DNA from: Blepharisma japonicum
Lineage: Eukaryota; Ciliophora; Heterotrichea; Heterotrichida; Blepharismidae
Reading direction: 5' to 3'
Assembly: GCA_949751835.1 (NCBI GenBank)
Contig: CATKHK010000086.1
Span: 118,303-182,302 of the forward strand
DNA length: 64,000 bases
Part shown: positions 1 through 64,000 of the stretch, piece after piece
How the letters are laid out: each line of letters starts with the position of its first letter
Position numbering within the stretch: position 1 is the first letter of the stretch
Notes under the pieces: model-generated
Told to the model about the DNA's origin: nothing
Databases searched by the model: none
The model's input: the letters and a program-made list of their open reading frames with translations, nothing else
Translations under genes and position numbers: made by a program

Positions 1-191
1 AGAATCTGCATTCTAATAATTTAATAAAGTATAACAGCTATAATTGGATAATTTAAAATAAATTTTAGTAATTTCAAAATTAATTAAGCTTAATTAGTGG
101 AATTAATTAGTTATCCTAAGGCTTAAAATAAAACACCAATATTTGAAATAATTATGGCTTTTTCTTTAAGTCATAAATAATAGCATTCGAA

Positions 192-3100
192 ATGGATGAT
201 ACTTCAGATGATAAAAACAGATACAAACTTCGACAAACAACATTGCAATATGACTCTTCCAAAGCAGTAGCCCGTGAAATCGAAATATTTCGAGGCCAAG
301 GCTACCGAAATAACCTTTACCCAGACAACTCAATAAACACAAATTTGTATTCATATTTCATTCTTATCCCATACATTTTATTCTCCCAATTTAAAAGATT
401 AGGCTATATTTGATATCTAATTATCACAATCCTACAATACATCCCATATGATCTTTCTCCTATGCAAAGTGAGTCAACAACAACTATTTTTGCGATTTCT
501 TTATTTTTGAATTTGGTGCATGATATATTTGCTAATTACTTTAAACGAAAGAGCGATACTTGTGTAAATTCAAGAGACTCTCTTGTTTGAAGTGAAAGCA
601 GTAAACAGTTTATACATAAAAAATGAGAAGACATAAGGGTGGGATATGTGATTGTAGTTAAAAACAATGAAGAAGTTCCAGCAGATTTAATTTTGATAGC
701 AACAAGTGACTCAGAAGGCTCTTGTTTCTTTGAGACTTTTAATTTAGATGGATCTACAAGACTGAGCATGAGAAAACCTGTCTCAGATTTTGCAAATATT
801 TTTGAAAGCAAAAATTATGAAAAAGCAATTCATAGGATTTTTAAGTTGGATAATGCAATTCTAAAAATTGATCATCCAAATGACAATTATCATACAGTAT
901 ATGGTAGCATAAAACTGGTGAAATACCCTAAAGCGATTCCTCTTTCTATTGAAAATTTTGTATTACGAGGCTCGAAGCTGAAAAATACTGAGTGAATAAT
1001 GGGGATTGTAGTTTATACAGGCCCAGACACAAAAATCATGATAAACTCCCAAGAATTATGGCATAGGAGTAAGGATGTTGAAAAAGTAATGAATAAATAC
1101 ATTTTCTTAGTCCTTATGATACTTTCTGTTATGATATTCATTTTATGAATTCTTTCTATCACTCACTCATACAAATATGAGAAGGCTTACAAATATTTTA
1201 CAGGCTCAGACCCTTCATCATCTTGAATGGACATATTAAGCTTTATCATATTATTTAGTTATTTAATCCCAATCAATTATTATGGTATCATTGATTTAAT
1301 TGGTTTAATACAATTCTGATTTATAAGACAAGATTTATACTTTTATGATAATAAAAAAAATGAGACAATTATAAGCAGCAGTCTGCGACTAAATGAAGAT
1401 TTAGGAAAGGTTAAATATATTTTTACAGATAAAACTGGGACTCTTACTGAGAATAAAATGGAATTAAAATATTTTGTAATTAAAGGCAAAAGTTATGATA
1501 TTCAAGAAATGCCTATCCTATTTAGTAGCAAATTATATGATACCACATTAGATTTATTAAAAGTTTTAGCAATATGCCATACTGTTAGTCCGTTGTCGAC
1601 AAATGAAGATATTAAATATAAAGGTGAATCCCTTGATGAAGAAGCATTAATAATGGCAGCTTTTACGTCTGGTGTTGAATATAAAAATACAAAAGAAAAT
1701 ATCATAGAGCTAAAAATCTTTGGCACAACAAAATTTTATAAAATGTATGGACTTAACAAATTCGATCCTGAAAGAAAAATCATGTCAATAGTAGTAAAAG
1801 AACTTAATTGTGATAAATATCCAGTTTTACTCTGCAAAGGAGCCGATGATGTATTATGCACAAAATCATTAAACTCAGAAAAATATATAAAGAAATTAAC
1901 AAAAGAAATCGAAAACCATACCAAAAATGGGCTAAGAGTGCTTGCAATTGCTAGGAAAACGTTAACTGAAGAAGAGGCTAATAAATTTGAGGATCAATGA
2001 ATAGCTGCAAAAAATGCAATGACAAATAGTGAATTGAGACTAAAAGAAGTAGCAAGTTTATATGAAAAAGATCTGTATATTATTGGAGCTGTTGCGATTG
2101 AGGATAAAATTCAAGATGGTGTCTCAAATACTGTAAGCACTCTTCGTAAAGCAGGGATCAAAATATGAATGATGACAGGCGATAGACGTGAAACTTCTAT
2201 AAGCACAGCATACGCTTCTAAACTATTCGACAGCGAAACTGAAATTATACAATTATCTTATTCTCATGAAAAATTCTTATTCGATATTCTTGAAAAGGAG
2301 TATAACAATAGGTTTCTACCACAAGAGTCAGGTAGTTTTATACAGAAATCTGATTCTGCTAGCATAAAAGAATCAGAATCAAAAACTAGTATTGAGCTAG
2401 AACAAGACTGCATATTTATAAAAAGTAATGAATCGTATAATTATGGAATAGCTATAGAAGGGCTATCACTTGATGCTATTATGAGAAATGTCACACATTT
2501 GCAATATTTTTTAACCCTTGGCTGTGCCGCTAAAGCTGTTATTATATATAGAACAACTCCAGCTCAAAAAGCAAGGGTTATTAAGATATTTAAAGAAAAT
2601 ATTTTATCTCACCCAATAACGCTGGCAGTTGGTGATGGAGCAAATGATTGCGCTATGATTAATGAAGCAAATATAGGCATTGGGATCTTAGGAAAAGAAG
2701 GATGCCAAGCAACAAAATGCAGTGACTTTGCAATTGCAAATTTCAAATACCTAGTTCCTTTGCTGCAGGTTTATGGCCACTGAAACTGTATAAGGATGTC
2801 AGAAATTAATCAAATTGTAATTTACACTAGTTCTTTATTGACATTCTTATTATTTTATTACTCATTTGCCAACATGTATTCGGGTGGCTTTTTATATGAA
2901 TCATGAATGATTACTTTTTTTTATAGCGCACTTATCTTTATCCCAATTATATGACTTGGAGTATTCGATAAAGACTATGAAAAAGAAAAATTAATTAAAA
3001 AACCTGAACTCTATAATAGGGGGGATTTTATGTCTAAGAAAAGTTTATCATATATAGTGCTTGGAGCTTTTCAGGCACTTTTAATATTTTTATTAGCAGT

Positions 3101-6100
3101 GTTTTTTACTACAGAGAATTTTGATTTTTATGGTCATTCTGAAGACTATTTCACAACTGGTTCTATTTGCTTCTTAATAATTCTTCAAGTAATCCTACTT
3201 GAGTTGTGAGTTATAGCTAAATCATGAAGCCTCCTGTACTTCATTGCTTCTATTTCTGTTTTATTATTTGCATTTTCCATTGTATTTTTACTGGACTACG
3301 GATCTGCCAATAATTATTATATGCAAGGGACTTCAACTAAAATTTTTTCAAATCCTATCAATTTAGTAATTATATTTACTGTCCCTTTAATTTGTTTGGT
3401 ATTTAGGCTTTCATTTCATTATTTAGCTAGCCTTAAGCAACGCCAAAATTCTTTGAGAAATAAAAAAATATTTAAAAGCACAGCACTTATCAGCTCAGAT
3501 AATATTCAAGAAGATTTTAAACACTTATTTGATTTTAAAAATTATGACACTACATGAGATAAGAAAGCAGTTATACTTAACTATAAAATGAAGCCAGTTA
3601 CAATGCGATTTAGCAATCCATACTTAGAAAATGAATTTCAGGCTGATTCAGTAAAAGAACACAAATCTTCCAGAAAAATATATGTTCTTGTCAGCCTAAT
3701 TGTATTCTTTATAATATTCATTCTTAGCAGTTTTTTTACAAATAATGGCAATGAGCACATCATTTTAAGAGCTTTAGAAATTATCACGTTAATATTGATT
3801 TTTTTAATTTATATTTGTTTATGGCTCCAGCAATTCGAAAAATATCATTCTTATCTGATAATATCCTGGATTGGGCTATCTTTGTTATTTAAAATATTTA
3901 TTGATTATGGAATAGGCTATGATATGACACTATCAAGTGTTCTTGTGTCATTTTATACCTTTATCGTGACGAAAAATTACTCTTATTGCATTTTTTTATT
4001 AAATATTGCAAATTTCATAGTTTATGCTGTATGAATGTTTAAAATAGAAATCAAGATGTTTCCATTGGTTGATGGGATATTGAATGGCTTTGTTTATTTG
4101 TTTTTGGGATCTGGAATGGTATTTCTAAACGCAATGATAAGCTATGCATATGAAAGAGATAAAAAACTTCAGTATCTTTTTATTGAGACCGTAAAATTTC
4201 AATACAACAAAGGCGTAGAAATATTATCAAATTTATTTCCACATTTTATCAAAGACAAAGTTAAAAATGGAGAAAGATCAATTGTGTTAGACCAACCTGA
4301 TGTCACGGTGATGTTTTGTGATATTTATCAATTTGATAGCATCTGTGCAACGCATTCTCCTAGCGAGTTAATAGATCTTCTTGATGCCTATTTTGCTTTG
4401 TTAGATAAACTATGCGATGATTTTGGTGTAGCGAAGATAGAGACAGTAAATAAAACATTCATGACATGTGCAGGGATAGCACAAGATGAGGTATTGCGCC
4501 CAAAAACAAAGCTGACCAAAAATCATGGGATGAGAACAGTAGAACTTGCCTTAGCAATTCTAGATAAACTCCAGCATGTCTATCTGAAAACTGGTGAAAA
4601 ACTAAGGGTAAAGATAGGAATAAACTCAGGTCCAGTAATAGCAGGTGTTGTAGGGCTTCATAAACCTCAGTTTTCTCTAGTTGGAGATACTGTAAACACT
4701 GCTAGTAGGATGATGAGCACACTTAAAGAGCCTGATTCTATACAAATTTCTAAGTCAACATATGAATTAGTCAGAGACGGCGCTTTTGATTTTATTTGGA
4801 ATAAAATTGAAGCTAAAGGTAAAGGGATTCTTGAAACTTATCTAGTACAAAAGCAAACAGTGCTAAGCCAATTACGTGAGAGAGTAGATTCTCATAATAA
4901 TGGCTCAACCGCTGATCAAGATAATTCCTGAATCGTTAAGAGAGAAGCCACTAAAACTGAAGGCTTTATTGCAAGGAAAAACAACAGATTTTATAGTGTA
5001 AGAGGAGGTGAAAAATTCAAAAAAACTATTAATATGACATCAATATTAAACGAAATGATAGAACGATCTGGGCTATCTAAGCAAGAGCTTGGATTTGTAG
5101 AAGGAATAAAGCTCACTCGATTTCGCTATAAAACTGAAGAAGAAATCGAATTAAGGCTAAGAGTTATCGACAAGTTAGAGTTGGCAATAAAATATAAAAT
5201 CTGAGGAGAAGTGATATTGATTTTACTTGCTACAATTGTGCATCTATTTAGGTATATTTTTACAGATGAAGAAGACATAATTTTTGGAGTTGTTTCAATA
5301 AAAATATTGATTTTGCTATCGCTTATAGGTGTTTTAGCAAAATATAAAAGACTTCATATAAAGATTTTCTTTTCATGAATTTTATTTGCTGGATTTTTAT
5401 CTTTGGGAATTTTGAATGTGATTGCTTTTTATAGCTCACCAAAAAATTGCTGTACTTTAATTACACTAGAAATTCTATTTGAATTGCAACTAATTGGAAG
5501 TGCTTGCTTTCTTCCTTTTGCAAACTTGCTATTCTCCACTTTGCTCCTTACAATCCCCACAATTCTTATTATTTCCTTTAATTTTGACAAAGAAGAAGCC
5601 CTAGAAACAATTATTCCTTTTCTTCTCTATTGCCTCTTAAACATGCTTGCATTGTATAGCAAAGAAAAACAGTCACGAATTACTTTCAATCTCCACAAGC
5701 TCATGAAAAGTGAAATTTCTAAAACCAAAAGGCTACTAAACCAATTAATCCCGCCTCATGCTGTCAGAAATATGATGAATGATCTTGCTACAACTGACCG
5801 CTTTAATGAAGTTACCATGATTTTCGCTGATATCTGTGGCTTCACTGATTTTTCTTCTACAAGAAACCCAGAAGACGTTGTTTCTATGTTGTCTGGGTTT
5901 TTCACTATTTTTGATAATCTATGCTTAGACCATAATGTATTCAAAGTTCATACAATTGGTGACTGCTACGTCATCATGAGTTTTAGAGATGCACAAAGCA
6001 GAAAAATAGAGAGGAATTTGTTTGAGGAATGTGAAAATATGCTGAATATGGCTTTTGATATGGTAAAAGCTATTAAAGAGATTAATGAAAAAAATATGAC

Positions 6101-6380
6101 AAATCTAAATATGAGAATTGGGATGCATACAGGAGATTTGATAGGAGGGATTACAGGGAATGATATAGTGAGGTATGATATTTATGGACCTGATGTGGAC
6201 ATTGCTAATAAAATGGAAAGCAATGGAATGCCTGGAAAGGTGAATGTGAGCGAAGTTACGAAAAAGCTGCTCGAAGAAGGATTTCCTGGGAAATATGGGT
6301 TTGAGTTTAATAAAACCATTATACATAAGCCAGTCAATAGAGCTTTCGAGTCGTATTATGCAAGCTACAACAATTCTTAA
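192..6380 (+). CDS. P4-type ATPase / guanylate cyclase fusion
   Basis: Predicted to make cGMP at a membrane. One open frame of 2,062 codons once TGA is read as Trp (first at 411-413). Residues 1 to about 1110 are a P4 (flippase-type) ATPase: VPADLILIA, the phosphorylation motif DKTGTLT (D413), KGADD, MMTGDR and VGDGANDCAM, with several membrane segments. Two blocks of transmembrane helices plus a class III cyclase domain follow. Cyclase 1 has FCDI (D1377), E1417 and N1502/R1506. Cyclase 2 has FADI (D1880) and IGDCY (D1924). This ATPase-cyclase architecture is known in Paramecium, Tetrahymena and Plasmodium. E1417 matches the guanine-specifying Glu of guanylate cyclases. Oddities: the actuator DGET motif is DGST (S188), and the two cyclase domains lack complementary residues. 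No intron is needed. The start is the first ATG of the open frame. Confidence 0.93.
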
Positions 6381-6718
6381 CCAAATTGTAAATCGATGAT
6401 TTAATTTCTAATTAACATAAATAAAATATGATATATGATTTGAGTTTAACTTATGCATAAATACCTTTCTTATCTCTAAAATAAATTTATTCAACTATTG
6501 CAAGAAAGGGAAGTATCAATTCAACCCAATGAAGTTTATGTTCTCTTATTCCAATAGCTACATGTCAAAAAGTCTCTTATAGCTCAGCTAAATAATTTCT
6601 CAATTAAATCCCTTTTAATATCCAATTGTATAAATAAAAACATATCAATTTAAGACCTTTTAAAGTTTTAAATAGATGAGCCATTTCGGGATGTTTAAAT
6701 TGAGTATATATTATTTAA
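6381..6718. other. AT-rich intergenic stretch
   Basis: These 338 bases separate two genes on the same strand. I see no ORF, RNA gene or repeat. They presumably hold the 3' end of the cyclase gene and the promoter of the RING/B-box gene. Confidence 0.5.
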
Positions 6719-7609
6719 ATGGAAGAAGGGGGCTTTTCAGATCAAAATTCAGACGAAAATTCGTCAATTTTATGCCCTATTTGCAAAACTGAGTTTAATT
6801 CTCTTTTTATCCCTTATGTTCTCAGCTGTGGTCATACCTTCTGCTTTGCGTGTCTCAATCAGAGAGCCCCAAGCTATGTTTGCTATATTTGCAAAGAGCC
6901 AAGTGGGAAAATCAGCCAAAATCATATTTTACTCAAAATTTTGTCAAAAAATGTTTCTCCGCCAAGCTTGACTTGTGGGAAAACTCATTTATCAGAAATA
7001 ATCGCTTATTGCTCAGTAGATGAAAAATTGCTTTGCCAAAACTGTTTGACAAGCCACATAACCCATGACTTCAGCTCTCTAAAAAGTTCAAGAACCTTAG
7101 AAGTTATAAAATACAAAGAACAAATTTTCATTGAAAATGAACAAAAAGTATCCAAGCTTATTACCTCAGTTCAAAATTCTCTAAATGATATAGCTGAGAT
7201 AAAAAGAGAAAATGAGCATATAAATAAAGCCTTATATAAATTAAATGAAGCAAAGGACATGCTCATTGCAGATATTATAAAAAATACTTCAGCTTGTATT
7301 GATGAAATAGGGGTAAGTGGGAGCTTAAAGGACCTGGAAACTACAGAAAATTCATTAAGAGTTTTCTTGTGTGAACTTTTATCAATGCAACCAGAAATAA
7401 GCGATAACAGGACAAAATTTTTGGCTGCAGATGATTTAGGAAAATTAGCATGAAAAAATAAGGAAATTTTATTTAACTTTGTAGAGCCCAAGCCAATTGA
7501 AATTGACAAAACAAAGTTTCCAGCACCACTGTTAGGATCAATTAGTTACATTGAATCGATATTCAATGGACATTTATGCTTTAAAAAGAAACGGAAGAAA
7601 ATAGAATAA
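6719..7609 (+). CDS. RING/B-box coiled-coil protein (E3-like), copy A
   Basis: A 296-residue protein, probably a TRIM-like ubiquitin ligase. The N-terminus is a complete C3HC4 RING finger: C19/C22, C37/H39, C42/C45, C55/C58. A B-box-like Cys/His cluster follows at about residues 88-122 (TCGKTH ... CSVDEKLLCQNC ... H). Residues 130-210 are coiled coil. One TGA (7451-7453) is read as Trp. The C-terminus has the pattern P-x-I/L-x2-I-x-Y-x2-SI-x2-G-x-L and ends in a basic run. The same tail occurs in the genes at 12114-13148 and 55710-56675, so the three are probably paralogues. The substrate is unknown. RING and B-box are seen directly; E3 activity is inferred. Confidence 0.85.
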
Positions 7610-7717
7610 ACAAATAATGTAAACTAATTTACTTTAGCTGGGTTAAAAATTGGATAAATTTAAAATTTTCAAAAAAAAATATTTTCACACATTAATTTTA
7701 ATTCCCTATCAATAAAA

Positions 7718-9697
7718 ATGCTGAAATCTGAAAGCGAATATAAACTAGCTAAACTTTTCGCTTCCCTTGGAGAATACGAATTATCAGTTGAAGTTATCAG
7801 ACAAGTCTTAGGAGAGCATCCAGATTTTGAGCCATTCTCAATTTTCAAGGCCCTTGATAAAAGTGAGAACAGTTATCTTTCAGCATTTGATCTATTGCAC
7901 TTTTTACGCCAAAATTCAGTGATAATAAGTGAGCAAGAAGCATTCACATTAGTCAAAAATTGGGATCACAATAGAGACGGTCGTGTTTCCTATAGTGATT
8001 TCTTAGAATCTGTCCTGCCAGCCACCAGACCTTCTCTCAAAGCAATTGCAACAACTCGTCCTCCTAAGCTTCACATTTCTTATGATGTGGAATACTCACT
8101 AGTAAAGCTATTTCAAAAAGAGCTAGATTTGCAAAGGGAGTTAGATTTCAATAGAAAATCATTAAATTCGAGATATGATTTCACTATAAGAGCAGCATTT
8201 GAAATTCTGGACCCAAAAAGACTTGGATATATAAGTAGATATTATTTACTCGAATTTTTGAGGCTGAACAGATTTAAAGTTGGAGAAAGCGAAGTTGATG
8301 CAATTTTCAGAAGGATAGACAAAGATGCTGATGGGAGAGTCAATTATAGAGAATTCTCAGATGCAGTTGCAATAGGAAATGATGAAGGATCAAGAGAGTA
8401 CAATTCCAGTGGATATTTCAGAGAAGACGGGTATAAAACTGAAAGGAAAACCTCCCCACTTAGAAGTGGGGACCGATTCACACAGTCACTTAGAGAAGGA
8501 GAATGGGCAAAATCTTTCAGAGAATCAGCAAGAAGAACTTCTCCGTTAAGAGGTGAAAATAGACTAGCTCAAACCTTTAGAGAAAGCTTATTCCGAGAGT
8601 CTGCTCGAAGATCTTCACCATTAAGAAATACAGATCTTCTATCAAAATCTATAAGAGAAGGAGAAACACTTAGATCATATCGAAATACTGAGCGTAACTC
8701 TTCTCCATTAAGGCGTAGCATATCTCCAAAGAGCCCTTTTGTAGGATCTCAAGGCAGCGTAACTCAGCGTGCCCTTCCAATAGAATCACTCCGCTATTCT
8801 CAACCTCTTCGAAAATCTTTTGACCGCTCTTTATCTCCTTCAAGTCAATATAGAACTTCTCCTCGTGAAAATTTCCAAGCATCAAATGACGTATCCCGAA
8901 TTTCTCTTAGATCGTCAGGCAATGCCTACAGAACATTTGGATCTTCTATAGAGTCTCCCCATTTAAATAGCAGCACTGCTGACCCAAGATCTTCTTTAAG
9001 AGCACGGCCAACATCAGTAATAGAAAGTGTTTACTTATTGCGGCTTCTTAATGAACAAATACTTCTTGATCGCCAATTAGAATCCTGCTTAAGAAATCTC
9101 GCACTTTGTTCAGATTTTACGTTGATGGACGCTTTTAGATTATTTGATAGAAAAGGGCTTGGGTATTTATCAAAAATTGATGTAGAAGACTGCTTTAAAT
9201 CACTTGGAGTTTACCCAACTGAAGAAGAAATTTACTTATTATTCAGGCATTTTGATAATGATGAAGACGGAAGATTAAGATATTCCGACATTTGTGAAAT
9301 GCTCGCTCCAAAAGAGCATGAATACTTAACTATTATTCAAGCAAGAATTCCAAGAAATAATAAAGGAGAAATCTTTATCAACGATACTATGATTCAGCTA
9401 GGAAAAACATTGAGATGTCTAGTAAACAATGAAAATTCTTCAGAAAGACTTAGACATGAAATTTCTAAAAGACCTGATTTTAATGCCACAGATACTTTTT
9501 GCAGCTTGGATTATAATAGAAATAGCTTTATTTCTTTGGAGGAATTTAGGAAGTTTTTAATGGATAATGGAAAATATCCAAGTGAAACCGATTTGCTAGG
9601 ATTGATGAATAGATATGACAGAAATAGAGACGGAAGAGTCACTTTTTCAGAGTTCGTGCAAGAGGTTACACCAAAGCTAACGAGGAAGCCTTATTAG
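7718..9697 (+). CDS. Eight-EF-hand calcium-binding protein with SPLR-rich linker
   Basis: A 659-residue protein without TGA codons. It has four EF-hand pairs, each a degenerate hand followed by a canonical one. The canonical loops start at about residues 83 (DHNRDGRVSYSD), 201 (DKDADGRVNYRE), 513 (DNDEDGRLRYSD) and 634 (DRNRDGRVTFSE). The degenerate partners include DPKRLGYIS and DRKGLGYLS. Two pairs lie on each side of a disordered linker (about residues 230-430) rich in Ser and Arg, with recurring SPLR and FRES motifs. The second and third modules resemble each other beyond the loops, suggesting internal duplication. Likely a calcium-dependent scaffold; the partner is unknown. It converges on the next gene with 108 bases between stop codons. 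Confidence 0.88.
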   Translation: MLKSESEYKLAKLFASLGEYELSVEVIRQVLGEHPDFEPFSIFKALDKSENSYLSAFDLLHFLRQNSVIISEQEAFTLVKNWDHNRDGRVSYSDFLESVLPATRPSLKAIATTRPPKLHISYDVEYSLVKLFQKELDLQRELDFNRKSLNSRYDFTIRAAFEILDPKRLGYISRYYLLEFLRLNRFKVGESEVDAIFRRIDKDADGRVNYREFSDAVAIGNDEGSREYNSSGYFREDGYKTERKTSPLRSGDRFTQSLREGEWAKSFRESARRTSPLRGENRLAQTFRESLFRESARRSSPLRNTDLLSKSIREGETLRSYRNTERNSSPLRRSISPKSPFVGSQGSVTQRALPIESLRYSQPLRKSFDRSLSPSSQYRTSPRENFQASNDVSRISLRSSGNAYRTFGSSIESPHLNSSTADPRSSLRARPTSVIESVYLLRLLNEQILLDRQLESCLRNLALCSDFTLMDAFRLFDRKGLGYLSKIDVEDCFKSLGVYPTEEEIYLLFRHFDNDEDGRLRYSDICEMLAPKEHEYLTIIQARIPRNNKGEIFINDTMIQLGKTLRCLVNNENSSERLRHEISKRPDFNATDTFCSLDYNRNSFISLEEFRKFLMDNGKYPSETDLLGLMNRYDRNRDGRVTFSEFVQEVTPKLTRKPY

Positions 9698-9805
9698 AAA
9701 CTAATTTAATCTAATAATTTAAAAATTAATAAGAGCAATGAAATAATATCAAATTTTTAATCAAAACTTTATTTGATAATAAAATTATTTAAATTAGTAA
9801 AGCTG

Positions 9806-10477
9806 CTAAAGATTTACTAAGCTATCGTTGCTTAGTCCTTCAAAATTATCCATTCATATTTCTCTGGCTTTATCAGCATCTACCATATTGTCATTTTTTC
9901 TTTGATTATTCATCAAAATATTAGGTAAAAGTCTTCTCCTTAAGCAAGTCATAGGAGTTATCGCGACTACCCTTGGCCGATTATTATTGGTGCTAGCAAC
10001 AAAAGGATTTGCAAGAACTTTCGAGGGATTAGCTGAGCTAAATTTCTTATTTCAGCAAATTCGATTATCTTTTGAATTTATAATATCAGAAAATGTATTA
10101 TTTGACAGCGAGGATTCTAGGTATGCTTCGTAAGATAACTTATTTTTAATGGATGATGCTGATAAATCTGACTCTGCGGTTTCAAGCTTATCCTGGTTCT
10201 GGAAGTTCTGAAAGTAGCCATTTGTCTTTTTAATAGCAATTGTTGACCTATTGGATGGGTTTACACCTAATGCTGCAGATGCAATTTTTGAAAAGGTGAA
10301 ATTTCGATTAAATTCACTCTCGCCATATACAGGTGTTTGTGTTGAAGAAGTTGCCTTATTTGATATAAATTCTTGCAAAGAAGAAATATTTAGAGTCGAT
10401 CTGGAGATTTGCTTGCTAGATTTTTTTTTCTTATTCTTGCAGAGCATAAAAGATAGGCATGATGAAGAAGTCGACAT
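9806..10477 (-). CDS. Hypothetical Ser/Asn-rich protein
   Basis: A 223-residue protein. TGA at 10052-10054 and again near 9854 (complement) is read as Trp; without this the frame would end at residue 141. The sequence is polar, with a Lys run near residue 17, many Ser and Asn, and no domain I recognise. The frame closes with TAG. It is convergent with the EF-hand gene and lies 3' of the adenylate kinase gene on the same strand. The open frame argues that it is real, but no function can be given. Confidence 0.6.
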
Positions 10478-10565
10478 TTATTTTAAGGGAAATAATTTTT
10501 TTAATAATAATAATAATGGACTTGATAATTATAATAAATATGTTTAAGACGAATTTATTAAGAAT

Positions 10566-11954
10566 TTAATCAAAATCGTGAGGAATAGAATTTTCAATGG
10601 CATCTCCAATCATTTCAGTTATCAAATTCTCATCTAGCTCTGCTTTGATGTTCATTCCAACTTTAGAAAACTCTGCATGAAGTTTTGTTGAATGTTCTTT
10701 ATAGTTTTGCAGTCTTTTTCTTACAGCTTCATGAGAATCTTCTTCAAGGATTACTAAACGATCTATTAAATTTTGATCGTCTGGGAGTGCTGCAACACTA
10801 AAGTACTTTCCAGTAACTGGATCTAGCCTTCTTTGCTCAATTCTTTCATATACCAATGCATCAGAGCTCTCTAAGAAAAATACGTGAGACGGCTGAATTT
10901 TGAATTCTTTAAGAGATCTTACCTGCTCCACAGTTTTTGGGAACCCATCTAAAATCCACCCATTCATCTTGCAATCTGTTTCCTGCAGTCTATTTCTAAC
11001 CAATTCTGTAATTATAAAATCAGGCACCATATCTCCAGTTGACATAATTGCTGCTATATTTTTCCCAATTTCTGACTTTCTATTGATTTGATCCCTCAGT
11101 AATTGGCTTGTTGACACCAAAGTTAGTCCATATCTAACAGATAAATTTTGAGCTTGTGTCGATCTTCCTGATCCTGGTGGCCCTAAAAGAATTACTCTTG
11201 GTGGTCTTCTAGGGGCGTTAGATCTTCCTTTCATTAAGAAAATTCTTGCTACTTTGTCAGCGACCTTATCAACAGTTCCAATGGACTCAATTTCATGCCA
11301 TTGGTTTTTATACACGTCTTTGACGCCATTTAAGTTATAACTGAGCTCTTCTATTGCTCTTTGTGAAGCTATTTCAGCGATGCTGTCATCTAAAGGCTTC
11401 TGTTCTTGAGACTCAATGAAGTTTTGTCTGAATTTTTCCTTATAAGCGTTTTCATCTGTAGTTAAAATTCCAATTCGGTCTGGAATGATCCCTGCTCTTT
11501 GCAAGGCAAGACTTTGAACTCTAGTTCGAGGACAACCATTTAATATGTAACTCTTGCCTTGCTTTTCTAAGCCTTCAAGAACTGGCATTAAAATGTCAAG
11601 AATTATGTCATCTGGTACGTAGATACCTGAACGCCAAGCTGTAAGAATTCCTTCTGCGTGCTTTCCAGCTTTTTTGACTTCGTTTTTCAGAAGATCATAA
11701 GTATTGACGGCCTCGACTCGGAATCTTGATGCTAAGTCTCGAGCTATCATACGACGAGAGTTTCCAATCCCTCCTACGAGAAATAGACGTCGGCGGCGAG
11801 GATTTTCAAGTTTATGAATAAGAAAATCGATGGGATCATCTGGCTTGTCAATGAGAAGTTCTTTTAGTAGATATTCAAAGAGCTCGTAGACGTCATTTGA
11901 CTCTAAATAATCCTCAACTCCTTGCTGATACTCGAGTTTTTGCTTTAAGTCCAT
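10566..11954 (-). CDS. Double adenylate kinase, AK8-like
   Basis: A 462-residue protein with two adenylate-kinase domains in tandem, as in AK8, a kinase associated with cilia and flagella. The N-terminus (VYELFEYLLKELLIDKPDDP) resembles the helical lead-in of AK8. Domain 1 (about 50-240) has a P-loop position reading VGGIGNSRRM and a lid-like YILNGCPRTR. Domain 2 (about 253-455) has LGPPGSGRSTQ, GWILDGFPKT and RLDPVTGKYF. Length and order fit AK8 (around 480 residues). Both P-loops carry Arg (R67, R264) where Lys is normal, and domain 1 also loses a Gly. Catalysis may therefore be weak or absent. A role in axonemal nucleotide balance is inferred from the family. Confidence 0.88.
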   Translation of the reverse strand: MDLKQKLEYQQGVEDYLESNDVYELFEYLLKELLIDKPDDPIDFLIHKLENPRRRRLFLVGGIGNSRRMIARDLASRFRVEAVNTYDLLKNEVKKAGKHAEGILTAWRSGIYVPDDIILDILMPVLEGLEKQGKSYILNGCPRTRVQSLALQRAGIIPDRIGILTTDENAYKEKFRQNFIESQEQKPLDDSIAEIASQRAIEELSYNLNGVKDVYKNQWHEIESIGTVDKVADKVARIFLMKGRSNAPRRPPRVILLGPPGSGRSTQAQNLSVRYGLTLVSTSQLLRDQINRKSEIGKNIAAIMSTGDMVPDFIITELVRNRLQETDCKMNGWILDGFPKTVEQVRSLKEFKIQPSHVFFLESSDALVYERIEQRRLDPVTGKYFSVAALPDDQNLIDRLVILEEDSHEAVRKRLQNYKEHSTKLHAEFSKVGMNIKAELDENLITEMIGDAIENSIPHDFD

Positions 11955-12113
11955 AACTGAAATTAAATAAAGATGGATTGATCTAAGAAAACCTCAATCG
12001 AAGTATATGAGAATAATTTCGATATATTTTGTATTATGTTTGATGATTTTTAAGCAAGTTTTACTTTAATAATTGATAATATATTTATATTATTAAAATA
12101 ATTAAATGAAATA

Positions 12114-13148
12114 TTAATTAGCTTGAGTTTGATCAGGAGCTTGATTTGTTTCTTGATCTTGAGGGTTACTTTGATTTCCATTCTCTATTGATATTTGCTG
12201 AGATTGAATTAATTCGTTGGCAATTGTTTCATTTGCTTCTTCTGGCTCTTGTTCAATCTTTAATTTCCTCCTTTTATATGCTAATGCCCCTTGTTGTATA
12301 GAGCCTTCATAATCAATCGTATCGATAGGTGGCGCTACTAATTTATCCCTATTAAACATTTTAGCAGGCTTGATTAGAGCCATATCTTTATTTTTAATTT
12401 CCAACTGACTAATTTCATCAAGATTAGGGAACTTATCCTTTTTCTTCTGCATAATTTTAAATACTCTTGCATAATGGCTTAAGTTGTCAGTTATTGTCTG
12501 CAAGAGTTCTTTTATTTCTTTCTTCTTTATGATTCCTTCAATTTCATCGATACAAGTTTGAGCCTTTTCATTTATTTTTTTAATAATTCCTTCTTTGGCT
12601 TCAATAATTTTACTGATATGCAATTCATATTGACTATTTTGATCCCTTAGGTCTTCAAGTTCCTGAATCTCGATCTTAGAATTATTGATGTAGTCATGCA
12701 TTCTATTTACGAACTCCGTCAGTAAGACTTCTTTATCTTTTGTGTATTTTTTTATTTTTGGACTATCTAGCATAAAATATTCTTGCCGTTTATGCTCTGG
12801 AAGACAAGTAGCACACAGAAGATGGTCATGGCTCGGGCAAAAAGCGACAAAATCCAAGCCATGAAGAAGACATACTTTTTTTTCTAAATATTTAACAAGA
12901 GAAGAGTGCTTGTCAGCATATCGACTTTTACCTTTGCAAGTTGGGCAGAGATAATATAATGATCCTGTTGTTTCAGCTGTCGAACGCATCTTGTTTTTAT
13001 TAAGGCAAGGTAAGCAGAAATAATGTTTGCAATTTTGCAGAATATATGGGAGCTGATTTATGGGATCATAATCTTTGCCACAAATCTCACAAGAAGTATT
13101 GAATTGAATCGTGCTATTTGCAAGAAGGGTTTCTGGGGCTTGCTGCAT
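12114..13148 (-). CDS. RING/B-box coiled-coil protein (E3-like), copy B
   Basis: A 344-residue protein, uninterrupted, with a TAA stop. RING finger: C20/C23, C40/H42, C45/C48, C68/C71. The spacing before the last Cys pair is wide because of an inserted Thr/Ser-rich loop. A B-box follows (CLLHGLDFVAFCPSHDHLLC ... H), then coiled coil to about residue 250. The tail PPIDTIDYEGSIQQGALAY matches the tails of the genes at 6719 and 55710. After it comes a Gln/Glu/Asn-rich extension unique to this copy. Divergent from the WD40 gene, with 352 bases between start codons. Probable E3 ligase; substrate unknown. Confidence 0.85.
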   Translation of the reverse strand: MQQAPETLLANSTIQFNTSCEICGKDYDPINQLPYILQNCKHYFCLPCLNKNKMRSTAETTGSLYYLCPTCKGKSRYADKHSSLVKYLEKKVCLLHGLDFVAFCPSHDHLLCATCLPEHKRQEYFMLDSPKIKKYTKDKEVLLTEFVNRMHDYINNSKIEIQELEDLRDQNSQYELHISKIIEAKEGIIKKINEKAQTCIDEIEGIIKKKEIKELLQTITDNLSHYARVFKIMQKKKDKFPNLDEISQLEIKNKDMALIKPAKMFNRDKLVAPPIDTIDYEGSIQQGALAYKRRKLKIEQEPEEANETIANELIQSQQISIENGNQSNPQDQETNQAPDQTQAN

Positions 13149-13500
13149 TGGAGTTATTTATTATAATTATAATTGCAAGATTTCTTAAGACTCCATTATT
13201 GCACAATAATACATATTAAATAAATAATAATCATTTTTTTTGAACTATATATTTAAGGTTCAGCAAAATTTTTTATTATACTCAGCTCTTAATGCATGGA
13301 TTTTAACGACTAGTCAATAATAGATTTGCTGCATAATTTTTGATTTAATTTTATATTTACATTGAAGCTGAATTGCATGTGAAATTCGATATTTCTCATT
13401 ACTCATAGAAATTTATTATATTAATTATGATATTTTGAGCAAAACCATAGCTAGCAAATTTAATGAAAACGAATTTATTTTTCTTCATAAAATTTTCAGA
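13149..13500. other. Divergent promoter region
   Basis: This AT-rich gap lies between two genes transcribed away from each other and probably holds both promoters. The frame of the WD40 gene is open upstream to about 13390 but contains no ATG there. I therefore place that start at 13501. Confidence 0.45.
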
Positions 13501-15609
13501 ATGGATCAGAAACCCTATTCATACATAAGATCCCAATATATTGGCCTCCACTCAAGTCGTTTTCAAAATGTGTTCATAACTTCAGAGCCTTCACCTTCCC
13601 TTTATCATCCTATTGGTGGTCATCTTGTTAAACGTGATGCTCTTACTTTGGAAGAACTGTATAGGTTTCAAGCTCACAACAATTCAATTGTAGTTACTCT
13701 CCCAATTCCTCCTGATAATCCCGAAAAACTTGTAACAATGGCTTATTGTGGAGAAATCAAGCTTTTTTCTTTATCTGGAACTCTGCTATCATCAGCAATC
13801 TGCTCAGAACGAATTGTTCGACATGGATGTGTAAATAATTCAGGAAATTTAGTAGCTGCATCATCTGTATTTGGAGTCTATAATGGAATTATTGATGTTT
13901 GGAGGATTAATGAAAACTTTTGCTTTGAAAAAATTCTGACTATTAGAGGAAATTATAAATTATGCGAGTTTTCACATTTAAATTCCCTTTTCGCATTAAG
14001 AGAAAATACACCGGATGAGCATAGAGGGCCATGTCTAAGACAAAGAGATATGCCTATCCCTGAAGATTTAGCTTGCGTAGATTTTAATAGCGATTCTGAT
14101 AGTGAAGATCCTATTGATGATATAATGGAAACTATGAGACAGCGGCATCAGAGAAAATTCATATATTATGCTTGCTTGTTCCAAAGAATTGAAGGAGACA
14201 AAAATTCATTATCTATTACTATACCAAATTTCAGTAGGATTAACTCAATTATTACAAATAGGAAAGGACAAGCTGCAATAGGATTCTTGTGTAGAACAAT
14301 AGCTGTTATTAATATGGAAACTTTAGAAATTCTTCATATGTTTAAAGTAACTGGAGCTGGATCGATGCTTTGCTTAGAGTTTATTGATAATTTTTGCTAT
14401 TTTTCACCAAATTCAGGAATTTATACAAAGTTCAATATAAATCAAGAAAAAGTTTTGGGAGAAGTTGATTTAAATTTCGTTCATCCCGCTTTTCAAACAG
14501 TAAAAACAGGAATTCAGTGGATAAATAAAACCTGCGCATTCTTGAAATGGATTATTCAAGATTCAATATTGGTTGGGCTTAATGAATATGGCATTTTTCA
14601 GTGAAATTTTAAAGATTTTCCCAATTCAAGCGAAATTACAAAAGAATTAAAATTAGAGTTTTTTAAAATTACATGCTGTGGCCTTGAGATAAACCCAAAA
14701 GAAGATTTAATTGCTGTTGGAGATTTTGTGGGAAATATTAAAGTCTTTAATACAAAAACCTATGAACTTGTTTATGAAAGACAAATACCATCTGGGATTC
14801 GATGTCTGTCATGGGATATTGATGGAAAAGAAGTTTATATTGGAGGGCTTGATGGATATTTATATAAAGTGAATGGGGAAATTGAGAATTATGATCAGGT
14901 TTTGAATTTGCAAAGTGATGTTATATGTATGAGCTGAAAGCAGGCTTTAACAAAAGATTATCTAGCAGCTGGAACTAAGAATGGAGAACTTTGAATTCTA
15001 TCAAAAATTGCTGATAGTGATATAAGCTTAGAGACGAATTTTATTGCCCATGACAAACAATCAGATAGTGAAGACTTAAATTTTGGCTCACTCAAATATT
15101 TTAGTGAAATATGGACATTAGCATGATCACCTGATTCCGGTTTAATAGCTACAGGCTCTGAAGATCAAACTGTTAACATCTGGGACTGGACTTCAAAAAA
15201 TATGATAATTGCTCTTCCTAAGCACGCTAAAGCAGTTACAGGTGTAAGATGACTCCCAATCTCAACAATTGCAATTAAAAATGCAGTAATTTCTGAGCTG
15301 TTCTTGACATCGTCTGATGACCAAACTCTAAGAATTTATGACCCTAAAACCTGGACTTTATTGCATATCTTTGTGACCAATTTTATTAGAGAATGGCACA
15401 CTATTACGTATGCAGCAATTGAAGAAAATGGCAAACGAGTAGCTTGTGTTACTCAGAATGGCTACCTGATGATTTTTCACTTAGAAACTCTTGAAAACGG
15501 ATTTTATGGAAGAATTCATAATGGATCTGTTGAAGGGCTGGATTGGAAAAATGGAAAACTTGCCACGTGTGCATCAGAGTGCCTTATTTGCATTGTTGAC
15601 ACAAATTAG
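13501..15609 (+). CDS. WD40-repeat protein
   Basis: A 702-residue protein read through several TGA codons (for example 14602-14604 and 14935-14937). The C-terminal half has clear WD40 units, including VWRI, IKVFNTKTYEL, SEDQTVNIWDW and SSDDQTLRIYDP. The N-terminal half probably supplies weaker blades. An acidic insert (FNSDSDSEDPIDDI) lies near residue 200. Such propellers act as docking platforms, often in RNA processing or cilia; nothing here fixes the role. The ATG at 13501 is the first in frame, giving MDQKPYSYIR. A non-ATG start about 22 codons earlier is possible. Confidence 0.82.
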
Positions 15610-15699
15610 ATAAATTACTTTAATTTTTTTGTTTTTAAATAATTTTTATAGCACAATTTTGGTCTATTAGATAGAGGCAACTTTGGTGTATTTTTATAA

Positions 15700-16410
15700 A
15701 TGTCCGCAGACTCAGAGGTTGAATCTCAAGCAGACCGCTTCTATAGAAATCTCTCACAAAGACAATCAGGAAAACCCAAATTTATTACTTCAGAAGACCC
15801 TATAGGTATTTATAATCATGTGGTAAAGCAATTTAATGCTAAATGCAATCGTGTTTCCGATGGGACATTTGAAGGAATTGACAATAACTGTTTTTATGGA
15901 CTCTGGATGAAAAGATTTTGGACTTTATTAGAAGCAGACACACATGTTCTATATATGATCTTTTCCTTTTTCATTACCTTTATCCTTGGCTTAATTCCAT
16001 TCATTAACATTTTTGTTATCGTTGTATGGCTTGTTGTGTGGTTTATTTATGAAAGAATATTTAAAGCTCATAAAGCTAACAGACAGCTATGTGATGACCC
16101 TTTTAAATATATGATTTATGCACCAGAAGTTTGTAAGAGAGCAAAATTAATGAATGTATATTTTGATGTGCCTACACAGGATTTAGTTGCTATTGGACTG
16201 AGGGATTCACAGGTATCGTTCTTGAGGCAAAGACAAACTGAGGGAAGAGTACTATTTATGGTTTACAATAATAGATTTAAAAGCGCATACACGAAATTCT
16301 CATTTCTTAGGGTGTTCCATATTATTCAAGTTTTAATGGCTTTAACAGCGATTTTACTTGCAAATTTAGCCATTTATCCAAAGATGGGGATCAATGAGTT
16401 CCTGCTTTAA
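15700..16410 (+). CDS. Small multi-pass membrane protein, unknown family
   Basis: A 236-residue protein with an uninterrupted frame. After about 85 polar residues there is a pair of hydrophobic segments (about 86-125) separated by a short proline-bearing turn. A soluble stretch of about 65 residues follows, then one more hydrophobic helix near the C-terminus (about 205-228). No signal peptide is visible and I recognise no family. Its stop lies only 24 bases from the stop of the converging gene. Confidence 0.7.
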   Translation: MSADSEVESQADRFYRNLSQRQSGKPKFITSEDPIGIYNHVVKQFNAKCNRVSDGTFEGIDNNCFYGLWMKRFWTLLEADTHVLYMIFSFFITFILGLIPFINIFVIVVWLVVWFIYERIFKAHKANRQLCDDPFKYMIYAPEVCKRAKLMNVYFDVPTQDLVAIGLRDSQVSFLRQRQTEGRVLFMVYNNRFKSAYTKFSFLRVFHIIQVLMALTAILLANLAIYPKMGINEFLL

Positions 16411-16434
16411 AACATTAAAATTAATTCTTAGAAT

Positions 16435-17622
16435 TTATTTCGGAAAAATTGCCATTTTTTTCTCAAGTTCTGGGAATAATTTGAATATTTTCCATAAGCT
16501 TGGGCTTATTTCACACGGCGAGCTGCTCTGGCTTTTCGTTTGGGCTATTTCTGACTTAATTTTTGCCTTAAGGTTGTTCAAATAATCATCAACATTGAGA
16601 AATGTGAATTTGCTTTTCGGGCTTTCTGCCTTATTCTCTTCAGATACCAGGGAGGCTCTTGCAGTGCACCAAGTTCTCATCGTTGATTCTGGATTAGGAG
16701 TGCATGGATTGCTTAATCCTGCTTGTTTTGGACTATAAGGTTTTGCTGTCTTGACATCGACGCATAATGGAAAAGCTGAATCACTCGAGCTCGATTTTGA
16801 ATTAGAAACATCGAGTGTATCTTGCGTTCTTGCAGAGCTTATACATTTACCAATCGGTTGTTTATTCACCAGGCATATTTTTTTCGCTTTTACAGTTGGA
16901 GATCTAGGTGGTGATACAAAATTTGTCCTTGTCGCTGATAAGCTTCTAGATGAAGGTTTTGATTTAGGAATGCTTAGTCTTTCAAATAAATCTGGATCCC
17001 TGAACTTTCTCTGGAAAAATCCTTGTAATCTTTCAATTTCTTCATCTTCAAGTTGTCTTTTCTTTTCTTGCATAATTTCGAACCATTCTTTCTTCTTCTC
17101 TGCATATCCACTGAGTCTTCTTAACAGTTCTTCTTCTTTTTGTTTACTAATTACAGTTTTCGGAACTTCTTTTATTGAACACTCTTTCAACATCTGTCTT
17201 AAATGTTGAGATTCTTGTCTTTTCTGTTGATCAGCTAATAACCGATTATAAAGATTTTCAATCTGTCCTTTCGTTAATCTTTTAGGAGATCTAAAGGTTC
17301 TTATTTCCTCTTCTTCTCTTCGTAGTAGAAAATTTTTGACCTTATTTTTCAGGTGGTTACGCTTATTAACATCTTCAATAAGTCTGTCGAATACCTTTTT
17401 AGGCTGTGGAGGGAGGTATGTAACAGTAGGTAATGGAAGAATAGGGAGTGTTTCATATACAGAACTGGAGTAGTTGCTTACTAGCTCTATGTTTTTGTCA
17501 GGTGGAGAAGGAGTAAGACTGAAAAAATCTTGAGAATTTAATATTTCAAGAGGAGGTGTTTGTATGGGTTGAGATTGACTTCGCGATGCGCTTACTGAAT
17601 AGCTAGGCGAACTGTCTTCCAT
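16435..17622 (-). CDS. Hypothetical charged/disordered protein
   Basis: A 395-residue protein with an uninterrupted frame and TAA stop. The N-terminus is Ser/Pro-rich. Residues 75-215 are highly charged and likely helical (for example LLRREEEEIRTF and EEELLRRLSGYAEKKKEW). The remainder is Ser/Lys-rich and probably disordered. No recognised domain. It converges on the membrane-protein gene and shares a long upstream gap with the next divergent gene. Confidence 0.72.
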   Translation of the reverse strand: MEDSSPSYSVSASRSQSQPIQTPPLEILNSQDFFSLTPSPPDKNIELVSNYSSSVYETLPILPLPTVTYLPPQPKKVFDRLIEDVNKRNHLKNKVKNFLLRREEEEIRTFRSPKRLTKGQIENLYNRLLADQQKRQESQHLRQMLKECSIKEVPKTVISKQKEEELLRRLSGYAEKKKEWFEIMQEKKRQLEDEEIERLQGFFQRKFRDPDLFERLSIPKSKPSSRSLSATRTNFVSPPRSPTVKAKKICLVNKQPIGKCISSARTQDTLDVSNSKSSSSDSAFPLCVDVKTAKPYSPKQAGLSNPCTPNPESTMRTWCTARASLVSEENKAESPKSKFTFLNVDDYLNNLKAKIKSEIAQTKSQSSSPCEISPSLWKIFKLFPELEKKMAIFPK

Positions 17623-18040
17623 TTGATTTTATTTGTAACGATGATATGTATATAAATAATAAAACGCCTAAATAATATTGATAAAATTTCTAAATAATTA
17701 TTTTGAGAAGAATTTTAATATAAATTTCTTTAATTCATTTATTTTAGAGCTTCTTTCAAATATTAATTGAATTTAATCTCATACTTATTAAATTTCCTTT
17801 TTAAATAAATTAATTCATATCTAAATTTGAAATGAAACACTTATACTAATAAATATCCATAAGATTATCGTAAAACGCGAATTAGGGATATTTAATATTA
17901 TTTTATTTTAATCTGGCAATAAAGTATATCCAACATTCAAAAATTATTGATATGAATTTCATCATTAAATAAAATCATTATTATAGCCACAATCTTAATC
18001 TAATTTTAGTCTAAATTATCGAAGAAATTAATAATTAAGC
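17623..18040. other. Divergent intergenic region
   Basis: These 418 AT-rich bases lie between two divergent genes and presumably contain both promoters. No ORF, RNA gene or repeat stands out. Confidence 0.45.
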
Positions 18041-19729
18041 ATGAGTAAAATTCCTTATACTGATAATGTGATTACTGCGAACCAAAAATACTCATTTCCT
18101 GTGCAATCAAATAATGGGAGCCAAATTGCTTCTTTTGACGAATACTCCGAAGATTTTCTTGACGAAACAGTTGAAAGTAAACTAAAGCCAGAAGGAAACA
18201 GTTCAAAAATATCTAACTCCAAAGACAAAGGCTCTATTATTCAAAGTGAAAATGAATCTGATCAATATAATGACAGCTTTGAGTCCTCGGACCCCTCTCT
18301 AAATGTCAAAAATAACTTAAACCAAAAAATTGAAAGTAAAGAATCTTCAGTTAGAAACCAAGAATCCTTTAACAGCCAAGAAGCAATGCATAAGCAAACC
18401 CCAACCTTAAAAGAAATAGAAAATAATGCTCCACAAAATCAAGGAATTAATCATGAAAAATCTCACAACAATCAAACATCTATAAATGGAAATGAAGAAT
18501 GGGAATCAGGGATTCTTGATGACAGTTCAAGCTATAGCGATGATGTATTTGCCCAAAAAATAGCCCAAAAAGCTCAAGAAATAAAGCATATAAATAAAAA
18601 TCAAAAGAAAAATATTGATATCAAGCCAATTGCTAGTAAAAAGTCCCCAGCTGCTTCTAATAGAACTCCAGAGGCTAAGAGGTCAAATAAAAGCTCAACA
18701 AATCCAAAAATTAATAATAGCGATGAAAATTTAAATAATCATCAGGATAGATCAAATAGCTACTCCAGCAAAAGACCTCAAAATCCAGAAAGCAGGGTCA
18801 AAGAAATTAACCAAATTATGAATTCTGATGCTGTGAAAAATAGGAATTCATGGATTTATGTACTAGAACAGCTAAAAAATCCTCGAATTCTAACTAAAAT
18901 TGTAGCACACCCTCCAGCAGAGCCAAAAAGATACTCATCATGCAGAAGAGGAAAGATTTCTGATCACGAAAATTTCAGTTCAAATGAATGCCTATCAACA
19001 TCTAGCAAGCCAAGAAGTTTTGTAAACACTTCTCCATTTCGAAGCCCATATGGAATCGTCCAAATCAAAAAACCAAAACTATCAAGGTTTTCAAAAATAG
19101 TCAAATTAGCACCTGAAAAGCCTGCTACCCAAAGCCAAAAATCAGAAAATGTCCCTGTCAATCTACCACAAATAGATTGGAAAAATACAGTGCTAGACAA
19201 CTATGCAATTTCTCATCTTTTTCAGTTTAACTCAGAAAATGATATTGCTTTATTCACAGAGCATGAAATTATTGAGCTTGCAAAAAGACCCTGAAGTGAT
19301 GGTCCCGAGGTTTCAAAAATCCTCCTCAAAGCTCGAATTACCCTTGACAAGCTAAAACTCGAGCTTCTTATCGAAACTCTCCCCACTTTCAAAACTCTAA
19401 AAGCTCTCAGCAAAGCTTGTAAAAAGCTTCTCATGGTTCGTAAAACCATTCTAAAAATTCTCCATCTCATCCACAAGCGTGAAGACCTACTTAAAACCCT
19501 CCTTCTTGAGCACTCCAAAAACCAGCATCTCTACCAACAATTTTTGTTCTTGGGTAACAAGCTTATCACTAATCTGCAAAGATACAAAAAGTTCCACCTT
19601 TTCAACCCAAAATTTCTCTATAATTCTCAAGACTACACCATAAAACTTTACTCAGATAATACTGCTGTTGCTCAGAAAATCAGTGCTTTTATAGCATCAT
19701 CAAATAACAGCTCTTCTAATTTATCTTAA
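18041..19729 (+). CDS. Hypothetical protein, disordered N-terminus and helical C-terminus
   Basis: A 562-residue protein. TGA at 19292-19294 is read as Trp and the same frame continues to TAA at 19727. About 400 N-terminal residues are rich in Asn, Ser, Lys and Glu with no fold signature. The last 150 are leucine-rich and helical (KLELLIETLPTFKTLKAL ... LLKTLLLEHSKNQHL), like a helical-repeat or scaffold domain. No family recognised. Only 30 bases separate it from the next gene on the same strand. Confidence 0.7.
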
Positions 19730-19759
19730 ATGTAATATAATATCGGCGCCAAATTTAAA

Positions 19760-21733
19760 ATGGAAGAATTCCAATGCGAGCTATGCCAAAGTTTTCCTAA
19801 CAGCCCAGTCATTTTAAGCTGCTGCTTGAAATCAGTCTGCAGAGAACACGTTAATGAACAGTGCCCGTTTTGCGATATTTCAATAGGTGAAGAGGAAATA
19901 ATCCCAAACAGAATTCTGCAATCGTTGTTACATAAAGATTTGAAGACCTGTGAACGGTGCGAAAACAAGCCTAGCACAGTGATTTGTAAACAATGTGTGG
20001 CATACTTGTGTAAAGACTGTTCAGCACACCTACACTCGCTAGGAGTTTACAGAAGACATATCGTTACACCCGCGAGCAGCTATGACGCTGGAAAATCAGA
20101 AGAAAAATGCCAAGAGCATGGACTCAACTTTAGTCACATCTGTACTGATGAGTGAAAAGCTATTTGCGACAGATGCTTAAATATGCATGAAGATCACGCC
20201 GTTTTAGCCTTCGAAGAAGTCATAGATGACGCTTTAAATGAGATTCAAATTAAGCAAGAAAAAATTGAAGCAAAATCTAGAGAAATCAAGCAAGGGATTA
20301 TAAGGGTTAAGGAAAGCTTGGACGGGATAGAAAATAATGCAAATCAGGTAAAGCTTCAAGTGACGCAAGCGTTTAATTCGATGAAACAAATGTTGAAATG
20401 AAAAGAAGAAGAAATTATAAGTGAACTAGAGACTGCCAAAGAAAGAAAAATAAGCCAGCTGAACTTTTCGAAAGAGTCCTTGGAGAAGGGGATAAAAAAA
20501 CTGCAGACAATCGCACAGTTTATAACAGCTACAAAAAATCAGTCTGCAACTACGATTTTTACAAGCTTAAGCTATTTAAGCCATATAATTGAGCAAGCTC
20601 TGGAGAATGATGAAAGCCAAGAGTTAACAATAAATTCTGATTTTGACTGTAAAATCAATATACAACCCTTACAAGCTGCTTTAGAAAAGGTCTGTTTTAG
20701 AGACGAAAACTCATCAATGGTCCCATCTCCAAAAAACAGTGTCAATTCTTTCTCAAAATCCCCTCGACAGAGAGTTTCGGATATCACCAATAAAGGTGCA
20801 TTTCTCAAAAGAAACGAACAAAATTGCCCAAATTTCATGAAAGATAAAGACCTTCTGAATTTTTATGATGAAAAACAAACATCTACTCCTAGAATACGCA
20901 ACTGCACACCTACTCATATTCGAGATAGTTCTTCTTGCCAATTCCAATCTTTAGATGAAAATCCATTAGAGAGGCGAGTTTTTATTAAAAAACTGCAGAC
21001 AGCCTCAGCAATTCAAGTGTCTTGAAGCCACCCACCTAAAGGCTCATCTGACTTACAGTATTGTTTAGAGTATGGAGTCGGCACAAAGATCCAAAATATT
21101 GAGCAATTTAGACAAGTTTATAAAGGCCCAGCTCATACTTGTATAATTACTGATCTTTTACCTAAAACTTCATATAGATTCAGAGTGTCTCCAAATTTAT
21201 CATCCACAGATGAGAAAGGGGAATGAAGCGAGGTAGTTACAATAGGAACCCATGATGCCCAGAAAATTGATGCGAGCACTTTAGGAATGCATGCAACAAT
21301 GATAGCTAGAGGGTCAGAAAAATGGATTCAATTTGACAGAGCTGGAATAGTGATGTGCCAAAATCCATACCCATTTGGAAAGCATATATGGGAAGTCAAA
21401 ATTTTAAACAATGCTCTATTTTCTAATGACTCACAAAGCTCATTTAAAATTGGAGTAGCAACACAAAAAGGAAGGCAAGTTTATGGGTGCCCAATTAATT
21501 ATCAAGCTGCAAGGGGCACCTGCAAAATTAAAGTAGTCTTAGATATGGAAGCAGGAACGTTGACATTCTTTAGTCCTTTTAACCCACAAGGAGAAATCTT
21601 TTCATCACTACCTGAAGGTCCATTGTATCCAGCATTCCAAAATAAGCCTTCTAAAACGTCAGCTGCATCTTTGAAATTCATGGTTTCTTTTGATTGTAAG
21701 ATTTCAGATACTGACTTGAATTTTAATCAATAA
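19760..21733 (+). CDS. TRIM-like protein: RING, B-boxes, coiled coil, FN3, SPRY-like
   Basis: A 657-residue protein read through four TGA codons. Order of parts: a degenerate RING at 6-39 (CELC ... CCLKSVC ... CPFC); a first B-box at about 58-96 (CERC ... CKQC ... CKDC ... HLH); a second B-box at about 113-145 (CQEHGLNFSHIC ... CDRCLNMHEDH); and coiled coil at 150-260. A linker leads to an FN3 domain at about 415-505 (IQVSWSHPP ... TSYRFRVSP) and a B30.2/SPRY-like end at about 520-650 (IQFDRAGIVMC, HIWEVKI, FKIGVATQKG). This order matches class I TRIM proteins, which bind microtubules and act as E3 ligases in animals. E3 activity is uncertain because the RING is short of ligands. Confidence 0.85.
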
Positions 21734-21922
21734 AAATCATAATTTTTGTAAATTGAAAGGTAATTTATTATTTAATAAATTTAGAAATATTAAGAAAATA
21801 ATGGAAACATTTAAGCGTTGTACACTAATTATTCACCCTCGAATTATATGCTTACTTATACATCAATAATTTTTTAATTTTAAGATAGCAAATTAAGAAA
21901 TCACTATCTAATTACATTAAAA

Positions 21923-23143
21923 TTACTTTGTATATACATTATCAGCAATACCTAAAATAGACGTCTCTTGAATAATGTTACTTTTGAAACAATTTTGCGG
22001 ATACACAGTTTGTTGGTAATTCCACTCAACATTCCTGAAAGGAAATTCCGTTATATCAATATTAGGCTGGAGTGGCTCAGGAATATTTCTTGGCTTGTTT
22101 TTATGTTTGCTTAATAATTTCAATCTGTGTGCAGCAATATTATTATTGGGGTCTTTGTCAATTACTTTTTGGTACCATGTCATGGCGTCTTCTCTTATGA
22201 ACATCAGCTCATTGACAATTCCCAAGTTAATGTAGACTTCAGTTTCATCATACCTTAAGGTTAGACAGCTATAGAGGCATGACAAAGCATTCTGGCATTG
22301 TTCAAGCTCTACATATACAACAGACAGAGACATTTTATATATAGGTTCTTGTGGATATTTACATGTAATGGATGTAAGCAAGGAAAGCGCTCTGTGGAAA
22401 GATTTCGTCTCCATCAAACAGCGGGCTTTCAGGTAGATTATGTCACAGTAAGGCTTGGAGTCTGGATTTTCAGCCAATTTCAAGGCTTCGTTGAACGTTG
22501 AAATAGCTTTATCAAAGTCTTTATTTACAAAAAATCCCCATCCCAAGCATGCAGTAGTCTTTACGTCAGCTTTCAAGCTCCTGGCAACTTGGTATAGCTC
22601 AATTGCATATAACTTTCTTGAGACTTCTAAACAGTTCGCGATCTGGCATAAGGTTTCAACTGTCTTCTCTTGTCCCAGATCCTTGGTGTTAAGGCAGTTT
22701 CTGAGATAAGTGATGGCTTTTAGGTACTGCTTGGAGCGTTTATTTATAATCCCAAGCTTCAAGTATATATGTGATGTATACTCAAATTTTGGATCTGCCT
22801 TAAGGGCTGCTTCAAGATACCTTTCAGCCATGTCAAAAAGCCTGCACTTGAAGCAAAGAAGTCCAAGTCCGTACCAAAGTTGAGCTGGAGCAGAATCCTT
22901 CAAGACTGAGTGGGCATTTGTGTAGGCTTGAAAGCTTTCGTCCAATCTTTCTAATAAAAGATAGCAATGGCCTAGCTTTGTCCACTCTACTGCATTGTAA
23001 TTATCAAGCGCTACTAATTGACAAAGCACATTGGAAGCAGTTGTAAAGTCACCTACGCTGAGGTGGTATTCAATTGCTTCCGCAATGTCATCAAGTTGGC
23101 TTGATTCTCCTTCATAGCCTTGCAAAAGTTCTCTATATGACAT
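21923..23143 (-). CDS. Cyc8/Ssn6-like TPR protein, copy 1
   Basis: A 406-residue protein made largely of tetratricopeptide repeats (for example LWYGLGLLCFKCRLFDMAE and IYLKLGIINKRSKQYLKA). The WYGLGLL and YLKLGIINK pattern is close to the TPR region of the Cyc8/Ssn6 corepressor and UTX. A transcriptional or scaffold role is therefore plausible but not shown. All Trp codons are TGG. The gene at 24042-25196 on the same strand is a clear paralogue over nearly its whole length, but its C-terminus is shorter. The repeats are certain; the family assignment is moderate. Confidence 0.83.
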   Translation of the reverse strand: MSYRELLQGYEGESSQLDDIAEAIEYHLSVGDFTTASNVLCQLVALDNYNAVEWTKLGHCYLLLERLDESFQAYTNAHSVLKDSAPAQLWYGLGLLCFKCRLFDMAERYLEAALKADPKFEYTSHIYLKLGIINKRSKQYLKAITYLRNCLNTKDLGQEKTVETLCQIANCLEVSRKLYAIELYQVARSLKADVKTTACLGWGFFVNKDFDKAISTFNEALKLAENPDSKPYCDIIYLKARCLMETKSFHRALSLLTSITCKYPQEPIYKMSLSVVYVELEQCQNALSCLYSCLTLRYDETEVYINLGIVNELMFIREDAMTWYQKVIDKDPNNNIAAHRLKLLSKHKNKPRNIPEPLQPNIDITEFPFRNVEWNYQQTVYPQNCFKSNIIQETSILGIADNVYTK

Positions 23144-24041
23144 TTATTTAATATTTTATAATCCACTACAACATTCACCAGAATTTGGTTAACAATTATA
23201 ATAATTTTAAAGGATCAACACAGCCGTCCATTTTTCTGGAATTCTAAAATTTTCTAAAATTTTAAGGTTTATTAATTTTAAAGTGAATCATTGACTTTAG
23301 GAAGTTATAATAAGATGGAATTAAGTGAGGCTAATAATTTTGATTGATTAAATTGTATTGTTTAAATTCCACAAGGATTTTCTAGGTAAATAAGAGTATA
23401 ATGTTTAATTTACAAAAGACTCAGGTTCGATTTTATAAATAAAATATAACTGACGACATTTAATATTTAAGTCTGAAAATGTGATAATTAATGGTTTTAT
23501 TTAATATTTATCACTTGAAAATTCAATGCAAAATGGTTTTGCTTAAATGATAAGCCAAGTAAATTTAAGATTCAATTGAAATTTATATCCAAAATAATTA
23601 ATTTTATTGCCTGCTCTACTAAGTAAATATATTGATTATAATTGTTCAGATCATTAGTGAAATCTTTTTTTTTTGATTTAAACTGGAGCTATCTTTTTAT
23701 ATTCTAAACAATATGCTAATAAATTACACTAGTGATTTCCTCAAGTTATAGTAAAAAATTATTTTTAAAAACAAGATGAGCAAATTCGAAATTATTTATT
23801 CGTTCTCAAAGATTAGTAAGAAAATAAAAGCTTTTCAATTATTCAGGAGTAAAATTTTTTATATAAAAAATCAATACAAATTAATATAATTGCATAATTT
23901 TAGCTAAGAGCAATTGTGCCAAAGCATTCTTGAGAAATTTTAAAAATATTTATTAAACAATTTATAAAAATCTGTAAGGCCATATTTATATAATTAAAAA
24001 AAGGCTTTACTGATCCAAAATGGACATTTATCCAATTCCTT
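23144..24041. other. AT-rich spacer between TPR paralogues
   Basis: These 898 bases separate the two TPR paralogues. I find no convincing ORF. A tRNA B-box-like motif near 23423 lacks the rest of a tRNA. The spacer shows no obvious tandem-duplication boundary. Confidence 0.45.
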
Positions 24042-25196
24042 TTAGTTTTTTGGGGTAGCAAATAATTCCGTTAAGCTTGTCTGAAAATGCATAAATGGAA
24101 ATTCTGTAATATCAATACTTGGCTGATATAAATTAGGAATGTTTCTTGGCCTATTTTTTTGCTTATTTAATAGATTGAGTCTGCTGTTTGCAATTCCACT
24201 TGCTGGGCATTTATCAATAGCTTTTTGGTATCATTTTTTAGCCTCCTCTCTTTGAAACATAAGCTCATTAATAACCCCTAAATTTACATAAACATCCACT
24301 TCATCATATTTTAGCGACAAGCAGTCGCAAAGACATTTCAAAGCATTTTGGCACTGCTTTAACTCTGCAAATACAACTGCAAGGGACACTTTATATATAG
24401 GTTCTTGCGGGTATTTAATAGTAATTGTGGTAAATAATGAAAGTGCTCTAGGAAACGACTTGGTTTCAGCCAAGCATCTAGCTTTTAAATACAAAATATC
24501 ACAATATCCCTTACTCTCTGTATCTTCAATAAAACTTAAAGCTTCATTAAATAACAAAATTGCCTTATCATACTCTCAATTAATAAAATGTCCCCAGCCC
24601 AAACAGACTGTTGTTTTCAGGTTTGTTTGCAGATTTTTTGCGATTTTGAATAGTTCTAATGCTTCATTTTTCTTTGAGATTTCTAAACAGCTTGCTATTT
24701 GGCATAAAACTTCTATTGTTTCATCTTTATTTAAGTCCTCTGAGTTAAGACAATTTCTAAGGTAAGTAATTGCCTTAAGATATTGCTTGGAATTTTTATT
24801 AATGATCCCTAGCTTTAAGTACACTTGTGGCGAATACTCAAAATTTGGGTCGGTCCTAAGGGTAGCTTCGAAGTATTTCTCGGCCATTTCAAAAAGTCTA
24901 CATTTGGAACAAAGAAGTCCTAACCCATACCACAGTTGAGCAGGAGCTGAGTCGTTCCATAATTGATGAGCATTAGAGTATGCTCTGAAGCTTTCTTCAA
25001 ATTTTTCCAAAATAAGGTAGCAGTGACCAAGATTTGCTCAATCAACTGGATTGTTCCCATCAAGCGAAATTAGTTGGCAAAGCCCATTCGACGCTGCTTC
25101 GAAATCACCATTGCTAAGGTAATATTGAATCGCATCGCTAAGTTGGGTAGGAAAGTTTGTTTCTTGATAACCTTGAAGAAAATCGATGAATGACAT
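24042..25196 (-). CDS. Cyc8/Ssn6-like TPR protein, copy 2
   Basis: A 384-residue paralogue of the preceding gene, starting MSFIDFLQGYQE and ending at TAA 24042-24044. The TPR motifs align one for one (LWYGLGLLCSKCRLFEMAE and VYLKLGIINKNSKQYLKA). Three in-frame TGA codons are needed. Two fall where copy 1 has TGG: DW-ANLGH and KW-YQKAID. This supports TGA as Trp from within the window. The C-terminal tail ends soon after the shared ITEFPF motif. Same strand and spacing suggest an old local duplication. Confidence 0.85.
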
Positions 25197-26290
25197 ATTA
25201 AATATTCAAAGATTTTATTAATTAAAAGAAACTGATTGGTATGGTGGATATTTTTATTATAATAGTAATGAGATCAATTATAAAGAAATTTTCGGCCTTT
25301 CAAAAAGTCTATAAATAAATAAAAAAATTAATTATAGCTAAATTTATGTGAGCTTAAAATATGCCCATAGAAATTAACGAATACTTCTAATATTTTCCTA
25401 AGAAATCAGCCTCTTAAAAAAGAATTGCTTAGTCTTCAATATATCAATTAAATTAAATATATCTACTTTTGAAGATTCTTTATACCAAGAAGATTTAACT
25501 CTGAAGAAATTTCAAATTTTTTGTAACTGGTTTAATGGATAAATTATTTATAAGAGATGACATATATAAATTTCTCTCACTCCCTTTAATTGTTATACTG
25601 AAAAGATTAAGTAAATTTAATAGATAGGAATCAAATTGCAATATAAAATAATTTGATCTTACATCTAGAATTATTAGCCGCACACCATATTATTTCAATA
25701 AGACCTAAAATAAGAGCTTTTAAAATTTTAGGTACAGCATAAATAACCAATAGCTGATGCAATTTAATATAAATGAAAATCTTGTATATTTATAATCGAA
25801 AGGCAATTTATACAATTAATTAAAGCTGAAAACTATCAGATTGAAACAGGGAAACAAACATAAAAATTATGGTGATATAACTTAAGATAAAGAACGAGCA
25901 TGTGAATTAAAGCATATTTATAGAATCAAACTTATAGAGAAATCATCAATTAATTATTTCTTTGCATTTAATTCATCAATATCTGCCTTAATGCCTTAAA
26001 AACTGAAAGCTAATTTCTTTTAATTCTTTACTGGCGAATTTTTTATCAAATTGTCTAAAGAAAGAAAAGGAATAAAAGAATGATAAAGAATTATTTTTTT
26101 GCAAATAAATAAAGAAATCATAGAGTTGTTCACAATTTGATTATTTTGTGGTGAAGCATCTATTATTTATCGTTTGCATATTTAGATCACTCATACAAAT
26201 GCATATTTTTAATCGCTTTAAGATATCATTTTAAGTGGATTAACACGAAATAATGAGTTTTTGATATTTTTAAAAGTTATAGATTTATTT
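25197..26290. other. Gene-poor AT-rich stretch
   Basis: No intact gene is visible in these 1.1 kb. A short plus-strand frame near 25510-25625 reads like a remnant (LPLIVILKR) but is too short to assign. Otherwise I see only AT-rich sequence. Confidence 0.4.
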
Positions 26291-26298
26291 AAAGAAAA

Positions 26299-26640
26299 GC
26301 AAATATTTCTCTCTTCAGGTTCTTTGAAATTTTAATTCCATAAACACATTGCATTATAAATGCAGCTGCAATTATTTCATATCAGCGAATCGATCTATTT
26401 AATAATTCTATCTGTTCTTTTGAAAGCCACTTTAACACTGATTTTTGATTTTTATCCACTAAATGATAATCAATGCATAGTCAAATTAATTTTTCATCAT
26501 TTCTTATAATGGCATAAAAAATACAGAGATAAATACACTCATTTTTAGCTAATACAACTCTTCACTATTTTATCATCTTCTTCGATATATAATTTTATAA
26601 AATCATAAGATGAATTTTTAAATATAGATTAAAAGTTCAT
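26299..26640 (-). pseudogene. Decayed coding remnant, unknown family
   Basis: Two protein-like stretches lie end to end on the minus strand, offset by one base near 26546. The upstream part reads about 25 residues (YDFIKLYIEEDDKIVKSC). The downstream part reads about 80 residues with two TGA-encoded Trp, ending ISKNLKREIFAFL and a TAA. Joined by a one-base shift they read as a single helical domain. No GT...AG intron of 15-16 nt repairs the frame. The family is not recognised; most likely a broken gene. Confidence 0.35.
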
Positions 26641-26884
26641 GGGTAATGAGTATTAAGAAGAAAAAGCTAAAAGTTAAATCTAAAATAGGTTTTTGCTTGA
26701 AGGAGATTATTATGTGGGCTTACTATTAATTTGAATAAATTTAAATTACTTAAATAAAAATATCTACGATGATGATAGATTTAATCAATCAGTCAGTTAT
26801 TCACACCACTTACGTTGCTATATCTCTTTTTTTATCATTTTAATCATATTTTTATATATTCTTTGGAGGAAAAGCCAAAACACA

Positions 26885-27085
26885 TTATCTAAGACACAAT
26901 TTGCATTAGGTGCTCCGAAAGAACAATTTTAGTCAAATTTAAACATGACTTACCAGGGCTTGCCAGAACTTGGCTCATCATGTGTATTTAGACTACCAAA
27001 CGTGCATTGTGTGTCAGAACAAAGGGTTTTTACCCTTTCCCCAGCGGATACAAATTTTCATCTTCATAAGATTGAAAAGTAAAAA
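26885..27085 (+). ncRNA. Candidate structured non-coding RNA
   Basis: A GC-richer island in a gene-poor AT-rich region. On the plus strand it can form several hairpins: CATGA/TCATG (26944-26948 with 26978-26982) enclosing GCCA/TGGC; AAAGGGT/ACCCTTT (27021-27027 with 27032-27038); and a ten-pair stem (27055-27064 with 27068-27078) at the 3' side. ACTTACC at 26948-26954 equals the U1 snRNA sequence that pairs with 5' splice sites. The hairpin order before an A/U-rich stretch and terminal stem loosely recalls U1. I could not form U1 helix H, so the class is unknown. Confidence 0.25.
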
Positions 27086-27560
27086 AAATTCAATAAATTT
27101 TAAATATCTCGTGCTCTGAATTCTTCAATGCAAGATGTAGAAATATGAAATGCTTTTTCAATACAATATTCCTATAGAATATATGCATTTTCCCTTAGAT
27201 TATTTAATAGAAAATTCAACATTACTCTTTCATTATCATAAACATTTGTTTCTATATAGTATCATCTGGTAAAAATTTATGCATAGTAATAGTAAAACAT
27301 TTTATGTCACAATTTTGTGTATTTTCAAATGCAAATCTTGTTCATTTCATATAATGCTAATGGATACTAAAATTTTTAAAAATTTAGATTTTTTTTATGA
27401 ATTGATTGGTTTAAAGTACTTCACAAATTTATTTGGTCTTTGCAATTTGCAAGTATTCTTCTTTTATCATTATATAATATGATACAAAAAGCATGCTGTA
27501 GAGTTCTACCCATATTTTTTGACAAAAAAGAAACTTAGCTTAACATCTTTGCAGTTTTTA

Positions 27561-27602
27561 GACGCATCTTTGACGTTTTTAGACGCATCTTTGACGTTTT
27601 TA
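27561..27602. repeat. Two tandem copies of a 21-bp unit
   Basis: GACGCATCTTTGACGTTTTT plus one A is repeated perfectly at 27561-27581 and 27582-27602, with partial copies on both sides (for example CATCTTTGCAGTTTTTA just before). A small minisatellite inside the decayed kinase region. Confidence 0.8.
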
Positions 27603-27712
27603 GCTTAAAATTTGGAAATTTTTTGACATATTTGAGTCTTTTTTGACGATTTATCCCCAAAAAATTTACTGTGCTAATTTTGGATTTCTTAGTGCCCTTT
27701 AGAGCAAATTTA

Positions 27713-28468
27713 GCAAGATGATCGAGAAAACAGACTATTATAAACTTTTGGAGCCAAACAAATCCCATAAAGAATAATATTATATTTTTCTGCTTCATTT
27801 AGGTTTAACCATTGATCAAATATTTCTAGCCCAAAGCTTCCTAGTTTAAAATAAATTTTATCGTTCTTTATAACCTTGAAAATTCTTTTAGGGGCTATGT
27901 TTATGTGTAAAATCTTTAATGAATTTATTAAAATATTGCATGCATTTAGATTCCTCACAAAAATTTCATAATTTGTGATTATCTTTTTTAGAAAGTTTTC
28001 GGGATTCTTCAGTTTTGTTTCAATGTCTTCGGTGATATTTTCCCCATGATATTCCATAACTAAATTAAGCCTGCGTTTGCTATATCAATATCGTAAAACC
28101 CTCCATATATTTTTAGAAAACTTATTTTGTCCAGTTGATATGCATTAGAAAGGATTTTAGGATTTTCAAAAATTTCACATAAATGATTTTTGACGATAAC
28201 TTTGATCTTTTTATTTTTCTTAATCTGGATAAACTGGAGTATAAATAAAGTATTCATTGTCAGATTTTACTTTATGTCTTTCAATAGTATCACATATTTC
28301 AAGCTTTAATCAATTTTTCACTCTAAGGGTTCTCAAATCAAAATCAATAACTTCATCATATACAGTCCCTATTTCTTGGATTAATTTTGATCTAGCATTG
28401 CTGTCAAATTCTTTTTTCTGAGCGAAAGAGACTTCATGAGCATCAAGATTCTTATTTCCAATCTCCAT
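27713..28468 (-). pseudogene. Broken protein-kinase-like gene (pseudokinase)
   Basis: Reads from an ATG at 28466-28468 through one TGA-encoded Trp and a likely 16-nt intron (28219-28234, GT...AG), then to a TAG at 28060-28062. A kinase-like pattern continues in another frame just downstream: LVMEYHGEN (hinge), LKILHINIAPKRI where HRD is expected, KLGSFGLEI where DFG is expected, and YNIILYGICLA near subdomain IX, ending at TAA 27710-27712. A one-base shift near 28060 joins KIYGGFYDI to LVMEY as in normal kinases. Both catalytic motifs are lost and the frame is broken, so this is probably a pseudogene. Two separate small pseudokinase genes are possible but less likely. Confidence 0.5.
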
Positions 28469-28737
28469 TCTTTCGTTTTTTATAAAATTATTTATGATAA
28501 GTGTTGATAATTAATTTAAATCAGTTTAGAGAGATTAATATCAAGCTTAAAGAAGTCATTGAATTATTTTATGAATTAGTAGAATTATAAATCTAAAAAG
28601 CCTCTCCTTGCTGCTTATTCTAAGTTTGCAATAATTCAAAACTTATTTAATTATATATATATATAATTATAGAAATTTTGTTAAATATAAAATTTAAGTA
28701 AAGAATATATAAGGAAAGATACTTAAGCAATATTAAA

Positions 28738-29175
28738 TTAAATTTGATAATTTTTTATTACTATTTCTGATTTTAATATGCAAGCAGCATCAATAATTTC
28801 ATCAATACTTATACAATAATCACCCATTGGAAAATAATTTTCATAAATATACTTGTCACACTGTAATATCAACTCATTAAGTTTATAGATGGTTTCATCA
28901 TTTAGATTTAAAGATTCTCTCATATAGCTAAATGATATCATTTGGGCTTTTATTTCATGAAGAATTTTAATATTTTCAGGGGTGTTATTATTTATTTCCG
29001 ATATCACAATATTTGGTGATTTTGCTAATAGTACTCTCTTTTTGGCAGCGTCTTCAAGCCTCCGATTTTTCCAATTGGCATATGAATTAATTTCGCATCT
29101 ATTTTTAAAGTATTCTTCAGTCTTTGTTTGAAGATTTCAATTTCTCTTTATACTTTTGAGATTTATGATTTCCAT
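28738..29175 (-). CDS. Small hypothetical protein
   Basis: A 145-residue frame from ATG at 29173-29175 to TAA at 28738-28740, with one TGA read as Trp (RNWNLQ). The sequence is helical and charged (TEEYFKNRCEINSYANWKNR) with no recognised domain. Its start MEIINLKSI is weakly like the MEIGNKNLD start of the neighbouring kinase remnant, which may be chance. The composition looks coding, but the flanking decayed sequence makes its status uncertain. Confidence 0.45.
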
Positions 29176-29488
29176 TTTTATAATAATCTTTAATATTGAA
29201 TCCTTTAGAATCATAAAGCTTTAAATTGATTTCGATATTTAAAAATAAAATAAAGACATCCAAGTGATATATTTTATAATGAAATTAGAAAAAATCCATT
29301 TTTTACATTTATTAAAGCCATTTATACTTTCAGACATCTAGAAAAGACTAAACTTTATAAATCGGCTATTAATGATTTGAAAAAATAACCTGTGACTTTT
29401 TATTTATTTTTAGCCCATTTACAAATTCTGTTTTCTCAAGTTGATATTTATTTCATTTTCTTATCAAAAATTATATTCAATATCTATA

Positions 29489-32400
29489 ATGAAAATGAGC
29501 TCAACTCAACCCATAAGATCTTACTCAAGAGATCCTCCCTCTAACGATACTAATCGATTCTTCAACTATTCTAGGCTTCACCCAAGGCCATCTTCAGCTT
29601 CAAAGCACCTTGAAGACACAAAATCAAGCCAAGTCCAATCTCGACTTCAAAAAGTTGTTCACAAAATCATGTGTAATCCCTATTTAGCTCTCACTTCCTA
29701 CAGCGAAGAAATGAATCCTTCTCTTACCCATTCAAGAGCTTGAAAAGAAATTGTTCAGGATCTAAACGAAGAAAAGCACAAACTAGACCAAGAAATTTTA
29801 TCAAGCCCAACTGCCGAGAATAAATCAGCGTCCGCCAAAGACTTTTCAATTATTTCAGAGATGCTTGCAGACGCTCAAGCCAGAACTCTTATCATATTAA
29901 AAGACGCTAGAAGAACCGACGAAATTAACCTGAAAGCTAAGTTGTGAGAAATTTTCGCGAACTTAAACAACCAAATTTGAAACCATATGTTCAAAAATCG
30001 AGAATTTTCCCCAAAAAAATCAAAAGATGAAGATATTTTGATTGAAAATAGAGAACTAAAGGAAAATCTTAAAAAAGCAGATGAGTATATCGGAAGACTA
30101 AAACAAATGCTAAGGGATGGAGAAAATGAGTATTCTCCTGGGAATGAAACAAGCTTGTTAAGAAAAGAATTGAAAAGAGCTAATGAAGTCATTGTTTCCT
30201 TACAAGATGAGCTAAGTGAAAAAATTGCGTATATCCAGAATAAAGAATTTCAGATCAATACAATAAAAACTGAATGTCAGACTTTAAAGCAAAGAGTCCA
30301 TGATCTTGAAAAAAAAGTTATAACTAGATCAGCCTCTTCTAATGAAAGATCGCCTGAATCCTCTGATCATTCCTTATTAGAAAAATTAAACTCTATAATA
30401 AAAGAGCGTGATGCTTTACAGGAATGGAAAACAAAATTTGCACAATATCCATCTACCTATGAAAAAGCAATTCAGCGATTAAAAGATGAACATGCATCTG
30501 AAAAGAGAAAACTAGAAGAAATCATTGAAAATTATAAAGGAAATGATAGATTCTCAAGAACTACTAAAACTGGCTGAACAATAGATATTAAGGACAGTGA
30601 TCCTAAGCTAAAAGAAGAATCCAGGATGCTAAAACGTGAAAATTTCAACTTAAAAGAAGACATGTCAAAGCTTTTAAAAGAATATCAAGAATTAGGCCAA
30701 AAATTCAATCAGCAATTACAACAGGACAAAGCTATGAAAGAAGAATTTCAGCAAAATTTTGAAAGTCTCAGTGAGCAGTATAATAAAAAATGTGAAGACT
30801 TTGAAGATCTGAAAAATGAATATGAAGGGCTAAGAGAAGTATACCAAAAAGAGCACTCTAGTGGAAAGAAAAACACAGCAATTCGTAAAGAAACCAGAGA
30901 AAAGGTCAGAGGAGGCAGGAAAAATATTGACAGTGACTATGAAAATATTGAAAAATTAAACGAAGAAATACTTTCTCTGTCAAAAATTTTGGAAGATAAA
31001 AATAAGGAAATCGAAAACTTGGAAGAAAAAATAAATGAAATTAATAGCGAAAAAGAACAAATTGAAAAGGAAAATGGTGAGCTAAATGAAGCTTTGAAAG
31101 ATGTTAATGATAAAGCCGAGCAATTTGAAGAGATCTTGAAGAAGTCAGAAGAGGAGAGCAAAGAAAAAGAGGTAAGGAATCAGGAATTGAGATCAATCAT
31201 TAAAGTAATGGAAAAAGAAAAAAATGAAATGATGCCTCATTTTCGATCAGGCTCAGATAAATCCAAAAAAGATTTAGACCAAAAAATCAAAGAGCTTAAT
31301 GAAGCTAATGCAAGAATTGAAGATTTAAGCCAACTTTATAATGAAGAATTGTCTAAATCAGAAAACCTAAAGCAAGAAATAGAAACTCATATTGAAGAGC
31401 AACAAGTATTGAAAAATCAAATAAAGCAAAAAGATATTTTGCTAGATAAATTACGAAAAGGCTTAAAACAAGAATCAGAAAGCAGACAAAAATTAGAAAA
31501 AAGCCCACCACAGAAAATTATCGACTCAAAAGCTGAGAAAGCTAATAAAGATCAAATAAAATCCTTAGAAAACCAAATTATTAATCTTTCGGAGTCGCTT
31601 AAAGATAAAGAAAAGCTTGAAAAACAAATCAAAAAGGTGCATGAAAGCCAAATTAAAGAGTTAAATGAAAAAATAATAGGATTAGATAAAGAAATTGAAG
31701 AATTAAATGAGAAAATCCAAGAAATTCAATATGATAATAAAATCCTTACTGATGAAGAAGAAAACAAAGGATTTTTGATTGATGATTTGAAAGAAAAAAT
31801 AAATAAATTAAAATCAGAAAATGAAAATTTAGCTGAGGAAATAGCAAAATATTCTTCTATAAAAGAAGAAAAAATCAAAAATTCACAAATTCAATCAGAT
31901 GGCTTAAAAGCTCAAGCTAAACTAATTGAAGGTCTTCAAAAAGAAATCGAAAAACTAAGTTTTGAAAACCTTGCTCTAAAACAAGAAATTGAAGATTTAA
32001 AAGGGCAACTAAGAGATATCAATAACTCTACGACTGAGAAAGATGACACTATTGCATTTCTTAAGCTAGAGCTAAAGAAATTTGAAGATGCTATTAATGA
32101 AAAAGAACAATCTAACTTACACGAGCAAAGAAGGTATAAAGATATAATCAAAGAAAAAGATGGAGAAATTGCCAATCTCAATAAGAAAATTCAGGATCAG
32201 CTGAGAAATTTGCAATTTAATGATCAACAGCAAAATGAAGAAAAGCACCAGCTTACGGATTTAAAAAATGAAATTAAGAGAAAAGAAGAAGAAATTAAAT
32301 CCTTAAAAGTAAAAATAGAGGAAAACAAAAAATCATTAAATTCTATGGAAGAAAAAGTTGTAGAATTGGATGATATAAATGAAAGACTTGCTGCAGAACT

Positions 32401-35400
32401 TGACATATTAAAGGATGAAAATCATTCACTAAAAGAAATGATTGAAAATATAAATAAAGACCTAATAAATTCAAACAGTGAAAAATTTGTTCTGAAGGAG
32501 GATTATGCAAAGCTCAAGAATAAAAATACTGAGTTATCGGAAAAAATTAATATTCTTCAAGAAGAAAAGGATCAAATATCAGACCAATTTAATGATGAAG
32601 TGCAGGATTATGAAATAAGTATCGAAAATTTAAAGAAAAAAGAGAAGCAACTCGAAGAAACCATCAAAACTCTTCAGGATAATTTAAAGAAAAAATCAAA
32701 AGAACTTGAAGACATTAGCTTAGAGCTAACTACTCAGCAAAAAGATCAAGGCCAAAAAATTGACTTTTACGAAAATAAAATTGTCGAACTAAATAAGCTC
32801 TATGAGGCATCTCAAGGTGAAAAAGATGACTTGCTACTAGAAATTGATCAACTTAATAATTTGAATGAATCTCAAAAGCAGTGGATTGACTCAACTATAA
32901 AAGGATCAGAAAGCTACCAATCATTATTAAATGAAAATAAAATTAGATTAGAAGAAACTGTCAAAGAGCTTAATGAAGAAAAACAAAATTCCTTAAAGAG
33001 GCAAAAAGAAGCACAGCTAGAAATTGACAATTTGAAATTCGAGCTGAAAATGATGGAGAAGAAAGTCATTGAAAAACAAAATGAGAATGAATTTATTCGA
33101 AATCAGTACAATTTATATAGACTTAATCAGAATAGCAGTGAAACCAAAAAGCTTACCGAAGAGAACGATGCAAAAATTAATCTTCTTAAAGAAACATCTG
33201 ATAAAAAAGAAAAAGAATATGCAACAAAAGAAGCAAGACTAAATCAGCTCTGTGAAGAATTATTGGAAGAAAAAGAAAAGTAATAATAATATAGACTTGC
33301 AAATAGCGTAAGGCATTATAAAATGCTGAGCGAAGAAAATGAAGACAAGATTAAAGAACTTCAAGAGAGTCTAGATGAAACTAACTCAGAAAAAGAAAAA
33401 ATTAATGAAATTTTTGCTGAAAAAGATAAAGAAATTCTCTCTTTGACTCAAACTATTCAAAATATTGAGTTAGAAAGAGATAATGATTCTACCAAATTTG
33501 AAGAAATTGTTAAAAAAATTCAAATAGAAAAAGAAAAAATTGAAGCAGAATTAAAGCAAGAAAAAGGAAAAATCAAAAACCTAGAAAAATTAATAAATGA
33601 AAAAGAAAACAATTTAGATCATAAAGCTAATGAATTAGAGCAAGCTTTAAGTCAGAACGAAAGGCTTTGCAATAAATTAGAAAAATTGAAAAAAGATTAT
33701 GATGAAAGCATGAAAAGGGTAAAAGAGTCTCAAGAAAAAGATAGTGCAATAGATAAATATCTTGAGCAAATAATGGGCTTGGAGAGTGAAATAGAAAAGA
33801 AAGATAATGAAATTGAAGAAAATATCATCCATATAAATGAATTAAAAGAAAATATTATTGAGAAAGATATTGAAATTAAGAAAGAAATCGAAAAATTTAT
33901 ATCTGAAATCAGTGAATTGAAAGAAAATATTGAGAAAAAAGATAAGGAAATCAGTAATTGCCAAGAAAATATAAAAGAGCTAGAAAATAACCTTCAGGAT
34001 GAATATGAAAACGTAGAAACATTAAAGAGTCAAGAGGAGGTTTATTTAAATAATATCAAGAATTTAGAAGATGAAAAACACAATTATTCTCTTAATTTTA
34101 GTGAAAAAATAAAATCACTAGAGAGTTCTCATCTCTATGAGATTAATAAATTAAAGGAAGAAAGTCAAGAAACTCTTAATATTTATACTGAAAAAGTTAA
34201 AACTTTGGAAAAATCGATTAAAGAAAAAAATGCAGAAATTGAAACATTAGGCAATGAATTATATACCTTAGAGCAGAGTACTTCAGTAAAAGAAAATGAG
34301 ATTAATAAACTTGTAAAAGATTTAGAGCTTCAAATATCAGAAAATGAAGCTGAAAGAGATCGACTTACCGAATACATTTTGGAACTAGAAAATAAAAATT
34401 CTGAAGATAAAGACAAAATTGATATCCTAAATAACAAAATAGATTCTTTAAAAAAAGAAAATTTAGAAAAAGACAATGAGAAGAATAAATTAGCTGATTA
34501 TGTTATATTATTAGAATCGCAAATTAATGGCAAAGATGAAAATCAAAATAATTTACTTACAAAAATTCAAGATTTAGAAAAAAAATTGCAGGAGAAAATA
34601 AAAGAAAAAAATGATTTGCTTGCAAAGGTTAATGATTTAGAGCAAACATTGGAGGAAAAAATAAAAGAAAAAAATGAAAACCAAAATGATTCATTAGCTA
34701 GAATTGAGGATTTAGAACAAAAATTGGAAGAGAAATTAAAAGAAAATATTTATTTAACTGATAAAATTAAAAATTTAGAAGAGGAAGTAGAAAATAAAGA
34801 GCAGGAGAAAAATGATTTAGCTCAAACAATTAAAGATTATGATGCAGAAAGCAATAAAAATAGCAAAGATAAAATTGAGTTAAGTCAAATGATTGAAAAT
34901 TTAATAAATGAGGCAGGAGTAAGTAAAAAAGAAATTGAGAATTTAAAGACAAACTTAGAGGAAAAGAAAAATGAAAATAATAATTTGTTAGATGATATAG
35001 AAGGTCTAAAATCTCTTATCATTGAAAGAAATGACCAGATAAAAAAACTTGAAGAAAATATCATAATAAATGGAAATGAAATTAAAGATTTGAAAGCTCA
35101 ATTAGAAAAAAATAAGACTGAAAACTTAGACTTTATTGAAAAAAATAAAATGGAAATGAGTAATATTATTGAGGACAATTCTCTATTAGAACAAAAGATA
35201 AATGAGCTTAAAGAGGAAGTTAAAGAAAAAACAAATGAAAACACAAAGCTTGAAAATATCATTAAAGAGTTTGAAATTCAGCTCAGTGAAATTGATGCCG
35301 GCTCAGCAAAGCATTCAGAAAAGCTTGAAGATTTAGAAACAGCTGTGAAAGAGAAAGAATATGAACTAGCAATAATGAAAGAAAAAAATACTGGCTTAGA

Positions 35401-38275
35401 ATTATCACTTTCCTTAAAGGATCAGGAAATCACAAAACTTTTTGATATAGTCAATGATAAAGAAAATCAAATTATTGAATTCTCGAACGAAATTGATAAG
35501 TATAAAGAAACTTTCGAGTCTGCCGATAAAGAAAAATCAGAAAAAGATATTCAAATTACGTTACTTATAGAAAACATTGAATCTTTAAATCAAGAAATCC
35601 ATGAAAAAACTTTAGAAAATGAAAGTTTAACCAACCAAAATGAATTTTTAAATCAAGCCACCCTCAACTACATAGCAGAAATAAAATCACTTAAAGAGAA
35701 GAACTCAGAGCTCAGCAATAGTCTATCAGAGAAATCTGAAGAAAATTCTACCATCTTAATTTTAAACGACAAAATAACCCTCCAAATTTCTCAGTACCAA
35801 AATGATATAAAAGACTTAATTGATAGCCATAATCAAAAAGAAGCTGAATTAGAGTCACAGCTTCGGATCTCTCACAGTGCACTCTCATCCAAAGAGCACG
35901 ACATTAAAGTACTTGAAAACAAACTAAATGACTCAAATCATCTTATCACTACACTATCAAGCTCTAATAAATCAATTGGAATCCTTACTGAAGAAAATAA
36001 TAATTTAAGAAATGATAAGGAGAACCTTGAAATTCAGTTAGAAAGTACAAAGGAAATTATTGAAAACCACAAAATTCTACTTTCTGAGCTTAATGAGACT
36101 ATAGAAAAGTTAAATATTGAGCTAGAAGAGCAAAAAAGCAATTCAGACGTCTTAAGAATCAAAGCAGAAAATGAGAAAAATGAATTAGTTGCTAGGATGA
36201 AAATGGACAAAGATCTGATTAAATCACAAAAGGATGAAGAAATTCAAAAACTTAAAGAAGAGTCACAAAAATTAAGCAAAGAATTTAATGAATTGTAAGT
36301 TTCATATAGAAAAAAATCAGTTGAAAGCTATGAAGAAATCCTAAAAAATAACAAAGAAAAAATTGACGAGTTAAATAAAAAAGTAGAAGAGCAAGAAAGA
36401 GCTCAAAAATCGTTGCAAAGTGACATTGATATCAAAGAAGAGGTGATTCAAGAACTTTCTGATGAAATTGATAGTTTGAAAAATGAGAAAGATAACAATT
36501 GTGACAAAGAAGAAGATTTTAACCAAAAATTAGAATCAAAAGAGCTTGAAATACATGAGCTGAAATTAAAGATAGAAGAATGTTCTCAAAGATATAATAA
36601 AAAGGAAACAGAGATGCTAGGACAAATTTCAGAGTTTGAAACAAAAATAAAATTACTTCAAGAGCAATCTAGTTTATCTGGAAATAATTACTCAGATCTT
36701 GAAATTGAATTTAGCAAAATTTCCAAAGAAAATCAAAGCAAAAATACAATAATCGCAGAGATGGAAAATAACTTGAAATATTCATCCCTAGAAATCGAAA
36801 AGTTAAACAGGCAAGTTAACTATCTGAACTATGAACTTGCTTCAAAAGAAGAAGAAATTAAGAGAATCGACAATGATTTTTTGGAAATGAACAATATAAC
36901 TGATCAACTTAACTTAGAAAATGAAAGAGTTAGCAATGAAAACCAGCAATATGAAATTTACGTGAAAAATCTTCAAGCAACAATAGAGTATCTTAAGAAA
37001 GAAAATGAAAAAATGGGATCTGAAGAAAAAACATCAAAACTAGAAGAAGAAAACTCTAAACTCATGAAAATTAATGCTGACTTAAAAGAAGAGCTAGACA
37101 GCAAGATTGCTGCAATTGAAGAAAAATCTATAGATTACGGGGAAATTGAGCAAGAAAGAGATAACTTAAAGATGGCTAATGAGAATTTACAGAAAAATAT
37201 AGAAATTCTAGAAAAAGAGGCAAGAGATACCTCTGAAAAGTCCAGAGTAACCCAAAAATCATTCGAAGCCAAAATCCAAGATTTAAATATTGCTAATGAG
37301 CGTCTCAAAGAAACCTTAGACGATGAAGCTAAAACTCAAATAGAGCTAAGACAACAATTATCAGACTTAAAACGAATATTAGCATCTCAAGATCCTCAGG
37401 CACCTGGAAAAGCTTTTGAAGTTACAAAAAATAAAGAAGAAATGAATATAAAACTTACTGATAACGAATTATCTGAGTATCGTGATATTATCGATGAAAT
37501 TTCCGAAGAAATCCCAGAACCCCTTCGTCGAATCCCTATAGTTCAAGCAATCCATGAGCTAGCTTCATATTACAAAATTGATGGTACTTTTTCACCTAAA
37601 GATCTTATGAAAGAAATCGAAAATACATTGCCAGCTGACTTAAAAGATATGGGCTGCTTAGAAGCTGTCCGTCTCTTATCTTCTCGCTATAAAGAGCATG
37701 GATCTTCAGTTGACTTTGAAGACGTTTTAGAGCGTGAAATTAAAAAGCGTCCAGAAATGACTCATCCAGTCAGACTAGCCGATGTGGGTTCTCATGATAT
37801 AGACGTTATAGACTTATCTCGAGGGCCTTCGCTTATAGAATCTCCATCACGCTCAAATACTGAGAGATCTCAATCAGAAATTGGGTCCATGTTTTATTCA
37901 GTCGAAGAAGTCACAACTATGCTAAAGAAGATGCAAGATGAAAATGCTGACATAGAAAATATCAGAAAAATGCAAGATCAGCAGATTTTGCTGCTTAAAG
38001 AGCAATTAAAGACTATACAAGGACAGCCAAGAAGTCCTTCTATGAAAGGTGAGGATATTCCTGTTGAACAGCTAAAAGCTATGATATTAAATATGTTAGA
38101 AATGATTGGGCCACAAAGACCTGAGGCTGAGACAGTTATAGGGGTCATTTGCAGTATGATGAATTTAAAGAGAGACGAAGTTATGCTGCTGAATGAGAAA
38201 AGAAAATGCATAAAATCACCAGAAAAGAAATCAAGTCTTAAGAATATATTCCGTAAAAAGAAGAGCACAACATAA
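29489..38275 (+). CDS. Giant coiled-coil (golgin-like) protein with GRIP-like C-terminus
   Basis: A 2,918-residue protein encoded by three exons: 29489-33279, 33295-36294 and 36310-38275. Two 15-nt introns each remove an in-frame TAA and preserve frame. Several TGA codons near the 5' end read as Trp (for example KLWEIFANLNNQIW). A Ser/Pro-rich head of about 150 residues precedes roughly 2,500 residues of Glu/Lys/Leu/Asn heptads. Near the C-terminus, VEQLKAMILNMLEM ... EAETVIGVICSMMNLKRDEV resembles a GRIP domain, which targets golgins to the trans-Golgi through Arl1. A Lys-rich tail follows. A tether or structural role is inferred. An upstream in-frame ATG at 29441 would add 16 hydrophobic residues; I prefer 29489. 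Confidence 0.82.
33280..33294 (+). other. 15-nt intron
   Basis: GTAATAATAATATAG begins with GT, ends with AG and contains in-frame TAA. Its removal joins EEEKE-K to LANSVRHYKM and keeps the coiled coil in frame. The length is typical of heterotrich introns. Confidence 0.85.
36295..36309 (+). other. 15-nt intron
   Basis: GTAAGTTTCATATAG begins with GT and ends with AG. It removes a TAA and joins SKEFNE-L to KKSVESYEEI in the same frame, so the coiled coil continues. Confidence 0.85.
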
Positions 38276-38304
38276 TAAGAGTATTAATAAGTTTAAATAA
38301 ATTT

Positions 38305-41300
38305 TTAGCTTTTTATTGCTTTAATCAGCAGCTCTTCAAGATTTTTCATTTTTTCTTCCATTTTATTGGAAAATGCTTCAAAGTTTTCTTCCATTAATTT
38401 GTTATGCTTTTTCATTGCTTTAAGCTTTTCTTCCAGATTCCTGTTGCTTGCTTTAATTTTTGTTAAATTTTTATCAGATTTTTCTGCTCGTTTATCATTT
38501 TTTTCAACTGCTTCATCAACAGTTTTTGATAGATTAATAAGTCTTGTTTTGATTTCCCTGACTTTTCCAAGTCAAGTATAATCTTCTTCATTTTTATCCA
38601 AAGTAAGCATTTGTATAAATGAATGAGACTCATTTTTTCTATTTCAATAGGCCAAAGTTTCACCTTCAATAATAATTTCTAATAGCTCAATTCTGTCAGC
38701 AACTATAATTCCTTCTTGAACTCTATCATAAGTATCCCCAATAACAGAAATCAAAATATTCATCATAATAATAAGATTTACTACAGAAGCAAATAAAAAC
38801 ACAGCATAATCCGAAATGTCATAGCTTTCTATTTCTATAGAGCTTAAATCAATTAAATAAGATCATGATAAAACTGAGAAAAATGATTTTTCTGGATTAT
38901 TTTGAACTGCCATAAAGACAACCCCAAAGCCAAATGTCGAATAAAATAGCAAAAAGAAGAATGACTCTATATCTGAGAGGACCTCTCTAAGTAATCTCAC
39001 CATATATCTTGTCCTTTCAAAAAACCTAAAAAAAGCAACTCCTCTTATCCATGAAATTAATGTAATCCAAGACAAAAAATAGTTGGTCAACTCATTAATT
39101 CCTATCACCCATACTAAAACAGCATAAAGTATAACGAAAGAGCATCTCGTCATATCAAAAAAATTTCATATGTCTCCCCAATAATCTCTACCACTCAAAT
39201 ACATTTGTAGAAATTCAAATAAGAGCATGAGAATATTAATTACAAAAATTGGCAAAAGCATACTCTCAGGATTATGGTGGCGATCAAGAGTATGGATAAA
39301 GTATAAAATTAGAAAAGAAATATAAATAAGCCCATAGCAAAACAGAACATATCTAACATCTCTTCATTTGGAGTCTAAAATTGCTTTAACAAACTTCGTT
39401 CTTAAAATTTCTGGATTTGGATGCTCATATAAACTGTTCAAAAATTTTAAACTCTCATATGACCCATATTGATGAACCCATAAAGCATTTTCCCAGAATA
39501 TAATAGGCTGACCTCTTTTTTTAAGCTGACTTAGCGGGATTAGATCAGTCGGAACAATAGATAAATAGTCTGATCTATGCACTATTGGGTTTGGTAAACT
39601 TTCGCAAAATTGTGGGACATTATTTATTATCCTCACTGGATGAAGAATGCTCTGATAAAGCTGCTCAAGCGGTTTTGGGAATTTATATCATTCTATATTT
39701 AATTGAGGTAAATAGCCACTTATTAACTGGACTTCATAAGGATTGAATAAAACTTTTCGACAAAGTCCATACAAAATGATACTAATTATATTGCTTGAGC
39801 CAGCTAAACACAAAGATAAAGGATTTTCCCAAAAAGACGTTTCAAAAAATGCACTATCATTATCTAAAGCACTTTTTAAGTGATTTGGCATTTGAAAATA
39901 AGAAAACAAATGAGTTGTATTTATCTTATAAGGCATAATCACTCATTTATCTAGCTCTTCTATATACTTCTGATTTTGCCTTGTCAATATATTGTTGATA
40001 TAATTTAAAAACAAACAAATTTTTTTACCAGGTCCATAAAAAGCAAAATCATCACCTAAAGGATTTTTTTGTATACAAATTTCTCCTCCAATTTGAGCTA
40101 GATACAACTTATAATCAATACCTGGGAAAATAAAAACTTTTCCTCCACTTTGAAAATCAAGTGCAGTTACTAATGAAAAACTGTTCAGTGTTCAGATAGA
40201 AATACTTTTATCTTTAGAGCTAACAATAAAGCATTCATTATTGGGAATTACCAAGCTTAAGATTTTGTCAGTATGATATTTTATAACTCTCATGCATCAT
40301 TTTTTATTGAGATTTCATATGCGGATTGTAGTGTCATAGGAAACTGATATAAAATGATCTTCATTCCTCAATAGTTGGAGTCCTGAGATAAAATCTGTAT
40401 GACCAAGAAGCTCGCATACTTTTGTAGGCTTATTTGCAATTAAACTGAAAAGCCAGATATCTCCACTTTTTAATCCTACAATGAGTATAGTGTCATTTTC
40501 TGTCATATCTCAAGCGCTAATTGGCGATGTAACTGTAAATTGTCTTAAAATCTTTCAATTTTGATATAAATTGCCAGCTTTATATTTGAAAAATGTCACC
40601 CATTTATCATCACCAGTAATAAAATATTCTCCTGATGGACTAAAAATGAGGGCATTTACACTGCATTCTTCAGAAATTTCATGCTCCCATGTTTTTCCAT
40701 ATGTAAAATCTCAAAACATCAGTCCATGCTTATAAGTTGTAACAATATAATCTTTATCAGGTGTTAAACACATTGTAGGGGTACTATTGCCTTCACAGTA
40801 AAATTCATGTTTTTTCTCATTGGTTCCTACTTCTCATGCAATAATTTTCCTATCAGCTCCTAATGAAAAATACAGCTTGTACTCGCTATTCCATAGCATG
40901 TCAAGGATTTCTCCATCATGAGCTTGGATGCACACTTGATCATGAATTTCCGGGAAATTTCAAATTAATAACCTTTTATCTTTGGTGCTTGAATAAATTT
41001 TGTTCTCATCTACAAAAAGTCTGATAGTTTCGCTTCGTTGGTTATTTAAGGTGATTTCATTTTCTCCAGTTCACAGATTTCAAATTTGTATAGTTATATA
41101 AGAAGACACTAAATAGTCTTCTTCATATAAAAAGCCTATAGCTGAGCAGTTTTTATCATCCATATGGAAAATATGTTTAACTTCAAATGATCCTCATTCC
41201 CATACTTTAATTTCTCCATCTGAGGTCCCGCATGCAATAGACTTGGATTTTGAAAATTTTATACATTTAATCTCAAAGTCCATTGGTCCTAATGTAGTCA

Positions 41301-41994
41301 CTTCAGCATTAGTATCAATATTCCAAACTTTTATTAGTTTGTCATTCCCAGAACTAATTATAATTTCATCATCTTCGCTTAAATCTATTTCATTTGCGCT
41401 TTCGTGCTTATAAAGCAATTTCGGCTCCTTATACTCTACTCTTCATTTGATAATTTTTGAGTCTTTGCTGGAAGAGTACATTCATTTTTCGTCTAAAGAA
41501 ACCTGTATGCCAGTTATCATTGATTTGTGACAGAGAAATTCATCAATTTCGTAATCTCCACCTATGTTAAGCCTTCCTATGACACCGTCAATAACACCTA
41601 TATAAATATAATCATTGCTTGGGTCTAGTTTTATATAGGAGATTGCCTGATGAGCAACTTTTTGAGTTTGGATTCGTTTTTCATCGAAGCCATACATAGC
41701 CAGATCTCCTTCACTTGTACCTGAAAAAGCATAATTTTTATCACTAGTAATGTCAATATTGCATTTAAAATCTGCAAATGCTTCAGATGGGACAAAATAA
41801 TTGAATTTTCGAATAAATTTTTCAATGCTTCCTTTTCGCTTGCGTTTTTCTATTTTTCCCATGCTGAGATAATAGACACTTGAGTCTGAAGATGATTTTT
41901 GGTCTTTTGCAGGGCTGCGTTCAAATTTTAATGGGGATAAGTCTTGAGTATTTGAATTAGATAAGCCAAGAAGAGGTCTGCTTAAATCTCCCAT
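38305..41994 (-). CDS. WD40 repeat - TRP-type cation channel fusion
   Basis: A 1,229-residue protein read through many TGA-encoded Trp. Residues 1 to about 640 are WD40 repeats (for example SGNDKLIKVWNID, GTSDGEIKVWEW, GHTDFISGLQLL, VSYDTTIRIWNL), probably two propellers. After a linker, residues 878-1095 form an ion-transport domain. It has several transmembrane helices, an S4-S5-like basic stretch (RFFERTRYMVRLLREV) and a pore region before FGFGVVFMAVQNN. An S6-like helix follows (NLIIMMNILISVIGDTYDRV), close to TRP channels. The C-terminus (about 1130-1225) is coiled coil, which would support tetramers. Predicted membrane cation channel; ion and stimulus unknown. It converges on the golgin-like gene with 29 bases between stops. 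Confidence 0.88.
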
Positions 41995-42207
41995 ACTTAA
42001 AATTTCTTGAAACTAAAATGGAAGAGACATTGGTTTAGAGAAAATCACATTAAGAAATAGGAATTTATCATATCTTGAAATTAATTTTTATAAAATAATC
42101 ACATAATTTAAAAATGCAAATCATAGACTGAACTTTATATGCCAAATAATTTTAATTAAAAAATCATTTGATATAAGCCTATTTCAGGTATATTTTTTTT
42201 AGGAGTA

Positions 42208-42564
42208 CTATCTCATAGCAATTAATAAATTTGAGTTAATTAGGAAAAAATCAGGCACGGAACAAAAATTAGCCAGATGAAACGAAAATTTGAAAATGAA
42301 ATAATTTTCACTTGCTAAAAAATAACATTTTCAAATTTTCGTTTCATCTGGCCAAATTTTTCTTCTGTGCCCGATTTTTACCCACACTAACTTTTCTTTG
42401 CCGTTGCTTCTTCTATCGCTTGCCATCTCTATTTCTTTAGGCAATTCTTTGACTTTCCATTTTCAATGCGGCTTTTGAACAGCATTAATGAGTATATATC
42501 GTCCTACGAAAATTAGCCTTGAGAGATTTGTTTGGCAAATCCTAATTCTTGAAAGAAAGAATTC
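42208..42564 (-). pseudogene. PWWP-like coding fragment carrying a foldback repeat
   Basis: The frame is open for 118 codons with TGA as Trp. The only convincing ATG (42424-42426) lies inside it and gives 72 residues. GKEKLVWVKIGHRRKIWPDE resembles the start of a PWWP domain (VWAK ... WWP). The frame upstream of the ATG also looks coding (LSRLIFVGRYILINAVQKPH). Downstream it runs through the loop and second arm of the inverted repeat, so the last 40 residues are probably not native. Likely a truncated gene or transposon-derived fragment. Confidence 0.35.
42243..42382. repeat. Foldback element: about 56-bp inverted repeats, 27-bp loop
   Basis: The arm at 42243-42298 is almost the reverse complement of 42326-42382, with a few mismatches and one single-base indel. 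The inner block of about 28 bases (ccagatgaaacgaaaatttg and its flanks) is perfect. It could be a MITE or foldback transposon, or an inverted duplication from template switching. No clear target-site duplication is visible. Confidence 0.9.
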
Positions 42565-42859
42565 TTAAATTATTTGTGTCATAAAAGTTATTTGCCTACT
42601 AAAACTTTTATTTATTAAAGAGTTTGATTTAAAATACTGTCTATGAGTAAAGCTATTCCTTTTGCCATCCTTTGCCATGTAGCAATATTAGCCATATCAT
42701 ATAACAATTTTATGTACAAGTAAATGAAAATTTATTACTTTTATTTAAAACTAAAAAAAAATGAATGATATTTCTGTTATATTAAAATTATCGAAATTTA
42801 ATTGTAAGACAATTTTAAATAGATATTATAATTAAAAACTTTATTCAAATAATCAATTA

Positions 42860-43310
42860 ATGGTTAAAAAGATCAGCATTTACAAATTGCTATCGTTGAA
42901 ATACAAGAATTCCTTTTCAATATTCCATATGCAAACAATTAGCAGATTTTGCGTAAGAAAAGCGAAATTATAATTAATTAGTCAAGATAGCAATAGACTT
43001 TCATATGTAAATGTTTGAAATATTTTTCTTAACTCTCATTTTGAAATCAGCAAAAACAAGAAAAGAAGAATTCATTGCTATATCTGCATGGCTTGTAAAA
43101 TGTATAACGACTTCTGATGATTTTCTGTATCAGTCAGTAGCAATAAACTGGTCAAAAACCTGAAGACAGCAACTTTGGGCTAAATTTTAAAGTTCATTGT
43201 GGGTCTTCAACTGAGGATATCTGCGATATCTGATATATTAAGTCATTCCCACGGCTTCTGAATTTCTTTGCAAAGTGTCCAATTCTTTGAAACTAAAATA
43301 AATCAGTTTT
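42860..43310 (+). pseudogene. Decayed copy of the small gene at 44137
   Basis: Begins MVKKISIYKLLSLKYKNSFS and stops at TAA 42971-42973 after 37 codons. Over those codons 18 residues match the intact gene (MVKSISIKKL ... HMQ). Further homology continues in other frames: EEFIAISAWLVKCITTSDD against EEFMIVSAWILKIVTSSHS, then SKTW against PKTA, and weaker DNA similarity to about 43310. Stops and frame changes show it is a pseudogene. Confidence 0.75.
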
Positions 43311-44136
43311 TTAAATCTATCATAGCTCATTTAATGTTCTTTTAAGCAGACTTGCTCGGAAGATAGCTGCAGAAATAACATAAGAGGTATTAATTTTAGT
43401 TACTTAACCCCAATTAATATAAAAAAAACGTATTAACATTCTTAAATTCTATTCATCAAAGTATTATTTCTTTATAATTTTAGTATAGCAAAAAATTAAA
43501 TTAAAAAATTAATATTCGCAAATGTTTACCTTTTATTATATTGATTAATAAGTTTAAATTAAAGTATAATCGAAAAGAACTAATATGTGCATACGAAATG
43601 AAAAACAAAAAATCTTTAATATTATTTGTTTAAGAGCAAATTTGAGCTTCATTGAGTTGAAAATATATTACTGTGTTTAAGTTTAGAGATGCTGCTAAAC
43701 TACTTTACTACTAGCAAAAATAATTAGTCTTTAATAGCGCAAGTGAAATTTTTTAATCATAAATAAAATAACTTTTAAAGATAATAATAAATTCCAAAAG
43801 GGCACAAATAAAAAATATATAAAAATGAAGCCATTTATCTACCTTAAATATAGTCTTTTTAATTCAAAAGTGAAATATAGCTAGCAATTGCTACGATCAT
43901 TTCCTATAATTGAACATTATTTCCTTTATATTCTCCTTATATTTTGCTGTCCAAATTAAAGATTTGACTGAAATTATTTATAGGCTTTTTTGGAATAGAG
44001 TTTATTTTCTTTATGGTGAAATAAAATTAAAATTAATAAATTATTATAAAGGCTTCGATCCATATATAGAATACTTTTTAAGAATTCAGCCTAATTAAAT
44101 TTATATATAATTATGATAAATTTTCTACTAAGAATA
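43311..44136. other. AT-rich spacer between decayed and intact copies
   Basis: About 825 bases without a convincing gene. A short plus-strand frame at 43910-44098 ends just before the intact copy and has no recognisable features. Confidence 0.4.
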
Positions 44137-44694
44137 ATGGTTAAAAGCATAAGCATCAAAAAACTGGTCTTAATAAAATACGAAAAAGCTTTTACAGCAG
44201 TCCATATGCAAATTATCAATCGCATTTGCATCAAAACTAAAACACCCCAATCTTTGTATGGCTATTGCATCAAAATCGCGAAGAAGTTTCACCTTTCCAG
44301 CCAAGAGCTATGTTTTCTTTGTTTGATTTTAGATTGTTCTCAAAATAAAAATCTGGCGAATATTGAAGAATTCATGATTGTATCGGCATGAATACTAAAA
44401 ATTGTGACTTCTTCACATAGCCTATTTTATGAGTCAATCATCAAAGGCTTAGTTAAATGTCCAAAAACAGCCATTTTTGAGTGGCTATTGAATTGCACTA
44501 TTAACTCAAGTTTGAACCTTCTTACGATACGAAATAGAATTTATTGCAAAGAATTTGGAATCACTGTAGCATCTGTTCAAAAGCTAGAATTTGATATCAA
44601 TCAATTTATAAATAGACTTGCCCAGCAATTGTCTCAGGAAATTATTGAAGAATCCTTTGAGATTATCCACTTTGAAGGTAAAGTGACTTACTAA
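44137..44694 (+). CDS. Small helical protein, possibly cyclin-fold
   Basis: A 185-residue protein. The ATG at 44137 is chosen because the decayed copy at 42860 starts at the same point; an upstream ATG at 44113 would add eight residues. TGA at 44389-44391 is read as Trp (VSAWILK). The sequence is all-helical. The pattern FMIVSAWILKIVTSS ... ITVASVQKLEFDINQFINRL recalls a cyclin box, where the last helices follow VxxLExxIL. This is weak and could be coincidence. Function unknown. Confidence 0.6.
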
Positions 44695-45296
44695 TATCCG
44701 AATTTTCTTTAATAGTCTTAAAGAATCTAAATAACATTTCTATATTATTGAATTTTTAATAAAATTTTATAAAAGGCTATTTTCCATTTCGAGTTAATAT
44801 ATTTTGCCAATTTCTTGAAAGAGATTTTCAGTATGTTATTAATTGAAAACAATATTTTTTACTAATCCTAATATAATTAATTAAGCGTACTATAAGGTGA
44901 TAAATTTAAAACATAATTTAATAAAAGTTTTGTTAATCTAGAGTCCTATAGGGTCTTGAGTATTTCCCTCTAATTTCCCCAAGAAGGAATGCATCGCATT
45001 TAAACCAAAATTATTTATTATCAAAAGAGATCCTGGTACAGAGAAGGTGAGGATTAATACTCCAATTTATAGCTTAGTATTTCTAGTACTTATGACAAAA
45101 GTTATTTATATGTTTGATACCCTCAGGAAATGTTTCATTTTATCATAGATTTAGAATTTCTTTTTTCTGAGAAATATTACTTTGTGCTTAATATATTAAT
45201 ACGAAGCAGAAAAACTATAATGGAAAAAAAATCTAAAGTCTTATTCGTTATGTATTATTTCTTTAACCTTTTTAAAATTAGTTCATTAAATTTAAT
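44695..45296. other. Intergenic stretch with a possible remnant
   Basis: Mostly AT-rich. On the minus strand at about 44938-45140 one frame, interrupted by two TAA codons, reads a protein-like end (SVPGSLLIINNFGLNAMHSF) before a TAG. This may be a decayed 3' exon. Nothing else is visible. Confidence 0.35.
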
Positions 45297-45884
45297 ATGT
45301 TAGAAAGACAAGGCCATCTTCCTGGTTACACAGGCCATATCCCTAAAAACCAACAAATCGAAGAACCTCCTCAGCCACAGCCTAGAAGGCCCCAGCTTCC
45401 TAATTACATGGGTTTTATTCCTGGTGTTAAGTCTGAAAATCTCTTTGGCAAAACCTATGGCAAAATAACTGAAATGTCCGCTTTGGGAACTTATAACAAA
45501 GGCCGCGATATCCCAGTTGAAGATAAATTTAAAACAATTACTCAAGAAAACTACGTAAATCAGCTAAGGGTTTATGTCCCATTTTTACATCCAAAAGAAT
45601 ATCCTTTGCCTCCTGAAGATCCAATCAGCCAAATTCCTTATGAAACCCTATCAAAATTTTATGGGGTAAAGCCCACAGGAAATTTAGATGACATGGGAAG
45701 GTCAATTTCGAATTATTATGAAAGAGATGAAGGAGAAGTCGAAGAAACCAATAAACAAGATGTATTTGCTGCAACAAGGAATTTCTTTGGAGATGAAGAA
45801 CGCTACGATGGACCTTCTGAAGTAAAATTGAGTTATGAAGAAGCTAGAAAGATTGCTTCAGGACAGAAAAATGCTGGATCATAG
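45297..45884 (+). CDS. CIMIP2/FAM166-like ciliary microtubule inner protein
   Basis: A 195-residue protein without TGA. Two copies of a Pro/Gly motif stand out near the N-terminus: GYTGHIPKN and NYMGFIPGVKSENLFGKTYG. This G-Y-x-G-x-I/V-P pattern followed by FG-T/K-Y/T-G is the hallmark of the FAM166/CIMIP2 (DUF2475) family, proteins that bind inside axonemal doublet microtubules. The rest is polar with a likely disordered acidic end. Location in cilia is inferred from the family. It converges on the Arf-like gene with 85 bases between stops. Confidence 0.75.
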   Translation: MLERQGHLPGYTGHIPKNQQIEEPPQPQPRRPQLPNYMGFIPGVKSENLFGKTYGKITEMSALGTYNKGRDIPVEDKFKTITQENYVNQLRVYVPFLHPKEYPLPPEDPISQIPYETLSKFYGVKPTGNLDDMGRSISNYYERDEGEVEETNKQDVFAATRNFFGDEERYDGPSEVKLSYEEARKIASGQKNAGS

Positions 45885-45969
45885 CTTATGAATAGTTTTA
45901 TTAAAGTTTATACTAAATTGAAAAACTTAAATTGTGTTTTATTTTAGCTGACTAATATGAAAAATTTAA

Positions 45970-46524
45970 TTAGTCTAATTGGACTGCTTTTGAGAGCCAT
46001 TCTAGTCCTTCAGATAATCCATTTTTAGTTGTCATAGAGCTTCCTTGAAGGTGTCAACTTCTACCTCTAATAAAAAATAATTCCAACTTTTCACTAATTT
46101 CTTCCATCGTCATTGCTCCAGATAGATCTTGCTTGTTTGCAAATATTAAAACTGGAATACCTCGAAGTAGCTCTTGCATTAAAATTTTCTGAAGCTCATA
46201 CTTTACACCCTCAATTCTGTCTCTGTCATTTGAATCCACAATAAAAATAATTCCTTTAATATTCTCCTGATAGCACCTTCTAAATGAATCTTCAAATCGC
46301 ATTGCTCCGCCAACATCTAAATTAATAAAGTATATATTTTGAATTCAAATGTTTTCATAATAAAACCCATTCTCAAAATCAACATTAGTTGTTTCAAACA
46401 ATTTTAGCTGTCAAAGCATTGATGTTTTTCCTGCATTATCCAGCCCTGCCACAAAGATTTTAACGCCTTGTTCTTTTGAAATTTTCTTAAAATATGCTAA
46501 AGGATTTGATGATTTAATTCCCAT
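45970..46524 (-). CDS. Arf-like small GTPase
   Basis: A 184-residue protein read through TGA-encoded Trp (MLWQLKL, ENIWIQN, RSWHLQG). Arf-family motifs: MG at the N-terminus (possible myristoylation), GLDNAGKTS (P-loop), DVGGAMRFE (switch II), NKQDL and a C-terminal GLSEGLEWL. Length is normal for Arf/Arl. Two oddities: the catalytic Gln after DVGG is Ala, and the usual PT of switch I is not evident. GTP hydrolysis may be slow. Arls work in vesicle and ciliary traffic; which one this is cannot be told. Confidence 0.88.
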
Positions 46525-46590
46525 TTATAATATTAATTAATGCATAAAAACGTTATTTTAATTTTTTTTAATTCAAAATGATTTTTATAA

Positions 46591-48591
46591 TTATAAGTAG
46601 GTCTGTCTGCAAATAAGATACTTCATCGATTTTATTTGTAGCATAATAATCTGCCTATCATTATCCTCAATTTGATATTCAATAAGCTGTTCTTCAAAAA
46701 TATTTGAATAACAATCAAATTCCTTTTCAAGCAGCCCCATATTTTGATGCACAGCCCTTACTTTTCTTCTAAATTCAAGGCTAACTTGACCATTAAATAT
46801 AATGAACATCCCATTAACTATCATTGCAAAATTTTCAAGTTTGGAATTTTTGAAATACTTATTGAGTAATTCGCTTGCCAAAACTTTATTATAGAGTGAT
46901 AGGATAAATTCTTGCCAAAATAGATCGCCACCATACTTTTGAATTAAGCTTTCAGATCGTAATTTTGCAATTTGCCCATTGATTTTGATTTCATCAAAGC
47001 TATCAACAGCCTCATTCATGTGTTGTTGAGTAATACTCTGGACTGAGTCTTGAGGCTTAATTTGATCAATTATTACCTTATGATAAGGACATTTAAATTT
47101 TGACATCAATGGATTTGAAGTATAATATTGGGGGGTTGATTGCTCTTTTATACAATTTGGAGTGAGAATCATTTTTTGGTTTTTTATTTTATTGATTTTT
47201 TCAGGAACTTTTGCACATCTTCCCGATAAATCTATTTCAGAAATTTCTTCAAGTAGAATGGATTTTGTCTTTATTTTAGATTGCACGTGCGTTTCTCTGT
47301 GCTTTATTTCTTCTCTGTTCTTTATTTCTTCTCGGCTATTAATATTAGAGTGATTATCTAATATTTCAGGCTCTCTCATTTCTTCATGGAATGAATTGGA
47401 CAATTTTGATGAGCTGCTAGAAACTTTTCTATGTGGCAAACTTGAGCTTCTTTCTTTTCCATGATAAAAATTAATATAAAAATGATTATCGAAAGTACAC
47501 TCTTTGCACTTCAATAATATTCATTTTCTACTTTTATCTTGAATAAAGTCAAGAACTATAGCACATATCTTTAAGTCTTTAAAAACATGCTCATTCAAAA
47601 AACTTGCAACCTCAAAAGTCATTTTATCAATCTCATTAAATTTTCCTTTAGTCTCCAATGAAATGCAATTTTCTGGAAATTTTGAATTTACAAGAAAATT
47701 TTTTGTTCTGTCAGTTTCTAAAATCTGCTCGACATCGCTTCAAATTAAATTCTTTTTTTTATTGGAAAGCTCTGGCTGATTTAAGCTCGCTTTAGAATTA
47801 CTTGGGCTGCTTTCGAGCTTTGGAAATTTTAGGCTTGAATTAAGCTTGAAAGGATTGTTCACAGACTTTGTAGTTTTTAATATTGATTTCGAATACTCAA
47901 AAGGAGAAATGCTAGAATGCAATCGTACTTGCTTCACTTTTTTATCTGGGATACATTTTGCTTCATTTTTAACCTTTACTGGGAGCTTCTTTTTGTTTAT
48001 GATTGAGAAATACTTCATTTTTGAACCTTCTTTTCAGACAACTCTTGTTAGAGAAGGAGGGTTTGATAAGCTTTCAATTAATGGCTGCATAACTACTGGC
48101 TCTTTAGATGATTCCCACATGCCTTTTGCAGACCCCCCATCAAAAAGTAAAACAGTTTCTTTATTCTGTTCTTTATAGCAAAACATACTATTATAATCTT
48201 CATTTTGACTAAAAAATTCACCTTCTTGATAGACTCTTGTTGCAACTTTACCATTTTTTAATGTTTGAATTAAAAATGGAACTGCTGAATGGGCAATGCG
48301 AACCAAGGTTGGAGGAATATTTACACCGATGCTGATATTTGGATGCTTAATAAATTCTTCATAAATATTTATTTTATTGTGAAATTTGTTTCTGGGTAAA
48401 ATACTATTCAATTTATTTGTGCGTGAATTTTGAATGTGCTCAGAAGGATTTATAATTCCCTTGAAGAGGCCTCTCTTTGAAGAAGATTTTATAAGTGTTA
48501 CTATATCATCTCGAAATTGATTGATTTGACCAATTTCCATAGCTTTTTGGTGGAATTGGTTAAGGCTATCTAATGTCATGGAAATGTTCAT
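46591..48591 (-). CDS. Hypothetical protein, unknown family
   Basis: A 666-residue protein. Three stretches lie in the same frame and are joined by TGA-encoded Trp (for example VVWKEGSKM and LIWSDVEQ). The N-terminal 190 residues look folded (IYEEFIKHPNISIGVNIPP, ETVLLFDGGSAKGMWES). The middle is Ser/Lys-rich with an NREEIKNREEIKHRE repeat. The C-terminal 150 residues are helical and may be globular (YGGDLFWQEFILSLYNKVLA). No domain recognised. It lies between the Arf-like gene and the large membrane-protein gene, all on the same strand. Confidence 0.7.
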
Positions 48592-48932
48592 GGGTATTTA
48601 TAACTTATAATAATCCTACCGTAAATAACAAATTTAACTTAAAAAAATGCGATTAATAAAATTTAAGTGCTTGCTAGTTATAAGAAGCTAGATCAAAAAA
48701 AAAACAGAATCAGTAAATTACAATCCTTGTCATTTTGAGTTAAGAATTTATAAATGGGTCGATAAAACAATAAATAATAGTATAAAATAGATTGCAAATA
48801 GATTTAATGATATTTTATATTATGAGTTTCTAATAAAATAGTTTTTTTGCATTTAGAGATATAATTTATAAAATGTAAATAATAATGCAATCAGTTAAGC
48901 ATTAATGCATCATAAAATTATAAACAACTACA
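48592..48932. other. AT-rich intergenic stretch
   Basis: These 341 bases between two minus-strand genes show no ORF, RNA gene or repeat. They presumably hold the promoter of the preceding entry. Confidence 0.45.
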
Positions 48933-51900
48933 TTAATCCAAATTTATATGATATAAGTATTCTTGGACTTCTTGAGATCTAACAATAATTTTTTCCGGTA
49001 AAAGTAGGAGCATAGACCTCGATAATCGCCTCTTTTTTTCTTGATTCATCAAAGCTCTCCTAAACATTAGAAGATAATATAAAACTGCTACTATTCATCA
49101 AATAACTAAAATATATTCTCTCACTAAATAATAAAATTCAGAAATTCAATGAAAATAATCCAAAACGTTTTCTTTAACTCCTTGCCCCATAAGTCAAAGA
49201 TATTTATACTCAAGCTCAATAGTATTCAGCAAATCTGCATCCAGGGCATCCCACCTCTCCTTAGTTGTTTTATCAATAAGATCCGTATACGTTTTCCTAG
49301 CTAATGCTTGCGTTTCAAATATAAAAGACATAACAGAATCCTTATACCCAGAATCCAGCACATTTTGTAAGTCTGAACAATTAATTCCAGGTATCAAAAC
49401 TTCACAGCTTTTTAAAAAAAATTCATTATAAAATTGATTTTTTGATAACGTATAAATTTCGTCATACGTTAAGTCCATTGAGCTGTTTCCTACAAGAAGC
49501 ACTTCTATGTAGTTTCTTATTTCTTCAGTCCTATTCATTACCTCATTTGATGAATAGTCTATCGATAAATACGCATTAGCTAAAACCCCATCAATTTCTA
49601 TGATATCCCCATATCCTTTGTTAGTCGACATTACTGTATTTAATAAAAATAAATTGGATCTTGTTAGAAGAACTTCCATTGTACCGAAGTATTTTACTAT
49701 TCTTACACTATGCTCCAATAGACCGACTGGGACCATTTCTCCTATTCAAAGCTGGACAACTAGTATGAAGAATAACGAAATTAAACTAAAAATCAAAACT
49801 GTCCTCATAAGTCCATTAGACGCAAACAATTTCAGCCTGGAAAACCATTTTCTGTTGTAAGAAATCAAATTGCTTCTTTTATGAGTAAATGACCCTGACT
49901 CTGGATTTTTATCAGAAAAAAATATTTCATTCCACAGCTCTTCACCTCCTCTATATTGTCCTCTACAGTCTGGATATTTTGTATCTTTTCTCATAGAGAG
50001 TTTATTTAAAGAATCTTCTTTCAGATATGAAACCAGTGCTTGATTTATACTGAAAAACGCTCCAACGACTTCTAAATGGATTTGTTCAGATTTTATGAAC
50101 AACGGAATGGAAAAGAATAATAAAAGGAAGACCAATAAAACTTCTGATAGTACAAATCAAATGCCTGACAATAATGTATTTTGCCGATCAGTGTAAGCTT
50201 GATCATGATGCTCGTTTGATAAGTGAGTCAGGACGTCTGCAATAGAATTCATCCCATTTTCAAATACCCAATAAGCTGCGGGCTCATGCTCTACGTCCCA
50301 AGCAGTTGAATTTGATTTTATAAGATTTTTGGTATAAGTTATCTGCTGAAGCAGACTGTTTATTGGGTTAAAGTCATTGCTGTAATATCCTCTCTCAGAA
50401 TCGTATGCTAAACAGTCCACATCTGAGTTCTGCAGCCATTCAAAATCTAAGTGTTTCCCCATTTTTGTGGCCAATGAGCTTAAATTTAGGGCAGCATAAT
50501 TCAATTGCTGAAGTATGGACTCTCTAGATTCAGGCATTTTAAGGTCACTATGTGAAGCATCAAGTAACCTTACAAAAAATGATAGTAAAATACTATAATT
50601 TTGGATATCTGTCAAATCTCCCATATAGTCCAAGTCACTTTGTATTTGGTTGAATGTAGATTTTGTGACGAAAAAACTGGCAGTAATAAGAGAAACCATG
50701 CAGATATTAAAAACAAGAAATACTCGGTTAAGCTTGGAAAGAAGAGGAGAAAATGATTTATTTTTTTCTTCAACATGCTTTTTAAGGTATGTTAATGTCT
50801 TTTTGGTGCGTTTTAGACCATTTTCCATTCTTTCTTGGTTTGAACCTCCTGTTAAATAAAAGGTATGTCTTCTGCCAAGAAATGACTCCAGGACTTTTGA
50901 AAAGTGTGCCAAAAATAGCGCAGTTGATTTCGAATATGAAGGCGCGTTCTCTATATTTATTATATAAAATGTTTTTTTCTCTATTGCGCGCTCAGAGATA
51001 TTGAAAGTAAACCTGATATATCGGCCGTTAGGAGTTAAAACATAGGCGTTAAAAGGATCAAAATCAAGGCGTTCAATTGATCTGAACTTTATTTTTAGCT
51101 TGGCTTTTTCGAAAATCTCTTTAAAATTAGTTATTATTGCTGCAATATCTTTATTTACATGCAAATTTGGAAGGACTCCAAAGTATAGGTGTGCTTGCTT
51201 ATTAAAATGAACTAATTTAAAGTCTGAATTGAGGATAATAATGCTTATTTCTTCATCATTTATGGTTATATCACAAGTAATCTTGTTATCAGAATCTCCA
51301 TTCAATGGCCACTGATGATTTGAGGAAACATCTGAAGGGTTATTTCCTGTTGAAGTCGCGTTTCCAAGCAAATTGCCATTACTTATCATAGGAAAATCGT
51401 CTGATTTATATGTGTCCTGGTTTTTTGTTTTAGATTTATCATTATTGACTATAAATTTGCACAATCCTGAGTCAATAAATCCATTTTTATCAACAAAGTA
51501 CAAAATTTCTGGTGCAAAGTCGTAAGACTCTTCCCAGAAATTTTTCCACATTGTGATTTTGCGTAAAAAATAGCTCCCGAACGGCTTCGGCATAAACTTT
51601 GAAATACTTTGGTTCATTAGTTCAGATTTCGGATATTGCAGCCAGGAAAGAAGATTATTGTTCACTCTATCTATTCGGCCAAGCGAATTATCATTGCTGG
51701 ATATAACAACTTCAGGATTTCCAATTTCAACCTTTTTCACTACGGTTACAACTGAATTTTGTGACCTGAAATCATGAATTCTGTTGCGTAAGTTTTGTAC
51801 CTCAAAGTCATCTCTGTTCATTAAATCCTGTAAGAAATATACATACATTGGGAGCATTTTTTGGTGAGTTCTGTCAACTTTCATTAAATATTGATAGTAG

Positions 51901-53402
51901 GTGTAAGCTTTGTCAAGATTTTTTGTGATTATTTTTGACAATGATGTCAAGTTATCAAAGGCAGGGGCTTTACTCTCGCTAAGCTTCATCCAAAACTCTG
52001 TTTGAGCCTTTAACACCTGAACCTCAGCAAGGTGGGCAGATTCTAAATAACTGTCAAATGTGACCATAGTGATTGCATCTTGTCCTACGTTTTGCCGAGT
52101 TTTGTATATTATAAATTGCTCATCTAACTTTGGACTTCTTTTTTCAGCTTGATCCAGCTTTGAAATTGCCTCTTGTCGGCTTTTGTAAGTCAGTTGAAAT
52201 TGAGCCACAAAAATTTTCAAAATACTTGATCTTGGGAATTTTCTTTCAGCCTGATAATAGAAGTCCTCGATTTCATCTAATAGCTCTGCATCATCAGTCT
52301 TATAAGTCCCAGCTCTTTTTATTAGCAAAAATCTTGTATGGAGCTCTACTTCATAAGGATTTTTGACAGTGTCTATTGTTTTCTTAAGCAAGACTTCTCT
52401 TCTCATATTACAGCCTTCCCCTACAAAAATTCACGCTAAAGGGCATCCGATGTAAAATAGTGTAATACCTACCGGATCTTCTTCGCCAGTTATAAAAAGT
52501 GGAAAAGTTAGACAAATTGCTGACCAAGTGAATATGCCCAAAAACTGTGTCTGCAACTTATTTGTCCTATAGTCATAATAAGGTAAATAAAACATATATA
52601 AATAAGTCATTGTAAGTCCACAAAAAAGTTGGATAAAATAAAGCATCACCCAGAATTCAGGCTTAAAAAACATTGTGGTAAAAAAAGTAATGAGTCCTTT
52701 AATTACAAAAAAGGCTAATTCAACCCTTGCGTGAGGCCTTGCTACTATATCGTCACTTGTGTACTCTAATTCATAATAGCTCGCAGCGACAATCAAACTC
52801 ATTACTCCTAGAACGATTGAAAATACGATTGAAGAAATGATCAGCAGTCAGCTTTGGTCTTTTGGGCACCCATCCATATCATCTAGGCGCACAGCACATC
52901 CTAAAATGGTAATAAAAATACTTAAAAAAGGCATATACAAAGAGGTTGTCAAAAGCGAAGAAACCGACCTTAAAATTTTTAGTAAAAATACATTTTGTAC
53001 CTTTTTGTTTATAAATCTGTATCCAACTATAGCAAAATTCATTAAATTTACAATAACAAAAAACACAAGGGATAAATAAATAGTTAAATTTTGTAGGGCA
53101 CTGGAGTCTGATATATAAAATTCCATTTCCATAAATCAACATGCTAAAAAGACAAACGACGAGTACTGTTTATTTCAAGGAAACTGAATACGGTCATTGA
53201 AAGGAAATGCCATCAGCTGAAATGAATCAATAAACATTGCGAAAACATTCATTTTGAATGAAGCTTGGCTGTCGTTTGCCATAACAAATAGAGTTCCCAT
53301 AAGAGCTGCTTTTAAATCTTGTCATGTTCTTTGGAAGAAATTCAATTTTTCGACTTTAGGTTTGGATAAGTCTTCCTCGTTCTCAGATTCGATGCTTTCC
53401 AT
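48933..53402 (-). CDS. TmcB-like multi-pass membrane protein with PAS domains
   Basis: A 1,489-residue protein; all parts share one frame with TGA as Trp, including a tandem TGA-TGA pair at 49095-49100. Residues 1 to about 330 contain several membrane helices. Residues 340-530 are helical repeats of TmcB/TmcC TPR type (SSILKIFVAQFQLTYKSRQE). A PAS-like domain lies at about 555-690 (RIDRVNNNLLSWLQYPKSEL) and a second at about 720-830. Then come a membrane helix near 900, a soluble loop, helices near 1085-1105 and 1200-1220, a second loop and a last helix near 1440. The family is large in ciliates and some amoebae. A sensor or signalling role is suggested by the PAS domains but unproven. Confidence 0.8.
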
Positions 53403-54409
53403 TTTGATTAATATACTCAAAAAAATTAGAAGGTTATAATAAATTTATTTTTTTGCAATAAGGATGCTTGAAGGCAGGGACTCTAAAGGCTAATGAGCTT
53501 ATTCATTATTTTATTAGATGACTTGTGGTAAAAATGGATTTAAATTAGGTTTAATAAGATAAAATAGATAATTTGATTATTCTAAGATTTGAAATTCTTA
53601 CATTTGCCTATATTATCCAATCTTTTTGGTATTAAATAATGTGACCTATAACTCTGGGCTCTTATAACTCTCTCTATCCTCTCAGTCCATATCTAATATT
53701 TCTTCTGTTTATGAAATGCCAAAAATGGGTGAGGAAATCAATTACTTTTCTCTAGATTCGTAACCTCTTTGGATTTCAAAAGTGCGAGAGATAGTGAGTA
53801 GTATAAGAATTCTAAAGTTATATGCACATTTAGATATGAATTCTCTCAGAAATATTGGAAAAAGCATGGGGCTGCAGATAAAATAATGTCAGAATTAGAG
53901 AAAAAATTCAATAATCTCTTGAAGAAATAATTGCTTGCAAATATATTTATTATACATAAGATTTAGAAGCGAGTTTTGCATTAAATTTAGTTTTTATATA
54001 ATCTGATTTTCTATACTTTCAATGACTAATTTACTATGCTAATCCATATATCAGGATATAAAAATATAAAGATTCAAAAGACTGTAATACAATTGAAAAT
54101 CTAATAATTAGGATAAAACGAGATAACTAGGATTTAGTTGAGCCAAAACTTTTATACTAAAACTGTAATTATTTGATTGAAAAGAGTAGCATCAAAATTC
54201 ATTATTAAATTTTGATAGGAATTTGATCGAGAATAGATTTCCATGAAACCTATTATATAAGCTTAAATAGATGCCGCAATTTAATTCTTTTTAATAATAT
54301 TTTGAGAATAAGTGCCACTAATCATAAATAAAATTGTAAATATATAAAGAAAATAAGATAAGTATTTTAAAAATTTAAGCTTTTTTGATTTTTTATTGCT
54401 ACAAATATA
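53403..54409. other. Gene-poor kilobase with a possible remnant
   Basis: No intact gene. On the plus strand at about 53670-53930, two frames carry protein-like text (MPKMGEEINYFSLDS, then YEFSQKYWKKHGAADKIM before a TAA). They are separated by stops and a frame change, with no 15-16-nt intron that repairs them. The rest is AT-rich. Confidence 0.4.
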
Positions 54410-54985
54410 TTAATAAATATACCTCAGACTTTGCCTTATCGAAAATGCTAGCTCAAAGCTCAGTTTATTTGCAATGTACTCAATAATTTTATCTTCAAGA
54501 CTAATTTTTCTTTCCAAATTCATCTCTTCAACTTTTTCTTGCAGCTTTTCTTTTTCTTTCTGCATTTCTTCAATATTTTCTTCGAGTTTCTTAATTTTTT
54601 CCTCTTCTTTTTCTAAAACTTGCAGATGTGCCTTGTTTTCTTCTTGAATTTTTTCTAAATTTGCTTTATAAGCTTCTTCTTTCTCTTTCATTTCTTTTTC
54701 AAGATCAATTTTTAACTGTTTTTGTGCTTGAATTTCAGATATGCTTTCTTTGAAGTCTTTTATAATTGCTTTTAGTCTGAAGTTATCGATGACTGAAAAA
54801 GAACTCAATTTTTCATTTGTTAGTGGACTTGTACTGTGGCCTGTTTTGAATCATTTTAAAATAGCTTCTTTCTCATAACTATGCCCATCAGCTGCAACAA
54901 CAGGATCTATCATAAGCTCTTGGGTGATTGGGCAGATATAATTATCGGGGATAAGTGTAGACTGGTCAAATGCTTCTAATTCCAT
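54410..54985 (-). CDS. U-box coiled-coil protein (E3-like)
   Basis: A 191-residue protein from ATG at 54983-54985, read through one TGA (ILKWFKTGH). Residues 14-75 are a U-box: [40 protein letters not shown]-box is a RING-like fold without zinc that binds E2 enzymes. Residues 80-165 are a Glu/Lys-rich coiled coil, followed by a short tail. It is probably a small E3 ligase that dimerises through the coil. No substrate domain is present. Confidence 0.85.
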
Positions 54986-55709
54986 TTTATTTGTGGAATT
55001 TTAATCAAATGTATGCAGAATGATTAAGTTGTTTAGTTTTAATAAGATTTCTTCTCACTCATTTCAAGCAAAGTAGCCAAATAAAATAACCTTGCAACTT
55101 CGTAAAATCTTAAGTAATTCTTATTTAATTATCTGTTTATATTTGGTCATTTACTATCTAAACCCATATATAGAGTCTTTAATAATTATAAAACCCACAG
55201 AAATGAATTAGTATATTGTTGAATTATAAAGAATTAAGGTGACTCTAAGATTTGTAGAATGCAATGAAAATAGCAGCTAAATGCAAGAAAAGCATAAAGG
55301 GAGAAATAATAGAAGATGCTCTTACTGTAAGCATTTAAATAAGATACAAAAATTACTATAAATGCTCTGACCTCAATGAGCCTATAAATCCTAAGTGCTA
55401 TTATTAATAAATACTGCAGTAGATAATATATAAATTTACATACAAATAGCTTTAATAGTAAATTTGGGCTGTTTATCAAAAGGAAAGATAAGATTAAAAA
55501 ATTTGGGTAGTTTGTCTTAAGAGAATTAAAATTTTAAAAAAATTAGTTTATAAGATCACAATTGCTAAATTTGTTGAAATCTTGTTCTGCTTGCACTAAG
55601 AAATTAAATTTAAATTTGTGATTAAATAATGCATATTTATAAATTAAAACCGAAAGAGTCTATGATTGCTATGAAAGAATTGAAGTATTTATAATTTATC
55701 AAGTGGATA
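54986..55709. other. Intergenic stretch holding a PiggyBac relic
   Basis: 724 AT-rich bases. The only feature I can support is the transposase relic at 55225-55407 on the plus strand. A hydrophobic minus-strand frame over it is a shadow. Confidence 0.5.
55225..55407 (+). pseudogene. Relic of a PiggyBac transposase C-terminal Cys-rich domain
   Basis: One frame reads FVECNENSS, a TAA, then MQEKHKGRNNRRCSYCKHLN. After a one-base shift near 55340 it continues RYKNYYKCSDLNEPINPKCY and ends at TAA. This lines up with the Cys-rich tail of the PiggyBac-like gene at 57998: RKCAHC ... YKCKVCNKPCHVKCY. Shared pattern: R-[RK]-C-x2-C ... YKC-x2-[LC]-N-x-P-x3-KCY. At least one stop and one frame change show decay. 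Upstream catalytic parts are not visible. Confidence 0.6.
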
Positions 55710-56675
55710 TTATTCACCATAATAATTTTCATTTTTCTCGTAAACTAAAGAACCTCTAGCTATTGAATCATTATAATTGATACCACTAATTGGAGGACAA
55801 ATATACTTAACTCTCTCAACATAATGGTCACTTGAGCAAGTATTAATCAATCAATTACTTCAGCATAGTTTAGAAAGAATGCTTGCTGTTTTTATTGAAG
55901 ATTCACATCTTTCCATAAATAACTTTTGAGATTGCCTTTCTTTAAGGGTTTTTTCCAAGGATATTTTCAATTTCTTTAAAATCCCTATATTTGCTAAATT
56001 TTCTATTTCTTGTATGCATGCATTTGTCTTATTATTTATGTCATTTATAATCAAGTCTTTGGTAGAATTGATTTTTGCGATTGTTTCATTAAAGTGGTTA
56101 TTTTTTTCAAGGATAATTTCGACTTCTCTAATTGCAATTTCAATGCTCTCAATTTCTTGACTTACTTTTACTTTATTTTCCAGTATTAACTTTTCTTTAA
56201 TTTCGGCAATTTCTTTAGCTTTTACATCAGCTGCTGGAACTCAATCATGAATTCGATGCTCATATATGCAATTTATACATAGAATTTTATCATGATCAAT
56301 ACAATATGCCAAATGCTCTGATTTATGATAAAGACATATGTTTTGAGGTATTATAGCTTCTATTAAAGAATAATTTTTGGAGGGACAAAAAGGACTTATT
56401 TCTCTGCAATATGGGCATTGGTATTCGCTCTTTCTTCCCTGTTGAATTGTTTTTTGAACGCAGTCTGCACAACACGTGTGACCACATTTATAGACAGAGG
56501 GAATTATTAAATCTGAATAGCTTCTGTTGCAAATGGTGCAAAACTTTCCTTGATTTGAAATTGCACTGGAGCTGCCTAAAGATGAGGAAGGAATATGATA
56601 ACTAGTTTGAATGAATGCACTAAAGGCAGAATCTTGGGTTGGAGAATTGATTGAATCTGAGCTTCTCTGAAACAT
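55710..56675 (-). CDS. RING/B-box coiled-coil protein (E3-like), copy C
   Basis: A 321-residue protein read through TGA (HDWVPAA, LCWSNW). A Ser-rich head is followed by a RING finger (C46/C49, C64/H66, C69/C72, C87/C90). Then comes a B-box (CLYHKSEHLAYCIDHDKILC ... H) and coiled coil to about residue 255. The tail PPISGINYNDSIARGSLVY matches copies A and B. Probable E3 ligase. The kelch-like gene lies about 205 bases upstream on the same strand; a functional link is possible but not shown. Confidence 0.85.
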
Positions 56676-56880
56676 ATTATTATTATAATAATTGGCCCCC
56701 TAATTATTTCTAACTAAAATAAACATAGGAATAAGGATCTAAAATTAATTTAAAAAATGGCAAAAAAATCGTTAAAAATATATTACTTTGGCAAGTTATG
56801 TCTACTTATCTCTTTCATAAATAATTATATTGAAGAAAATTTAAATATTCAAAATCAAAGATTTTAATTTGCAATTACTA

Positions 56881-57750
56881 TTAAAATACACAACATTCTG
56901 AAAAAACTCCAGGCCATATAAAACTACAACTAATTTTAATTTTCTTTTTACTCAAGTTAAATTCACAAACGTCATCTCCATTTAAAAAATATATTTTGTC
57001 GCTGAAATTAGTAGGACAGCCATAAATATCTTTTAAAACCAAATCACATTTCCCAATATTATTCCATTTAAAAACATTATTAAATCCACTTTCATAGATA
57101 GTCTCATAAAATTGAAAGCAATAAGCTCTATTATTAGTCCCAACAAACACATTTTCTCAGCTTCGATTAAGATAGAGAACCACTTGATGGGTATTTACAT
57201 ATGGATCATAAATGTTTATACCGTTTTCTAAAGCAGAATAAATAATAAATCCTTGGATTTGTCCTCCTGTAGAGAAGCGGTGAGAGCGGCATCCTAATCT
57301 TTTTTGCCACTTTTTTAAAGATAAATTAAATCTCTGAAATTGGTTAGTGAGACCTCCAATGGAGTAAACACAACCGTCAAAATAAATACAGCATGCTTGA
57401 AAGCAGGGATTCCCAGACTCAAAAATTTCAATTTCATTATTTGAATCTATAGCAAATGTCATCCCAGATCATGATCCATCAAATTTTCGACCTCCATAAC
57501 AGAATATTTTATTTCCTGGAATTCTACATACTGCTGTAAAGCGATTCGCAGCATTTTCTGGCAGTCTTAATTTTGTCATTGAATTTTTATGAGTTAAGAC
57601 ATTTATTGCTCCAAAGGTTAGAAATTCGCTCATATATAAAACTTGATTAAAGTTTTCAAGAATTTCAACTTCTTTAATAAGGATTTTCACTTTGGGTGAT
57701 ATCTTTAATTTTGGATCATTGCTGATAGAATCTTTGCAATTGTTTATCAT
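56881..57750 (-). CDS. Kelch-like beta-propeller protein
   Basis: A 289-residue protein with TGA as Trp (DGSWSGM, NRSWENV). Kelch-type blades are suggested by KIFCYGGRKFDGSW, CVYSIGGLTNQFQRFNL with LKKWQKR, and INIYDPYVN. At about five weak blades it is short for a full propeller, but such short kelch proteins are common in ciliates. In other species kelch propellers often recruit substrates to E3 ligases, so its position next to a RING gene is suggestive. Start codons of this gene and the PiggyBac-derived gene face away from each other, 247 bases apart. Confidence 0.7.
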
Positions 57751-57997
57751 TTTCTTTATAATATAATTTTAAAATATGTTAAATTAAAATAAATATTTGC
57801 TATAGTTTTCATAAATATTTATTAACTAGAGGTATGCTATTGTATTTAAAATTTATTGAGATCTTGTGAGTCTTGAAGAGATTAGTTTTTAAAAATTATT
57901 TTAATTTTAAAATATTAAAATTTGGGGGCATCATGGGAGTCAATAAATTCCATATAAATGGGTCTCAATTCCTACTTAATTTTTCATAAATAATAAT

Positions 57998-59587
57998 ATG
58001 GAATCAAATGATATGGAGCAAACTGATTTTACTAATTTAGAACCAGCCTCAAAAGAGCCATGCAATAATCCTTTAATAGACGAGCTTGGTATGGAACTAT
58101 CAAGCATGCCCAAAAAACACAAAAAAACAACCGACAAAGACCAATCTCAGAACTCAGATCCCTCTGTTAATTGGCAAGAAACTACCAGTTTCGAAAAATC
58201 AAAATCCATTCACAAAAGGCCTGCAAGAATCATGATAAATCCACCAAGCCATAACGAAGACCCCAATCCTATTACCCTATTTCGTAAGTTTATTGACTCA
58301 AAAGTTATTAACCTTCTTATAAATTATACTGTCACCTATAGTGAATATATGAGAAGAAACTATAACATTTGCTATAAAAAATCCAAAGCAATGGAAGAAA
58401 GAATATCCCCAACCGAAATGGAAACTTTTATAGGTATCTGAATTTTAATAGGACTTGTAAGAATCCCCTATATGAATGATTACTGGTCATCAAGCGATTT
58501 ATATGGGAATAAAGTAATTTCTTCAGCAATGCCAAAAGATAGATTTGATGCTTTATATGACATGCTCCATCTTTCTTGCAGTAATTGCCCAAATCAGTGC
58601 ATAGAAAATCTGCTACCAATCGCTAATAAAATCAGAATGAATTTTCAAAAAAATGTTCACCCAGGGAAAAGAGTCTGTGTTAAAGAAGTCCCAATTCCTT
58701 ATAAAGATAAGCCAAGAGGTATCCACACCAAAATATATGGCGTATATGATTGCTCGCTAAGCTATTTATGGAATTTTGCATTTGTAAGAGGATCATATAC
58801 AGAAATCGAAAATAATTTAGGAAAAAACACTATTTTGAATTTAGTTGATGGCTTGGAGAGCAGGGATTGCCATCTTTATTTTGGAAAAAGACATTCAAGC
58901 GTTGAACTTGCAATGATTCTCAATGATTTAGGAATTAATTTTACAGCAAAAATCGATAGAAATGAAAGATGCTTGCCACCAAAAACTAAGAGAAGCTCGA
59001 TCCCTAAATATTATTACTGCAGAGACATTTTGTACTGCGCATGAACTGATAAAAGGCCTATGCATTTTATTTCTAATAGGGAATCTGTAAGCAATACAGT
59101 AAAGACTAAGCAAAGATCAGACAGAGCTCCAGAAACTCTTTGCAAGCCTAAATTAGCACTAAAATATGAAAAATTCAAAGATGGGGCCATTGAATTCAAT
59201 AAATATATCACAAATACTGAAAAGTTCTCTGGTAGAGTGTGGAGATCAATATTCAATTTTTTAATTCAAGCAGCAATAATAAACTCTTTTATTATTTATA
59301 ATCGATTCACAGGACTAAAAAAGACAAAGCGAAATCGGCTTGATATATTTAAAAAATCTTTGGGATTAGATTTGATAAGATACAGTTCTGGAAAAGATAA
59401 GCCCCAGGCTGAAGAAGTTATGGAAAAAATGAACCAACATAGAAAATGTGCACACTGCTGCAAAAGTAGTTATAACCGGACAGATTATAAATGCAAAGTG
59501 TGTAATAAACCATGTCACGTGAAATGCTATGAAGCACATTTGGTAATTTGCAGAGAGAATGGACCAGAAGAGCAATATGAGGAATAA
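57998..59587 (+). CDS. PiggyBac-derived protein without catalytic triad (domesticated PiggyMac-like)
   Basis: A 529-residue protein with TGA as Trp (FIGIWILIGL, YCAWTDKRP). A disordered head of about 85 residues precedes a DDE_Tnp_1_7 transposase fold with family landmarks: RIPYMNDYWSSSDLY, MPKDRFDALYDMLH, HPGKRVCVKEVPIPYKDKPR and a C-terminal Cys-rich domain C484-C518. The three catalytic Asp positions read K229 (CVKE for SIDE), G296 (YFGKRHSS for YTDNFYTS) and I398 (DGAIEFN for GGVDLAD). The protein should therefore not cut DNA. Ciliates use domesticated PiggyBac proteins to excise germline DNA, and Blepharisma is reported to have inactive paralogues alongside the active one. A partner role is inferred. 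No terminal repeats flank the gene. Confidence 0.9.
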
Positions 59588-59716
59588 TTTTTAAAATTAA
59601 ATGAATTAATAATTGGAAAGCTTTAACGTGTTTTTATGTATGAATTTTTAAATGCTATTTTTTGAATCTACTTAATGATGCTATCGCCATATTTCTTATT
59701 TTTCCCTCAAAAATAA

Positions 59717-62700
59717 ATGGTAAATAAAATGGATGAGAATAGTATAGATCTATTGATATCTATTCCTGAAAACACTACTCTATGCATTATTGCTCCAGAT
59801 ACATATCACGAGCTCATAAAAATTATTTCGGGACAAACGAATGCAGATCCATGGCAATTCAGTATTATGTATGATCGAAGCGGTCTATTAGTAAAAATCA
59901 TAGACGAGAAAACTTATATTGCTATTATAAACCGTGCAACCTTATCGGGAAAAAAAGAGCTTAATTTCTCTGTTTCTTTTGAAAGGCAGACTATGGCTAC
60001 ATTTTCAAGATCCGATTCATCAGACAGTTTTTCAGTGCTTTCTTTTCAAGCATCAGAAAGTTCATTGAATTTATCAGAGATATCAACTCCAGCTATAAAA
60101 TACACAATCCAATGCAGGATTTTTAATTCCTTAAAACCATTAGATTTTATTTCATTCAAAATTGAGCATAACGCAAAATTAGTAGAACTATCAAAAATGG
60201 TCCTTAATTATCACCAAGCTAATAATCCTTGTTTAATATGTGCATTTTATAGTGAAAATGGTTTTCCCCTAGTAGGATCGCTATATCAGCTAAGCCTTAC
60301 TAACTGCGATGAGGTGCTAAAAAACAAAGAAAAAATATGCGGGTTTATTATTCCATATTTTGACCATAAAATAGATCCTCCAATTGATCATAATGATGGA
60401 GATGATACAATTTTTTTAAAACATGATACGGATGAGTCTAAAACTTGGGCAATAAAAGCTAGCTTAAATAAAGATACTGTTTTAAATTTGAAGCAGAAAT
60501 TGTATAATCTTCTGAAAATACCTACTTTCAACTTAAAAATAGCAGATAAAAACGACACACATTTTGATGATAATAAACTACTGAAGAGCTATTTTATTAA
60601 GCCAGGAGATATTTTGAATTATTTTATATCTGAAAATAGTAATAACGAAGGATCTTACAAAGCAATGCAATTACAATCTATCCCACAAACCATGACTGGA
60701 AGAAGAACTCTTCATTCGTTTTTATATGCATTTTCTAAAGTTGATTTGCAAAAAATCAACTCTCAGCAATTGCTATCTTGCATTCGATACTTAACTAATA
60801 ATTGCTCTCCATTAATCCAATCTCTATATGAGTTGCAAAATAATAGATCTATGAGTGTTCTTAATTCAATAGCTTTAGAAGAAGGATTCATATTACTCAT
60901 CAAAAATTTATCTCAGGATCCTTTAAATATAAGTATTTCTGATGCTAAACTTTTCGAGCATTCTTTAGAAATTTTGGGAGTTCTATTTGAAGTTAGTGGA
61001 ACAATGGAAGATCACATTGTGAATGAAGAAATATATGAAAATATGAATACTATATGCCCACTTTCACTTAATAATATAGAGAAGCCTGTGAAATTAAAAA
61101 AGCAAGATGGTAACTTCAGCTTTTATGACTATAACAGCGTCATTCAATATACCAATTTAAATGCAGAAATCCCAAATGTAGGCGAAATTTTAAATATTGG
61201 AGATTTGACAGTAAACAATGATTTTAAATATATTGCAAAAAGAGTATCTTTAAGCAGTAAAACTTCTGCTGCTCAGTGGGTTGGTACATTTAATCCCCAA
61301 AATAATAGTGTATTATTGCAGTTACGCAATTTTGCTTCAGAATTAACCTATAATCAATGAACAAAATTAAGAAATAATCACCCTTTACTAAAATTCATTG
61401 CTCCATTATCTCTAAAATCTTCTGAATTCAAAAATCATCTTACTTTGAACAAATCAAAAGAGATTTGCATAAATCTTGGACTTACCGAATGCAAACCTAA
61501 TAAAATAACTCTTATGAATGTAATTGACAAATCATATGAAGATATTGATGCTTCGGAGCTTGCAGCTCAGCTGGAAATAAGAACTACTGAGGAAGAAAAA
61601 AAAGAATTAATTACACGGACACCGGAAGAGGCTATTGTTGTGCTATTTGATAATAGCTCTTCAATGAATAGTTATCATCTTGGGGATAAGGATGGATTTA
61701 AGAGAGTCGATTCAATAAAACAATTTTTTGAATCATTTTCTGATAGGACAATAGGCTATGATTTGAAAAATATTGTTTCACTTTATGTCTTTAATTCTGA
61801 TATACAAAAAATATCAAATTTTACTGAGAATATAATAACATTTGTAAATCTGACAAAAACTTTGAAACCTAAGGGCAGTACGAAGTTATGGGATTCTTTT
61901 CATAGTGCAGTTAATGCCTTATTACCTCTAAAACAGAAATATCCCGAGATTTTGATGAGAATTCTTTGTCTGAGCGATGGTGAAGATACTTGCTCTAAAA
62001 ATAATCCATTAGAAACTGCTAAACTACTGATTAGCAATAAAATAATAGCTGATGCAGTTGTAGTTGGAGAGTTATCAAATGATTTAAAAGCTCTTTGTTT
62101 GGCTACCGGAGGATATATTTTTCTACCAAGTAGCCATCAAGAAGGAATAAAGCTTTTTGAATCAGAAACATTTTTATCAGTAAAATGCAGAGAAAATGTA
62201 TCTTCAAAACAGAATTTAAACTCCCAACTCTTTGAAGAACTAAAAGGGCAAAATTTCTCATCAAAAGTTCCCATAATGAAAAAGCCTTACCAAATAGATC
62301 TCAGCGTAGAAAGCCCTACAAGAACCATTGATAGGGTTTCAGTTTCTTGCCCAGTTTGGCAAAATTCATCAACAGCCAATAGATACAAAAGAATAATGAA
62401 AGAATTGCATATTTTGACTGAGAATCCTCATAAATATATTTTTGTATTCCCATGTGAGCAGGATGACACATTTTGGAATATTTTTATAAAAGGTCCTGAA
62501 TTAACCCCCTATGAAAATGGTACCTTCCATCTCTATTTAAAATTTGGAAATAATTACCCCTTGAAGTCTCCTGAAATAAGATTTATTACCCCAATTTATC
62601 ATTGCAATGTTAATGAAAATGGTAGAATTTGTCATTCCATTTTAGACCAATTTTACACTGCTGATACTCATATTAAACAGCTACTAAGCTGCATTTATGG

Positions 62701-63112
62701 TCTACTTATGACTCCTGAACCTTTAGATCCTCTAGATGCAAATAAAGCTGCAGCCTATAGAGACAATATTTTATCTTACAACGAAAAGGCTAAGGAATAT
62801 ACAAGATTACATGCCTCGAAATCTGTTAAAGAAATTATAAAAAGCTTACCACCAAATAATTTGAATAGTCAAGGAGCTCCTATTGAATTTCTTGATCCAA
62901 TTACTAAGAAAATTATGGATGATCCTGTAAAGGTTTATACTACTGGAATAACATACGAAAGAGAAGAAATATTAAAAGTGATTAACACTACTGGAAGAGA
63001 TCCTAAGTATTTTAAGCAAATTTCTATGAATGATTTAATTCCAAATCTGGAGCTAAAGCAAAAAATTGAAGAATATAAGCAAAAGATAAACAATCCATGG
63101 TTCCTTCCTTAA
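59717..63112 (+). CDS. vWA-E2-U-box fusion protein with ubiquitin-like N-terminal domains
   Basis: A 1,131-residue protein, continuous once TGA at 61358-61360 is read as Trp. Parts in order: a PB1-like domain (about 15-95, IMYDRSGLLVKIIDEKTY); one or two ubiquitin-like domains (about 130-215 and 235-310); a helical region; a degenerate U-box/RING-like piece at about 445-478 (CPLSLNN); a vWA domain from about 638 with intact metal site DNSSS (D645); and an E2 domain (about 878-1020) with IYHCNVNENGRICHSIL, catalytic C972, HCN in place of HPN. A C-terminal U-box (about 1058-1128, FLDPITKKIMDDPVKV) completes it. E2 and E3 modules in one chain predict a self-contained ubiquitin ligase. The domains are seen; activity is inferred. 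Confidence 0.88.
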
Positions 63113-63379
63113 ATTTAAATTTATTAATTAAAGTCTTTTGAATTTTTAGAGATATGATACAGTTTATTTCAATATATAGGCGATATTCTCATGCTAAATT
63201 ATTAAAATTAGATTAGATTAATTCCACCTTTAAATTGGTGCAAAATATTGGTAGAATTTTCATTTTTAATTTTTTCAGTGGAAATTTTTATAGGTGAATA
63301 ATATTTTTCAATAATTATCAACGATCTAATTTAATATACTCATAGCTTTATCAACAGAGTTGTAAAAGCGTATCTATCT
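63113..63379. other. AT-rich 3' flank
   Basis: 267 AT-rich bases downstream of the fusion gene with no ORF or repeat visible. Confidence 0.4.
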
Positions 63380-63850
63380 TAAACTGAGTAGAACTCGACT
63401 TCTTTCTAGAGCGTGAAGGTCTTTTATCAAATACTGACTTTTTGTGTCTCAATTTCAACCCAAGTCTTCGCCCAAGCTCGTTAATACTGCCCTTTCAAAT
63501 TTCAGAATGGCCAATTAGTGTGTGCATTTTACCAGCTTTCTTATCTAGCTTGCCTCTCTCTTTCCCAATCATTCCAAAATGAGATCAGTAGATTTCGCCA
63601 TTCGGAAAAATTCACAGTATCAATTAGCAGGTATGCCGCCCTTCCCTATATCCCCCATCTATTGACCTACTGGCAAAAAAATGCATTTAACTGTGCTAAA
63701 ATAACACCGAAAACAGCGTTTCCTAGTTTCTCAACTCTCGCATCAAGGCTACTAAATATATAACCCTCATGAATGCAGACCAGTAATAATATCTAGGATC
63801 AAAAGACCCGCTTCTATGTGGAGACACTCTCATGCTTAGCCCTTTTGTTA
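63380..63850 (-). pseudogene. GC-richer stretch of broken ORFs
   Basis: Composition is clearly less AT-rich than the surrounding spacers. On the minus strand, protein-like pieces occur in shifting frames: MRVSPHRSGSFDPRYYYW; then YLLIDTVNFSEWRNLLISFW; then KMHTLIGHSEIWKGSINELG with TGA as Trp, running to a Lys/Arg/Ser-rich end. Stops and shifts separate them and I found no intron pattern that repairs them. Either a decayed gene or one whose exons I misread; a plus-strand frame of 81 codons overlaps it. Family unknown. Confidence 0.3.
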
Positions 63851-63879
63851 TTCCTTATTAAAATTAATCAGCTTTATAA

Positions 63880-64000
63880 ATGTTCAATATAAGCTCAGGC
63901 GTGACAGTGAGTTATTACAGCTTCAAAGAAAGCGAAGGAATAACCAAAAAAATCTATGACCTGCACGTCCATAGCTCGATCCGCATTATTAGACTCTTTT
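63880..64000 (+). CDS. Start of a hypothetical gene, cut by the window edge
   Basis: An ATG at 63880 opens 40 codons to the end of the window (MFNISSGVTVSYYSFKESEG ...). The sequence is less AT-rich than the spacers and looks coding, but too little is present to identify it. Confidence 0.4.
   Translation, partial: MFNISSGVTVSYYSFKESEGITKKIYDLHVHSSIRIIRLF

Follow-up and report, generated by a model that had tools for sequence, protein, structure and literature searches.

The stretch of DNA analysed here (the window) comprises 64,000 nucleotides of a Blepharisma japonicum contig (CATKHK010000086.1, hereafter C86), and the gene considered lies near its end (Table 1). Under the standard genetic code, its frame is interrupted by a TGA codon; with TGA read as tryptophan, it is open to the TAA at 63110–63112 and encodes 1131 aa. 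The predicted chain consists of an N-terminal half with a probable ubiquitin-like domain, a vWA domain, an E2 domain and a C-terminal U-box. A PiggyBac-type transposase gene is located directly upstream (window 57998–59587, plus strand); it is one frame of 529 residues with TGA as tryptophan, and its middle piece matches DDE_Tnp_1_7 with an E-value of 2.4e-24. In addition, the opposite strand carries another U-box match some 5 kb upstream of the gene (window 54743–54952, C86:173045–173254).

Table 1. Features of the gene and of its predicted product, with coordinates in the window
Feature	Position	Strand	Basis
Whole gene, 1131 codons and TAA, TGA read as Trp	59717..63112	+	Reading frame, paralog alignment
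N-terminal domain, residues 5–92 (PB1 label weak)	59729..59992	+	Pfam, PDB profile
Second conserved N-terminal stretch, residues 122–218	60080..60370	+	PDB profile, no significant match
Probable ubiquitin-like domain, residues 226–312	60392..60652	+	Pfam, PDB profile
Conserved segment, residues 320–436	60674..61024	+	Alignment; helical by eye from sequence
Putative degenerate U-box-like segment, residues 445–485 (weak)	61049..61171	+	zf-Nse, hhalign
In-frame TGA, Trp548	61358..61360	+	Reading frame, paralog codons
vWA domain, residues 640–826 (Pfam match covers 640–787)	61634..62194	+	Pfam
MIDAS DxSxS, D645, S647, S649	61649..61663	+	Four-copy alignment
MIDAS partner T722	61880..61882	+	Four-copy alignment
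MIDAS partner D754	61976..61978	+	Four-copy alignment
E2 (UBC) domain, residues 892–1028	62390..62800	+	Pfam, PDB profile alignment
HCN replacing HPN, residues 962–964	62600..62608	+	Paralog and UBE2D2 alignment
Catalytic Cys972	62630..62632	+	Aligned with UBE2D2 Cys
E2 loop L7, T981-A982-D983, at the place of UBE2D2 S94-P95-A96	62657..62665	+	Alignment
U-box, residues 1055–1123	62879..63085	+	Pfam, PDB profile

A protein search of the B. japonicum genome (45.2 Mb, 224 contigs; GC content of the window about 25–35%) revealed three other full-length copies of the gene, on contigs C15 (48% identical), C68 (41%) and C36 (41%). All four copies lie on separate contigs, and pairwise identity among them, once aligned, is 40.0 to 70.8%. 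Three of the four have the same domain order; C36 departs from it in having no U-box and keeps the rest. The search gave 41 genome matches in total, and the remaining 37 comprise 36 that cover the E2 region only (within residues 861–1050) and one at C3:579243. Selection on the four-copy family is purifying. For the C68 and C36 pair, dN was 0.196 and dS was 1.403, which is near saturation; dN of this pair was lowest in the E2 domain among ten segments (0.105), followed by the vWA domain (0.106). The dN/dS ratios are rough, since many dS values are near or beyond saturation. In a phylogenetic tree of 32 rows, drawn from the first 60 loci of the 127 E2 matches in the genome, the four E2 domains formed one clade (support 100/99), separate from the rows grouped with UBE2D2 and with yeast Ubc13. 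Within this clade, C68 grouped with C36 and C15 with the C86 copy; the sister of the clade was poorly supported (44/72). Because the three sister genes have nearly the same layout, they show what, judging by the sequences, is a maintained family of genes combining E2, U-box, vWA and probable ubiquitin-like domains.

The four copies contain eight TGA codons. Three of them, in the C15 paralog, align with W521, W725 and W920, all encoded by TGG in the remaining copies; for this reason TGA is not a stop in this family, and the proposed split near 61360 is therefore not a gene end. The other five TGA codons are at columns without a shared tryptophan: Trp548 of the C86 copy corresponds to Ser, Leu and Leu, one further C15 codon corresponds to Leu in the other copies, and at each of the three C36 codons TGG is found in one other copy. 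According to part of the published description of Blepharisma stoltei (PMC9942806), its 41 Mbp genome is 66% AT, UGA encodes tryptophan, and introns are mainly 15 and 16 bp long. In each of the three paralogs, the open frame has its first Met at the position of Met5, so the C86 gene may alternatively start at 59729. A 15-base GTA...CAG string at 62198–62212, in the variable linker between the vWA and E2 domains, may represent a very short intron of the type reported for Blepharisma; the frame is kept either way.

The single chain that an earlier note on this DNA had proposed across 59717–63112 is borne out by the 1131-residue frame and by the three collinear long paralogs. An artefact in which two genes, or a join made in assembly, appear as a single gene would be suggested by the in-frame TGA at 61358 under the standard code, and it is extremely improbable. 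A split gene at 61360 was rejected in view of the C15 TGA codons at three tryptophan columns, and an assembly fusion was rejected because four collinear long frames under purifying selection lie on four contigs.

As for the N-terminal half, the earlier note had placed PB1/ubiquitin-like domains at the head of the chain, of which the ubiquitin-like part is retained as probable and PB1 is not established. The Pfam ubiquitin-like profile gave an E-value of 0.28 in the C86 copy and 1.2e-4, 1.1e-4 and 0.009 in the paralogs, with scores of 11.4 to 22.3 bits, all under the cut-off of 25.4. A profile of this region matched ubiquitin-family chains in the PDB, the strongest matches being inflated by multi-ubiquitin chains; the best short chain was a designed ubiquitin variant (3.2e-5), followed by the natural chain 2kan (uncharacterized protein, 0.0025). 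Residues 226–312 thus represent a probable ubiquitin-like domain, with support mainly from the paralogs. The PB1 profile matched only C36 (E-value 0.0077, 16.6 bits with a cut-off of 23.6), and a five-sequence profile of the first N-terminal stretch found no PB1 chain in the PDB, the best E-value of 0.12 being not significant; PB1 was rejected as an established domain on both grounds. The profile of the second N-terminal stretch likewise gave nothing significant in the PDB (best E-value 0.37).

Residues 445–485 may be a degenerate U-box-like segment, which is a weak lead. In hhalign, the segment matched the real U-box with an E-value of 1.6e-4 and a probability of 50, and zf-Nse touches it in the C68 copy (E-value 0.0071). 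Its profile found nothing significant in the PDB (best E-value 0.17), and the family U-box profile reached it only at chance level. In addition, residues 4–137 share 43% identity with the first stretch of a WD40-repeat protein encoded by a 503-residue frame (C3:579243; L037:1504–3012, plus strand). This WD40 protein is a possible partner or substrate adaptor.

The profile searches and the alignment to known E2 proteins agreed with the remaining domains of the earlier note, namely a vWA domain with an intact metal site, an E2 fold with the active Cys972, and a U-box directly after it. The Pfam VWA_2 match (residues 640–755) had an E-value of 1.3e-6 and 29.4 bits, barely over the cut-off of 27. 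The five residues D645, S647, S649, T722 and D754, which we take to be the MIDAS places, are invariant in all four copies.

The E2 domain was recognized with much higher scores: Pfam UQ_con matched with an E-value of 2.1e-34 and 118.6 bits (cut-off 27), and the profile matched UBE2D2 in the PDB with 2e-36. The best 60 of the 116 PDB matches all bear the name of a ubiquitin E2 or carrier, most of them UBE2D or UBC13. Cys972 falls on the UBE2D2 catalytic Cys in the alignment and is invariant in the four copies, and Asn964 and Asp1004 are kept at the corresponding Asn and Asp places (presumably Cys85, Asn77 and Asp117 of UBE2D2). The HPN motif reads HCN in all four copies, only the middle Pro being replaced. 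Compared with UBE2D2, the family also has His973-Ser974 for Leu-Asp after the catalytic Cys (CHS for CLD), which is invariant in the four copies, and Tyr980 stands for Trp in the C86 copy. Ser974 thus occupies the place of UBE2D2 Asp87, and Asp87 of UBE2D has a role in lysine reactivity. Among 29 distinct E2 peptides from the first 60 loci of the 127 E2 matches, 23 have HPN, three have HCN, and HPW, HPA and HAW occur once each, HAW being by eye a stray match. All three HCN peptides come from the four-copy family; C36 also has HCN and was merged with C68 as a duplicate. Since HCN is invariant in the four copies, it is a family feature, and decay was rejected as its explanation. The Asn of HPN is the residue usually assigned the oxyanion role. 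The HCN motif described in the earlier note is therefore real, and the concern that it may alter the oxyanion site has little force, because His962 and Asn964 are retained.

The invariant HCN and His-Ser could also mean that this E2 serves another ubiquitin-like modifier, or that it hands ubiquitin to a Cys or another non-lysine acceptor. This is unlikely, given the retained Asp1004 and Asn964 and the names of the best 60 PDB matches. A non-catalytic scaffold with a pseudo-E2 and a U-box, to which the several changed neighbours of the active site and the copy without a U-box would be congenial, is more improbable still: the catalytic Cys is invariant and the E2 domain has the lowest dN of the ten segments in the C68 and C36 comparison.

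The U-box begins about 25 residues downstream of the E2 domain. The Pfam U-box profile (PF04564) matched with an E-value of 1.2e-14 and 54.6 bits (cut-off 21.4), and the PDB matches include the U-box chains of E4, CHIP, PUB12 and LubX. The zf-Nse profile, which represents the SUMO-ligase zinc-finger family, a relative of the U-box, also passes over residues 1051–1092 with 29.8 bits (cut-off 27) and is far weaker than the U-box match. Where both domains are present, in three copies, the gap between E2 and U-box is 70, 73 and 79 bases. According to the Pfam analysis, C36 has no U-box; its E2 is followed by an ELTG motif and then by 30 residues up to the end of the chain, and the family U-box profile against the six frames of the 6.1 kb of C36 gave only a chance-level match (E-value 0.16), at the U-box-like segment. 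Because of the E2 tree, loss of the U-box in C36 appears to be the simpler reading. AlphaFold prediction of the E2 and U-box stretch as a single sequence gave a mean pLDDT of 35 and was set aside.

Residues relevant to the pairing of CHIP with its E2 were compared in the family. Loop L7 reads TAD in the C86 copy and TVD in C15, and S-P-A is retained by C68 and by the U-box-less C36. CHIP P269 is placed, as we assume, at the DP proline of the family U-boxes. The position corresponding to CHIP R272, the third after this proline, is not basic: it is Phe1099 in the C86 copy, with Lys1100 next to it, Gly in C15, and Gly after a gap in C68. According to part of the CHIP study, the CHIP U-box needs S-P-A on the partner E2, E2s without it are not cognate for CHIP, and R272A abolishes CHIP autoubiquitination with UbcH5 and still works with Ubc13 (PMC2396629). 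The linchpin residue is important in U-box E3s also, as stated in part of another source (PMC12326332). The pattern at both positions fits either an altered, private interface or a U-box without effect on the neighbouring E2.

In the latter case, the E2 would be active and the U-box would recruit other E2s or dimerize, and the protein would be an E3/E4-like platform with a built-in second E2. The absence of S-P-A in the C86 copy and C15, together with its presence in C68 and the U-box-less C36, points in this direction, as do the relationship of the U-box to those of E4 and CHIP and the rows of the genome that group with UBE2D2 and Ubc13 and could be partners. The short spacing between E2 and U-box, however, suggests a working pair, and the S-P-A rule holds for CHIP but not for all RING/U-box E3s; UbcH7 works with c-Cbl. 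UbcH7 reads K-P-A, according to part of the CHIP study (PMC2396629). An uncoupled U-box is a tentative and somewhat doubtful alternative.

Taken from the sequence, the features are one chain with a UBE2D/UBC13-like E2 core and its Cys, a U-box, a vWA domain whose metal site is complete, a probable ubiquitin-like domain, and strong conservation. Our preferred reading, to which we assign a probability of about 50%, is that the product is an E2-E3 hybrid ubiquitin ligase, one of a family of four in B. japonicum. The E2 and U-box profile matches, the common domain order of three copies on separate contigs, the purifying selection and the single E2 clade count for this reading; the loss of S-P-A in the C86 copy and C15, the missing Arg in the U-boxes, HCN with Ser974, the zf-Nse match and the copy without a U-box count against it. 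In such a ligase, E1 would load ubiquitin on Cys972, the U-box of the same chain or of a partner chain would hold the loaded E2 ready, and the vWA and N-terminal domains would bind the substrate; substrate choice, E2 and E3 help would be united in one molecule. Since C36 does without a U-box, this domain looks like an accessory to an indispensable core made up of the E2, the vWA domain and the N-terminal part.

A bolder variant of the hybrid ligase concerns Cys963, an extra Cys nine residues before Cys972 that is invariant in the family. The E2 and U-box might have co-evolved into a private pair, the E2 loop having departed from S-P-A in such a way that it responds to its own U-box alone, and Cys963 might gate or relay the thioester. 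We consider this combination a long shot; if true, it would mean a ligase independent of external E2s and E3s, with a built-in redox switch.

The E2-E3 hybrids UBE2O and BIRC6/BRUCE are likewise large chains with their own E2 domain and other parts; they are not known to have a U-box or vWA domain, and their E2s are of other classes. Judged by layout, the four-copy family is set apart from UBE2O and BIRC6 as a variant of the E2-E3 hybrid kind. To our knowledge, E2-E3 hybrids are few, and none combines an E2 with a RING or U-box helper on a single chain. With E4/UFD2, CHIP and plant PUB, the family shares a significant U-box match and differs in lacking an Arg that would correspond to CHIP R272; we know of none of these U-box E3s with its own E2 domain. 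In the RGLG/copine type and WAV3, a vWA domain is joined to a RING E3; they have a vWA and a ligase domain in common with the family, the latter being a RING and not a U-box, and are not known to carry an E2. UBE2D and UBC13 are among the closest solved chains, with a similar E2 core and the same Cys, Asn and Asp positions, but they have HPN and CLD where the family has HCN and CHS, and the Blepharisma E2 is located inside a protein of 1131 residues. Part of a published survey (PMC2964712) records the BIR and UBCc layout and also the Clade 6A PARPs (PARP-UBCc), in which an E2 is likewise fused to another catalytic domain, without a U-box or vWA. In the literature on such fusions and on E2-E3 hybrids, mainly its openly accessible part and including portions of PMC2964712 and PMC11354881, no description of the E2/U-box/vWA order was found.

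The combination is also rare in the genome. Profile searches of the genomic DNA gave 127 E2, 50 U-box and 35 VWA_2 matches. E2 and U-box occur on the same strand within 4 kb in three cases, namely in the C86 gene, C15 and C68; on C26, two additional pairs combine matches from opposite strands. VWA_2 lies beside a same-strand E2 in the C86 gene and C15, and in another three pairs, on C156 and C173, the two matches lie on opposite strands. The DNA search undercounts vWA domains, since those of C68 and C36 were found by the VWA profile on protein. Among viral contigs, the protein search for relatives gave 27 stretches that fit a pattern and the alignment search gave 131, and none was confirmed; among bacterial and archaeal genomes, none of 83 stretches was confirmed. 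Two to six short peptide patterns seeded these scans, which would overlook distant relatives.

If the E2 and U-box cooperate in cis, the family would provide a natural system for a U-box that activates its own E2 at a fixed distance. The same genome offers natural variants that either have or lack S-P-A, and one that lacks the U-box, so what the U-box adds is directly testable.

Other E2 arrangements were observed in this genome. E2 matches cluster on contigs C21, C107, C68, C46 and C170, and some of the 127 may be exons of one gene. Two frames of more than 1000 residues contain three E2 (UQ_con) stretches each (L062:1760–4915, plus strand, and L063:1425–4523, minus strand), and frames with two E2 stretches each are found at L061, L064 and L065. 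In addition, UBA, PARP and E2 domains are present in one frame each at L066:2–2290 and L067:3–2018, both on the plus strand.
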